Notes under the pieces: generated by a model | Told to the model about the DNA's origin: nothing | The model's database searches: none | What the model saw: the letters and a program-made list of their open reading frames with translations, nothing else | In this document: positions 1 to 64,000 of the stretch, in pieces | Numbering within the stretch: the stretch's first letter is position 1 | Layout: each line of letters opens with the position of its first letter | Source: Diplolepis rosae | Taxonomy: Eukaryota; Arthropoda; Insecta; Hymenoptera; Diplolepididae | Reading direction: 5' to 3' | Length of the DNA: 64,000 nt | Assembly: GCA_030998225.1 (NCBI GenBank) | Contig: JAPYXD010000460.1 | Location: 186,001 to 250,000 of the forward strand | Made by a program: the position numbers and the translations under genes

Positions 1-1425
1 TGTATGTGGTCTCGCTCCATGACGTACGCTTAATTTTAGATCGTTATAACTAATTTTAAAAAATTAATAGAAAAATTTCGTTTGTTCCATGCGATTAGTC
101 ATCTTAAAATCTATAAGAATCAATAAAAAAATCGATTTTTTGGACGCTAGTCACGTTTCCTCATCTGGCGTCACAAATATAATGAAAAAAATATGAAGAA
201 AAAGTTTTATCTTTGTTGCCATATTGCAAAAAGTTCTTTAATGACTAAAATTGACAAAAAAAGTGAATCAATAATTTGACCACTGGTTTGTAAAAAAATT
301 TTCGACAATTGTTCCTGTTACGATATTTTTTGACAAAATTTTAAATTTTGAGTTTTACTACAGTATTATTAAAAACAAATTGGAGATATGTACTTTGAAG
401 TTAAAAAAAAGTTGACAAAATTACAGAATTCTACATACTCAATCTAATTTGTAAAATCTGCAGAGGATGACATATGATTTCATCGAAACGTTGTTAAAGA
501 AATAAAAAACTGATTGTCCGAGGTTGGTCAGTTTTCTGCTTTTAAATGAAGAAAATTAGTCGGACGAAAAATAGCATATAAGTTAAATTCATATTATTGT
601 TAATGTTGTAATTGTGAAAAATGGGGGAAGCGTAATGAGACGGTTTTAAATAATTAACTCATGTTTGAGTAATTGATGTAACTGGGGGGGGGGGGGGGGG
701 TATTATCAACAATTACAGTAGTTTCAAGTTGTATGGGCGGCTTATAATAAAAACAAGTTGTTAATCCACGAACATATAATACTTTTACTGTGTGTGTGTG
801 TGTGTGGGGGGGGGGTCTTTTTGTGTGGTTGATTTCATTTGAAATAATGAATTAGTTGATGCATATTAACCAGTGAAATTAATTGATTCGAATACACCAA
901 ATATCAGTAACTATTCGTGCTCTTCCTTTATCAAAACCAGAATCATTCTTACATTGTACATTGTAACATTGCTAATGGTACGAGCGTATCGAGGCGGTGG
1001 AATTTTTGCAAAAGAAAAACGTAATAATAAATCATTGATTATATTTGTATGCCACTTCAAGCGCCCGTAACCCGAGCACCTTGACAAGACCGCTGATGGA
1101 GCTCATCATTGCTCGGGTCGAAAACTTTAGAAAATGGTTGGTTTAGGAAGGAAATTCCCAATCTTGCTACTTTTCCGCCGAATAATGTATTAACTTATAG
1201 TTATTATTATGTATCTTCATCGTTAAGAAGTTATTTATTTTGACAAAAATATAAATACAAAAAACATACAAATGGTAAATTGAGGTCAATGTAATTGTAT
1301 ATCATGAAAAACTAGTATACATTCACATTAGATTAAATAACTTTTCAATCAAAATATATCAAAATTAAAGTTAACATTGTTAAAATACTACTGTGGGCAA
1401 GAGCTGAGGTAAATTTTGTTATTAA
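1..1425. other. AT-rich stretch without a recognised gene
   Basis: No reading frame here has family motifs, and the longest (about 65 codons near 0.9-1.07 kb) looks random. The stretch holds the two simple-sequence tracts listed separately. Nothing else could be identified. Confidence 0.6.
684..815. repeat. Poly-G and (TG)n-G simple repeats
   Basis: A run of 17 G lies at 684-700. A (TG)n tract at about 789-805 runs into 10 G at 806-815. Both are exposed to length variation and to sequencing error. Confidence 0.9.
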
Positions 1426-1439
1426 ATGAAAAATCTTTA

Positions 1440-1700
1440 TTTATTTATCCAAATTAATTTCACCCCCTTCAAAGTAATCCTCTCCCGATATAATGCACTT
1501 ATGCCAACGTTTTTTCCAATCGCTGAAACACTTGTTAAATTCGATTTCCGGAATTGCCTTCAAAGCCTTCTTCGATTCGACTTGTATATCTTCAATCGTG
1601 TCAAAGTGTGTCCTCAGAGTGGTCTTTTGAGTTTGGGGAATAGCCAGAAGTCACAAGGAGCCAAATCAGGCAAATATGGTGGTTGTGGAACGATATGCGT
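1440..1700 (-). pseudogene. Mariner transposase C-terminal remnant
   Basis: On the minus strand the translation shows a mariner third-catalytic-Asp block (LPDLAPCDFWLFPKLKRPL) followed by the usual C-terminal segment with FDTIEDIQ, W-x2-RW-x-KCI and YFEG. In mariner transposases the Asp of CDFWLF is the last residue of the DDD triad. The frame is broken just after KRPL by a stop or shift, and homology stops near 1700, so the DNA-binding domain and the first two Asp residues are absent. This is a truncated dead copy of a different mariner subfamily from those at 3.8, 8.7 and 41.3 kb. The long plus-strand ORF over this stretch is a shadow. Confidence 0.75.
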
Positions 1701-2089
1701 TGAGTTTTTGGCCAGGTTGAGCTTGGATCCAAGATCCATGAAGATAGTGATCCTCTAGGTACTGGTCGTAGACCTTACGGTCTCCATATATTCATAGTAC
1801 ACTCCTGTACTACGTACAAGTGAGGTAATCGGTACGTGTCTTCATACAATAGTGCTCCTGGCTGGTGGTAAGAAGAGGTAACAGAAAGGCAACCCATCGA
1901 TATCCCATCATTGTCATCAAATGTCGGAATGTGAAAAGGATAAGCATTAGATTGTCTGTTAATTACCGGGGGAGCACTATCTCGAGATAGAATATGCATT
2001 TCATATTTTTAAGAAGGCTGAAGTTCTATCTATTTTTCCGCGTAGGGAAAAAACGTTATAATAACAGTATTTTTTGTTTAATTTACTTT

Positions 2090-2760
2090 GCACTGGAGTC
2101 TCATGGGATTTAAGTAGTGCATATTTTTTCGGACTTTCTTCCCTTAATCGTAATGTTCCTAACAGTGAGCAAGCAAGAGTTTATCTTAGTGCTTCATGAG
2201 CCGTTCGCCACCTTCGATTTCCAGAATGATATTATCATTTTCTGTAAAACTGGCGACGGCATAAGGCCCTGTGGCTTGACTGTCGAATTTTCCGTCCCAA
2301 ACTTCATTAAAGACGTAAACCGGATTTCCAATTTTCGCGTTTAGTTATCGAGTTTTCTTGTCGTACTGCTTTTTTGAGCCAGATTTCGCCTTGATGAGGT
2401 TCTTGTGGGAAATTTTCTGGATTTTAGTTATTCTTACTATCAGGTCGCGTAAGTAAGATCCATACGTTTCGAATTCATGTACTGACGTGTTACATGCGAA
2501 CATGGCGAAAGAATGCAATCGATCCCAATCATCATATTCATAAGCATAATGCTTTATGTAATCCGTTAATACAATATGGCTTCTTTCGAGAGATCCGTTA
2601 GTTTGTAGTCGGTATCCGGAAGCAGTTAGTTGCTGCACGTTAAATAGTCTTTCTAGGTGTTTCATTAATTTGCTTATAAAACCCCCTCCCTTGTCTGTTA
2701 GGATGTATCTAGGCGCACCATATTGGGAGCGAATCTCCTGAATTTGTATGGTACCTTAAT
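2090..2760 (-). pseudogene. Ty3/gypsy-type integrase fragment
   Basis: Read on the minus strand, the core shows the second catalytic Asp in YILTDKGGGF and the catalytic Glu in QTNGSLERSH. These are followed by the LTDYIKHY and CNTSVHE blocks typical of gypsy integrases. A C-terminal stretch with WDGKFD, TGPYAV and a LMKH/DKLLLAH-like end carries on to about 2090, with one in-frame stop near 2342. The first catalytic Asp and the HHCC zinc domain are missing. Compared with consensus, TD-Q-G has become TD-K-G. It is not part of the element at 34.7-40.2 kb, whose integrase has different sequence. Confidence 0.75.
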
Positions 2761-2959
2761 GTCAATGATGGAGCTAGGATGGGACTTTCAAAAGTGTAGT
2801 AAAATGTTTTTAGCTGTCCCGGTCTTCTCAGTTTCATTCTCATTCTTTTTCTTAATGAATCTTTTCTGTCGTCATCTAGATTGATAACTGACCTTGTGAA
2901 AGGTGTCCACCTGGCTCCTGGCGTTAAAAGGCCGCTGGTGGCGCAAGCAAGGATCTTCT

Positions 2960-3330
2960 GGGAGGTTGTTTTCCAACTATTGGAGACTCTGAAGAAGATT
3001 CGATTTTCTCAGAAGCATCCTCAAATCGGACTATGCTTTTCTTCTCACCGCCCCGGAATTTTTCGTTCTGTTGCATGATATGGAAAGACAACACGGAGGG
3101 TCTTACTCTTTTCGTTCGTTTCAGTCTATCCTCTATGTGGAGAGCATGTTCGAGGGCTTAACTTAACTGAATTGCTCTGGCATTTGTTCGTTTCTGATCC
3201 TGAGTCTAATACGATAGTTTCAGCGTCGGAAATTGCGTTCTTAGAAATGCCTCTATTTTGGGGCCTTTCTATAATAACTTGATTAATTTCACATGAGGGG
3301 TGATTCTCCTTTCTAAAATCTTGCCTTCTT
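2960..3330 (-). pseudogene. Possible gypsy Gag C-terminal remnant
   Basis: Minus-strand reading frames with scattered stops give a basic, helix-like stretch (EHALHIEDRLKRTKRVRP) and then a charged Ser/Glu-rich region. This resembles the C-terminal part of insect gypsy Gag proteins. It lies upstream of, and in the same direction as, the integrase fragment, so the two are probably one internally deleted retroelement. The link to Gag is composition-based and weak. Confidence 0.3.
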
Positions 3331-3589
3331 TGTTATACTTGTATTATTCTCCTTCATCTGGTGTGTAAAATTTATGAGTGAAAATTTGGAAATCCTGAAA
3401 ACAAGTATTTATTGTAGGCCTGAGATTGATGATAGAGGATGAGAGAAGGTGAAAAAAATTAATGAGTCAAAAAAAAAAGAAATATGCAATATATGTGTGT
3501 CAAGAATAAAGAGATGAATAAGTTTATTATTTGGAAGTGGACGCTTTGTGAGACTCTCGTTTTGCTTGCTGGAATTTAAATAACTTCAA

Positions 3590-3778
3590 AGGTTAATTTA
3601 GGAATTACTCTACGTCTCAAGACCAGCTCGTATGATCAGAAATGCTGAGTTGCATTAGCCATTGGAATGCAATCAGGTTACGAACGCTCAAAATTGTGCA
3701 TTTGATTCACTTCTAACAGCAGTCGATATTCCATAAATTAGATTTTGTACATCAATCAAAACATTTTCCAAAAAACAT
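3590..3778. repeat. Dispersed repeat, copy A (pairs with 56707-56890)
   Basis: About 185 bp matches 56707-56890 in the same orientation. Both begin GAATTACTCTACGTCTCAAG and end in CATTTTCCAAAAAA. No coding potential is visible. The mariner at 3783-5069 is inserted at the right-hand end of this copy, while the other copy runs on uninterrupted. Class unknown. Confidence 0.75.
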
Positions 3779-3782
3779 TGCA

Positions 3783-5069
3783 CAAGTTGAAGTTAGTTGA
3801 AGTTTGCCGGTTTTTTCAATAAAGAAAACACTTAATTCTCAAGGGAATCTCAAAAATTTTTATCCTAAGTATTGAGCATTGGATTCTACACATTTTGCCA
3901 ATCTTTCAGGCAAATCATGGATACCATTCCAAAAAACTTTCCTCTTTCAAGGCAAACCATTCGACGAGCCATTTTTTGACTTCTTCAAAATTGGCGAAGC
4001 GCTGCTCTGCGAGTGAGTGTCCCATCGATGCGAAAAGGTGATAGTCGGACAGGGCGAGGTCTGGAGAGTACGGCGGGTGCGATAATATTTCCCAATTCAA
4101 TGCTTTTAATGTGTTCTTCACCACTTTAGCGGTATGAGACGGTGCGTTGTCATGTTGCAGGATAACTTTGCCATGTCTTCGGGCACATTCCGGCCGTTTT
4201 TCGATCAACGCATGATTCAAATTGATAATTTGTTGTCGGTAGCGATCCGCCGTATTCACCGTCTCACCAGGTTTTAATAACTCGAAGTACACCACACCAC
4301 ACTGGTCCCACCAAACACAGAGCATTGTCTTACGGCCAAAGCGATTTGGCCTTCAAGTCGATGGGCCGACCTCACCAGGTGAAAGCCATGTTTTTTCCGC
4401 TTCGGGTTTTCGAAGTAAATCCATTTTTCGTCCCCCGTGACAATTCGATGCAGAAAAGATTTCCTTTCGAACCGTTGAAGCAGCATCTCACAATTGGTTT
4501 TTTGATTTTCCATTTGTCTATCATTAAGCTGGTGTGATACACATTTTCCATACTTTTGGGTTTTTTCCATGACTTTCAATCGTTGGAAAATTGCTCCTCG
4601 GTTCACATTTAGTGTTTGTGCCAATTGTTGTTGCGATTGGGTTAGGTCTCCATCCAGTAATGCCTGCAATTCCTCGTTTTCGAAGTTTTTGGCTGCACCA
4701 GGATTTTCATTGTCTGTTAAATCGAAATCTCCATTTTTAAATTGACGAAACCATGTCTCACATGTTCTAATCAATGGAGCATGTTCACCATAAGCTTCTA
4801 CCAGCAATCGATGAGCTTCAACTGCTTTTTTCTTTTGATGAAATAAGAAAAACAACGAATGCTGCAAATGCGATTTACTTGGAACGAAACTCGACATATT
4901 TACTGAAGTAAACAACTATGATGCTATTATTTTGGCAGAATGTAATTGTGTATTTTTGAAGGTTAATGTCCATAGAAAAATATGACATAGATGCCAAATC
5001 ATAGAAATGTATACATATCTCTAGCGACATCTATGAGTAAAATCGGCAAATTTCAACTAACTCCCCTGG
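3783..5069 (-). mobile_element. Mauritiana-type mariner transposon
   Basis: An approximately 1.29-kb element. The high-coordinate end reads, on the minus strand, CCAGGGGAGTTAGTTGAAAT followed by TTGCCG, preceded by TA at 5070-5071. The low end is a decayed version (GTTGAAGTTAGTTGAAGTTTGCCGG). These ends resemble the CCAGGTGTAC-type ends of Mos1-like mariners. The second copy of the family is at 41333-42533 on the other strand. The target is TA on the high side; the low side is too eroded to show it. Confidence 0.85.
3915..4915 (-). pseudogene. Mariner transposase (DD34D), two frameshifts
   Basis: The N-terminal part (4274-4915) begins MSSFVPSKSH after a short upstream extension and carries the paired helix-turn-helix DNA-binding region, then LNDRQMEN and the first catalytic Asp in VTGDEKWIYF. 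A one-base loss at the KRKK-x-W block shifts the frame. The rest (3915-4325) has the second Asp in LQHDNAPSHTA and the third in LALSDYHLF, 34 residues apart as in mariner. A second shift near 3930 ends it at EWYP before the usual C-terminus. The copy at 41.4 kb shows the undisrupted order of blocks. All three Asp are present, but no functional protein can be made without frame correction. Confidence 0.88.
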
Positions 5070-5076
5070 TAACACC

Positions 5077-5690
5077 TTTCACGATTGGTTTGTAATATAA
5101 CCTCAAAAATGGCACTTTTGCGTATGTGATGGAAAAACATGTTTTTTTGGAATTCCAGCTGCTGATTCCAAAAATAGAGCCAAATTAGTAATATAACTTA
5201 CAATTCTATGACATAACATAAAATAAAAATTCTTTCAGCAGCAACTTGTAAGCCAACATTTCCTTTTTTTAATGGATTCTAAGCCGCAGAGTCTACTTTT
5301 TACGTCAAATCTGCATAATAACAAGCTTATCTGTTACATTGTTCCAAGAACATACTGTATTACAACAATCTTCTTTTATAGAAGTCTCTTTCATCATATT
5401 TATCTTCTGAGCTATGAGTTCTGAGCCTCTTGTAATATGATTCAATCATATATCTTCGGACTGGAGTGTCCATTCATTTCCATCCACTGCATTCACTTAA
5501 ATATTCAGCGTCATTATGTGTTACTGCGCTGGGTACTGGAAGTGATGACAACTGCTCTGAAAAGAGGTGTGTAGAATGATTCACATTCCAGTCCAGGCAG
5601 TAGCGAAGCTAGCAAAGGCGTGCTGACCTGTAGGGGGACATTAGGATGTGGGAATGAAGCTGTAGTGTGTCTGGCGGGGATTGAAATAAC
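5077..5690. other. Gene-free stretch
   Basis: No ORF with family motifs and no repeat recognised elsewhere in the window. Confidence 0.5.
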
Positions 5691-5693
5691 CAT

Positions 5694-7440
5694 GGCTTCC
5701 AAAAAAAGAAACTTAAAAAAGACGCATAGTTGTGGAAACAATCAGAATCAATTTTATTACATTTGTACGAAATATAAAATCCCAAAATTTTGAAAGAATA
5801 CTACTGGGAAAATTGGGCACATATATGCAAAATACTTCAACATTAAGTTTCCAAAACGAAATGAAAGCTGGGCTTCTCATATAATATGCTCTGCTTGCAA
5901 TTAAATGTAGTACAAATGCGATGAAAGTCAAAACAGTGCAAGCTCGAAGTTTATTGTACCAGAAATTTAGGAAAAACCGCAAAATGAAAGGGATTGTTAC
6001 CTCTGCATGAATGATGCGACAAAATGGGGAATTTTCAAGAAAAAATCAATAACTTATAACACAGTATTTATGGTGATAGAATCGCGAATGAAAAAACCTG
6101 CCGGTATACCAGTGGACCTTCGCACTTCTCATTCAAACACTAAATAAAAGAAGGCAGTTCTGGAACATGAGACAGACTATTTCACAAGTAGCAGTGAAGA
6201 TTCCAACATTAAATGTGAAACATCTGATGACGAGTACACTACGTAGGATACAAATACGAAATATTCAGAGAGCTGGTCTCAAAAGGAATTGAACTACTTA
6301 ATTATAGATTTGGAATTACCTAAATATGGCTTTGAACACTTTGCTTCAGCTTTGAATGAAAAAGGGAGTTTAACAAAAGGGACAAAGACAAGTGTTTATC
6401 GAAACAGAGAATAGAATTTCTGGAAATACTTTCATTTTGTTCAAGAACTATCTCTAGTCTATTGCACGAATAATAATGGACTTATAAACGAATTGAAACC
6501 AAGAGTTTACAAAGATGGAGAGTGGAGATTATTCAACGACTCTTCTAAAGGAAGCCTCAAGGCCGTCTTATTGCGCAACACAAATCAGTATGTATCGATA
6601 CCAATAGCTCATTCAATTAAAATTACAGTAATATGAAAATCACCTTGGAAAAAATCAAGTACGAAGAACATAAGTATCAAATTTGTGGAGATTTAAAAGT
6701 TCTTATGATGCTTCTGTGACAATAATTAGGAAATACGAAGTATCCTAGTTTCTTGTGCCTATGAGACAGCCGAGATCGTGGTAATCATCCTAAGAAAAAA
6801 ATTTTGCCGAAAAGAATGTCACTGTAACGAGGATGCAGAAACGTCACTAATGACCCATTAGAGGAGTCATCAAATGTCCTTCTTCCACTTTTTGACATCA
6901 ACTTGAGTCTAATAAAATAATTTGTAAAGGCACTAAAGAAAGAAGGACAATGTTTTCAGTATTTAATGTCTCAGTTTCCCCAATTGTTCGATGCTAAGTT
7001 GAAAGAAGGAATATTTGATGGACCTCGAATTCGAAAGCTGTTGAAAGACGACGTTTTTATTACTAAAATGACTTCGACTGAGAAAAAAGCATGGCTTGAT
7101 TACAGAAACGTCGTTGAACAATCTCTGGTAAATGTTAAAAGCCCAGAATGGAAAAAACAGGTCTCGAGAATGTTCGACAGTTTTAAAAATTGAAATGTTA
7201 AATGAATTTGAAGCTACATTTCATGGATCCCAATGTTGAAAACTTTCCTGAAAACCTTCGGGAGTACAGTGAAGAACAGGGCGAAAGGTTCCACTAAGAT
7301 ATGAAAGTCTTGGGACAAAGATATCAAGGCAGATGGGATGAAAATATGATGGCGGACTACTGTTGGATGTTAAAAAATGATTTGCCTAAAAAAAAAAAGA
7401 AAAATGCCGCAACGAAGATTTTTCGAATCTAAAAGAGTGC
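5694..7440 (+). pseudogene. Broken copy of a multi-copy arthropod protein of unknown function
   Basis: Conserved blocks occur in the expected order across three frames. First is a Cys-rich N-terminal segment (CGNNQNQFYYIC, later a CxxC-type pair and CYLCMND). Next is an acidic linker (YFTSSSEDSN). Then come LNYLIIDLELPKYGFEHFAS, GEWRLFNDSSKGSLKAVLL, a CGDLKVLMMLL-like block, DAKLKEGIFDGPRIRKLLK, KKAWLDYRNVVEQ, FPENLREYSEEQGERFH and RYQGRWDENMMADYCWM. I recognise this set from a large family of uncharacterised arthropod proteins present in many copies per genome, probably carried by a transposon. The longest open piece is 6966-7193. Stops and shifts break it at 10 or more places. No nuclease or polymerase motif was seen, so no function is offered. 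Confidence 0.65.
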
Positions 7441-7997
7441 GTTATAATAAGAAAAAATAGCTGTTCTTCCACCGAAATTCAATGGTATGCAGAACTGTAT
7501 ATGAAAGTCACGTCATCTAGGGACTATCTCATCAACGACTAGAAATTCTATTGAATCATAAGTAAAAAGTTTTACGGCCAGAAACCTTCTAGTGTCCTAT
7601 TACACAACGATTTTTAGGCTAAAGCTCACGCTCTGTAACTTGGGAATCAGATCTAATTATGAGAAGACAATATTACACAAAAACGGCTTACGAACCTCAT
7701 ATACCCTAATTTCGACCTTTAAGACCAAGATCAGTGAATAAAATTCTGATTCTTCTGTATCGCGATATAGTGTTTTCAAATAAGTGAAGGGAAGTTTGAT
7801 CGATTCCCTACATTTTGACTGATTACGTCAGTTAATTTGAGAGAACCTGATACAAGCCTAGCTGCTTGTTCGCAATGCGACAAGTGAGTTAACTTACTAG
7901 TTGAGGTAAAATGTAAATTGAGCCTTGAGAAAATTAGCAAATGCTCAGCTCTACACATAGATTTCATAAAGGCTTCTTTTGAGAAAAATCTACCCTG
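7441..7997. other. Gene-free stretch
   Basis: Nothing recognised; it leads into the 67-bp tandem repeat. Confidence 0.5.
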
Positions 7998-8390
7998 AAA
8001 GATTAACACTAAACAAAATTGATGCTCAATGTTTCATTTTTAGATTTATGAATTGACAAATTGAATATCTGAACACTGAACTAGATTTGCTCAATGTTTA
8101 ACATGAAAATTTCAGAATAAACCATTTAAACAAACTAACACTGAACAAACTTAATTGCTCAATGTATCGTTGTAAATTTTATAATAAACAAATTAAACAA
8201 ACTAACACTAAATCAACTTAATTGCTCAATATATCGTTTGAAAATATCAGAATAAATAAATTAAACAAACTAACACTGAACTAAATGAATTGCGCAATGT
8301 TCAATTGAAAATTTCATCAAAAACAAAATAAACAAACTAACACTGAACTAAATAAAGTGCTCAATGTTCAATTGAAAATTTCGCAATGGA
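7998..8390. repeat. 67-bp tandem repeat, about six units
   Basis: The phrase CAAACTAACACTGAAC recurs at 8131, 8198, 8266 and 8333 (period 67-68), each followed by TTGCTCAATGT-like sequence. Two more diverged units lie upstream from about 7998. AT-rich, no coding sense. Confidence 0.85.
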
Positions 8391-8702
8391 CTTTTTTTAA
8401 TTATGTGTTCTGGGTGTAAGGAAATAAGTTAGATTTTCCTTCATAAATTTAAGTTCTACGTAGCACTCATCTCCATGTTGAATAATAAACTCAACTGATA
8501 TGCACTTTATTACGTGGACCACATCTCCTGCTGTCCTTGCCATATACCCACGTCATTTTATCAAATTATAGGCGAAATCGTCGGAAGCCTGTGTAACTAT
8601 AGCTAGCGCGTTCTACAGTGTTTCTTTCTCTATTTTACATCGTTGCAGTAGAATATCTCTATACAAATTCCGCATCTGTGTTTTGATATGTTTTTCCACA
8701 TA

Positions 8703-9909
8703 ACACGTGGATCAATAAGTCCCGGGAATAACTAGGAAAAACACATTTTTTTGGCAAAACTCGACTTTGCTCATCAACATAGTCTCCTTCAAGAGCAACA
8801 CAATCAGTCCAGCGCTTCTCTAACATTTCAATACCTTTCTTGTAGAACGATTTATCTTTGACCTTACAATAAGCGTTCGTATCAGTGATGACTTGCTCGT
8901 TGGAGTAGAATCTCTTTCCTTGGAGCATTTTTTTGAGGTCTGCAAACAGTTAGTAGTCGCTGGGGTCAGATCCGGTGAATATGGTGGGTGCGGAAGCAAT
9001 TCGAAGCTCAATTGTTCAATTTCACCATGGTAGCGAGCGACTTGTGACACGGCACATTGTCTTGGAAAAGAGCACTTTTTTCTTCTTCATTCATAGCCGT
9101 TTCTCACTGATTTCGTTCTTCAAATGCATCAATTGGCCAATGTAACGTTCGCTATTGATCGTATTACCTTTTTCAAGGTAGTCGATGAACAAAATTCCAT
9201 GAGCATCCCAAAATACTGAGGTCATAACCTTACCGGCACACATTTGCGTTTTTGGCCGCTTTAGACGCTTCTCACCGACTGCAGCCCACTCGGCTGACGA
9301 CCGCTTTGACTCCGGAGTGTAGTGAAGGATCCAGGTTTCGTCCGTTGTCACATACCGATGCAAAAAATTCGGTTTATTTCGGCGAAACAACTCCAAACAG
9401 CGCTCGGAATCAACGACACGTTGTCGTTTTTGATCCACCGTGAGCAAACGCGGTACCCACTTTGAAAACAGCTTCCTCATAGACAAATGTCTATGTTCGG
9501 TGGACTTTTTCTATGGTTTCCGGTGTAACTACCTCATTTGGCCAGCCGGAGTGTTCAGCATCTTCAGTGTCTGTACGACCACGTTTAAACTCAGCATATA
9601 ACCGACCAATGGTTATTTTTGATGGAGCAGAGTCCCCGTAGCACTTTGCAAGCCATTGCTGAGCTTGCGCTGTGTTTTTTTTCATCAAAAAGAAATAGTA
9701 AATCAACACACAAAGTTGTTTCGAATCCATTGTTTTAAGAATATCAAGACTAGCGTCACTTAAATCACTGTAACTCGTGGAACAAACATCAGAATGTCAT
9801 GAAATTCTGACAGGTATCTTTTGAAGGTTGGTACACATGAAAAATCATACAAAACTTTTGTTGGCAACGCCATCTATGTGTCAGTCCCGGGACTTATTGA
9901 TCCACGTGT
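8703..9909 (-). mobile_element. Mariner with perfect 25-bp terminal inverted repeats
   Basis: The left end 8703-8727 is a perfect inverted copy of 9885-9909. Both start ACACGTGGATCAATAAGTCC and end CGGGA. TA flanks both sides (8701-8702 and 9910-9911), the target duplication of Tc1/mariner insertion. Length 1207 bp is usual for mariner. Perfect ends with a decayed gene suggest either recent movement by a transposase supplied elsewhere or slow decay at the ends. Confidence 0.95.
8755..9730 (-). pseudogene. Mariner transposase, degraded
   Basis: The N-terminus (9491-9730) begins MDSKQLCVLIYYFFL with a mariner helix-turn-helix (WLAKCYGDSAPSKITIGRLY). The central part (9091-9486) holds the first catalytic Asp in VTTDETWILHYTPESKRSSAEW. 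The second Asp is in a QDNVPCHKS block near 9040. The third lies in a shifted frame, in an SDY-stop-LFADLKKML arrangement near 8960. The C-terminus (8659-8928) has FYKKGIEMLEKRW. The ORF has no stop before the inverted repeat, so the listed frame runs through the terminal repeat itself. At least three frame breaks and one nonsense codon replacing Trp. TDETW and PESK suggest a subfamily other than mauritiana. Confidence 0.88.
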
Positions 9910-9911
9910 TA

Positions 9912-10730
9912 TATAAACTTAGAATTGACATAAGCGAATAAATCAACGTTGTCTACAGCTAGTTTGGAACTACCTGCAAATGATTCTCCTTTGACAGTCT
10001 AAAAAATAACCAATTCAGGATGTTTGGCACGAAAAACAGTATATCCGCAAACGCTTTCTGCAGATTTAATGTTTAAGGAAAAGGTTATATTAAGTCGTTG
10101 ATTTTATTCGCGTAGCCCTTATATAAAATGCTATATTTGTAAAATTTACAGTTGTTCATCGTGTAGGAATTGGTATTGGTCGGACGATAGAGCGTACGAC
10201 ACTGGATTTAGGCTGTGAAATGAAATTTAGATCTTTATTGAATACAAGGAAATAAAAACTATATTAACCTCGCTCGCAGACGTGTTGCCTCGAGGAAAAC
10301 CCGGCAGCGGACTGTCTCTCGCTGCCCCCTCTACCGCGGCGCGTATGGCAGCGGGCAGGAGCGTAACCAAAATTTTAGACGCTGTTTTACAATCGGAATG
10401 GGATTCCAAAATGTATGCCATCTTCTACTTCCATGCGTGTTGCACCTGATAAGGCACAAGGTGTACTGGAGCGCAAATGTATCAGACTATTGCTTAAATC
10501 TGCTTTAGCCTTCTATTCTTGCAGGGTTATTTTCAATGTTCTTCGAACTAATACAGACTCCCAATCCCCATAGGGATCAGAATACGAAGCTCCGTTACAC
10601 CTACCTTCGTAGGGGGGTAGCATGGGGGGTGTTGTGATACTATTTATCTTAATACCACTTATAATTTGATTGCCAAACTAAAGTATACTGGTAATATAAA
10701 GTTGCTTACAGGCTTGTTTGCTTATCTCGT
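9912..10730. other. Gene-free stretch with a GC-rich patch at about 10270-10390
   Basis: No supported gene. A 64-codon minus-strand frame covers the GC-rich patch (CTCGCTGCCCCCTCTACCGC region) but shows no motif. The base composition of the patch differs from its surroundings, so it may be an old insertion. Confidence 0.4.
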
Positions 10731-10732
10731 AT

Positions 10733-11690
10733 ATACAGGGTGAGGCTCATAAAGTGTTACAGAGGGATAGCACTCAAACTATTGATCATATCCAAAAATG
10801 TTTTCTGTAATCGGATTCGTAGAAAAATGCGCACAGATGTCTCATTTTTGAGTCATGTGCTTTTTTCTGATGAAGCTAACTTCGCAAATACGGGAAATGT
10901 GAATGGGAATAATATGCATTATTGGGCAAATGAGAATCCTCGATGGATGCGAACTGTGCCATTTCAACATCCATAGCCCGTTAACTGTTCGTGCGGCATT
11001 GTTGGCGATTACGTCAATGGTCCATATTTTTTTGAAGGTCGCTTGACTGGGCAAGTTTACGCAAACTTTCTGCAAAACGTACTGCCTTAATTAATGGAAG
11101 ATGTGCCCTTGCATGTTAGCTTGAACATGTAAATGCAACACGATGGTGCAGCACCCCATTATGCTCTGTGTTCAAGACAAGTGGTGAATGAGATTTTTGA
11201 CGAAAAGTGGATAGGTCGAAGCGGCCCTGTAGCTTGGCCACCTCGTTTGACAGATCTAACATCACCAGCTTACTTTTTATATGGTTTTGTCAAAAAACGC
11301 GTAATGGCGGTAGCACCTACCACGCCTGACGACATGAAAGAAAGAATACGCTGAGTATGTACCGAAATTACACCACAAATGTTGGCTGAAGTTAGACGTT
11401 CTTTTCATCAGCGAATTAATAAGTGCTTACAAGTCGAGGGTCATCACTTCGAGCATCTTCTGCAGGTAGATCCAAACCAAGGTTAGTGGATCCTTTGAAA
11501 GTGATTATTCCGATATGTTTCGATTTTTCGACTATTTTCATACTTTGCGTGACTAGAATGACCTTGTGTCGTAGGTCACGAAATTCGTCTTAATATCGGT
11601 AATAATGTCATCGAAAAAAAGTACATGGTTTTATTTGAAAAAGTGAAGTTGACCTAGACGTAGCTTCAGCGCCCCCACCGATAAAAAAAT
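10733..11690 (+). mobile_element. Tc1-like (IS630-type) transposon remnant
   Basis: The left end is TATACAGGGTGAGG; ACAGGGTG is the usual outer sequence of one group of insect Tc1-like elements. The right end is not clear, but the 3' flank after the ORF (about 11530-11600, TACTTTGCGTGACTAGAATG and following) is shared with 52240-52310, the end of a deletion derivative. Confidence 0.65.
10740..11480 (+). pseudogene. Tc1-like transposase, third catalytic Asp lost
   Basis: Order of blocks: LSHVLFSDEANF (first Asp), WANENPRWMR, CGIVGDYVNGPYFFEGRLTG, YANFLQNVLP, MQHDGAAPHYA (second Asp), WIGRSGPVAWPPRLTDLT, YFLYGFVKKRV and TPDDMKERIR. This is the insect group in which the third block normally reads LT-x2-DFFLWG. 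Here the position is SPAYFLYG, so the catalytic Asp has become Ala. Stops interrupt it after FQHP, NVLP, SLNM and ERIR. The N-terminal DNA-binding part is missing. Both the Ala change and the stops make it inactive. Confidence 0.82.
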
Positions 11691-13560
11691 AGGGTAGTCC
11701 AGTATGACGGCCTTCTCGAACACTGAAACTTTTGTCTGAAACATTTTTGGATATGATCTAAAACAGTTTTCATTAAAGTTCTAATTGTCTCACATCTTTT
11801 CTTGTGGGTTTACACTAATCTATCACTAATAATGGACTTTTTTGATTTGCAAAAAAATAGAATGCACTTGTTCAAAAACAGATGTTCAAAATATGCAATA
11901 ATGACTCAACAGCTACTCGAATATTTCCCTAAATATTTGTATGATTATTACACTATTGTTGCAGTTATGTTTTTTATAACGAGCTGTTATGGTTTTCCGA
12001 GTTATTTGTTATTGACTTGAGCATTATTTGCTTCCACTCCTCGTCACAAAAATAGTAATACTTGATAGACAGCCGTAATCATTTTGTCTGCAGGCTTGCA
12101 AATTTTCAGAACTGTTTTCTGAAGAAATACCCAAGCGTGAATGGTCGGAGATGAGTACGGAACGTTGAAAGTTAAGCAAATTTTCAAGACCCATTCTAAA
12201 GCCTGAATCACTAAATTGGCTTCGTATTTTTTCTTTCCATAAACAGTATAATATTTTTCAATTGTGAGACGGGTCAAGAAACCAAAATGTAAGGAGTGTT
12301 GGCGTCTTTTTCGCTTATTAATATGTCCAAATTTTCCTCAGTCTGTCAAGAAATTCCAAGTTATTCACTTTTAAAAATGTAGAAGTAATTATATTCCCGA
12401 ACAGTTCCATCGTCCCTTGGTCGTCCCGCGGGAAGTTTAAAGGATCGTGTTCGTCCAGTAAGATGCCTACGGGACTATGGTGCTGTCCGCGTTTTTGCAG
12501 TTGTGGCCAGTTTAATAAATAAATTTTCATACACTTTGTTTCGTCATAGTTTTACTTAAAATTTTACAAAACGTTTTTTTTTGTTTATTCACTTATTTTA
12601 TTGACTGAATGACATTTTAAATTTAAAGTTATTCACCTCTTCACGAACTATTAGTGTTTTGCGATCCTTCTTTTTTGAGGCTATTTAATCCTCGGATTCG
12701 GTGTTTTGTTTTTGTTGAGTGATTTGCCGCCTTTTTTCTTTGGCGTTTTGACAGTCGCAGCTTTTATAGCATGTGTTAAAAGAATTAGGATTGATACATA
12801 TTTTTTTTGCGAATTGAAAGTTTATGGGCATTATTATTGACACAGTTTATATGAATTTTTTTCAGGTTATTCAGAATTTTGTATATCTAATTTACGTATT
12901 TAATAAATCAAGAACCATTCGTTTCAACAATAAACTCGGCCATTTTTTCAGTAAAAAACTCGGCATTGTTCAACAGACTGTAAAAGAATTGATTAGCGAT
13001 AGAGGTGTAACTTTACATGTTGGAGACATGGGTCAATTAGTTTCCAATCGGAATCGATCAAGTAAACAATTATTTCGACCCTAATTTCACGGCCTCAGCA
13101 CTTCGTATCGATTAAGATTGAAGATTATATATTTTGTTGTTAGAACTTGTACTTATTTACTTTTACAAAAGATCCACATGAGAGATGAAATTGTTAATAC
13201 AATATATCTTATGTTGGATCATAATGATAATTCTCTTTTCAATACCTTTAGTAAAAATTTTATTTTCATCGGTTTTTTCAAAAAGGGAAAATGGCCGATT
13301 TAAAAAATAATGCTATTTTTCCCATATGTGGGGAAAAAAGATCAGCTGAGCCCCAGAGTAAACAAAGAAGCTCCGCCATGGAGCTGTATTGGTACGCAGT
13401 ACTTAGCCCCCTAATATCATTCATAGGGCCTCTTAAGAACTGACAGAAAAGAATTTTCATCAAACTTAATGGAAAAAATTATGCTCATGGCACGTAAAAA
13501 ATACATCTGATCACTACGTTGGGTGTTGCTACATTTGCTAACGACTTGTGCATCAAACTA
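11691..13560. other. Gene-free stretch
   Basis: Short minus-strand frames at 12044-12277 and 12318-12530 have no recognisable family motif. No repeats were identified. Confidence 0.45.
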
Positions 13561-13565
13561 ATCCG

Positions 13566-13613
13566 ATGTGTATATCAGCTGTATATCAGCGTGTATATCA
13601 ATGTGTATATCAG
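13566..13613. repeat. Short tandem repeat GTGTATATCAGC
   Basis: Four imperfect units of 12-14 bp (GTGTATATCAGC/TGTATATCAGC). Confidence 0.7.
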
Positions 13614-13677
13614 CCGTAATTGTCATGCAAATATTCATGATTTATTACAAAAATTTCATAAGATCTATGACAGCTAC

Positions 13678-13837
13678 CATTTGTGAAATTCGTCAAATCT
13701 TGGGAAATTCTTTCCAGTTCTTCGCATTTTATAGATTTGGACGATATAAAGCGATGAATGAATACGCGAATATCATTCCATTCTCCATATAAAATCAAGT
13801 CAGCGAGATCAAACATCTTATCGAAGTCCTCAAATAT
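13678..13837 (-). other. Possible isolated exon
   Basis: A 123-codon minus-strand frame contains a 160-nt segment bounded by a good 3' splice site (TTTATTGCATTTCAG) and a GTAGCT 5' site. It encodes an acidic-to-mixed peptide containing FDKMFDLADLILYGEWNDI. No family recognised and no partner exon found. It could be a chance ORF. Confidence 0.2.
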
Positions 13838-14173
13838 CTGAAATGCAATAAAGCTAATAAAGTGGAAGACTTTTAAGATAAAGTTTAGTACACAGCTGAA
13901 AACGATCACTTGGCTAATTCTAGTGTTATAAAAACCAGCTAATGAAACCAGCTGGACTTTTTCAGCTTTCCAATCATTCATTTATATCAAATAAAACATG
14001 TACCAATTCTATTCCACGGTGATCTGTGAGGCAAGAAAATTGTTCAAGCAACCATTTTTTATATTTTGCTTTTTTCACCAAATCGTTACGGACAGAAAAT
14101 GTACGTGTCCAAGCTCATTGATCATTAATCAATTTGAACCAAAACTTACTGGTGACGCCAACTTTCGTCAAAG

Positions 14174-14198
14174 GGCGGAAACTTATTTGTACACCTGA
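14174..14198 (-). mobile_element. Solitary mariner-type end
   Basis: On the minus strand: TCAGGTGTACAAATAAGTTT followed by CCGCC, preceded by TA (14199-14200). It matches the end at 20160-20185 and resembles the CCAGGTGTACAAGTAGG ends of Mos1-type mariners. No transposase follows it to the left. Confidence 0.5.
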
Positions 14199-14459
14199 TA
14201 TTTCTAGATCATTGGTGAGAAATCGTGATCTTATGATAGTGATTTCAGCGACTTCTCCAATGAAACCTTTTCCTTCTGAAATACAGTAAAACCTCATTTA
14301 TCGGGACGCCCTTGAAATGTAAACAGCTCGTTTATCGGGATTTGGAGGGGCTCCCCAATACCACCTACAGTCTCATGGTGAGTTGCCATGACTCTTGTTG
14401 TATGTTGACATTTAGTAATGGTAACGAAGGTATATATAATACGAAGGTATGTAAAAAAA

Positions 14460-14625
14460 TCTGCCCGCTTCGCGGGCACATTCTCATCGCGCGCTTCGCG
14501 CGCAGCTCGCAAGTTTGAGCGCGCCTGGTGCGCGCGATTAGATCGTTGCGCTTCGCGCTCCATAATACTCGATCGTCGCGCTGCGCGCTCCGGAATTTTT
14601 GAACGTCGCGCTCGGTCTTGTGCTC
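14460..14625. repeat. Cluster of short GC-rich hairpins
   Basis: Several perfect palindromes with a TTC, TG or TGG centre stand side by side: CCCGCTTCGCGGG, GCGCGCTTCGCGCGC, GCGCTTCGCGC and a GCGCGCTGCGCGC-like unit. Another GCGCTTCGCGC is at about 14822. Strong local contrast with the AT-rich surroundings. The Arg-rich ORFs here on both strands are by-products. Confidence 0.85.
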
Positions 14626-14959
14626 TTCGCATACATTTAAGTTTATTTCTTATAATTTGATACTGAAGCTGAAACCAATTTTATAATAAAATTACAGGTG
14701 ATGTCAATTACACATTTTCTAAAAGTCACTCTATTTCTTTTTGAATTTAAGTGAAACAGGAGATTCAATTTACTTAAGGCTCTATCAGCCTTAAGGAACA
14801 CATTCTCATCATGACGCTCGCGCTTCGCGCTCGAATTTCTGTATACATTTCAGTAACTTTTTAATAAATTACTTGATTAAAATAATTTATTTTCTTCCAA
14901 ATCTCTCAAAAAGAAAAAACAATCGTAGACTTTATTTAAGGAAACGATTTTGCAGAACA

Positions 14960-15740
14960 ACGCTTATTTCGTATCTCACATATTTTGGTGAAAAAAATCG
15001 AATTTTTTCAATATTAAAAATCAAAACATAAAATATACATCCTGTCGAGAAATTTCGTAATAAGAATATGTAGACCTCATGTAGGCAAATAATTTTTCAT
15101 CTAAACGTTTTTTATGTATCTCATATATTTTGTCTAAAAAATTGAATTCTTGAATTTTAATCGTATTTTTTGGAATTGAAACAAAAAATAAATGTTTTTT
15201 CATAAACTGTGTGAGACAAAACTTATAGATCTTTTTGAAACGAACAACTTTGTATCCTCACGTTTTTTTGTGTCTCACATATTTTGTCTAAAAAATGGAA
15301 TTTTTTAATTTTAATCGTAATTATTTGGAATTAGAACGAAAAATATATGTTTTACCAGAAACTGCGTCAAACAAAATTTGTAGATCTTTTTGAAACGAAC
15401 AACTTTGTATTCCTACGTTTTTTTCGTATTTTAAATATTATTGTTAAAAAATTGAATTTTGGATTTTGAATAGTTTTTTTTTTAATTAAAAAGAAAAATA
15501 TGCATCTTATGAAAAAATGTTACAATTCAAATTTGTAGGTCTTTATGTATTCGATAATATTGTATCATAACGTTTTTTCATATCTCGTATAATTTAACTG
15601 GAAAATGGAATTTTGATATTGACTTTTTTCGAATTTGAATATGCTGTAACATTTCTAATTTTGATTTAATCAAAAAATGTTATCAGGATAATTTGTAGAG
15701 ATTTATGAGCACTATCAAAAACCAGTATTGAAATTTCTGA
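14960..15740. repeat. Diverged tandem array, about 155-bp units
   Basis: A CGTTTTTT-(T/C)GTATCTCATATATTTTGTCTAAAAAA-type segment recurs near 14968, 15112, 15271, 15424 and 15587. Between occurrences is a shared block (AATTTGTAGATCTTTTTGAAACGAACAACTTTGTAT). Internal to the pogo-like element and also found in its copy at 31.4-32.6 kb. Confidence 0.7.
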
Positions 15741-15907
15741 TTTTTTCAAAAAATTATTTTCAAAAACACAAAAGTAGTGCTCCATCCCTCAATTTTGATT
15801 GGATGTGGCTGGTTAACGAACATGTCCTTACTTTTTCGGCTCCGATAAAGTGTACCAAAGCTCAATTCAATCTGATAATTCTATCGAGAGTTATTCCGCA
15901 CACGACC

Positions 15908-15930
15908 TACAGACAGACAGACAGACAGAC
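15908..15930. repeat. (CAGA)n tract
   Basis: Five CAGA/GACA units. The copies near 32.7 kb and 33.7 kb have shorter versions at the same place, so the tract is part of the element. Confidence 0.85.
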
Positions 15931-16440
15931 ACTTTCGTAAAAACCATTTTTTCTGACTCAGGGGGTCTCAAAACGTAAAGATTTGATGAAAATTTCGAAA
16001 GTCATTTTTCACATAAAACCAATACCTTCTCATCCATGATGAGAATGTAAAAATTGACATAATAAAACTCCTGCAAATGAAACATCTGCAAACTATGTCA
16101 ATATGTACAAGGAGTGGTGGCTGGAGGAGAAACAAAATGTCCCGATAAACGAGGTTGCGAGGTCCCGATAAGTGAAGATCCCGATAAATGAGTGTCCCGA
16201 TAAATGAGGTTTTACTGTATGCATACATAAATGAAACCAGATCTAAATTGTTATAAATGAAACTTTACAAGTAACGACTCCATTCAAAAATAAGTTTAAA
16301 GATTGAAATAAGAATTTATTTATTTTTTATTTTCAAATTTATATTATGATCTTACTAAAATTTCAAATGCTAAATCATTTACATAAAAGGGATTTTTAGG
16401 TTACGCTTTGAATTTTAGTTTGAAATTTGGGTTTTTATCG

Positions 16441-17883
16441 ATTGAAAAGGTCAAGTGCTACACCAGATACACAGAAAATATACTTGTATGTTATGTTTTC
16501 TAGTTGCATTCGGAAATGCATTTCTATGGATTGAAACGGTCAAGTGTTACACATTAAATACTAAGGATGTGTTTTGAAGTTATGTTATGAACTTTCGTTC
16601 TGGAATGCAAAGATATAGGTAAAAAATGATATATTTTCTTAAACAAATATCTCAAAATTTATTTGTAGGTTATGTTATTAATTTTCTGTCGGAAACGTGT
16701 TCTTACTGATTGAAATTGTCAAGTGCGACACTGGATAGGCAAAAGGCAAAAGGTATACTTGTAGGTTATTTTTTCCAGTTATATTTTAAAATGTATTTTT
16801 ATGGATAGAAACGGTCAACCGTTATACATATATAATGTCTTAAGGATGATAAAGGTAAAAAATAATATAGTTTCTCAAACAAACATCTCAGATTTACTTG
16901 TAGGTAAAATCTTATTAATTTATAAAACTTGGTACGTTTGCATTGGCTTTAGGGTCCATAAATGAAAAAGTCTATTTAATCAGACGTTTTAGCTCTGAGC
17001 GGAGCCCTCATCAGTGATATGTATTAAAATCTTCTCTTTAGAAAGAAAATAATCCTTTTTCATTCATTAAAAACCTTGGTTTAATATAAAATTTTCAATC
17101 CTTGTATATCACCTTTTACCTACATTTATGCATTCCAGAAGGAAAGTTTATAACATAAGCTTAAAACACATCCTTAAGGTAGAAGTGCAGAAACTCACCT
17201 AGTCAAGCAAGCGAATTCACGCATTGGAATACTGTGGTGTTTAGATGTGTCAAGGTTGCGTAGCAGAACGAAAAGTTTATATATATATATATATATACGT
17301 CTCGGTTGTTGCGTCTGTTTTTATAGATTTTAAAATAAATCTGGAAAACGTAACCTACACGTATATCTTTTGCCTATCTAATAGCGCTCTTGACCTTTTC
17401 AATGAATAAGAACACGTTTTTGTCGAAAAAATAATAGCATAACCTACAAGTAAATCTTTGATATGTTTGTTCAAGAAACTTCATAATTCTTTACCAATAT
17501 CTATGTGTTCCCGACAGAAAATTGGTAACATAACCTTAAAACACATCCTTAAGACATTGTGTCTAACGCTTGACCGTTTCTATCCATAAAAATACATTTT
17601 AAAATAAATCTGGAAAAAATAACTTACAAGTATATCTTTCGCCTATCTAGTGTCGCACTTGACAATTTCAATCAGTAAGAACACGTTTCCGACGAAAAAT
17701 TAATAACATAACCTACAAATAAATCTTTGAGATATTTGTTTAAGAAACTATATCATTTTTTACCTATATTTTTGCATTGCAGAACGAAATTTCATAACAT
17801 ATCCTCAAAACACATCCTTAGTATTTAATGTGTAACACTTGACCGTTTCAATCCATAGAAATGCATTTCCGAATGTAAATTTT
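16441..17883. repeat. Large inverted (foldback) array
   Basis: The block from 16507 (CATTCGGAAATGCATTTCTATGG) to about 16925 is nearly identical to the reverse complement of about 17440-17875. Each arm is itself made of tandem units of about 260-275 bp marked by GATTGAAA-GGTCAAGTG-CACTGGATAGG and TTGTAGGTTATGTTATTAATTTTC. The right side has a third partial unit (17090-17170). The spacer (16925-17090) holds the hammerhead-like motif. No ORF. It fits a foldback element or an inverted satellite cluster. Confidence 0.85.
16979..17018 (-). ncRNA. Hammerhead-ribozyme-like motif
   Basis: On the minus strand, stem I (ATCA, pairing with TGAT) is followed by the core CTGATGAG. A stem II hairpin with arms GGCTC/GAGCT follows, then AAAAC (consensus GAAAC) and GTC with the closing TGAT. 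The layout CUGAUGA, stem II, GAAAC, GUC is the hammerhead core, and the very short stem III is like the minimal hammerheads known from Penelope-like elements. One core base (G12) reads A, so self-cleavage may be weak or lost. It sits in the spacer of the foldback array. Confidence 0.5.
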
Positions 17884-18469
17884 ATCTCGAACTGACTGAG
17901 GTATAAAAGTCCTTTGATTTATAGAGGTATTTTTTATTGCTTCTATTGTCTTCTTTCGTTACCTGATCTAGGGATAAATTTCCATCTCGTATAATAATTT
18001 TCTTCCCAATATTTCGTCTCACAATCCGTCACAAGTTTGGGTGTGAGACGTCTGAAACTTCTATATCATGTGAATTTTACATATTTTTTCAATACGTGTT
18101 GTGCAAAGTGGAGTGCTTCATTTTGATTTGTAAGCTATGAGATAAGTTTTTGATTTTTATGCCTTTTCTTATTTTAATAATCTCCTATATTTCAATCTTC
18201 AAATACAATTTTGAATCAATCTTAATATTTATTTTTTTATTCTTGTTAATGTTTGCCGTATTTATTGCGCACCTAAGCAGTTTGTCAACAAATTTCTAAT
18301 AATTAGTTTTTTTTAAAGTTTAATTAGTATATTGCGGGCGTACCGAGCGTTCCCAGGTCCATGTTCGTTAAGTACCTCACTTAGGTAAATCTTTATTGGG
18401 CTCGCCGTTTCCGCGATACTTTCCCAAAGTACAGTTTCTTACAAACAATCTTTTTTCTGTAGCCATTCT

Positions 18470-18486
18470 CCCCCCCCCCCCCCCCC
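18470..18486. repeat. Poly-C tract
   Basis: Seventeen C in a row. Confidence 0.95.
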
Positions 18487-18715
18487 TCATATAAAATTCC
18501 CATCTCTCCTACTTTTGTGAAACGAAAAAGCAACGAGCCTGTTGAAGCTAGTAAAGCTAGTAAGCATTTACATAAAACCGAGAATTCTTCATTTATCAAG
18601 TAGAGGTGATTAAAATTACCATATTAACTATTTTTATTGAAGAACAATTTCTTATGATAAAAAATGCTAAATTTTTTTCATTATTTCATGGAAAACTGAC
18701 GATATAGATTCTTCA

Positions 18716-19132
18716 ATGTCAGATTTACGAGGGAAGTTATACAAAGGAAAGGAAACTCTCAAGCCATTTCTTCTCGTCGTTGGCCCTCTAATAAAAATAG
18801 ATGGAGTATATGTCATTGACGATCAACAGCTTAAAGTTCCTTCATGCTTAGATACATTAGATCTTACTTGCAAAAGTATTTATGCATTAGCATGTAGATA
18901 TCCCGCACCAACCTTAAGGTTGTGGAGATATTTTCAACGCACAGGGTATGAAATCCAAGAATCTGGTAAAACGCTAATTAAACCCGTTACAAAGCTGTTA
19001 GGTCTAACGAGACAAGCACTGTTTAATTTGCGAATTCTTATGCCTGAAGAAATACAAAGCACTTCAATAGTATTGTTTGTGATGTTTGCAAATTATCATT
19101 TCCAGATAACTCTGTTTTTATTCAACACTTGA
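18716..19132 (+). CDS. Unidentified 138-residue ORF, probably transposon-derived
   Basis: An open frame with no stop from MSDLRGKLYKGKETLKPFLL. It contains VYVIDDQQLKVPSCLDTLDL and YALACRYPAPTLRLWRYFQ. A similar pattern (VVIDN...Y.V.S.L.ALD.CFK.F......YP.....LW..LQK) is familiar to me from repeated uncharacterised insect proteins. No catalytic motif, signal peptide or membrane helix is evident, although the last 15 residues are hydrophobic and may be read-through. It lies just upstream of, and in the same direction as, the remnant at 19.5-20.16 kb and may belong to the same mobile unit. Confidence 0.4.
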   Translation: MSDLRGKLYKGKETLKPFLLVVGPLIKIDGVYVIDDQQLKVPSCLDTLDLTCKSIYALACRYPAPTLRLWRYFQRTGYEIQESGKTLIKPVTKLLGLTRQALFNLRILMPEEIQSTSIVLFVMFANYHFQITLFLFNT

Positions 19133-19499
19133 ATTTAATATATTTCCATTTATAAAATTCTGTATGTTCTGAATTGAAATGCCAAAAATCGTTCTCTTTG
19201 ATCGGCTGTTTTATTAGAGACAAAGGTAGTAAACATAAATTTTAAAAAGAAGAAACTGCATCTTTACATGAAGAACTTTGACCACTTTCACCAGGTACAA
19301 GCTTTTACATTTTTAATTCCAAATTTGATGAACAATCTACTTCTGAAGATCTTTTTTAAGTAGGAAAAGAATCTTTTGAGTCAAATGATTCCAATTCATT
19401 TTCAGATAGCTATTTATTTTGGGATAGGAAGGACTATATGTCTGACCCAAGCTTAACTGATTATAAAACTTAAACTGATTATAAAAGTTTTTGATGGTG

Positions 19500-20159
19500 A
19501 AGTTCTTAAATTCATAGTCATATTGTATTACTTTCCAGATTTGTCAAGAAAACACGTAAACCGTGTTATTTCTGAGGCATCACAGTTATTCGAATCTCCT
19601 GTAAATTCCGTTTAAAACGAAATATTCAGTCACCTTAAAAACATCAGGCGCGAGAGACCAATACTTGTATGAAATCAGAAATATTTTTTATAACTATTCT
19701 CAACCTTTTTGGGATGTACAAACTGAGAAACAAATTTTTTTCCAATTCAGGTACTATGACATTTATTGTTCCTGAAAGTTATAGAATAGAAGAAAGAACA
19801 GAATGTAAATTGAAAATTGCAGGGGCCACTCGTGAAAATATTTCAGCAGTAGCTCAATTTATTTCAATCTGATTTGTATTACAGAAATTTTTCGAAATGC
19901 ATGGAGTATTTGACAAAACTATAAGATGCGTGGAAGTACTTAAATTCTTGAAAGGAAATCGTATCGAATATTACAAAAGGTCCTTTTTTCAGAGAACAAT
20001 CCACTCCTTTTGAAGAGAAAATGGTACTTCCACTTTTAATGTATTTTTGTGAGTATGAGAACGATAATCCCCCAGAGTCATAAAGGGATATCGAAAGTGG
20101 AGCCGTGTATCTAAGTGATTCATGCTTTCCACCTGAATTGCAGTCGAAAATTAAAAATA
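19500..20159 (+). pseudogene. Remnant of a second multi-copy uncharacterised arthropod protein
   Basis: Pieces in different frames line up in a sensible order: ISEASQLFESP, FIVPESYRIEERTECKLK, FFEMHGVFDKTIRCVEVLK, EEKMVLPLLMYFCEYENDNP, SGAVYLSDSCFPPELQSKIK. The last two blocks recall the conserved DEYE.NNPLGSH...LGAVYLSI.CFPPE.QS pattern of a repeated family in insects and cnidarians. The end (near 20159) coincides with TA followed by a mariner-type terminal sequence, so the coding copy was cut by that insertion. Confidence 0.5.
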
Positions 20160-20185
20160 TCAGGTGTACAAATAAGTTTTCGACG
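20160..20185 (+). mobile_element. Solitary mariner-type end
   Basis: TCAGGTGTACAAATAAGTTT followed by TCGACG, preceded by TA (20158-20159). Same sequence as 14174-14198 (minus). No transposase motif was found in the downstream 350 bp. Confidence 0.5.
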
Positions 20186-20189
20186 TTTT

Positions 20190-21270
20190 TTAATCAAAAA
20201 TTGTGAATTTATTGTGAAAGAACGGAACCTTATGTTTTATTTGAAGTGTTTTTCATGTGCAAGTTCTTCTCGCGTTTGGCGACTCAGCTACAGATTTCTT
20301 CAAGTTGAAGAAGTAAATCCAAAGTCCCCGCAAATGACGTTATTTGGCTCAAAACTCGACATTTTTGCACACAAAACAATATATTATACTAACGAAAATT
20401 CACTAATATTTCAAGGTTATGTTGTTGACATATGTTTCGGAAGAAGCAGTAACTGTTGTGGTGCGAGACCAGAACGGGAATCGCAGTAACTATTACAGCC
20501 CTGGCAGTAAGTATAACTGCAGTCGATCCACAAACGTTTCTGCCAGCGCAGTTTTCAGTTGGAATATCTTTTTAAAGTCGGTTTTCGATATATAACAAAA
20601 CACGGCACGCGTATCTGAAAAACAGGATCAAGGGCCTTTAAGGTTCAGGACCATCTACTGGGGCAGCGATCACGACTTACGAGCCCTATCACCCTGTGAG
20701 CATAGGCATCCACAGAGAGACGTTGCCTCCCCAAATTCAAGCGTTAAAAGTCAGAGGCCAGATCCTGAAAGAAGTTTGCCTAACGAGTCCTTTGAGTCGT
20801 CTCCCAGCCTTCCACGACCATTTCTGGAGGACTTATGACGTCATCAAGACGTTGCGAATCCGATCACGGATTCAGAGAGACATTGTCCCCAGGAGACCGT
20901 ACCACCGCCCTCGGGGGACGATTCCGGATCTAAAAACAGAGACGTCTCAAATCTGAGGCCAGATTCGAAGAGACGTTGTCAATGTAGTAATAATTACAGA
21001 CAAAAATTTTTGCCTGCGTTCGATAGTTGGATTTGTGGAAAGTTTTCGAGCAAAGAAATTTTGCCAATTCTGCTCAATTAATTATTAAAACATTAATTAA
21101 ATGTTCACAGAAAAGAACTGCATACTTTATAAGGTTTCGAATTACGCTTTTTTGGAAACAAAGGATGCATCAATGTCAGGAAGCAAAGAAATATGTGTCT
21201 TTAATAAATTTTACCTAGCTTTCATGTAACAAATAATGCAGCAGTGGATGTTATACACGATTATTTCGAA
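20190..21270. other. Gene-free stretch with a GC-richer block at about 20500-20960
   Basis: Recurrent GAGAGACGTTG/GAAGAGACGTTG phrases near 20715, 20876 and 20970 suggest an old repeat. No supported gene. Confidence 0.4.
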
Positions 21271-21489
21271 GTCATACGAGGTGTGTTCAGAAAATAACGG
21301 AAATTTTTTAATTTTGCGGGTTTGGAGAGTCCTATTGTCAAAAATTTTCTTTAATTATGCTGGCTTATTGTATATGCCCCTGAAGTACGATAAAATCTTC
21401 AGCTGTATTCATTGTTGACTTTGTCTGTGGCAGCCTCTAAGGTCAGACGTGTTATTATAAAAATAAAAAAATTGTGAAGAAACATGCGC

Positions 21490-21526
21490 GACGTTTCGGT
21501 GCTCTTCTAGCACTCTTTTCAAAGCT
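21490..21526 (-). ncRNA. Degenerate hammerhead-like motif (Penelope 3' end)
   Basis: On the minus strand: CTTTGAAAAG, then a hairpin (GTGCT-AGAAG-AGCAC), then CGAAACGTC. The 3' half (GAAAC-GUC) is canonical. The CUGAUGA box is replaced by CUUUGAA, so activity is doubtful. Same strand as the RT. Confidence 0.4.
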
Positions 21527-21664
21527 GGGATTCTAGAAAAAATTATTTGACCCTAAGGGTCATTTAATAAAAAGTTAGTTGCTTCGCAGAAACTAGAAAC
21601 TTTCATGAAATTTACTGTGAAACATTGCCTTTAAATATAACCCATCATGCTGCCACAACAACCA

Positions 21665-23400
21665 TCATACTTCACCAAATATGTTTTTAAATTTATAGAA
21701 TATGCTCTCTCTTTTTATATATAGCATTTTCATAAATTCTCTTTTACCCTTATTATTTTCCGAATGCAAAATCTCAACATTACTCCAGTCAAAGTCATGA
21801 TCAGCGTATTTTTTTCTATGATCAGACAAAACATTATGGTAATTACACTTTCTTTCAAGATTCATTTTGTGTTCTTCTACTCTAGTATTCAGAAAGTCTG
21901 CCTCTTTGTCCCACATAAATCCCTTTGCACTTCTTACAAATCAATTTATATACCACACCACTTTTTTCAAATCTATTCAAGACGTCTTTACCCAATGTTA
22001 TAAGTCCTTCCATCCCAATCGGTATTCTAAAAATTGTATGGATTTTAAACTTTTTTAACATAAACTGAATTGCTTTTGAGATTTGACCAAAATCAAAGAT
22101 TTCACTTTGTGTATCCGTGTCCACATCGCTACTCTGTCTAATCTTGACTTGTTTAATTCTAATTTTTATATGGTTTTTAATCAAATCTTGTGGGTAGTGG
22201 TTAAAAAATAATATTTTTCTAAAAGCTAAGTTTTCTGAGTGGAAAGATTCATGAGACAAACAAACGGCTCTGTCAACCAGATTTTTATTAACAGCGACTT
22301 TATTTTGAAAGGGATGATTTGAAATGAAATTTAATAGTCTACCAGATTATGTACTCTTTCTGTACAAATTGGACACTATTTTACCATTGGCAAGTTTAAT
22401 TATTTCCAAGTCCAAAAAACTAACTCTGTTGTTCGTTTCCAATTCATGGGTAAATTGAATTCTTGGCTGATATTCATTAAAAGTATCTATGACAATTTGC
22501 AACTTTTCCAAAGTTACACACAATAAAGCATCATCAACATACCGAAAATAAAAATGGCGAAACAAACCCCAACCTCTCAAAGACAGACCTTTCCAAATCT
22601 TCCATGACTATTTCAGCTAGTATTGAAGAATTAACGGAACCTATTGGAGTACCGAACTTTTGTTTATAGAATTTACCATTAAATTTAAATTTAGTAGAAT
22701 TCATAATGAAATCTTATCCTTTGAGAAACTCTTTTTCATCTAATTTTGTATGTGATTTAAATTTTATCCATCTATTTGAAACAGCTTTTTTGACCATCTC
22801 CAACTTAATGTTCGAAAACATTGCAACAACATCTAAAGAGATCATTACATTCCCAACTATTTTTAACAGTATAATTTGACTTTGGTAATGAATTTGTAAG
22901 TATCATATTAAAATTTTGTCCTTAGAATCTAGTAGGTGTATTAATAGTCGATATGACTAGTCTCAAAGGATAGTTTTCCTTATGAATTTTTCTCAATCCA
23001 TAACATATAGCCAAAACAATATTAGTTGTATCAATATCTCTCCATCTAGTATCTTTCCACAGTAGTCCCCTCTTTCTCCAATTGTCCGCCATCCTGAAAC
23101 TACTGCTTTTTAATTTTTTTAAAGGATCTTAATCCAATATTTCAAAGTTCTCAACATTGTTAAGCAACTCTTCCATGTCCCTTATGTATTCCGACCTTCT
23201 CATGAGTACTGAAATATTACCCTTGTCCGCATTTGCACATATTAAATCTTTGTTATTTCTAAGGAAATCTTTAGTTGTTTTCAAGTTATTAGCAAATTTT
23301 CTATCTATACTATTAATATGCAAACTTTTTTTCTCAACCAAACCCTTGGATAAGTGCAAAACCTTGTTCCTGAAATTTTGCTGATCTGACTTCGGTATTT
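21665..23400 (-). pseudogene. Penelope-like RT plus GIY-YIG endonuclease, frameshifted
   Basis: N-terminal block (23129-23359): ICANADKGNISVLMRRSEYI, the conserved start of Penelope RTs. Across 22600-23120 in broken frames are SLDVVAMFSNI and TPIGSVNSSILAEIVMEDLE. 22347-22580 has the catalytic FRYVDDAL box (Asp pair at about residues 16-17), IQFTHELE and VSFLDLEI. 21882-22259 is the linker ending in YKLICKKCKGIYVGQ, the start of a GIY-YIG nuclease. 21665-21916 is its second half (EEHKMNLE, NVLSDHRKKYADHDFDW, ENNKGKREF). RT copies RNA, and GIY-YIG nicks the target. At least four frame breaks and one stop near the YIG block make this copy inactive. Confidence 0.88.
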
Positions 23401-23550
23401 TATGTGTATTAGCTTCAATATCAATTCATTCAGAAAATTTAGATGTTTTAAAAAAAATTTATTTTTTATCCACTACCCACAAGATTTGATTGCAAAACAT
23501 ATAAAAAAAGATAGGAGACATTTTTTAAATCATTTTTTCTAGAATCCCAG

Positions 23551-23585
23551 CTTTGAAAAGGGTGCTAGAAGAGCACCGAAACGTC
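23551..23585 (+). ncRNA. Degenerate hammerhead-like motif (inverted copy)
   Basis: CTTTGAAAAG, then hairpin GGTGCT-AGAAG-AGCACC, then GAAACGTC. It is the inverted partner of 21490-21526 and lies on the strand opposite to the RT. Confidence 0.4.
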
Positions 23586-23639
23586 GCGCAAGTTTCTTTA
23601 CAATTTTTTTATTTTTATTTAAATGGTGGTGGGAATTAA

Positions 23640-23988
23640 AGAAAAAAGAGGACGAAAGAAAGAAAATGAAGGAAGGGGTTTTGGAGGGTTGCCTTATTTT
23701 TTCTTTCCTCCTTTCTTTTTTAGTTTTTCTCATGATTGTTTGACTTGGGTTCACAGCCATTTCTTTCACTTTTTTCACGTTTTCATCAGTGCTGGGGCGT
23801 CCGGCGCGTTCGTTATCTTCAACGTCTTCTCGGACATCTTGGAAACGCTTATACGATTCGTAAACTCTTGTTCCACTCATGGCAGACTCATTATAGGCCT
23901 TTGTTAACATTTCACACACTTTGTTACACTTTATTTCATTTTTTACGCAAAATTTGATACAAATTAGTTGATCCATTTCTTTTAACAA
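23640..23988 (-). pseudogene. Mariner transposase N-terminal domain
   Basis: The minus-strand frame begins near MDQLICIKFCVKNEIKCNKV, then AYNESAMSGTRVYESYKRFQ, DVREDVEDNERAGRPSTDEN and KKVKEMAVNP. This is the HTH region of the mariner/SETMAR type. After about 90 residues it dissolves into low-complexity sequence and then the Penelope end. All three catalytic Asp are gone. Confidence 0.8.
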
Positions 23989-24181
23989 ACGAAAATCGCC
24001 GAGCTTATAAAAAAACGTCTAACCTTAGCGGCTGCCACAGACAATGTAAACAATGAATACAGCTGAAGGTTTTACCATACTTCAGGAGCATTTATACCAA
24101 CATAATAAAAAAAATTCACAATAGAACTCTCTAAACCCGCGAAATAAAAAAATTCCCGTTATTTTCTGAACACACCTTGTA

Positions 24182-25300
24182 TGTCGATATGATGTCGCAA
24201 TTTTATTAAAATATTTTATTTAAGTTTGTAAATATTTCGGGTTTGATCACCTTAATACAAAATTACGTGCTTTTCATTACAGCGCGAATAAAAATGTTAA
24301 CATACTTCCACAAATATTAGAATCACGTTTTAAAAATAAATGCATTATCTTATTATTGACTGAAATGCTAAAGCTGGTGATGAATTCAAACTTAATAATT
24401 TATTGGGCTTTCTGTCGATGATATTGATGATATTTGGCAGCTATTGCTAACGTTGCAAGAAATCATAGAAATACTTGTAGTATGCATTACAAAAATTACT
24501 ACCCAAATTCCTGACTGAATAGAATTAAAAATCATTAAATATTTGGCTGTATTAAATAATAAATTCCCTAACGGTTTAAAACCATAACAACACTTCACAG
24601 TCCATTATCCATGCATAAAATGCGAAAAGTTGGCCTTTTATGGAACATATGCTGCATGTGCCATGAAAGCAAAAATCGTGAAGGCAAAGTAATTTCTCGC
24701 TCTGCAATCTGTTGGGTAAACATAAGTAGGACATATGTCTCAAGCTGAGTTGCGTCTGCATCGATACAAGATTTACCCAACATCTCATGTTAAATGAAGT
24801 TGTTATCAGATAATTTGGTGCATCAAAAAATCAATTGTTACAGCTCAATTAAATGCATGGATAAAACAATTGAAGAAGTCATTGGAATATTTATAAGAAA
24901 ATGAAGTACAATGAAACTAAACAAAATAAAGACTTCATTCTACGGAAAAAGCTTTAATACTTTTAAAATTTTTGTTACAATGTTAAATATAAAGAATTTT
25001 ACTTGTTCCATTTCTTATAAAGGATCTAAGAGTAACTGTAATATTTGTAGGATCACATATATAAATTTGAATAATCAGTAGTAAATAGAAATACAAAATT
25101 TTTAGTACAAAAAAATATTTGCAAAAATTTGTACTTTCTTCACGAATAGATTTTAATAATTTTCTTTCTAAAAAATTTACTTTGGAAAATTTAATATACG
25201 ATATAAAAAATAATTAAACACAATAACGTTCTACACTTAAAATTATAATTTTCTTTTCTTTTCAAATTACCGTTAATAAAAAAATATTTCGAGTAATAAT
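24182..25300. other. Gene-free stretch
   Basis: A 62-codon minus-strand frame at 24595-24783 (MLGKSCIDADATQLETYVLL) has plausible composition, but no family, splice signals or partner. Nothing else seen. Confidence 0.4.
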
Positions 25301-25312
25301 CTAGTTCATTAC

Positions 25313-25774
25313 CTGAATCTGCGTTTCTGAGAGTTTCGTCAAAAGCAATAGGATTTTCATTTTCCTCTAAAACTTTTTGAAAATCCTCGGATTCCATTTC
25401 TACTGGAATTCCCTTTTCATTAGCGGCTTGCAAGACAGAAACTTCTCTTCCTTCATCTTCGTCTTCAGTATCTACAACTATTTGCGGTATGATTATCACT
25501 ACAATTATCAATTCATGCTACTTCATGTTAATTGTAATGAAATGCTCCTCATTATTATTTACCATACTTACGTCTTAGAACAAAATGGAATTATTTTTGA
25601 TAAATTACGTACATTAAAAATAAAATAAATCGTCTAGAAAAGATAACCTGCAGTGTTAGGATTTATGTAATGAATCTAGTGAATTAACTTACCTTGATCT
25701 ATAATGTGGATGTAAGAAATCTCACCAACGATTCTGTGCTTCCGAATTCGCCATGTACTTTTTGCTTTTGGCAT
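25313..25774 (-). CDS. Spliced candidate gene, first two exons, product unknown
   Basis: Exon 1 (25693-25774) starts ATG with MPKAKSTWRIRKHRIVGEIS and ends at an AAG|GTAAGT 5' splice site in phase 1. Exon 2 (25313-25477) begins after ...GCAAATAG, restores the frame (Val, then VDTEDEDEGREVSVLQAANE) and ends CAG|GTAATG, again in phase 1. The split codon and both donor sites agree, which supports a real intron (25478-25692). The protein has a basic N-terminus and then an acidic stretch. I do not recognise it. The next exon was not found at lower coordinates. The ATG choice is tentative, because the frame is open further upstream. Confidence 0.45.
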
Positions 25775-27526
25775 TTTAATTTTAATATAGTCACTTATAT
25801 CACGAACACAAGACAAAATTTGAAAATAATTTTGTCTATCATAATCCGATGTGGTTCCGACCAGGGCCATACCATGTGCCCCCCTGCGGCCACATGTGGA
25901 AAATCTGATCGGGCCCGGATTGGTACTTGGAAACAACTTGGGCCATTTCTGCACGGAATATATTAATATAACATTGGTATATTAGGGGATTTTTAGTTTA
26001 GTATGTCATATTGTATTTGCGATTCGAGCGTATATTTATGTTTGGCTATGTTAAGTACTTCGTGGCATGTGTTAACTGGCGTTGATGTTATTACATACGT
26101 GTGTGTCTCATATAAATAACGCTTGTGAAAGTCTACGAATGTAGATTCTCATAATAAAGAGCCTATAGAAGTTTGTGCCCATCCGTGATGTTTACCCTTA
26201 ATGTTTGCGGAGGTCAACTCACTTTTAGTATAACGTACGATTTTTAACATAGTCAATTACAAATAGTATTATTTACGCTGTAGGCAAATAAAATTGACGT
26301 TCCTAATCGGAAACATAAAAATTAGAGCAATTGGTAATTTTATTTCATGAATTTCAGTGAAAGGCGCTTCTTGCGCGTTATAAACAACGCAATTATTTGG
26401 GGAAATATTGATCCAATCGATTTGGAACTTCCACATTAAATCACGTTCATTCTTTGTGCAAAAATTTGTTAATTAAGATTTTTCCGATTCGAAAATTCCC
26501 TTGTCACTTTCGCCGTCAGAGCGCTAGAAAATACAGTTTTCGTTCTCAATTATCCGGGTTTCGGCGATTTGAAATTAAAAAACGTATTGATATTTATCTC
26601 AAAAATATATACTTTTTAATTTTTATTTCATCAAATGTGAATCAAATGTAAAAATGGTAATTTTCAATTTCATTTATCGAGATGTGTCATAATATAATTT
26701 TTGATTTACAAAATTTTGAGTTCCAATTTTTGCTGTGACGTCACGCGTCTGGACAATACTTTCCAGCGTTTTTGAAGCACAAGTACCCTTATTGCATCCG
26801 TCGGCTCTCTTGTAAATATATTTACATCAATCTTTTTTATATTTTATACAAAGAATAAAACGAATATGCATTGTAAATCACGAAGAAATGACTTGTTCAT
26901 CAATTCGTTTATAACATAAAATTAATTTTCTTGATCCAATACGCCATAAGTTATTTCTGTGCATTTATGCCATTGATTCAAGACCTTTTTTATTTAATTT
27001 GAAAATCTCCAACTGAGTCTGTCGCACTTGAAAAGTCACATAAAAAATCATTTGTATTTGTTATGAAATTAAAAATGTTTCTTTAGCCTGAATCAAATAT
27101 TGGCAGTTGCTCGATATATCTGAAATGCGTAGGGTCATTTTTAAAATGAGTACACTAAAATCTGCTGAAATGTATACTGTATGCCATAAAAGGAGGATTG
27201 AGGAATCATAATTTCTGAAAACCCTTGCAGAAATCCCAGCCTTCCGGAAACCACAAAAATCAAATCTTTCTTGAAATAAACAATTCTGTAACTATAAGCT
27301 TCAGTTTGAAATTTCCTTTATAGTATTTATCTTTTACCTTTTTGAAATTATTAAGAAGCTTTTCTTCACATGAATTTTATAACAGGATTCTGTAATGGGT
27401 TTATAACTATTATGACCATGTCTAGCAATATTCTAGAATTATTCTAAAGCTGTTACATAATATAACTCGCTGGTTGCTAACCTGTTACGAATTTATTCTA
27501 GATGTTATTTTCTGTTCTAACATAAC

Positions 27527-27852
27527 TACACGAAGAAACTTTTTATAGAAATATATATTTTATTTTATATTGATAATTCCAAAAAATATTAGGAATTTAA
27601 GGAAAATTGAGGTTTAATGGTAATTAATTCCTATTGAATTGGAAATTATTCGCAGTCAAAATACTGAAGATTCGAAAAATGATATGAAACTTTAGTATAG
27701 GTTATAGTAAAGTTTCGTACAATCTATAGTAAATGATCATATAGTTCATCTAAATTTCAGTATTTCGCTCTTAAAAATTTTCATTATGACACGTTTTTCT
27801 GTGAATTGAAACAGAGTTTAGCTAAAATTGTATCCTTGGGTTTCTCCGTGTA
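27527..27852. mobile_element. Possible short MITE
   Basis: TACACGAAGAAAC at 27527-27539 faces GTTTCTCCGTGTA at 27840-27852 as inverted ends, 326 bp apart. Target duplication unclear. Confidence 0.35.
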
Positions 27853-28622
27853 TTCTGTAACTGCGTTTGCTATGAACGGGTCTATCCTTGAGTAGCGTTC
27901 TTACTAGAAATCAAATTATATTGTGACACGTTTGGTAAATATGTCAAGTACTTTATTGATTTCGAATTATTGATTATTAGGATTTTTTTATCATGAAATT
28001 AAGTCAGATTCGTTGTTTATCCAAAAAAATCTTGTCTTTCCAATGGATAAAAAAAATTAGTGAAGGCAAAATTCTCTTAGTGTGTAACTATTGGGTGAAG
28101 TTCACGTGTGTTCATAAAAGAGAAAATACACAATAATCTTAATTGCGATTTCAACAACTCGATATTCCAAATTTAATGTAAAACTAAATGCAGATATCAA
28201 TTTTTATCGTAAATTATGAAAAAATTATGAAGTTTGATTGTTTTGAGTGCGGCTAATGTAGAGCTTACAATTAAATTGTTGCGCTTGGCGCTCGGTCTTA
28301 TATGTTCTTCACACATATACAAATTAATCGTATTGTCAATCTCGAAAATTCGAAGATAAAGAAATAACAAGACGCCTCAAAAAAAGGGTATCAATGTTTC
28401 TTACGTTGAAAAGTTTTAGAAAGATCATCAGTAGGTCCTTCCCATTGGAGACTGACAGTTATTACATAATCTTCACACAACAGTTATATAATAAAATTTA
28501 AATGTAACACCAGCAGAACGAGTTACAATGAGTTATAGTTTCGTAACAGTTACATAAAGTTTCTTGTTCTGTCACTGTCTCAATGTATATGTAGTATTTT
28601 TAATGAACTGTGAAGTAATGAT

Positions 28623-29312
28623 TACACAGAGAAAAATAGCACCTGGTCATAATGACTAGGAATAATGTAGTTGGAAAAAAATAGTGATTGTAACGAAAGA
28701 GACTTGTTGCTACTTGACCCATGGCTACAGAAACATTATTTGTAGTCATGGTAGCTATATTCTGAATAACTGGTCGTGGCGACTAGTTAACATTATTGAA
28801 ATTGTCCTTTACTCTTAAACCTCGCTATGAGAACTTGAAACGTTGAGTCCTTATGGCTAGAATAACGTAGTCACTATAACTAGTATAGCAAACTTCACAC
28901 TCGTTGAATCCATTGTGTATTGTTTTGAGTAATGCATATTATTTTTCATTGTAACTGATAACAACTCTTTTGAGAATTTGATTTGATATAATTGTAGAGC
29001 GGGTCGAAACTGTGATTTTTAACCCTACATTTAAAGTTTCAACCCGCTCTACAGAGATAAAAAATCAGATTTTCAAAAGGTTGCTATGAAAAATTACAAT
29101 GTTCTACGTAGTGATTTTATGCATTTGATTTTATATAACCTTATAGTTGATACTTATATATAGTGATTTTGACTACATTACTTAGTCACGGCGACCACTT
29201 TTAGTACCTACACTGAAGAGTCAACCATTGTTCGAATTCAACCACAAAAAGTAGTTAAGGACATTTTCAACTACATATATCACGTCACTATGCCCAGGAT
29301 TTTTTCACAGTA
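28623..29312. mobile_element. Palindromic MITE with central hairpin
   Basis: Outer ends TACACAGAGAAAAATAGCAC (28623 onwards) and, inverted, TACTGTGAAAAAATCCTGGG (29312 downwards) match imperfectly over about 30 bp. The centre is an 18-of-19-bp hairpin, 28993-29011 against 29035-29053 (TGTAGAGCGGGTCGAAACT), and pairing extends outward for about 40 bp more. Foldback organisation, no ORF. Confidence 0.6.
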
Positions 29313-31419
29313 TACGCAATAACTACCAATGTCTACTGAGTTTCCAAGCCTCTTGTCGTTTTTGAATTTGATTCAAAAAATGACTAATTGTCTAATTTAG
29401 CAGAAAAAGAACAACAAAATAAAATTTAGAAAAATCGATTTGCAAGTTGCGGCTTTCTGAACACCACGAATTTAAGCTGAGATATATAAGGGATATTCTA
29501 TGTAAATTTTATTTTTTTTAAATATTTAGAATGTTGTAACTTTCTCTAACTATAACGGATTAAAAATGGCATGTGAATAATTTGTAGAGTTTTGTGAATA
29601 CCAGCATTAACCAAAATTTCAAGCCTGATAAAATGTACCTAAGCGCATTTCAACTTGACCATTATTTTGAAAACTATCGTTCCTGCAGGCTACGACAGAC
29701 GTACATCAATACAAAAATCTGTTTTCCAAATTCAGGAATTCTCCCATGTGATAAGAATGTAAAAAATATTTAATTGCTATACATGAGTATTTTATTGTAC
29801 ATTGGACTTTGCGCCATCATTACGTAATTGGCATTTTTAACTTGAATACTATTCGTCAATTCAATAAAATATTTAACTCGCCTTGCGCAAGCTACTGTGG
29901 AATCTGCAGGCCTTGATGTGTTTCCAACACGATGACGAGTTCTCTGGCCCCTGTCTTCATAATCGAAGACTGGATGCGATGCCATTTTGGGACGCAAAAT
30001 CAAATTTTACAAAAATTGTATTTTATAATGAATCACAATCGCATTTGAAATAATTTTGAATTCTTAAAAAAAAGTGCTTAATTCAGTTATTATCCCAAAT
30101 GCAAAAATTTCACAAAATTTGAAATAATCTTTCTATTAATTATTTTTTCACAACACGAGGTAAAAAGTCACATATGATGTCCTAAGTGATCTGAATTCGA
30201 CTATCAACGATATTCTAAGGGATTTAGTTTATATAGGGGATGCTGCATAACAAAAGGGTGATCAATATCAACCCCTGGGCGGAGCCTCGGACCAATCCTA
30301 ACTCTCTAAGGGTTCACCGATCATCAAACTGAGCAGTGATTGGTGGAAACTTAATAAGAAATTCATTCTGTACAGTTCTTCTGCATTTTATTGTTACTGC
30401 GATCGAAATTTTATTTTCAAGTGTTTTAACAAACCCTGAAAGAGTTTACGAATAACTGTGGGTTGAGAGAAAACAGCTATTGATAATTCGTTCATTAATG
30501 GTCAACTAAACAGTAAATTCAAATTAAAGTATTTAGATTGTTTGATTTCTTCATCCCGAACTAAAGTTGATGAAAAATTTCTTTAACTCGATGTGTTTAA
30601 GCTCACTGGTACATAAAGTTGACAAATTTTTTTATTTTTCTCTGTCAAACATTCATTATTAATATAACACAGTTTCAATAGAAATTATAAGTTGAAACAG
30701 TGATTGATTTACATATATTATTTTCGTTTTCTTCAAAATCTAGTAATCTCTAACAAGCATTGAATTTTTTATCCGATGCTGTTACAACTGCAATCCACAT
30801 TGCTCGCATTAAGAAGAATGAAAATTGAAAAGTAGATATTCAGATTATTCACAGATATTCATGAACAACAATTTTTCCGAAAGAGATAAATATATTTTAT
30901 CAAAGTCGAGAAAATTTTAACACAAAAATAGACGGGGACAGAAAATAAAATGAAGTTAATGTAGGGGAAAAAGAAGAAATTACTGATCTGGAATGTTGGT
31001 GTCAAAAACTGTACTTAACGTGCACTCGGGGGAAGGAGAAACACTTTCATTCTTACCGATTTAATAAATTTTCGAATCAAGTCACAGTCGGAAATAGTAG
31101 TCGCAAGTTCTAAGGTTAATTTAGATAGAAATATGTGTATGCAAATGACGTGGCTATTACGGCCGCTCATTGGACCAATATCCAAAGGCAGATATTAACC
31201 AGAAGCGTGTTTACCGTACAATAATAACAATTTTATGGAATTATTGAATATTCTTAAGGAGTACATAATTTTTACGATTCCTTTAATTAATAAAAGCTCG
31301 AAGTCGGTGGTGAAATCAAATAGAGACTCAACCAACAAATGGGAAGAAACTAATATTGTCTATACATTTATACATTCCTGAAATTTTCTTATAAATTACA
31401 TGAATAAAATAATTTATAT

Positions 31420-32760
31420 TATTTTAAATACCTCAATAAGGATAAACAATCTTAGACTTTATTTGAAGAAAAGATTCTGCATTTCAATGCTTATTTCGTA
31501 TCTCGCAAATTTTCGTTATGTAATAGAAGTTTTCAAAGTTCAGTCGTGTTTTTTTTAAATTTAAATGAAAAATATAGATTCTATTAAAAACTGTTAAGAA
31601 AAATTTGTAGACCTTATTGATGCGAACAACTTTTTATTCGGAGAAGAACAGTTGCTGCTTGTGCCGTTTTTATATGTATCGAATCGAACCTTGAACTGGA
31701 ATTTAGTTTAATACTTCCTCTTTATAACCTAATAATTTTTTTCTCCTTTTTAAAATTTTATTATGTTGAAAAAACGTGAGATAATAGTATATTACGTGCC
31801 TAGGCGCACAACGAGGGTTATTGCGTGACGAGTGACAATGCTCGCAGGAGATCGAAGCCGAGGCGCGATCAGTCCTGCGAGCATTGTCGCGAGTCTCATA
31901 ATTTCCCGAATTGTATGCATTGGCACGTATTCTATTTTATGCGACTTCGGTGCGTATACGAGTTTTTATGCGACTAGTCCCAGCCATTTTGATTTTATCG
32001 ACCTTCTGTAGTAGTAGCTTGTTGTAATAGAGCATGCGCAGTTCAAATGTACAAGGCTTTGTCAGTAGGGTGCTAACGCTGTACGAAGAAGAATAAGAAG
32101 AAGATTCTGCTCCGCTGTAAGACTATATGCGCATGCGCAGTTCAATTTTTACATTATACTCCTCTGTAACGGAATACACAACATTCCGTTACTCTCAGCT
32201 GTAACGGAGAAACGAGTTTCCGCGCCGGAGGCACGTAAAAGACATTTTTCTTCTAAGGTACGTAGACGCAAAGTTAACCTGGGGTCCACTGGACCCAGTG
32301 TGACCACTACGGATTGAAAAGAAAAATATACGTCTTATAAAAAATGTTGCAATTCGAATTTGTAGATCTTTTTGTAGTTAATAATTTTGTAGTTTAACGT
32401 TTCTCTCGTAACCAGTATAATTAAAGCGGAAAATGGAATTTAGATATTGACTTGTTTTAAGATTTAACATACTGTTACTTTTCTAATTTTGGTTCAATCA
32501 GAAAATGTTCTAAGAATAATTAGTAGAGGCTTATGAGCACTTTTAGAAAGCAATATTGAAATTTTTTATTTTTTCAAAAACACAAAAAATCCTTGTATTT
32601 TTACAATTTTGCTTGAATGTGGTTGGTTAACGAACTTGTCCTTTCTTTTTAGTTTCTCAAGAAATGTGCCAAATTTCAATTTAATCCGATGATTCTATCG
32701 AGAGTTATCGTGTCCACAGATTCCGGACGGACAGACGATAGACAGACAGACATGTAATTT
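31420..32760 (+). mobile_element. Second, diverged copy of the pogo-like element
   Basis: Matches 14890-15930 in order: the GTATCTCGCAAATTTT block, the AATTTGTAGATCTTTTTG block, ATGTGGTTGGTTAACGAACTTG, then the ATTCTATCGAGAGTTATCG block and GACAGACAGAC. Interrupted at about 31640-32330 by the hairpin MITE and flanking DNA. Neither 24-bp end was found. Confidence 0.75.
31792..32238 (+). mobile_element. Hairpin MITE, copy 1
   Basis: Ends CGTGCCTAGGCGCA (from 31794) and, inverted, GCGCCGGAGGCACG, each flanked by TA. The core is a long hairpin, GACAATGCTCGCAGGA...TCCTGCGAGCATTGTC, with a short GATCGAAGCCGAGGCGCGATCAG loop. A second hairpin (GTAACGGAAT...ATTCCGTTAC) is near the right end. Contains the tRNA-like TAGCTTGTTGTAATAGAGCATGC segment. 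Confidence 0.8.
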
Positions 32761-32818
32761 TATCATGAATTTTATTTGGAAAATACTGAAATTATTGATC
32801 ACGTATCTGATTATGAAA

Positions 32819-33355
32819 TTACCCGAGTCGCAGTTCTTGCCTTCGCTTCGCCCTCGCTTCACTTTCTATTTCAAAAATCGATTGTTGGATGAGTGTGGAG
32901 CGAATATTATGTCCCCCAAACTCTCGAAAAAATGCAGGTGAATAGTTTATAAGTTGAACGCGGTGAAGAACGAGTAAGAAGCGATAGTGAAACGAGAGCG
33001 AAGTAATATTAAAAATTCTAATGAACATTTCTGGGTTTTCTTCTCACATTCTTGTAGACATCGTTACACATTCGCCTCAATCTCGACAGTAGAGATTGGG
33101 GCAAATCTCAGGATTTCGACTCGGGTAGAATAACATCTGAGATGATCCATATTAAGTGCCATCAATTTAGTATCATTGACCAAAAACGAAGATATATTTA
33201 CTTTGAATAGAATTTGTTTTCTGTTACTTAGAAAATTAAGTTCATAATTATTTACGGACGATATCTATTTATATCGCAAATTTTGTTAAAGTTTGTAAAA
33301 ACTTCAACTAGTATTTATAATTCAACTTCGCTATTTAAATATTCAGTAACCAAGA
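32819..33355. other. Gene-free stretch
   Basis: A 69-codon minus-strand frame (32819-33028) without motifs. Nothing recognised. Confidence 0.4.
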
Positions 33356-33359
33356 CTTT

Positions 33360-33776
33360 TTTGACCGCATCACATTTATTACATTCTCATTATCAGTGAG
33401 AAGGTATTGGTTTTATGTGAAAAACTCCTTTCGGACTTTTCATTAAATTTTTACGTTTGAGAGCCCTTAAGTCAGGAAAACCGGTTTTTACGGAGGCAGA
33501 AATTTTTTGATGACCCTGGCCAGGCCTAGACCGGGGTACCCGAGGTCAAGAATGAAATACACGGCCCGACTGCGACCAGATCTGTCAACCCAACTTCCGA
33601 TCCGAGCACAGTCGAGTTCGGCGTTTCATCACCGGTCAGGGCTCTGATATGGCGATTTCTACCAGGAGTGAATAATATTCAATAAACGGTTCTTACAAAA
33701 GTGTCTGTCTGGCCTCTGTGGACACGATAACTCTCGATAGAATTATCGGATTTGATGGAGATTTAGCTTACTTTAT
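33360..33776 (-). mobile_element. Third, partial copy of the pogo-like element (inverted)
   Basis: The reverse complement matches 15880-16050: ATAATTCTATCGAGAGTTATCG, GACAGACAC, CGTAAAAACC, TTTTCACATAAAACCAATACC and TTCTCA...GATGAGAATG-like sequence. Split by the 195-bp insertion at 33492-33686. Confidence 0.75.
33492..33686 (+). mobile_element. 195-bp retroposon-like insertion with target duplication
   Basis: CGGTTTTTAC (33482-33491) and CGGTTCTTAC (33687-33696) flank it as a 10-bp duplication with one mismatch. The insert is GC-rich at its start (GACCCTGGCCAGGCCTAGAC) and ends GAATAATATTCAATAAA, a short A-rich tail. This is the form of a SINE or a truncated LINE tail. No box A or B is obvious. 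Confidence 0.6.
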
Positions 33777-34001
33777 TGGAACCTGAAGAGTAAAAAACTC
33801 GTATACGCACCGAAGTCACATAAAATATAATACGTGCCAATGTATACAATTCGGGATATTACTAGACTCGCGACAATGCTCGCAGGACTGATCTTGCCTC
33901 GGATTCGTCTCGGCTTGGCCTCGGCTACGCCTTGGTTTCGATCTCCTGCGAGCATTGTCGCTCATCGCGCAATAACCCTCATTGTGCGCCTAGTCACGTA
34001 A
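33777..34001 (-). mobile_element. Hairpin MITE, copy 2 (partial, inverted)
   Basis: Reverse complement of the left half of copy 1: ends in GCGCCTAGTCACGTA and includes the GACAATGCTCGCAGGA hairpin arms around a loop of TCGGCTT/CTCGGCT-type units. Truncated after CTCGTATACGCACC. Confidence 0.8.
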
Positions 34002-34499
34002 TATACTATTACTCCAGGTTTTTGACGTAAAATACCTAAAAGAGGTATTTTTGCATAGAAAACGGTAAAGTACCTAGTAAATTACCTGACCAAAGATGGA
34101 GGACTTTCGAAATCCATAACTGTGTCGCGCCTAACCTCAAAATCTTTACTAATAACAAAGGTGTATATTGTATTTGTCAAATGTCAGCCTCTTTCACAGT
34201 GATTTTCATAAAAAATGAAAGGCATGCCAGGTAACTGCGGGAACGGGCGAAAAATGTCCCTTTCTGGGGTTCCATATATTCCGTGGAAAAATATGCACTT
34301 TGAACGCTTGACTTTCAAAGAAAATAGGAAAAATAAAAAAGTAGCAAAATGTTTGGTTTGTAATGAAATATTGCAAAATACAGGCTATAAACGTTTTGAA
34401 CGCCACAGTTATGTAAATAGTATCAAAAAATTGTTATTTTTATTAGTTATTTGCTATTATCTATATTAATAATTTAAAGAATTCGAAAATCTTTCTGTG

Positions 34500-34615
34500 G
34501 AAAAAAGACGCTTTCGACTGCGCTGGGACTCGAGGCCAGGTCTTTCTATTGCCGGTCGGACACCTGTCGACAACGTATCCTATCTGATACGCGACTAGTG
34601 AACCTCCGGTAATGT
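34500..34615 (-). repeat. tRNA-derived SINE head or tRNA pseudogene
   Basis: On the minus strand: GATAGGATACGTTGTCGACA, TGTCCGACCGGCAATAG, then a box-B-like GGCCTCGAGTCC within a TψC-arm-like stem (CTGG...CCAG), then TTTTTT, a possible pol III stop. The arms are too degenerate for a working tRNA. Confidence 0.4.
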
Positions 34616-34711
34616 AGGCAGTGACAAAAATTTCAAACTCAACTAATTAATTTAAAATTATATTAATAATAGTTTGAATCGGTAAATAAAGCATTGGATT
34701 CTAACATAGAA

Positions 34712-36203
34712 TCATAGAATTTTGATGCATATCCTTTTCGGGATACAATTTTTCGGCAATTCAAATAATCCGAACCTGTAACATAAGTATAGTGTGACTA
34801 ACCCAAGTGACGCATACCCTAAATAGTTTAAGTATTCCATGATTGTTTCTGTTGTTGTCTTGATTCGCCTATGCTGAACTATAGAATTTAGCATGTTTTC
34901 CGTATCGCCCAAACTCAACCTGACTAGCTGTAATTCGACGTTAACAATTATTTTGGGTAATTGAATGAGCAGAATCGCTGGCAGAATATTGAATGTCGTA
35001 CATGACGTTAAAATACTCAAAAGTGTTATACTTAATTGAGTTTCATAGATCAAGTAAGTCGTAATTGTTGTAAAGTTTACAATTGTTTCCTAATAAGAGT
35101 GATGGTTCTGAAATCCTTTCTTGTTTAATGTTATTTTCGCAAGCTACATCTCGGTTGGTTTCTGGGACAAATTTTATGCTCGGAAATCTCTTTAGAATAA
35201 CTTACTGTTTCTTTGTCTGTTGGTACACAGGAGTCTCTGTATTTCATAACATAGTCATGGTTTGGTATTATAGAAAAGTAAACATTCTGTACAGGATGAG
35301 GGATGGGGATTATTCTTTGGATTTGCCCTTATTCTTTCTCTATAATCGGGATACTGACAACGTAGGTAAACAATCCTTTAATGGTTGCTACGGACAGTTG
35401 ACTAGTTTCGATGATGTGCTGATAGTTGCTTTTTCGGCGTCCAAGTGATATCTTGTTCTTAGTCTTTCTTCGAACTCTTGGATAGTTTTCTTCAGGATCT
35501 TTAGTGTGAGTAATTGTGGGTGTATTACTCCGTGTTTACCGTCATTGATGGAATTAATTGCTGTGTCGATATTACGCTATCAACAACTTGCTGTTAACAA
35601 AGCTATCTCTGGATATAGCGTTTACTTCTATGCTCAGATTTTCAGCTAGTTGTCGCTCGCTATTCAGGTTGTTCATTAGCTCCTTGTGATTGACTGAAGA
35701 GGAATCCAGATGAGTTTAAGAATTTTTGTGTGGTTCCACAACACGGTAGCTATATTTTTATTGTCACTGTAAACTTTTTTAAATTCAGCATTTATTTGAC
35801 TCAGATCATTTTCGTTAAGGATTCCAAATAATATTTTTGAAATATCTCTAACGAAGTTGGCTAATGCTCTTCGTTGCCTGGTTTGTTGTTTTCCTAAGAG
35901 CTTCTTGAGAATGGTATTTTTGGGTATTAATCTATTGTATCGATTTCTGATTAGATGTACTTCATACCGAGGTGAGCAGTCGTGATTGCATGTTGTTTCA
36001 GCTAAACTGATAGTGGTGTTGATAGAAGTAAGTCGTTGGTCGTTTGAAGTGAAATTTATCGCAATAACAAATTTCCATGTTTCGTGGTAAAGGTGAATTT
36101 TTGACTGTTCTTCTATATAAACATTTTCTTTAAGAGACGTCAGAGTATAATTCGCCTGACTAATCATAGCTAGTGCTAGCAGCGTTATCGTCTAAATCAG
36201 CAT
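34712..36203 (-). pseudogene. Retroviral-type envelope glycoprotein (F-like), broken
   Basis: The frame opens at 36203, directly after a good 3' splice site (CTTATTTTTCAG), as expected for an env made from spliced RNA. The first residues form a short hydrophobic signal-like stretch with a TAG at its fourth codon. The piece at 35676-36167 has a furin-type site (RQRR, residues 97-100 of that piece) followed by the hydrophobic ALANFVRDISKILFGIL, the layout of errantivirus/baculovirus-F fusion proteins. The C-terminal piece (34712-35053) has a membrane anchor around YASLGLVTLYLCY and a short basic tail. Frames change between 35054 and 35675. It would have acted at the membrane in cell-to-cell transfer; this copy is inactive. 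Confidence 0.75.
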
Positions 36204-36373
36204 CTGAAAAATAAGCCATATATTGACCTATATTTATTCGAATGATGTTATCTTTATTTCTAATTCTTAGATTGTTATTGTCGATGAAATCTATTACTTC
36301 AAAAGGACATTTCCAGGCAGGTTTTAATTTATTTTGCTTAGTGTTGTTGAGTGTTTTGACAAGATCTCCTGCT

Positions 36374-39080
36374 TTATATATTGGATATTTTCTCTCGGGT
36401 TTTGGATATTATCTTTTCGTGCTTCTTCTTCCATTTCCTTATCAGATCCTGATAAGTTAGATTAGGGGTTCTTCCGAGTGTTAATTCATAGGGAGAGTGT
36501 CCACTCGTTTGATTGGTAGTAGTTTTGATGACGAAATTGGTGTATTTCAAGTTTTCGTCCCATTGTTCATTATTTTCGGCAATACTAGTCTTAATCAGGT
36601 TTACTAGTGTAGAGTGCATTCTTTCGATGTTCCCGTTTGATTGTGTGTGGAATGCAGTTGTTTTAATATGCTGAATGTTCAATGCGTTTTCAAATAGCGT
36701 CATTAATTCTGATAAGAAGTATGATCCTTGGTCAGAAAGTATAGTCTTAGGTGCTCTGAAAGTATAAATATAGTGATTGATTAAGGCTTCTATTATTGAA
36801 TTCGTTGATTGATTCTGCAAGGGTACAAGAACTGTATATCTTGTTAGTCTATCGTGCATACTGAGTATGTAGCGATTTCCTTTTTGTGTTTCAGGGAGTA
36901 GCCCAAAGATTTAGCACCCAAAGAAATTTTTCGTTGGGTGCTAAAGGTATATCAGGTAATATGCTCTTGGCTTGATCCTTCATACGCGTTGTTTTCTGTA
37001 GTTGGCAAATGGGGCAAGACTGCACGTATTTTTTCATTTCGTTGTCCATTCCAAGCCAGAAGCCGATGGTCCTAGCCTTTTCCAGAGTGTTCTTTTTTCC
37101 AAGATGAGTGGAGTGTGTTTCTTTGATTATAGCTTGTTTATCTTCTTTTGTCAATTCTCTGGTAGGCGTGATACATAAGTAGAAATTAAGGTGTGGGTAA
37201 TAATTTGAGAGGAATTCAATCATTTCCTGAAGTACTTCCTTTTGCAGTGGGGTAAATAATGGATCTCCAAAAATAAGCCTTATAATGGTTACTTTTTTGT
37301 TTTTAATTTCGTCCATGATCACGCTTAATTTTATGAGTCAACCTTCTTCATCATAGTCGGGCATTTCCTCCTTTTTTATGTCCTTCCATAACTTTTCTAT
37401 CGCGTTAGGTTTTGTCTTAACTTTGCCAAAGGTAGGTTGCAGTCTCCAATTTATAAATTCCGTATGCATGTCAAGTTTCTCGGGTGTCATGTCTTCCGTA
37501 GATTCGTTCTCTGTTTCCTCCGAAGGTTCTCTCATCCGTCTTAGTGGTAAATTTATATTTTCCTGTCCTTTTAGTACCCTATCTTCTGTTATAACTGGGG
37601 TACCGAAAATTTCGATTTTGTGTGGTTGAGTTTTTAATTCCGCAGTTCCATCCTCCTCATCGGATATTCCTGCTTCCCACATTGCTTGTTTTGAAATATC
37701 AGATGTTATAGGGAAAAGTCGGGATAAGCAGTCTGCAACTTTGTTTTCTTTTCCTTTTACGTATTCAACGTCGTAATCGTATTCCTCCATTCTCAATATG
37801 GAGCCAGACCAAAGCTCTGTGGTCCGTTTGGATTTTGAATTGGTTACCAAGGAGATAGTGTCCCAAGCGCTTCATATCCCATACTATAGCTAAAAGCTCT
37901 TTTTCTGAGGTACTGTATCTTTTTTCAGCTTTGTTGAGAGTCCTTGAGATAAATAAGCAGGGGTGTCCATTTTGACTAAGAACTGCTCCTAAGCCTTGAT
38001 TTGAGGCGTCAGTTGTTAAGGTGAATTGTTCTTTGAAATTCGGAAACCTTAACACTGATGCTGATATTAATGCATTTTTCAAGTCATAGAATGCTTTTTC
38101 GCAGTTTAATGTCCAGTCGAATATTGTATCTTTTTGAGTTAGCTTAATGAGTGGTCTTGCAATGCTTGAAAAGTTTTTAATAAATTTTCTATAGTATCCT
38201 GCGAGTCCTAAGAAGGATTGTACGTCCTTTACTGTTTTTAATTGTTTAATGTTCTGTACTGCACTTAATTTCTCTGGGTTGGGTATTATTCTATCCTTAG
38301 TAATTACATGTTCTAAAAATTCTAATTCTGGTTTAAGGTATTCGCATTCGCTGGGTTCTAGACGTAGTCCTAGGGGTTTTATTTTTTGCAAAACTGCTTC
38401 TAAATTTTCGTCATGTTTTTGAATAGTTTCGCCAAAAATACCGTGTCATCTATATAGGCAAAGCATCTCGTGCCTATCAATGCTCTAAATGCATTGTCCA
38501 TCAACAGTTGGAATGTAGCTGGAGCATTCTTTAATCTGAGTCATTTTGTTGTATTCAAAATGTCCCTGGGATGTAGAAAAGGCTGTACACTTCTTGTAGC
38601 TCTCCTTCTTGGGATTTGATGGGATCCTGCTAAAAGATCAAAAGCTGAAAAGAATTTTGCTCTACCAAGCTGATTCGTCTATTATGATCTAAGCTACCCA
38701 TCTATTACAGGTAACGGATATGCATCTTGATCCGTATCTTCTTTGATTTTTCGGTAATCGATGACCATTCGTAATTTATTACCCTTTTTAGATACTATCC
38801 ACAGTGGGGAGTTAAGCAGTGATTAGGATTCTCTTATAATTCCTTTTCGTAAAAGTTTCTCCGTTTCCTGGAGTCAATATTCTCGGTGTTTTCCGGCAGT
38901 CAGGTACAATATGAAAAATATGTGTTTTTCCAAAAAAAGTGAAATTAACTGTTTCTGTAGAGATGTGTTCGTCTCTACCCATAATAAAAATTTTAATGTA
39001 TTTTTGCCCTTTATCATTAATGGCAATCACTTTTTCCTTAATTAAATTTAATTCTGCTCTTGAGTCGCCCAGTAGTCTTT
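36374..39080 (-). pseudogene. Gypsy Pol: protease, RT, RNase H, integrase, in several frames
   Basis: Protease (about 38812-39080): the active site reads DSRA instead of D-S/T-G-A. RT (about 38400-38810): LWIVSKKGNKLRMVIDYRKI, DAYPLPVID and the catalytic AYIDD box (38445-38456). RT thumb and RNase H (37765-38391): FLGLAGYYRKFIKNF, FTLTTDASNQGLGAVLSQ, IQTDHRALVWL. Integrase zinc domain (36891-37322): H-x3-H at THSTHLGKK and CPICQLQK. Integrase core (36374-36859): the Asp of MHDRLTRY, the Asp of LSDQGSYF and the Glu of NGNIERMHSTL, all three present. Six or more frame breaks. The 84 bp between 38392 and 38475 contain the RT active site in a shifted frame. Confidence 0.88.
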
Positions 39081-39230
39081 ACTCTCCTGTTCTTCTTCTT
39101 GCTCGTATGGCCCGGAGTCATCCGCATACGGCTGATATTCTGCTGATTCCTCGTACTCTATTTGTTCCTGTACTTCCTCTGGTGTCATTTCTAATGCATC
39201 CGTATTTTCCTCTTGCAGCATTCTCACTGG

Positions 39231-40225
39231 TTATGGGGGTCTTTTGACGTTCAGCCCGGATTGAGAACCCTGTCTAACGTGACATTGGTTTGCAAAATGA
39301 CCTGTCTTGACACATTTATAACAATTCAGTTTTACTCTGTCTGCTAGTGGTAGTGAATGATTAAGTGTTCTTATTCCGTTAGTGTTGGCGCTAAGTCGTG
39401 GCAGTAGTTGCGGCCTTGGTAAGTATTTCAGTACAGGTCTCGTGACTACTTCTGTTCTTGTAGGTTGACTTTCTTTTAACCACATTTCGGTCTCTATGGC
39501 ATGCGCCTATGCCTCCGTTATTGTATTGGGTTTTAGAAGTCGTATTTGTGTACTTATCTCTTTCTTAAGGTTGAGGAGGTATCAGTTCACTGCTTCTTGT
39601 TCTTCGAGCTTAATTTTTAATCGACGTCCCATGGGATTGACATGCTGTGCCTGTACAGCGTAATTGATTTCATTTATAATCTGTTTGAATCTAAGAGTGA
39701 AATGTTAAACAGACTCAGTTAATAGCTGTTTGCAACTCTCTAGTTTTGATTTGAGGGCTAGAATCGAGTTTGATGATCTTAAGTTTCGATCACGGTTTTT
39801 GCTTTTATTCTTCACTCCTCGACGACGCGTGATGCTGAGGGGAACGGGAATCGTACGCTAGGCTCTGCGTAGATGTTCTCATTCCTAAATCGTAAGTTTT
39901 CTTGTGCTTGCTTATTTTCCGGTCCTCCTTCGGACGACGAGTCATTGGTAACCTCTTGTCGCTGTGTAGTTTCCCTATCTGTTTCCACTTCTCCCGAGCA
40001 ACCTACTTTCTTTGCCAGCTTAGAAATCTCCTCTATTCTGTTGTCATTTTCTCTCTTAAGCATATTGAAAGAGAAAGTGAGAGATTTGATTTGGGCGAGC
40101 ATTCGTCCTAACAGTTTTTCCGTGGTATGGGAGGGGGACTGGGCCCGGACGAGTGAATGCACTCTAGACATTGGAGCAGTGGCGAATGGAAGGTTTATAG
40201 CACGTGATGACTCAATCTGGTACAA
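39231..40225 (-). pseudogene. Gypsy Gag, split
   Basis: The N-terminal piece (39812-40225) has helical SFNMLKRENDNRIEEISKLA and an acidic linker. The middle (39486-39810) is in broken frames. The C-terminal piece (39231-39485) ends with one CCHC zinc knuckle (CYKCVKTGHFANQC, spacing C-x2-C-x4-H-x4-C). Gag forms the particle and binds genomic RNA. It sits directly upstream of the protease. Confidence 0.75.
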
Positions 40226-40229
40226 AGTA

Positions 40230-41024
40230 CCGTTTTGATGTTTGTCAAACGCCGGTGTGCCTATTTTTACCTGTTTTTCCTATTTGATGATGGTTTGCGT
40301 AACGAATGGATGTATCGCGTTACAATATTAAATATTTCACTTTTTTAATACTATAAAATTCGAAGCAATCACCTATTGCAAGTCCCTAGATTTTAATAGC
40401 AGTGTATTTGTTTTATTGAGGAACGTAAGGAGCGTAAGGAGGACTTATACTCAATGGCCTGAGATTGCTTGAAGTCGCGAAGTTACAATGCTTAGATTCT
40501 TAGATTCTTATATTTTTTTTTTTTTTGCTTACGGTTTTTCGCTTCCGCTAACAGCTGAGATTCGGGGTCTCTGGATTTCGTGGAGTCCGCTGCCACTTTC
40601 TCGAGCGATGACGTGTCAAGCACTCTGCTGCTTGCTGGATTCCGGTTATGGCCGTTGGTCAACCTGGTCCGATTCTTCTTAAGTTCTAACCGTCTATGTG
40701 ACGTACCTCTTCCGCCTGTTTGTGGGACTCGTTGGTTATAACAGTGTACGTTTTTCAAAACGGTCCATGTAAGTTTTTAGGAATCTAATAATTTAGAATA
40801 ACATAAAGTTAACTTTTTCAAAATTGGTTTCATAGATTTATATCCATTTTTTCTTTGATTTAAAGAACGTCTGCAGAAAAAAAAGTCAAGTAAAATTGAT
40901 AATCCTGCCAATACGGGTTAACCAAATGACCTAGATATCATAACGATTGAGAATATAATATTGAAAAATATAAACGTATAAAGAACTTAAGAAAATTTTG
41001 AAAAAGAAAAAAAGATCTATGTGT
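40230..41024. other. Gene-free stretch between retroelements
   Basis: Holds a poly-T run (about 40508-40525) and no supported gene. No primer-binding site for the minus-strand element was recognised here. Confidence 0.45.
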
Positions 41025-41320
41025 TGTCACAACCCGTGACGTATTACAATGTATTATAGGCACAGGCTAAGTCTAGAGAAAAATCTGGGGAAATTAATAA
41101 AAGAGACAGAAAACCACCTATTAAAAAGAGAGGTATAGTTACACAGCGGGAGACTGCGCAATGCGTGACGTCACCAAAAAATATAATATAAAAAGGACAC
41201 GCCGCCAAGGGTAAAACTAGTCTTGTGAGCAGAATTTAAGTGCGGCATTTTCTAAAAACTAAAAAGGATTCCCAGCGTGAGATAATTGTACCGTGCAGTT
41301 TGACAGTGTGAAGACCCGAG
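41025..41320 (+). repeat. Partial gypsy LTR, copy 1
   Basis: Starts TGTCACAACCCGTGACGTAT and matches, in inverted orientation, the LTR at 59750-60043 over nearly 300 bp. Landmarks are GGTATAGTTAC, GCGGGAGACTGCGCAATGCG, TGACGTCA, the TATA box and AAAAAGGATTC. Matching ends at ...GACAGTGTGAA, just before the 5'-truncated mariner. Confidence 0.8.
41187..41196 (+). promoter_or_regulatory. LTR TATA box
   Basis: TATAAAAAGG with a CRE-like TGACGTCA about 20 bp upstream. The same arrangement is conserved in the other LTR copy (59865-59874, minus), which supports a pol II promoter. Confidence 0.65.
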
Positions 41321-41332
41321 AGTCATCTCATG

Positions 41333-42533
41333 TATACATTTTTATGATTTTACATCTATGTCATATTTTTCTACGGACAATAGCCTTTAAAAATACACAA
41401 TTACACTCTGCCAAAATAATAGCATCATAGCTGTTTACCTCAGTGAATATGTCGAGTTTCGTTCCAAGTAAATCGCATTTGCGGCATTCGTTGCTTTTCT
41501 TATTTCATCAAAAGAAAAAATCAGTTGAAGCTTATCGATTGCTGGTAGAAACTTATGGTGGACATGCTCCAGTGATTAGAACATGTGAGACATGGTTTCG
41601 CCAATTTAAAAGTGGAGATTTCGATTTAACAAACTATGAACATCCCGGTGCAGCAAAAAATTTGGAAGACGAGGAATTTCAGGCACTATTGGATGAAGAC
41701 CCAACCCAATCACAGCAACAATTCGCACAAACACTAAATGTGACCCGAGGAGCAATTTGCCAACGTTTAAAATGGGCACCACACCAACTGAACGATAGAC
41801 AAATGGAAAATCGAAAAACCATTTGTGAAATGCTGCTTCAACGGTTCGAAAGGAAATCTTTCCTGCATCAAATTGTCACAGGGGACGAAAAATGGATTTA
41901 TTTCGAGAACCCGAAGCGGAAAAAATCATGGCTTTCACCTGGTGAGGTCGGCCCATCGACTCCAAGGCCAAATCGCTTTGGCCGTAAGACAATGCTCTGT
42001 GTTTGGTGGGACCAGTGTAGTGTGGTGTACTTCGAGTTATTAGAACCTGGTGAGACGGTGAATACGGATCGCTACCGACAAGAAATTATCAATTTGAATC
42101 ATGCGTTGCTCGACAAACGGCCGGAATGGGCCCGAAGACATGGCAAAGTTATCCTACAACATGACAACGCACCGTCTCATACCGCTACAGTGGTGAAGAA
42201 CACATTAAAAGCATTGAATTGGGAAATATTATCGCACCCGCCGTACTCTCCAGACCTTGCCCCGTCCGACTATCACCTTTTCGCATCGATGGGACACACA
42301 CTCGCAGAGCAGCGCTTCGCCAATTTTGAAGAAGTCGAAAAATGGCTCGTCAAATGGTTTGCGTTGAAAGAGAAAAAGTTTTTTTGGAATGGTATCCATG
42401 ATTTGTCTGAAAGATGGGCAAAATGTGTAGAATCCAATGGTCAATACTTTGAATAAAAATTTTTTGAGATTTCCTTGAGAATTAAGTGTTTTCCTTATTG
42501 AAAAAACCGGCAAACTTCTACTAACACCCCTGG
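41333..42533 (+). mobile_element. Mauritiana-type mariner, lacking its 5' end
   Basis: The 3' end is CCGGCAAACTTCTACTAACACCCCTGG with TA at 42534-42535, the same terminal repeat as the copy at 5069. The 5' side begins inside the 5' untranslated region (TGTATACATTTTTATGATTT). About 50 bp, including the other terminal repeat, are missing, so it cannot move in cis. Confidence 0.88.
41449..42456 (+). CDS. Mariner transposase, intact frame
   Basis: The start ATG at 41449 (MSSFVPSKSH) agrees with the minus-strand copy; the frame is open two codons earlier from a GTG. Domain order: HTH region (residues 1-110), LNDRQMEN linker, first Asp in VTGDEKWIYF, second in LQHDNAPSHTA, third in LAPSDYHLF (DD34D), C-terminal LSERWAKCVESNGQYFE. 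It is 335 codons, about ten fewer than the family norm. Compared with the 4.9-kb copy, ten residues between QRLK and the W-x-PHQLN motif are deleted in frame, as is one residue after ETVNT. The W-x-PH motif is retained. It cuts and pastes DNA at mariner ends in the nucleus. The deletion falls in the interdomain linker, so activity is uncertain. Confidence 0.92.
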   Translation: MSSFVPSKSHLRHSLLFLFHQKKKSVEAYRLLVETYGGHAPVIRTCETWFRQFKSGDFDLTNYEHPGAAKNLEDEEFQALLDEDPTQSQQQFAQTLNVTRGAICQRLKWAPHQLNDRQMENRKTICEMLLQRFERKSFLHQIVTGDEKWIYFENPKRKKSWLSPGEVGPSTPRPNRFGRKTMLCVWWDQCSVVYFELLEPGETVNTDRYRQEIINLNHALLDKRPEWARRHGKVILQHDNAPSHTATVVKNTLKALNWEILSHPPYSPDLAPSDYHLFASMGHTLAEQRFANFEEVEKWLVKWFALKEKKFFWNGIHDLSERWAKCVESNGQYFE

Positions 42534-42594
42534 TAAATTTACCGTGGTCCGTTTTCAAATCCTTGAAAGGATTTTAGAGTCAGTGTCTAAGTGA

Positions 42595-42749
42595 GATAAT
42601 ATTGTTGTCTTCCTCACACCAACAGGATAATATTGCTGTCTACCTCGGACAAAGAGGATAATATTGCAGTCTTCCTCACACCATTAGGATAATATTGCTG
42701 TCTTCCTCACACCAATTGGATTATATTGCTGTCTTCCTCACACCTGTGC
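42595..42749. repeat. 31-bp minisatellite, five units
   Basis: Units begin GATAATATTGCTGTCTTCCT at 42595, 42626, 42657, 42688 and 42719, an exact 31-bp spacing. It lies about 300 bp upstream of the primer-binding site and so probably within the 5' LTR of the next element. Confidence 0.95.
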
Positions 42750-43040
42750 GGATTAATTAAAAGGGAACCATTCGACTAAGTCAACAACAAGTACCGTACT
42801 TCTCTCTCTATCTTTCGTCTTTTTCCAACCAACCAGTCTGTGCCTCCCATTACATACCAATTGTATCGACATTGTTATAACTTCAAATTATAATTATTTT
42901 AATAAATTTAAATTGTATTATTTGATAATCAATTTGTCTTTTCAATGACTTATCCTCATCCCTGATCCTAACTTAAAACGAGGAATCTTCGATCAAAGTA
43001 AGTATTTACATACTTGTGACGTAACATACTTCCATTTTTC

Positions 43041-43053
43041 TGGTGCATCGGCC
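43041..43053 (+). other. Primer-binding site matching tRNA-Gly
   Basis: TGGTGCATCGGCC is the complement of the 3' end of insect tRNA-Gly (…GGCCGATGCACCA). tRNA-Gly priming is known for BEL-type elements. The LTR edge would lie just upstream of 43041, although a clear terminal CA is not visible next to it. Confidence 0.65.
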
Positions 43054-43059
43054 CGAGAA

Positions 43060-44070
43060 ACACAAGTCAATTGAAATTTAACACATTGATTGTTAATAGT
43101 AAATAAATAAATGATTATGAAATATTATTTCAACTTGAAAACGTAAAATTTCAATAAAATAGATTTGTTAGATCACAAAGGGATTTGACCTTGAGGCTAA
43201 CCTTAATGATTTGATAATCAAATCATTTCTTTGAAATTTTATAATTTACATAAATTGTATAAAATAAAATAAGTCTAAAAAATCACGCAGGGATCTGACC
43301 TTGAGGCTAACCTAAGTGATTAAGTAACTCATCTTATTTGAAAAATTATTCTAATTTGTTAACTAAGTTTTGACTTAAGTTAAAACAAACATAAAAAACA
43401 GCACACGAGAGTATAAGTCCTCTTTGGGTACGTTGAACGGTCACCATTGATTACGATCATTGGGTAAGGCGAAGTTCGAAGTGCTTGTGATTATATTGTT
43501 TATAATTTTAATTTCAACTCTGTTAAGGAACAGAATATTTTTAATTGCAAAAAAAATTTTTTTGTCCAAAGATTTGCACGCAAGTTAACTTGTCCAATAT
43601 AATGAAAAAAATTTATGAATATTTCGAATGATGATTGTTGTAAACTAATTCGTTTAATTGTTACAAACGATTAATAAATAAATAAAATAAATTATTGTAA
43701 TTTACATAAAAGGCACATGCAGTTGGTAAAGAAAAATATTTTATTATTTTAAGAAATTTATTATTAAAAATTAAAAATTAAAAATCAATTAAGCGATTAT
43801 TTATTTAATTTAAATATTTGAATTAATTATATCCTTATATCGTTATTTTATTCCCAAATGAAGAAATACAAATTTCATTTCAAATTATATTGTTATTAAC
43901 AATAAATAAACAAATTAAAAATAATTTTAATAATCTCATTTTATTTTTCTTCAAAAAAAAAATTTTATATATAGTTTTTTTTATTGTTATAAAGAATCGA
44001 ATAATTTAAAGTAACAATAAACAATCTAAGACAACGCTCAATACAAAATATTGTAAATTTATAACGACTC
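43060..44070. other. Untranslated leader, very AT-rich
   Basis: No ORF. A GGGATCTGACCTTGAGGCTAACCTAAGTGATT-like phrase occurs twice (about 43180-43215 and 43288-43322), a direct duplication with 105-bp spacing. Confidence 0.5.
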
Positions 44071-44570
44071 AATGTCAATACCAAATATCCCTCTAGAATC
44101 TACTCCGTAAGTTATAACACGTAGTCAAGCTAAACAAGATAGTCAGCTTGCAAAAATAGTAGATTTGAATCAAAAGGGTAGTTTAAAAATAAAACCAATG
44201 AGAAGTAGAAAATATTTAACTGACAATAAGTGCCAAAATATCCCTGATCCAATTCCTACAGAACAAGAATTAGATAACACTCTTAAGTTAGATGATTCAA
44301 GTTTAGACTTATAATAATATATTATTATAATAATCAAATTATATCAAGTGAAAATTCAGAAAAAACTAGCGACTTTCATTCAAGTTTCTGTCCAGATTTA
44401 AGCATTGTAACAGCTCAACAGTAATAACAATAGATAATAAAACTTTGAAAGAAAAATTGGAAACCTCATTGGCACGTGAATCTATAATTGGTAACAACGA
44501 CAGCGTCGACGACAAAAGCGACACAGAAGTCATAAATTAAGATAATCCAGTAATAGTAAATAACGAAGAA

Positions 44571-45473
44571 ATGGCCGTAGTCATATCCGATAACCATCAG
44601 GTATCCTTACGCGACGCGCTATAGGTGGTCCCAATTTTTAACGGAAGCAACCTCCCATTGTCACATTTTATTGAGGATTGCATGGAGGCAAAGACAATGC
44701 TACCGACACCTGCAGCTCAAGAAAACCTCGCAAGGTTATTAAGAGGTAAATTAACTGGAGAAGCTAGAAAATGCATTTCTGGTTCAACTTATGCAACAAT
44801 AAAGGAATTGATAGAAAAATTGAAAAGAGTATATGCCCCAGCAAAAAACGTGTACCAGTTACAGGGAGAAATAGGTAACAAATTTATGTCGCAAAGAGAA
44901 AATGTCCTTTCATATGCCGCCAGAATTAAAGAAATTGCTGACAGAATAGAAGATGCTCACAGACTCAATAATGGCGGTCAGGTAGATAATGCTTTAAAAC
45001 AAAATTTAGAAAGAGATGTAATACAATGTTTTATACGCGGCTTGCGTCCCAAGTTAGAAATTCGTGTAGAAGAAAAGGATACTTTTAGGGAAGTCATCAA
45101 CGACAGTATTGATATAGAACGAAGATTAGCTGCAAATGCCGCACTACGAAAGAATAAAAATATGGAATATTTAAAAAGTGACGAACAAACAAATAATAAA
45201 AATAATAAGGTTACTCGGTTTAATGTTGCACGCCAAGATAAATTTATTTGTTTCATTTCTAAAAAGCCAGGTAATGCAAGTGAAAAATATTTTCATTTAA
45301 GTAAAGCTCAGAATGCAGTTCTTAATAATAAACAAAAAAATTTTTTGCATCCTAACCAACAAGGATATTGTTGCTCTCCCCAGCACGGGTGCACCGTGGA
45401 AAGCATAAATCGAAAACCACTGGCATCCACTTCTAACGATAAAAAATTGCAAGTCCTCTCAATCAACTTCTAA
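44571..45473 (+). pseudogene. Gypsy-type Gag with premature stop
   Basis: The frame starts at ATG 44571 (MAVVISDNHQVSLRDAL), meets TAG at 44622, then stays open to 45473. The core has FNGSNLPLSHFIEDC, LLRGKLTGEARKCI, YAPAKNVYQLQGEIGNKFMS, NVLSYAARIKEIADRI and CFIRGLRPKLEIRV. This is the retrotransposon-gag capsid fold of gypsy elements, which builds the particle. No intact zinc knuckle follows. A further N-terminal stretch (from ATG 44072, MSIPNIPLESTP then a stop) lies upstream in another frame. After ISKKPGNASE the sequence drifts, marking the edge of the pol deletion. Confidence 0.82.
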
Positions 45474-45493
45474 AAAAATATATACCTTACAAT

Positions 45494-46128
45494 TTGACAG
45501 AAAGACAACAAGCAGCTTTCGACATTTCAGAACCAAAATTATGTGAAGAACCACTTTTACAACGACCAGATTTTTCTCAACCCTTTATACTCATAACAGA
45601 TGCCTCAGGATTTGCAATAGGAGGTATTTTATCACAAGGTAAAATAGGTAAAGATAAGCCAATAGCATATGCTTCACGTAGTGAAGTGATACTGAGAAAA
45701 AATATGATACATATGAGAAAAAAGCTCTTGCTATAATATTTTGCGTAACTCATTTTCGTCCTTATTTGTATGGAAAAAAATTCACTTTACTGACTGATCA
45801 CAAACCTCTAGTTTGGTTTCAAAATTCCAAAGACCCTTGTTCACGAGTTTCACGTTGGAGATTAAAACTCGCAGAATATGATTTTGATGTAATTTACAAA
45901 GCAGGAAAAATGAATGTAAATGCAGACGTTCTCTCAAGAAACCCTATTGACGATAACAACGAGAAATCGAAATATTTACAAGATGATGACAACGATACTT
46001 TTATGACTTTTCAAGAAAAAATGTTTTTCAAGAAAACTTTCAGAAGGAAAAAACAAGAAAACTCTAAAAATGAGGTAAGACCTCCAAAACAAAGAAATTT
46101 GCATCCAAGAATCGTACCGACGACGTAG
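45494..46128 (+). pseudogene. RT connection and RNase H of gypsy Pol, rest deleted
   Basis: 45494-45736: LTERQQAAFD, LLQRPDFSQPFILITDASGF and AIGGILSQG. After a frame change, 45766-46128: FTLLTDHKPLVWFQ, VSRWRLKLAEYDFDVIY and NADVLSRNP. These are the end of RT and the RNase H domain. Only the first catalytic Asp (ITDASG) and the TDHK Asp are clear. The palm with YxDD, the protease and the whole integrase are missing. The sequence passes through a charged stretch directly into the glycoprotein. Confidence 0.82.
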
Positions 46129-46229
46129 ATCACTTTAGCGAAATTCCGGAAGCCCAAATATTAAATATTGACTCAAAAATTCCAGATTTTTTTCAAGAAT
46201 TCCTTAGTGAAGAATCATTCAGTGAGATT

Positions 46230-47900
46230 GGTAAGAATATTTCAAAATTCTTTCCAGATATCGAAGTTAAAAGTAAACAAAACTTCATTTCATGGCGTTA
46301 CTTTAGCAGGTTCTGTAACACCTAAGGGAGACTGTACTGGTACACAATTTTCTGACCCATATGGAACATGGAATAATGTCGTAGTCCAAGCAATATTCAA
46401 AATAACATTACAAGAACATTACGCGACTATTCATTTAAATTCAAATAAAATTCAATCAGGATCTGAAATAATATGCACACTTTCAGACACATTCTGTACA
46501 GACGTTTAATATGGACAAACATTCTAGGAGACATTACCTAATGACGTATGTAATTTTAACAAATATGAAATTATTTATGAAGGACCAGCAAATAAAACAT
46601 ATGAAAGCACGGCAGACAATTCTGAAATCTTTTATTCTTTAACGACTGAAGATATAACCTTCGTACTGGCTGAAAAAACAAGAAAACCAGTTTGCAGTTA
46701 CGTTTTAATACAAACTGAACATCCAAAATTATTAATTTTTGAAATCAGACTTGGAAATTCATTTTTAAAAAATAAACATTTAGAAGTTCAAAATATGGCC
46801 ATTTTTACATACGTTAACTCTAAATTTATATATGTGGAACGACACATACGCACTGAAGTAAATAGACGTTATTCCGATGTTCTTACTCAACGATGCATAA
46901 TTCAACAGCAAGTTTTTAGAAATACATTAACCTTAGCAACCCAATCACTAGACGAATTTGCATATCATTTAATGAAAGGTCCAGGATATATGTCAATAAT
47001 TGCAGGGGAAGTAGTACATATCGTAAAATGTATACCGATTGGAGTAAAATATCGCAAGACTCAAGAATGTTATCTACATCTACCAATATTTAGAGGAAAT
47101 CAATCCTTTTTCCTTTCTCCACGAACTCATATATTAACGAAATCCGGTATCCAAACAAATTTAATTCTTTCCTTCCACCAATGTACCTTTTTGGAGAAAC
47201 CTGGTACAAATTACTTCCAAATCCTGTCGAATCCATAGCACAAACTATAGTTAAACCTCTCACAAAAGCAACCTGGAAATACACAAATCCTTCATCCTTA
47301 GCAACAAGTGGCATTTATTCTCAATCTGATCTTGATAAACTGTGAGATCATATTATGTTTTCAGCAGAAAAACCAATGATTCTAAATTCTTTAGCTAGAG
47401 AAATAACAGGGCATCCAACTATTAATCAAGGAATATCATTAACGAATTTATTTAACGAAGATGTAATTGATAAAATTGCTGAATCCGCATGGGGTAGATT
47501 TTGGACAATTTTTACAAGTTTTGGAACTACTAGTACAGGCCTAATTGGATTAATTATAATAATCAGAGGGATTAAAATGATAGCGGATACCATTATTCAT
47601 GGATATGCACTACACAGATTATTTGGATGGTCTCTCCATCTACTAGGCGCCTTCTGGGATTCGGTCACTAATCTCTTATTACACTTAGGTACCCATCGAC
47701 CTTCCCGACCTCATGCTGAGAGCCATCAACTTCTTCTAACAGCTTCAGCGCCACGAAGCTCGAAAGAGGCACCTAAAAGTTCATCGTATAACGCAAATAA
47801 CACTTCAGGTAAAGATCACAATAATACAAACACAACTCTTTATCCTCACTCTCAACTAAAAGAAGAACTTAGTAGAACACACTATTCTATCCAAATCTAA
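46230..47900 (+). pseudogene. Chuvirus-like (Jingchuvirales-type) glycoprotein captured by the retroelement
   Basis: The first part (to about 47238, one frame with stops at 46507 and near 46525) has GDCTGTQFSDPYGTW, VNRRYSDVLTQRC and ECYLHLPIF. After a shift near 47200, and with one further stop at 47342, the second part (47355-47900) has SLAREITGHP, DKIAESAWGRFW, a membrane segment around STGLIGLIIIIRGIK, and DTIIHGYALHRLFGW and LGAFWDSVTNLLLHLG. These blocks recall the glycoproteins of chuviruses, which arthropod LTR elements are known to have acquired. It would mediate membrane fusion; this copy has at least four breaks. The tail after LHLG is Ser/Asn-rich and not conserved. An errantiviral F-type env is excluded because there is no furin-plus-fusion-peptide layout. 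Confidence 0.62.
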
Positions 47901-49043
47901 CATATTTAGATTGTCGCATGTTCCTTTTACTAATTTATTGAACAAACTCATTCAACAAAGAGGAGATCCACCCCTCAATTACGAAATACTCATTGAACAA
48001 ACCATTAATAACAAGTATTTATTTCAGGTAAATTTACAATATAAAAATGACATATATATGAGTAGTGGTAAAGATAAAGATAATGTAAAACAAAGGGTAG
48101 CACGGAATTTATATCAAACCTTAATCAATGAATCGGAAAAAACCTATTAAAATGACCAACCAAATTTTATTAGTAAAAATTGCAAGAAATTAAACGAAAT
48201 TTGCACTCAAAACAAATGTTCATAACCAAAATGTATGGCATTACGAGTAAAAACTTCATCAGAAGATTCAGCATACATAGCAATTTGTTACTTTAATAAC
48301 ATTGAACAAATAGGAATAGCAAACTGGATAGAAACAGCTAAGGATTTTGCTGCCATAAAAGTTATTAATTCTCTTTCGCATAAAGACGAGAAATGTGAAC
48401 TAAGTTTGATAAACTCACTAGAACATTTGCATGTCACAATTCAAGAGTCATCTACAAACGATCCAAAACCTTCAACGATTAGCCGAATAACAAAACCTAT
48501 TATTTTAAATAACAACCGTATTAAAAATACAAATTCATATAAAATGAAGAAACATAATAATCAACTACATCATCTTTCTATACGAAAAGCTTTAAAAAAT
48601 GTTTTAAATGCGGATATAGACCTCCCAACCAGTACAATAAATTCTAATATAAAATTTCCATACCAATTCAGGAAATCAACTGCAATGGAGCATTACTACG
48701 ACGAGCTTACCCATGTACCAAGTTACCAAAAACAAGAATACAAAACAGAATTCATGGGATTTTTAAATCATGTAGAAATTTTAAGGAATTTCACTATAAA
48801 ATATGGATTGCCGTTACCGCAATATAAGGTCTACCCTCACCCAAATTCAAAAACAAAGTCATTTTTTTCGCACAAATTAATATAAATGAACATTTTGTTA
48901 TACAAACCGGCCCTACCAGCGAATTACCAGAAAACAGAACAGCTTTAAAATTACTATTACTACTAATAAGATCATACTGTGGCGTCCTGGTTACTCACCC
49001 CTTATTATTATATTTAATTTGTTTTCCTCGTTTAGAACGGTAA
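47860..49043 (+). pseudogene. ORF with three tandem dsRNA-binding domains
   Basis: One frame runs from 47860 (overlapping the glycoprotein end) to 48885, with stops at 48148 and 48223, and shifts near 48868 to continue to 49043. dsRBD 1: NLLNKLIQQRGDPPLNYEIL, YLFQVNLQYKND, RVARNLYQTL. dsRBD 2: KKLNEICTQNK, IAICYFNNIEQIGIAN, AKDFAAIKVINSL. dsRBD 3: FLNHVEILRNFTIKYGLPLP, QYKVYPHP, then in the shifted frame FVIQTGPTSEL and ALKLLLLLI. Each has the alpha-beta-beta-beta-alpha order of the family. None keeps a clean KKxAK motif at the second helix. Three dsRBDs in one protein recalls Loquacious/R2D2-type RNAi cofactors. No ATG fits the first domain; a start by splicing or frameshift is possible. Confidence 0.62.
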
Positions 49044-49162
49044 AGAAATCGAGAAGATTTCTAAACCGAAACTGGGTGAGGGAAGCCAACAACAAATAAT
49101 CACTCAAATATTTTGCGATTATCAACTTTATTCAATAAAACTTTTTTCAAATTTAAATATAA

Positions 49163-49166
<4 letters not shown>

Positions 49167-49193
<27 letters not shown>
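49167..49193. repeat. (GA)n microsatellite
   Basis: Thirteen to fourteen GA units. Confidence 0.95.
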
Positions 49194-49198
<5 letters not shown>

Positions 49199-49337
49199 AA
49201 CGGCGGTAGTTTCTGGTGTTTTCCAATTGACTTTAAAATATATGAGGCTTCGGAGAAACGATATTCTATGCTTATCTCGTTTAAAAAAAAAATTTTTTGA
49301 GAAAAAAGACAAATTTGCAAAAATGTAGTTCAATACA

Positions 49338-49584
49338 TGAAGAGTGGACATTCAAAAGGGCGTAACCCACAATTTTTCAAAAATCGTTTTTTTAGCGAAA
49401 CAAATTCTCGAGGTTAATGCCAATACAATAGCGCAAACGATTTTTTTTTCCAATCGGAAATATTTTTTTTTCGATTTGGAAATCAAAAATCTGTATCTCG
49501 AGGTGTCGAAATGGGAACGTTTTTATGCCGCTGTGTAAAATTTCAGAAATGTGGGTTACACCCTTTTGAATGTCCACTCTTCAT
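49338..49584. mobile_element. 247-bp MITE with 35-bp inverted ends
   Basis: 49338-49372 (ATGAAGAGTGGACATTCAAA and on to AACCCACA) is an inverted copy of 49550-49584 with one mismatch. The small ORFs on both strands that start MDIQKGVTH are the ends translated. Target duplication not certain. Confidence 0.85.
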
Positions 49585-49599
49585 ATCTCTCCATAATAC

Positions 49600-49960
49600 T
49601 AAAAAGTTTTCGTGACGGCAAAACTTTTATTCTCGTTGCAATTGACCAGTGATCCGTGTTGGGGGCTGCCAGCTCCCACCTTCTGGAATCACTGGAATAG
49701 GTGCCACGCCGATGGTAGTCTTAATCATCGATTCAAGCGAATATGGGTCGAAAATCGTTACAAATGACTGTTAAAAAGCGTAAGAAAAGAATTAAGGAGT
49801 GGCAACGCCAATATCGTGAAAAGAATAAGACTCGTATCTACAGAATCTCAATATTTTGTCCGGTATAAACATCGATAGTCAGAAAGAAATGGAATTCGAA
49901 TGCATTAGGTACCCAAAACACCCTAACGAAAAGAAGGGTAATCGATAATTTCGAGTATAA
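49600..49960. other. Gene-free stretch
   Basis: Nothing recognised between the MITE and the satellite. Confidence 0.4.
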
Positions 49961-50995
49961 TTCCAATGCACACCTAGTGATTTCAAACACCTAGCGCAAC
50001 ATAACCATAGTTGTCAATAGTTCGGGTGATAACTTCAAATTCACGCCTAGCGATATCGAATGCCTAGTGTTGTACAAATGAAATATAAATCAAATGTAAA
50101 TATAAATTCAAATACGCGCCTAGGGATTTCAAATGCCTAGTACAACATAAGAATAATTATCAAATATTCGGATGACAATTTCAAATTCACGACTAGCGAT
50201 ATTAAACGCCTAGCGTTGTTCAAATGAAATATAAATCAAAGGTAGATATGAATTCAAATATGCGCCTAGCGATTTAAAACGCCTGGCACAACACAAGTAT
50301 TATTTTCAATTAGTTGAATGATAAATTTAAAATCACGCCTAGCGACATCAAACGCCTAGCATTGTACAAATGAAGTATAAATCAAATGTACATATAAATT
50401 TAAATACGCGCTTAGCGATTTCAAACGCCTTTCACAATATAAGAATAATTATCAAATATTTGGATGACAATTTCAAATTGAAGCCTAGCGAGTTTAAAGG
50501 CCTAACGTTGCACAAATGAAATGTAAATCGAGTACGAAAATAAATTCAAAATACATGCCTAGTGATTTCAAACGCCTAGTACAACATAAATTTAATTTTT
50601 AATTATTCGAATGATGAATTTAAAATCACCCTAGCGATATTAAACGCCTAGCGTTGTTCAAATGAAATATAAATCAAAGGTAGATATGAATTCAAATACG
50701 CGCCTAGCGATTTAAAACGCTTAGCACAACACAAGTATTATTATCAATTAGTTGAATGATGAATTTAAATCCACGCCTAGCGATATCAAACGCCTAGCGT
50801 TGGACAAATAATATGTAGATCGAAAACGAAAATAAATTCAAATACGCGCCTAGATATTTTGAACGCCTAGCACAACATAAGAATAATTATCAAATATTCA
50901 AACGAAAAATTTTAATTCACTCTTAACGTTGCACAAATGAATTTTAATTCGAAACTAGTTGAAAATCAATCTAAAAATTAAACAAATTTTGAAGA
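49961..50995. repeat. 146-bp tandem satellite, seven units
   Basis: The landmark CGCGCCTAG (or its variant) occurs at 49972, 50118, 50264, 50410, 50557, 50702 and 50848: spacings 146, 146, 146, 147, 145, 146. Each unit has two related halves, CGCCTAGCGATTTCAAACGCCTAGCACAACATAAG and ACGCCTAGCGATATCAAACGCCTAGCGTTG. Confidence 0.93.
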
Positions 50996-51084
50996 GTAAA
51001 AGAAATCAAATGCTTGAATATTTACACTTACTTATAGTTTTTTATTTAAGCAAAGTTGAAACGTCGTACACTGGCCACAATTTG

Positions 51085-51300
51085 AAAGAAAACTCTTAGG
51101 AGCTAAACGCGGTTTGAACCTGGAGCCTTGTACATTTGAACTGCGCGTGCTCTATTACAATACGCTACTACTACACAAGATCGAAAAAATCAAAATGGCC
51201 GGAACTAGTCGCTAAATATCAAGTACAATGGACGAGAAACATGATGAATACTAGATTAGATTCGAGTGTACGCATATTCGGTGATCGAAATTCTTACCAA
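51085..51300 (-). mobile_element. Hairpin MITE fragment with tRNA-like segment (copy 4)
   Basis: The reverse complement shares ACTAGT(T/C)CCGGCCATTTTGATTTT and GTAGTAGTAGC-TTGTAATAGAGCA with copies 1 and 3. Here the tRNA-like stretch is complete: TAGCGTATTGTAATAGAGCA (box-A-like) and GGTTCAAACC (box B) about 30 bases further on. Confidence 0.65.
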
Positions 51301-51462
51301 TTACTCTATTTGTTTTTTTATTTTACATAAAAATTAATATTCTAAACTTATGCAGGATGTAACAATATATATATATTTTTCAGTCGTTGTTATAAATAAT
51401 GGTTGTTGCTTTAGAATTGACGTCGTTATACAATGCTTTTTGTTCGTATAACTCTATTATAC

Positions 51463-52320
51463 AGGGTGTCTAAAAGGCCCGGAACGGTTGTATATTTCCT
51501 CAGGTAAAATATTTTCAAAAAAGTGAAGGTCATTCTTGAAGTAAATTTCAACGAGGAATTCAATGGTGACCTTCATTTTGACCTTGAAGTTGACCTTCAT
51601 GGCTTCTTCAAGGTCAACTTTGTTTTTTTTAAATGGAAACCCCATTTTTTTACATCTGCAATCGATAGAGCGGAAAATTCTACGTTCGAGTACGTACCAA
51701 TCATAGGTCAATTGTAATGTTCCAGGTCGATTAGAGGTTATTTGAAATAAACAAAGTTTTCCAAGAGGTCAGTGCAATTCCTGAAGTATTTTTCAACGGG
51801 GAATTCAATGGAGACCTTCATGTTGACCTTGAAGTTGACCTTCATGGCTTGTTCAAGGTCAACTTTGTATTTTTAAATGGAAACAATTGGTCGACTTTTG
51901 ACTCATGTTTGTTTCACTGTACCGAAGCGATCGAAACGGTCAGCTAATCGCTTAAAAGCCATGTGCGATTTTTGTTGCCTATCCGGATAACGAGCCGCAT
52001 AAAATCTTGGGCGTTTCTGTAATATTTTCAGCATTCCCCCAGCACCATCAACATATCAAAATATTTTTGTAAATCGTACATTTTCGCGTTCCGATGTACT
52101 CACATTAGAAGGTAATGCGTGACTAATTGATATGTCAACAAAAAATGCTTACTTTTTGCCGATGTCAAAAATACCCTATCGATGTGTATTATCATGGGTA
52201 TCGTAAGAGATGAAAAGAGATGAAAATGATTTTTCGAGTATTTTTATACTTTGCGTGACTAGAATGACATTGTGTTGTAGGTCGCTGAATTCGTCTTAAA
52301 ATCGGTTATACTTATTTTCT
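51463..52320 (+). mobile_element. Deletion derivative of the Tc1-like element, with AAGGTCA repeats
   Basis: The left end ACAGGGTGTCTAAAAGGCCC is the insect Tc1-like end. The right part (52240-52310, TACTTTGCGTGACTAGAATG and TAGGTCGCTGAATTCGTCTT) matches 11550-11610 downstream of the transposase at 10.7 kb. Instead of a gene, the interior has two copies, about 250 bp apart (51545-51645 and 51790-51895), of TTGACCTTGAAGTTGACCTTCATGGCTT-CTTCAAGGTCAAC, rich in AAGGTCA. Confidence 0.65.
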
Positions 52321-52558
52321 TTGCACTTGTAAATTAATTTAAATTAATTATACACGAATTGAATGATGAGATCAATATTGAAGTTTTTCTTCAATTAAAT
52401 CTCTATCGAGTTTGAGAAGGACAAAAATTTATCTGCATTTCATGATCGCACAACTTTTAATAGAAATATATAATATGACATATACATATACAACGTTTCT
52501 GAAACAAATACTTTGCAAAGATTTTTTAAAAACTTTTTTCCTATGTCGTAATAGTATA

Positions 52559-53176
52559 TTATGTTCCTAGGCGGATAATGAGGGTTATTGCGCGACGAGC
52601 GACAATGCTCGCAGAAGATCGAAGTCAAGGCGTAGTCGAGGCGTAGGTGAGGCGTAGTCGAGGTATAGCCGATGCGTAGTCGAGGTATAGCTGATGTGTA
52701 GTCGAGACCTATCTGACGCAAAGCCGAGACGAAGCCGAGATAAAGCCGAGACGAAGCCGAGGCGTGATCAGTCCTGCGAGCATTTTCGCGAGTCTCGTAA
52801 TATCCCGAATTGTGTGCATTGGCACATATTCTATTTTATGTGACTGTGGTGCGGATACGAGTTTTTATGCGTACATTGGAATCTAATCTAGTACTTATTG
52901 TAGTTGTTTGCTGCGCTAGTTGTACGAAGCGGGCGAAAATTGGCGACTAGTCCCGGCCATTTTGATTTTATCAGTCTTGTGTAGTAGTCAGTGCTAACGC
53001 TGCACGAAGAAGAAGTGAGAAGAAGAAGAATAAGAAATAGATTGCGTTCCGCTGTAAGACTATAAAGCGCATGCCCAGTTCAATTTCGACATTGTATTCC
53101 TCTGTAACGGAATATACAACATTGCTTTACTCTCAGCTGTAACGGAAAAACGAGTTTCCGCGGCTGAGGCACATAA
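52559..53176 (+). mobile_element. Hairpin MITE, copy 3, with expanded loop
   Basis: TA plus TGTTCCTAGGCGGATAATGA at the left and GCGGCTGAGGCACA plus TA at the right. The hairpin arms GACAATGCTCGCAGAA...TCCTGCGAGCATT enclose about 130 bp of 11-12-bp units (GTCGAGGCGTA, GCCGAGACGAA), against about 20 bp in copy 1. Confidence 0.82.
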
Positions 53177-53179
53177 AAT

Positions 53180-55084
53180 ATATTATACATAAAGACTATA
53201 CTTCCATAGGAATCTGATAGTTGGAGCAGTTCTCCTGCTAGAAGCGAAGACAAGAGACATGGTAAATTTAATTCGTAACTTTTGCCAAAAAAGAGAAACG
53301 GGCGAAAAATTGCTGACAAGGATTGTAAGGTAGTTGATTGAGAATTTACATTTTTATGAAACATACGGTTCATTCGTGAATGTTTCGTTTCTTAAGGACT
53401 TTCTCTTGCCCGTAGATGTGCTCATCCAACTCTATCATAGGTTGTGGGATTACTGTTAAGCTTTCTAACCGAATGAGTTGAGCACCGTTTATGCGTAAAA
53501 GTAACAAAATGTGTCTTCTGCGTCGATTTGTGCGATTTGGCAACACCGCTTTCCTGTCTTTCTCATATCGAGTCGAAAGCATATGGTGTGAGAGAGGTTA
53601 TATTATGAGTTTATTGACAGTTTGTAAATACCAATAAGATGTCTAATAAATTTCGCAACAAAAATGGATTTTTTATTTCACAAAAATCAGCTGCTCGTAA
53701 AAACAAAGCTCTGGAAGCAATGTCAAATGTAAGCGTACGCGCGCGCTGTTGATGGGGTGTTGCCAAATCACCATATTTGCTTCAGCAAGCCGGCTAAGAA
53801 TTTGTGCAACTCCGAGTTTCAACAACGTATATCTTTAAAAGTAGTGCCGGTACACGTATTTTTTATGATGGCATACGATTCCTTATAATCTCTAGTATAA
53901 TATACTAGTTTTCCAAAAAAATCTAAAGAAAATTGTGCTTTTAATGTAAAGAAAGGTATCGCGAAACTGAACTACTTCTATCTAACACGTGTTGAGAGAT
54001 TCAACTTTAGAGCTTCATTTCTCGATTTTAAGTACCGGTTTTGATGCTAATCTTTTTATCGCTTTGTAGATCATGGTAAAAAGTACTTATTCACGAAATT
54101 TGAAAGAAATCTAAGGAAAGGTGATTTTCAAGAGAACGTCCTTAAACTGTTTTATTGAGATCCTTCTTACACTTTATTACAAAATACTGTTGTTGTAAGT
54201 GGGTTATGATTTGCTAAAATGAATGAAGGGTTGAAAACACTTTGTTTTAGTATTATATGTAGTATTTTATTTTTGAGGAAAATTCAAGTTTTAGAAAATG
54301 TGAAAGTAACCACATTGCTATGCATAACATATACCACATATATACCATATAATATATATCACCAAATTTGAAACAGAATATAAGTATTTCTTTTTAATAA
54401 AAAAATTAGTCTTGTTATGTAAGTCTTTATGTATACAGAATTATTGGCAGTTCAATGTTTCTTTTTTTTTCACTGTAGATGGTAATATTATAATTTTTAT
54501 TAAATCTGGATGACTAATGGCTTATCTTCACTGATTCTTTAAAATTGTATTCGTAAAACTTAAATGAAAAATAAGCCATCTAGTTATTATTTGAAAGTCT
54601 TATTGAAAATTTGTTTTATATGAATAGGGTTCGGATCGTGAAACTGTTCTATTACTAAACAAACGAAATAATTAAGCTCCCGAATGCGAAGCAATTTTAA
54701 ACCACTTTAAAATGTTAAATCTTGCTATCGTGAAATTAAATTAAATTTCAAGAACTGCGATCAGATTTAAAAATTTGATTTCATTGCAATAGATTTTAAT
54801 AATTGTAATAAATGTTACGTATGAATAATTAAATTTATTATAATAAAAATATTAAATTCGATTATACGCCCGCTTGAGGCTCCAAACTGCCAAATTTCAA
54901 TTTAGAAAATAAAAATTGAATAAAACAAAATTTGTTTTTAATCTGGGATTTTTTTGCCCTCTCCTCTGACTGAGGAGGCTATACCCTGCTTTTAAGAAAA
55001 CTCTCTTTGATTTTTGGAAAAGAAAACTTGAATGCAGGAAGATTTCCAGTTTTAGTGTTTAATGTCCGTATAAAAAGGATATAC

Positions 55085-55127
<43 letters not shown>

Positions 55128-56700
55128 CGATACCTTACTACTAGTTTTCCTTACATCTACCAGTCCCAGGAGAGTGTGAGAGAGAAGGAGAGATTTTCCC
55201 TTAGTTTCTGATTCGTCCTAGACTGGGCAATGGTTTTCTGTTAAGTGTTGTTCAAAATCACACTTTGTCCTATTTGCGAATCGCGCCTATCACACGCGCA
55301 CACAAATACTGTTTTTCCACTTTCTGTTAGGTTTAATAAGAGAAAATAACGGTTAGCTTTCAACCAGAAAAGGGTTGAGTGCTTTTAAGCTCGCCCTTTT
55401 CGCCGCTAGAATTTTCCTATTAAATCTAATTACAATATTTTATTAAAAATTATCACTACCGTTTTGAGATTAGGTAGTATTAATTTTTCCGCGATTTCGC
55501 GGACCTTTTTGCCGTTTTTTATTAAATGAATTGGACTTTAAAATAGTCCGCCGAAGAAAGATATATTAAAAATATATTTTGTATACTTGAATATATCTTA
55601 TATGTATTGCTTCCGTCCAGATGAAGTCTTTTGTCTTTTACGTCCGCCCGACACGATTCCAAAAATATAATTTCGTTAGAAAGAGTTTTACGGGTTCAAT
55701 CAACTAACGAGGATCTAGGAACTGTCGATCTAGACCGCAGACGGGCACGATAAAAGAAAAATGTTTTCTTTATTATTCTAAGGTCTGAATCCGGTCAAGA
55801 CACTCAGAAGACTGCGAATTTGATTTTGCCTTAATCCGTTTTACTAGTTCATCGCGAGGTGAGCATGGTAGGGTTTTTTGATGATTAAGGAATTAATTAT
55901 TGGGCAGAGGTAATAATGGCAGGGAGGATTTAGGAATTTGCACAAATGCTGATGTGGTTATTGCGCCATTTGCTGATTTTTAGAATGCAATTATTTCTAC
56001 CCTCTTTCTACACCTATCGTCAAAAAGGAAATGTGCTCATCAATTTTTAGTATTTGATGCATGGCCATCAAATTGTAGAAACAATTCTAGTTTGCAATAT
56101 ATTTCAGAGTAAATCGAAATATATATATTTAATTAGTCTGGGCTTATAATCTTTAAGTGGATTAAAGCTTTAACATAATTATTTAAGTATTCAGATGAGC
56201 GTTGGGTCTTAGTTACAAAAAGCACGTGGCTTTTGTGGCGGGAGATCAGCTGGCTAAAGCATTTGAGCAAGGATAGGTGTATGAGGAGGAGATGCAATTG
56301 TGAGATGAATGCTAGCCTCGCGATGCACAGCAGAGCGCATCAAGATTTTCTAAAAGAGACCAGTATATTAGGCATGTGCATAGGCGAACGAAAGGAGGAA
56401 TTGACAAACGGCAGAAAGCTGTGGCGACAAACAGTGCATGGGTGTACGTGTACTAGATGTCTCTCTCTCTCTCTTCCTCTCTCCTTCGTTCTCTTTTTCC
56501 TCTTATATTCGTACATTCTATCACGAGTCTGCTATTGCTCATTCTTTTTCCTATTCTATTCTTTCTCTGTTCATCCTAGTTCTTATATCATCGCTTTCAC
56601 TTTACACTCATTCTTCGCTTTTCTCTTATTTCATACCTTTTTAGATCATAGCGATCGAGCGCCTATGCACTCTCGCTATCAATTATTCTAGTTTATAAAA
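53180..56700. other. Gene-free region
   Basis: Small ORFs at 53080-53582 (minus) and 56233-56691 (plus) have no motifs. The second owes its length to a CTCTCTC/TTTC-rich tract. An (AT)n microsatellite lies at about 55088-55122. Confidence 0.5.
55088..55122. repeat. (AT)n microsatellite
   Basis: About 17 TA units. Confidence 0.93.
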
Positions 56701-56706
56701 CATTAA

Positions 56707-56890
56707 TGAAATGAATTACTCTACGTCTCAAGACCAGCTCGCATGACCAAAAATGCTGAATTGCATTAGCCACTGGAATGCAATCAGGTTACGAACGTTC
56801 AAAAGTGTGCAGTTCATTCACTTCTAGAGCAATTGATATTCCATAAATTAGGTTTTGTATATTACTAAGAACATTTTCCAAAAAAAAATA
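56707..56890. repeat. Dispersed repeat, copy B (pairs with 3590-3778)
   Basis: Same orientation, about 90% similar by eye; continues uninterrupted past the point where a mariner sits in copy A. Confidence 0.75.
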
Positions 56891-57033
56891 TTGCCCACTT
56901 TGGACCGCCCGTAACAATAAATAACTCATTAACTTATAACCAAATAACTTCAATTGCAATAAATGTAATAAACTCCGATTTGAAAATCTTAGGTTTTGAA
57001 ATATTGTAACTAGCAATATTATTTTTATCGTAG

Positions 57034-58110
57034 AAATCAGCGAGAGAAAGTAGTCCCGATAGCTGTAATACGGTGTCATCACGTGATCCACCCGGTAAGA
57101 AAGTGAGAAGGAAGTATAAGAAGCTTCCAGAGAATGATACGGAGGTACGATACAATTTTAAAATTATAAACAAAAGTTTCTTTTATACTCTCACGATATT
57201 ACATATCTTTTTATTCGAAAAAGCAACTTTGCGACTAAAGTTTTTACATAAAATTGACTGACTGCTATTGTCTAAAATACCGTAATTTTTACTTTAAGAT
57301 AGAGCGAATGTTTATACTACTGTATAGATGAGTACGAAGAAATTTTTTGGATTTACAAATCGTAATAAAAATGTAAAAACACATGTTTCATCTTTAAATT
57401 GTAAATTTCTTTATGAAAATACTATTTTCATAAATGACTTTCTGCACGTGGATTAGCAACAGGCAAGATTACTCAATGGAGTCTTTGAAACTGACAATAG
57501 TTCTGAATTTTGTAGGAATCCGGCATTTGGAGTTCTTCTGATTCTTGTGAAAGAACTAGAAAACAAGGCATGCAATCACTGAAAAATAAGCAGAAACCTG
57601 GACCTGATAAGAAAATGGAGATGGAGAGTTCTGATCATCATGACGAAACGTCGGACATTGATGTAGAAACCAGCATCAAAGAAATGGATGTAGATACACA
57701 GCAGGTAAATATTCATCTTAATTCTTCATTCTCTACCCTTTTCAGCTACTGTGTATTACTTTCAACGACTTTTTAAATGTAAGCGGATTATTTGCAGGAT
57801 GAATATGTTCCTGATGACCACGCTACACCGATAACGTGCACAGATTTTTTCACGCATACCTTGCAAACTATTGTGGAGAGTCACGCCTTGATAGCAGATA
57901 ATGCGGATGAGGTCGACAACAGTAATCGCAGGACGATTGAAAACATTACTGTCGAGGTATTTTATACTTTACTAATGGAACATTTTTCATCACTTTCTTT
58001 TCTTTATCGCGTTATTAATGTCAGCGTTGTACAGTAAATTATTTTTTACTCAGGAGAAACGAACCTATTTTGAGAATCGTAGGCACAACAACGGTACTAA
58101 CACTATTTAA
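57034..58110 (+). CDS. 3' part of a spliced host gene, four exons, product not recognised
   Basis: Exons 57034-57144, 57516-57704, 57798-57956 and 58054-58110. Each junction fits GT-AG rules: TATCGTAG|, GAG|GTACGA; TTTTGTAG|, CAG|GTAAAT; TTTGCAG|, GAG|GTATTT; TTTTTACTCAG|. All internal exons are multiples of three (111, 189 and 159 nt) in phase 0, and the last ends at TAA 58108-58110. Landmarks: SSRDPPGKKVRRKYKKLP, SGIWSSSDSCERTR, MEMESSDHHDETSDIDVETS, CTDFFTHTLQTIVESHALIA, NRRTIENITVE, KRTYFENRRHNNGTNTI. The protein is hydrophilic: a basic patch, an acidic Ser-rich linker, then a helix-prone C-terminus. It may be nuclear, but that is only composition. Upstream exons were not found. This is the best candidate for a live host gene here. 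Confidence 0.72.
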
Positions 58111-59740
58111 CACTCTCCGTTATCATGAGAGACTTCCTTTTCAGACTCTACTGTAATATGACTCGCAGGTTTTCTTCCAGTTCATGTCAAAAATCATTCT
58201 TAGGGGTATTTTCTTTTCATTATAAATATCGGTGCTATTCATTTCATTCGTTTCACTTTTTTTAACAAACAGGCGTTTTCTGTAGTTTCCGATTAGAAAC
58301 ATTCCAAATCAATTTTGAACGACAAATGTCGTATGAAGCTTATTTTAAGCTTGCCAGTAACTTACTTCTTTATTTTTGATTATTTTTTTCAAAGTAAGTT
58401 TTGATTTCCTTTTCAAAATATATTTGAAATTGCAAGCATTTCACGAGATATAGTTGAAATTCCATATGTCTAGATTCTACCTGTACATCATTGTTTAGTG
58501 CCAAATAGAAATTTTAGTTACGCTATTCAGAAATGAATGTCTTAGCAGTTGAAAAATATGTAATTTATAACGGTTAAAAGTGCCTAATTTCAAATCGAAA
58601 CTTTGTAAGTGAGATAATTATCAAATGAGTTGAATTTTTTTAAATCAGGATCGCTTTAAATTCAAAAAATTTAAGTTCAAACGTCAAATGAGAATTAATA
58701 GCATTTGATCGTTAGGAAATGTAAATTAATTGTAAAATTGTTAATATGATATTCTGGAATTTCTTTTTCAATGAAAAAAATTTATGTTACTTCAACAGTA
58801 TACTTTCGTAATGAGATAGACAACAAAATTTTTCGTCAAACCAACAAAATTCTATGTATGATTTTCAAGCATTATAATTCCGAATACTTTAGATTTTAAT
58901 ACTGAAAATGAGAGCATATATTAATTTTTTTATTGAAAATGTTACAATTTCTTATCCTATAAAGTGTTCATAATTATTGTCAATATCCTTTAATATTATT
59001 GTACATGAAAATAAAATTTTATATTATCTTTACAATTTGTACGACTTCAATTACACATTTTCGAATTTTTGAAAATTTGATTTTTAAATGTTCAATTTAT
59101 AAAATTGTCAAACGACTGGGATTTTTTTGTTGTTTTCTAGGGGTAAATCTGAATCTCATAAAGACATTGCTTCTTTACGTTGGTTAGAAAATCCGTTTGA
59201 TTTAAAAATTGTGATTATTTCGCTACGATTTGTTTAACATTAACAACTTTAGTAATTCAGAAAACATTTTAGAGTAAAAATTAATTTCGATTACTCAAAA
59301 AATGCTTAAAAATTTCTGTTTAAAATGATTCAAAAAATAACATCGATAACAAGCCAGGAAAATGCTATACCAACTTGCAGGCTGAGTAAAGTATGTGTAC
59401 ATACCATATAAATATACAAAGTCAGCAATGCATATGGGGCACAATTCGTCAAGTGTACCCGCCTAAAAATTTTTTGTCCCCGATTTCCTTGAAAGTCCGC
59501 GAAATTATTGTCCTGGTGAACCTCTTTTAATTCCCCTAAGAGAACGTCTCTAGTGCGACGGGTTGTCAGTATACAGGGGCTCGAATTTTCAACTTTTTAC
59601 CGCGCACGCTGATGCTCAATTACCCATAACTTCTACAAAAGTTATCCACATTAATTTTTTATGGAGGTCTTGGCAACATTTTTCAATTAGCTTTACGCTG
59701 AAATCAATGGTTTTAGATACAAAAAATTAGTTGAACTTCA
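58111..59740. other. 3' flank of the host gene, no further gene
   Basis: AT-rich, with short ORFs only. Probably 3' UTR and intergenic DNA. Confidence 0.5.
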
Positions 59741-59749
59741 TTTTTTAAT

Positions 59750-60043
59750 TCACACTGTCAAAATTCACGGTACAATTATGTCACGCTGAGAATCCTTTTT
59801 AGTTTTTAGAAAATGCCGCATTTAAATTCTGCTCACAAGACTAGTTTTACCCTTGGTGGCGTGTCCTTTTTATATTTTATTTTTTATTGACGTCACGCAT
59901 TGCGCAGTCTCCCGCTGTGTGTAACGTAGTTATACCTCTCTTTGCAATAGGTGGTTTTCTCTCTCTTTTAGTAAATTCACCAGATTTTTCTCTTGACCTA
60001 GTCTGTGCCTATAGTACATTCTAATACGTCGCGGGACGTGACA
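59750..60043 (-). repeat. Gypsy 3' LTR, copy 2
   Basis: On the minus strand it starts TGTCACGTCCCGCGACGTAT, directly after a G-rich polypurine tract. It contains TGACGTCA, TATAAAAAGG (59865-59874) and AAAACTAGTCTTGTGAGCAG. Inverted relative to 41025-41320. Confidence 0.82.
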
Positions 60044-60103
60044 CCTCCCCCCCCACCCTAGATCAAGCGCGGGGGTGAAGCATCCGCGATCGAATCTTCG
60101 GAA
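60044..60103 (-). pseudogene. Polypurine tract and Pol C-terminal tip of a gypsy element
   Basis: Reading on the minus strand, a frame ends SSEDSIADASPPRLI-stop and is followed at once by GGTGGGGGGGGAGG and the LTR. This is the normal 3' end of a gypsy element: the end of Pol, then the plus-strand primer, then the LTR. Upstream the frame closes after a few codons, so only the tip survives. Confidence 0.65.
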
Positions 60104-60188
60104 GAATAATACATTCATTAATGTTTTTGCAGATACATTGAATTTCTATTTCTGATATAATAACAATAGGTGAATTGAATATAACATT

Positions 60189-61760
60189 TGTAACGTGGCA
60201 TGTTGCCTCTTAAACGCACTCTCTCACCTGGCACGGGTAGAGAGGCAAAAACACACAAGGCAGGATCCACAACGTAACTAGTAAGTAATCTTATGTAAGT
60301 AGGACCATGTCAGATCGAGTAGAAAGGGTTAAATTTTGATGAATAACCCGAGAAGACAGAAGAACTTGATCTGGGTGGAAAAATTGTATTATCTTTTACT
60401 TAGTTACTAAGTTACAAGTTACGTTTATAATGTCTACGTTCCGAATAATTGATTTTTATTGTAATAATATTTTGTGTTCCAGCATTGTAATGCTCCGTAG
60501 CCTTTCTAGGAGAGAGAGAGAGAGATAAAATCGAGAAGGAGGAAAGAAGACAGTGAATAGTGGGCAGGAATGGCGGCTCTCTAAACGGAGAGCGAGGACG
60601 CATGGTTCTGGACCGGGAAGGTGGGTCAATGGCAGCCAGCCAATGAAGTGAATGGCCGTTCTCCGCTCGACCTCTGCCTATCACACTTAAGATCGACTGG
60701 AAGTCTATAAGAAAACGACCAAGGAAACAAGACTCCTCCATATTGACAGTTTTCTGGCCGAGAGGAGGTCTTAATCCATATTTAATAATAATAACTTATT
60801 TAAAAGCGAGGAGAGGCGTGCGGGGCGGCCAATTCCATAATAAAAGGGTTTGGTAAAGAACGAGATGGCAGCACCTCCCGGTCATGGAACGTGGAAGGCG
60901 GAACGTGGAGCTGAACCGTGAGGAGAGACGCCATTCTGTCTTGTTTGTTCTAGGGCTTAAAGAAGATTTTTAAGTATATCGAAAGTACTTTTTTGGAAAA
61001 TTACGGCAAAGTTAAATGCCTGTTGGAAATTTTGGATGAGAAATGGATAACTTTAACCAAAGTTTATAAAAGGCATGGAGACTTCCAGTCTGGAAAGTTT
61101 CGGTAATTTTGGAAATTTCGCCGTAGGACGTGACAGAATCTATGGTATGGTTCCCCTAGCGTATCCAAATTATTAATGAAGAGATTTTTCGAATATAAGT
61201 CGGCCATTAATAGTAAAATATGGCAATTTACTGAGATTACTCAGTAAATAAGTCGAACTCGTGAAATCGCTGTACAATCTGACGATCCGACTAAAGATGA
61301 AGTTGGATGATACCTATTGCGTATATTACGAGAGGCTCAACGTTAAATAGGGCGATTGCGGATTTTTTGCCTTTTCGACATTTTTGCTGCGTGAAGGAAA
61401 TTAAATTTCTATGCGCGAGAATTTCGGTTATTTTTCAGGTCGTATTTCGGAGTAGCTTCGGTTAATTTTTGGAAATTTCGGCAAATGTGGGCGAATTTCA
61501 ATAGTTTTAGAAATTTTTAGAAATAATGTCGGTCAATTTTCGGAAATTTCGCAAGTGCACGCGAATTTCAGGAACTTTAGGATATTTCCTAGAAGAAACA
61601 GTATAGTGCTAGAATAAAGGATCTTTGAAGGTACATATTAGAATATTTAGTGATTTCTTTTCGGTTTTAGAGGAATTAAGTAAACGTAGTAGCGTGCTTA
61701 CGTAACGTACAAACGAGACCAAGTCGGATTCCAGGAGGCTGGCTCCACTTTTCGCTCCTG
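60189..61760 (+). repeat. Possible LTR or leader of the downstream gypsy element
   Basis: Starts TGTAACGTGGCATGTTGCCT, contains a (GA)n tract (60510-60525) and a CCATAATAAAAGG TATA-like site near 60833. Many GGAAATTTCG-type phrases follow from 61110 to 61560. With no second LTR inside the window, the boundary and class are guesses. No primer-binding site was recognised. Confidence 0.3.
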
Positions 61761-61899
61761 ACAGTCAAGCGTGCGCAGATGGTAGCTAGGCTTCCACCGT
61801 CACGAGAGCCTCGTATTTAACCGCGGACGAGGAACGAGAGTGGAATGATTCGCCTGCACAAGAGTCTCGTCCAATGTACCGTAATGTAAGCCGCCAGGA

Positions 61900-62632
61900 A
61901 GTAGGCACGCGAGACACACTACAGATCGTATGAAAGTGGGGCGTGACCTTTTCAGGAAAACGCGATTCTAGCGCGGAAGAATTCCTCACAAGAGACCAGG
62001 AATTCCGAAGAGGTAGCCCACTTTCAGATGACGAAATGTTGGGAGCGTTGCCTTTTCTCTTGACAGACAAGGCTCTACAATGGCACCGTCTTCACGAAGA
62101 CACTTTCACATCCTGGCATGACTTCGCGCAAGCGTTCTGGCGTCATTTCGGTGGGGTCAACTTTCAGACCAAGATCCTAGACGAGGCAAGGAAGCGGACT
62201 CAGGGAGCAAATGAAAGTCTGACCGACTTCCTGATGAACATTCGCCTGATCTTCAAACACCAAGACCCTCCCTACTCGATGGCGGAAGAGATGGAGTTGG
62301 TGTACAACAACTTATATCCCCGCTATCGAGCCAACATCGGGAGAGAGGAGTTTGACTCGTTCTCAGAACTAGAGAGATTAGGCGAGTTGTGTGAAGCGTT
62401 CCAAGCCATGTCTCGGACCTATGTGCCCCCACCGCCTCCTGAGGAGTCACTATTGCCTGAATTGGCTTACAAGCCCAAGGCGAGGTCCTACTTAACGAAG
62501 ACATGCCAAATAGGAACTCTCCACCGGAAGGAGTCAAAAATTAAAACCAGCCAACGTACGCAGCCGAGTGGATGCCAAGATTTCAGCAACCATATGCATC
62601 ATGGTACCCGCCATATTTTCCGCCATCAATAA
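61900..62632 (+). pseudogene. Gypsy Gag
   Basis: The capsid region shows VTFSGKRDSSAEEFL, MLGALPFLLTDKALQWHRLH, FTSWHDFAQAFWRHFG, NESLTDFLMNIRLIFKHQ, MELVYNNLYPRYR and FDSFSELERLGELCEAFQ, the pattern of the retrotransposon-gag domain. A TGA lies just upstream (61931) in the same frame, and the usable frame begins with GTG at 61943, so the true N-terminus is cut off. After VPPPPPEESLLPE the frame shifts. The proline-rich linker (FQQPYASWYPPYFPPS) continues at about 62555-62670 in the next frame. Confidence 0.85.
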
Positions 62633-62670
62633 CTTCGGCAGTAACCCCCACGAAGGGGACGAGCCGAGTC

Positions 62671-62820
62671 CGCCTAAGATGTTGGAACTGCGGCAACTTA
62701 GGTCATAGTTTTTGATATTGTAAGTTAGTAAGGAAAGCTTTCTGCCACAGATGTGGTGAACCCGACCAAAATGCGTATACGTGCACCTCATGCGCATGCC
62801 CCGTGTCGGGAAACGCGTAA
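62671..62820 (+). pseudogene. Two CCHC zinc knuckles of Gag, damaged
   Basis: Knuckle 1 is C-W-N-C-G-N-L-G-H with a TGA inside its last spacing before the final Cys. Knuckle 2 is CHRCGEPDQNAYTC, where the His position is Gln. They should bind genomic RNA; both are damaged. Confidence 0.75.
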
Positions 62821-62899
62821 TGGGACCAGCCAATTGGGTCCGGGCGGCCCCTAAATACGCAGAAAGGACCCCCAAAGTGACCTCGAAGATCACGGGGGA

Positions 62900-63257
62900 T
62901 TATTCGTCATGTTCGGTAGGATTAGATACGAGATTATTTATAGACATTAAGTTTAACGGTAAGATAGTTAGGGCTTTATTCGACCTCGGTTCGTGCTGCA
63001 CGTACTTGGGCTAGCGAGCACTGGATAAATTCCCAGAAGTGCAAATTCGCTCCAATGTAAGCACCACAGCCGGCATTATTTACCCTAATGGCCTGGTTGA
63101 AAATACGTCAGGCGAGACAGTAATGATGGTCGAAATTAGTGAAGTAAGTAAGCCCCTGGAAGTCCATTTAGCGCCATCGCTCGATTGTGAGTGTATTTTC
63201 GGGATTAATGGTGCCTACGAATTCGGATTCCAGGTAAATTATGGGTTGAAACAGTGA
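62900..63257 (+). pseudogene. Retropepsin-like domain 1
   Basis: RLFIDIKFNGKIVRALFDLGSCCTYLG, split here for length as LFIDIKFNGK and ALFDLGSCCTYLG, then a TAG at 63012, LDKFPEVQIRS, GIIYPNGLVENTSGE and the C-terminal CECIFGINGAYEFGF. The active-site loop reads D-L-G-S in place of D-T/S-G-A/S. The TGA at 63255 ends it, in frame with domain 2. Confidence 0.7.
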
Positions 63258-63290
63258 AGGCTTCCAGGTGTGGAAGCTCATCGATTTTTT

Positions 63291-63620
63291 GAGAAAAGGA
63301 TCCATAATCCGAGAAATTATGTTAGTTCGCTAGGTTTTGATGAACGCATGTTCATTACAATTAAAATAAGAGGGCAAAAAGTTGAAGCATTATTTGACCC
63401 AGGTTCGTGTCGTACCTATTTAGGTGGGCCAGTATTAGAAAAGTTTCCGGGAATGCTAAGACAGGCTAAAAAAGGAACAAAGGCCAAAGTAGTATACCCG
63501 AATGGAAACGTAGACGAAACCGGAGGGTCTTTATTGGTGTGCATGGGAATAGAAGGTGTGAATGACGAAAGACCAGGCACAAGAATTAGAACGTTTTCTA
63601 AAGGCACGCTTGTCACCTCC
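63291..63620 (+). pseudogene. Retropepsin-like domain 2
   Basis: MFITIKIRGQKVEALFDPG, CRTYLGGPVLEKFPGML, KVVYPNGNVDETGGSLLVCM. Colinear with domain 1 (same LF-I-IK, ALFD-GSC-TYLG, KFP, YPNG, TGG/SGE). The active-site loop reads D-P-G-S. The C-terminal IFGI-type strand of domain 1 is missing because the frame passes into the RT linker. Confidence 0.7.
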
Positions 63621-64000
63621 GTCAAAATATCCACGAGCGATATCGCTGGTCGAGCATCACATCGATGTGAGAGGTCATCCCCCAATTAAGCAGCGATACC
63701 GAAACTACTCGACAAAAATAACCGAATATATGAATAAGGAATTAGACGAGTTATTAGAGGCGAATATGGTCGAGCCATCGGCAAGCGAGTGGTCCAACCC
63801 GATTGTTATGGTCACCAAGTCCGATGGGACCTACCGCATGTGTTTAGACTTCAGGAAGGTTAATGAGGTAGCGAAGAAGGATGCGTATCCATTACCTCAC
63901 ATGGACACGATCTTGTCCAAATTACGCTCAGCAAGGTACATCACGACTATAGATCTGAGTAAAGCTTTTCACCAGATCCCTCTAGCGAGGAACAGTCGTG
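63562..64000 (+). CDS. Gypsy reverse transcriptase, N-terminal part (runs off window)
   Basis: The frame is open from about 63562 (DQAQELERFLKAR) to the end. Motifs: ISLVEHHIDVRGHPPIKQRY, LDELLEANMVEPSASEWSNP, TYRMCLDFRKVNEV, AYPLPHMDTIL and TIDLSKAFHQIPL, the last holding the first catalytic Asp. It is one frame off from the proteases, so Gag-PR-RT could not be made as a single polyprotein from this copy without shifting. Confidence 0.9.
   Translation, partial: MTKDQAQELERFLKARLSPPSKYPRAISLVEHHIDVRGHPPIKQRYRNYSTKITEYMNKELDELLEANMVEPSASEWSNPIVMVTKSDGTYRMCLDFRKVNEVAKKDAYPLPHMDTILSKLRSARYITTIDLSKAFHQIPLARNSR

What the first reader, a model, noticed from the sequence alone, without database searches (positions are those of the whole stretch)
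47860..49043. A retroelement carrying three tandem dsRNA-binding domains
Directly after the glycoprotein of the chimeric element lies a reading frame with three dsRBD-like folds in Loquacious/R2D2-like order, on the same strand and without introns. LTR retroelements do not usually encode dsRBDs; viral dsRBD proteins often block RNA interference. The inference is a captured host RNAi cofactor or a viral suppressor of silencing. None of the three domains keeps a clean KKxAK motif, which could mean protein-protein rather than RNA binding, or simply decay.
Basis: partly seen in the sequence, partly recalled or inferred. Interest (0 to 1): 0.88.

Follow-up and report, generated by a model that had tools for sequence, protein, structure and literature searches.

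The report
Insect retrovirus-like element with dsRNA-binding accessory genes
The broken gene in the window is a dead copy of an accessory gene of a large, recently active retrovirus-like element in an animal (probably insect) genome, which also carries two unrelated envelope genes, a cell-death-type domain and a second dsRNA-binding gene.

Summary
The window copy is decayed (three frames) and only its first domain scores as a dsRBD (PF00035, E=2.8e-4, just under the cut-off), but relatives in the same genome with one open frame score three dsRBDs (E=8e-17). The dsRBD piece is no neighbour: 19 of 20 sampled copies carry CARD - chuvirus-type glycoprotein G - dsRBD1-2 - dsRBD3/CCHC - baculovirus-F-type Env in that order, and 8 of 8 3' pieces add two Cys-rich ORFs and a second dsRBD/CCHC gene with a KK-x-A-K motif. 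The element is Ty3/gypsy-like, with 762-bp LTRs (identical in one copy, 4-bp duplication). Two further lineages carry a homologous dsRBD/CCHC gene right after integrase, so the gene belongs to these elements and was duplicated in the large one; capture of a whole Loquacious-like gene is not supported. dN/dS is 0.14-0.26 (dsRBD1-2, eight diverged pairs) and 0.12-0.15 (second gene, five pairs). Best explanation: a dsRNA-binding protein shielding element RNA from Dicer-2/siRNA defence; a nucleocapsid-like role is the main rival. Function is inferred. Ten paper searches showed nothing like it.

The parts
41025..41301 (+). first part of the window copy's 5' LTR (LTR positions 1-283, 87%)
   Evidence: blastn with a 3' LTR of another copy; about 1.25 kb separates it from the second part (that the two form one LTR is inference)
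42553..43024 (+). second part of the 5' LTR, ending ..GTGACGTAACA (70%)
   Evidence: the hit runs to 43031, the LTR end is taken
44057..45371 (+). gag, 82-90% identical to gag of another copy, broken
   Evidence: tblastn
45375..45440 (+). remnant of the end of gag / start of protease; nucleocapsid and most of protease and RT are missing
   Evidence: blastn 94% to L043
45442..46248 (+). RNase H end of pol; integrase and the CARD gene are absent from this copy
   Evidence: PF17919/PF17917; 92% to L043, no CARD hit in the window
46248..47897 (+). chuvirus-type fusion glycoprotein G, decayed, N-terminal part missing
   Evidence: PF24664 E 5e-77, 1e-42, 2.5e-23, 8.5e-17 in four pieces; mostly 90-93% to other copies, one piece 67%
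47911..48144 (+). dsRBD1
   Evidence: PF00035 E=2.8e-4; 74% to dsRBD1 of L003
48160..48414 (+). dsRBD2
   Evidence: 80% to dsRBD2 of L003; no Pfam hit of its own
48730..48977 (+). dsRBD3, split over two frames; its CCHC knuckle is missing here
   Evidence: 83% and 60% to dsRBD3 of L003
49192..49302 (-). fragment of the element's second dsRBD/CCHC gene, inverted
   Evidence: tblastn 73% over 37 aa, E=6e-13
59777..60043 (-). fragment of another LTR of the same family (90%)

Best explanation
The stretch is a dead copy of an accessory gene of a complex, recently active, Ty3/gypsy-type endogenous retrovirus (shown: gene order, LTRs, purifying selection). The gene family is a dsRBD joined to a CCHC zinc knuckle. 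It sits directly after integrase in two other lineages of this genome, and in the large element it exists as a three-dsRBD unit plus a separate one-dsRBD gene (shown). Inferred mechanism: the proteins bind double-stranded or structured element RNA, the dsRBDs directly and the knuckle for single-stranded parts, and so keep it from Dicer-2 and siRNA loading in the cell. dsRBD3, which lacks the lysines, may instead contact protein. Together with a CARD-only protein that could block apoptosome assembly, the element would carry two defence-facing genes beside two envelopes.
For: Fixed position in the element: 19 of 20 sampled copies, L015-L034, taken from 150 listed CARD copies. dsRBDs in copies with one open frame: E=8.4e-17, 3.7e-10, 8.5e-17. 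Second gene D4: PF00035 1.1e-6, zf-CCHC_3 2.2e-4 (under its cut-off), QKKSAK motif, found by homology in 8 of 8 3' pieces. Homologous gene after integrase in L051, L052 and L060; D4 against E hhalign E=2e-14 over dsRBD and knuckle. Selection: dsRBD1-2 dN/dS 0.14-0.26 in the eight of ten pairs with dS above 0.1, wrong-frame control 0.58-1.80; D4 (59 codons) 0.12-0.15 in five diverged pairs. LTRs: 762 of 762 identical in one copy, GATT on both sides. A dsRBD protein of an insect DNA virus does suppress RNAi this way (IIV-6 340R, PMC4231766, abstract seen).
Against: No RNA-binding or silencing assay exists here. dsRBD1 and dsRBD3 lack the canonical lysines, so two of four domains may not bind RNA. 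The knuckle makes a packaging role equally easy to imagine. None of the 20 sampled copies has dsRBD1-3 in one frame; dsRBD1-2 and dsRBD3/CCHC mostly lie in two overlapping frames, so a three-dsRBD protein may not be the usual product. Silencing of insect ERVs is described as piRNA-based (PMC12993057, PMC13172572, passages), which a dsRNA binder would not obviously block.
Confidence: 0.5

Rival explanations
1. The dsRBD/CCHC proteins are nucleocapsid-like: they select, compact or chaperone the genomic RNA, or stabilise the primer complex, in the particle, with no role against RNAi.
For: Each copy that I read with a complete 3' end of D3, D4 or E has a CX2CX4HX4C knuckle as in Gag. D4's knuckle matches HIV-1 nucleocapsid weakly (E=0.43-0.54). 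The gene is kept in three lineages.
Against: Gag already has its own knuckle (seen in L012; zf-CCHC 20.1 bits, cut-off 20.8). A dsRBD is not a usual packaging module (general knowledge). D1 and D3 look non-RNA-binding.
Confidence: 0.3
2. The three-dsRBD unit acts by protein contact: a mimic of Loqs/R2D2/TRBP that poisons Dicer complexes through dsRBD3.
For: The window's dsRBD1 and the L003 ORF match Loquacious, R2D2 and TARBP2 best among solved structures, though weakly (E=3e-4 and 0.006-0.05). dsRBD3 has lost the lysine motif, as in protein-binding dsRBDs (general knowledge).
Against: The same search with the L050 ORF gave only E=0.26-0.89. dsRBD3/CCHC groups with element genes, not with the two host pieces tried. 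The domain tree is unresolved (supports 36-52).
Confidence: 0.13
3. The dsRBD stretch is an unrelated neighbour or a chance resemblance.
For: Only one of three window pieces scores, below the curated cut-off.
Against: 19 of 20 copies carry it in place; copies with one open frame score E down to 8e-17; dN/dS well below 1.
Confidence: 0.01
4. The dsRBD genes are passive passengers, carried but not needed.
For: Of 20 sampled copies only 14 keep dsRBD1-2 and 12 keep dsRBD3/CCHC open at full length.
Against: dN/dS 0.12-0.26 across diverged pairs; retained in at least three lineages.
Confidence: 0.06

Closest known systems
Errantiviruses / insect ERVs (gypsy, ZAM, Idefix; Metaviridae)
   Same: Ty3-type pol (RT nearest Ty3 among solved structures), LTRs with 4-bp target duplication, baculovirus-F-type Env
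   Different: In the passages seen, described with gag, pol and env (PMC12993057, PMC12992720); here CARD, a second unrelated glycoprotein, two dsRBD/CCHC genes and two Cys-rich ORFs are added
Anakin (BEL/Pao element with captured chuvirus glycoprotein, mosquitoes; PMC7642597, passages seen)
   Same: chuvirus-type fusion glycoprotein carried by an LTR element
   Different: Pol here is Ty3-type; no second Env, CARD or dsRBD gene appears in the passages seen
Jingchuvirales glycoproteins beside Gypsy fragments in Hymenoptera (PMC10084718, passages and Results section seen)
   Same: glycoprotein next to Gypsy sequence in an insect genome
   Different: That paper found no clear evidence of capture by Gypsy; here the G is inside a repeated Ty3-type element
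IIV-6 340R (PMC4231766, abstract seen)
   Same: insect-virus dsRNA-binding protein; proposed working model
   Different: a DNA virus protein, not a retroelement; no homology tested here
Loquacious / R2D2 / TARBP2
   Same: tandem dsRBDs, last one without the lysine motif (partly recalled)
   Different: element gene has a CCHC knuckle, and its dsRBD3/CCHC part groups with element genes

Membership tests
Ty3/gypsy LTR retroelement (Metaviridae) | LTR pair TG..CA with short target duplication | tested here: met
   762-bp LTRs, 762/762 identical, GATT on both sides, tested in one copy
Ty3/gypsy LTR retroelement (Metaviridae) | pol order PR-RT-RNase H-IN, Ty3-like RT | tested here: met
   RT nearest Ty3 RT 4ol8 E=5.9e-37 among solved structures; RVT_1, RNase H and Integrase_H2C2 above cut-off; protease only weak (E=0.007, under cut-off). 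Parts read on different copies
Errantivirus genus | baculovirus-F-type Env | tested here: met
   PF12259 E=1.5e-23 on a 617-aa frame
Errantivirus genus | RT falls in the gypsy/errantivirus clade | not tested
   no reference RT set was at hand
BEL/Pao (Anakin) | Pao-type pol | tested here: not met
   pol pieces hit RVT_1, RT_RNaseH, RT_RNaseH_2, Integrase_H2C2 and rve, and no Pao-specific family; no RT tree was made
dsRBD proteins (PF00035) | profile match above curated cut-off (23 bits) | tested here: met
   L003 61.9, L004 40.7, L050 61.9, D4 29.5, E 43.5, third lineage 30.2 bits; under it: window piece 21.8, dsRBD3 of L024 alone 20.5
dsRBD proteins (PF00035) | binds dsRNA | not testable with these tools
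   D4 has the KK-x-A-K motif, D1 and D3 do not
Loqs/R2D2/TARBP2 cofactors | closest relationship to host cofactor domains | tested here: inconclusive
   D3 not (E=0.11 against two host pieces); D2 ties between host L059 (2.1e-4) and element E (2.5e-4); tree unresolved
CARD (PF00619) | profile match and helical CARD fold | tested here: met
   2 of 8 members scanned exceed the cut-off, 5 weak, 1 none; AF2 pLDDT 92; Foldseek top hits caspase-9/Apaf-1 CARD, TM 0.82 but E only 0.02
Viral suppressor of RNAi | suppresses silencing in cells | not testable with these tools
   none

The most novel reading that the evidence does not exclude
A lineage of insect 'complex retroviruses' exists: Ty3-type proviruses that have collected innate-immunity antagonists (dsRBD/CCHC proteins against RNAi, a CARD-only protein against apoptosis) and two unrelated fusion glycoproteins, chuvirus-type G and baculovirus-type F, in one recently mobile genome of about 17-18 kb.
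Probability: 0.5. Interest if true: 0.93.

Novelty: new variant of a known kind. Interest (0 to 1): 0.85.

Why it matters
In the papers seen, insect endogenous retroviruses are gag-pol-env elements held down by small RNAs. An element family that carries its own dsRNA-binding genes, under purifying selection and in at least three lineages, makes it directly testable whether insect retroviruses fight back against RNAi. It also bears on an open point in print, whether Gypsy elements ever captured chuvirus glycoproteins (PMC10084718 found no clear case), and adds an element with two envelope genes of unrelated origin and an apoptosis-type domain.

Tried and rejected
Unrelated neighbour or chance: rejected. 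Capture of a whole Loqs-like gene: not supported, though the first origin of the dsRBD, and of D1 and D2, stays open. My early thought that the window gag belonged to another element (note) was wrong: it is about 83% identical to gag of other copies. AlphaFold2 on the window's second piece: mean pLDDT 33, no information. Virus contigs (IMG/VR) with CARD and D4 profiles: no relatives. Relatives in the large protein collection: 4 for the three-dsRBD ORF, 53 for CARD, 119 for D4 (there only the 7993 best candidates were scored); the only ones with a source name are two entries of one gall-wasp gene, Belonocnema kinseyi LOC117169146, 51% to CARD. Solved-structure search of the two Cys-rich ORFs: nothing. 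Window LTR pair: only 5' LTR pieces found. Paper searches; the listings, capped at 10-20 rows (112 showed 10 of 451, 126 showed 12 of 94), named no dsRBD or CARD gene in an LTR element. A PF00619 search of the own genome for host CARD genes and a D4 search of the own genome did not complete.

Full report
What the window holds. The window is G000:C235:186001-250000 of an unnamed 757.7-Mb genome in 428 contigs. The dsRBD stretch itself is broken into three frames. Its first piece matches PF00035 at E=2.8e-4, 21.8 bits against a cut-off of 23; the other two match no family. Among solved structures the first piece is nearest to Loquacious (E=3e-4).

Relatives in the same genome. A six-frame search with the second piece gave 157 matches (150 of 1479 candidates scored), many without stops. 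Three copies that I read have one open frame of 469-470 aa with a CX2CX4HX4C knuckle (pattern match in L003 and L004; read in the L050 translation). PF00035 gives E=8.4e-17 (L003), 3.7e-10 (L004) and 8.5e-17 (L050), three stretches each under lenient per-stretch limits. In a copy with two frames (L024) dsRBD1-2 scores 40.4 bits with two stretches and dsRBD3 alone 20.5 bits, under the cut-off.

Is it part of the element? Upstream of L003 lie integrase, a 93-aa ORF and the N-terminal part of G. The small ORF is a CARD: PF00619 at E=1.3e-5 and 2.6e-5 in 2 of 8 members scanned, above cut-off; 5 others weak, 1 none; the L003 neighbour itself E=0.032. AlphaFold2 gives pLDDT 92, and Foldseek ranks caspase-9 and Apaf-1 CARDs first (TM 0.82, E=0.02; no match below 0.001). 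A genome search with CARD listed 150 matches (150 of 1160 candidates scored), most without a stop. From those rows I took 20 spread down the ranking and fetched 6 kb from CARD onward. In 19 of 20 the order is CARD, G (whole or part), dsRBD1, dsRBD2, dsRBD3/CCHC, F; the twentieth has CARD and part of G only. So the dsRBD stretch is a fixed part.

State of the frames. Of these 20, 14 keep dsRBD1+2 in one open frame of 245-262 aa (one more within a longer frame), 12 keep dsRBD3/CCHC in a frame of 239-240 aa, 3 keep G at 774 aa, 6 keep F at 618-621 aa, and 2 keep both G and F at these lengths. None of the 20 has dsRBD1-3 in a single frame; in most the two frames overlap by about 98 bases, so a frame change, splicing or two separate proteins must be assumed. 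A long G frame scores PF24664 E=7e-245 and a long F frame PF12259 E=1.5e-23.

The 3' part. Beyond F, 8 of 8 pieces examined hold, by homology and not always open, two Cys-rich ORFs (136 and up to 164 aa, no known family) and a second dsRBD/CCHC gene, D4. D4 in L010 has a QKKSAK motif, PF00035 E=1.1e-6 and zf-CCHC_3 E=2.2e-4, the latter under its cut-off. An inverted fragment of D4 lies in the window at 49192-49302.

LTRs and age. The LTR is 762 bp, TGTCACGTC..GTGACGTAACA; in the C350 copy both LTRs are identical over 762 positions and flanked by GATT. That copy spans 14.2 kb but lacks most of the leader and gag; adding lengths measured on other copies suggests 17-18 kb for a complete element (my arithmetic). 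A purine-rich tract precedes the 3' LTR, and the sequence after the 5' LTR resembles a tRNA-Gly primer site (tRNA identity recalled, not tested). RT is nearest to Ty3 RT among solved structures. Gag-to-pol parts were read on other copies; protease matches only weakly (E=0.007).

The dsRBD/CCHC gene is a retroelement gene. A PF00035 search of the genome listed 149 matches: presumed host genes at the top, and a second multicopy family with 204-aa frames. In the two places read (L051, L052) it follows integrase and precedes a Baculo_F Env (PF12259 E=1.4e-12 in L052; 0.006 for the piece in L051). A third lineage at about 50% identity also has it directly after integrase (L060, one place read, its 3' side not reaching an Env). 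D4 aligns with this E gene across dsRBD and knuckle at E=2e-14, dsRBD3/CCHC with E at 1.1e-5 and with D4 at 4.6e-5; these are single comparisons of shallow alignments. Controls with presumed host dsRBD pieces: dsRBD3 0.11 and 0.11, D4 0.017. Results against a purely element origin: E against one host dsRBD 6.4e-7, and dsRBD2 ties between a host dsRBD and E (2.1e-4 and 2.5e-4). A tree of 22 domains (12 element, 10 host) is unresolved (supports 36-52 where it matters). I conclude that D3, D4 and E are one family; D1 and D2 are open.

Selection. For dsRBD1-2 (180 codons, five copies, ten pairs) dN/dS is 0.14-0.26 in the eight pairs with dS above 0.1 (upper bootstrap bounds 0.29-0.64) and 0.34 and 0.40 in the other two, whose upper bounds exceed 1; read in the wrong frame the ten pairs give 0.58-1.80. 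Over the longer ORF the ten pairs of another set give 0.28-0.52. D4 (59 codons) gives 0.12-0.15 for the five diverged pairs and the 136-aa Cys-rich ORF 0.15-0.19 for four; the second Cys-rich ORF gave no pair diverged enough. These rest on few copies.

How it works, by inference. dsRBDs with a lysine motif (D4, partly D2) should bind dsRNA; D1 and D3 probably not. A retroelement whose RNA forms dsRNA in insect cells meets Dicer-2. IIV-6 340R shows that a viral dsRNA-binding protein can block dicing and siRNA loading (PMC4231766, abstract). The knuckle makes packaging a serious rival. CARD-only proteins can block Apaf-1/Dark-type assemblies (general knowledge), so the CARD gene is a likely apoptosis antagonist, also untested.

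Known or new. In the papers seen, insect ERVs have gag, pol and env (PMC12993057, PMC12992720: passages), chuvirus G in a Pao element is known (PMC7642597: passages), and capture by Gypsy was not clearly found (PMC10084718: passages and Results). Ten paper searches brought up no dsRBD or CARD gene in an LTR element (listings capped); subscription papers and preprints were not searchable.

Noticed in passing
window 8403-10743 (-): A second, diverged chuvirus-type G (36-58% in pieces to the element's G), interrupted; a transposase-like piece lies at 9091-9510 (-) (mariner type recalled, not tested).
   Followed up: partly
window 2165-2704 (-), 36461-37178 and 38457-38888 (-), 63562-63978 (+): Integrase and RT remnants of other elements (32-41% to this element).
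   Followed up: no
window 49901-50928: Tandem array with a 146-bp period directly downstream of the dead element.
   Followed up: no
L052 (C154:3971500-3973500): In this place integrase and the dsRBD/CCHC gene lie in one open frame (listed as 1798 aa), a natural fusion of pol and the accessory gene.
   Followed up: partly
L010:1128-1538 and 1615-1938: Two Cys-rich ORFs with relatives in 8 of 8 3' pieces, no known family; by eye their Cys spacing suggests they are paralogues of each other.
   Followed up: partly
P0051, P0052: Belonocnema kinseyi LOC117169146 is an annotated gene with a relative of the element's CARD (51%); either an element copy or a co-opted gene.
   Followed up: no
L042/L047 (C350 copy): Identical LTRs and target duplication although most of gag is missing: a recently moved defective copy, presumably helped in trans.
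   Followed up: partly
L003:1165-1195: A TTCAG just before the ATG of dsRBD1-2 and after the G stop looks like a splice acceptor; no RNA data.
   Followed up: no
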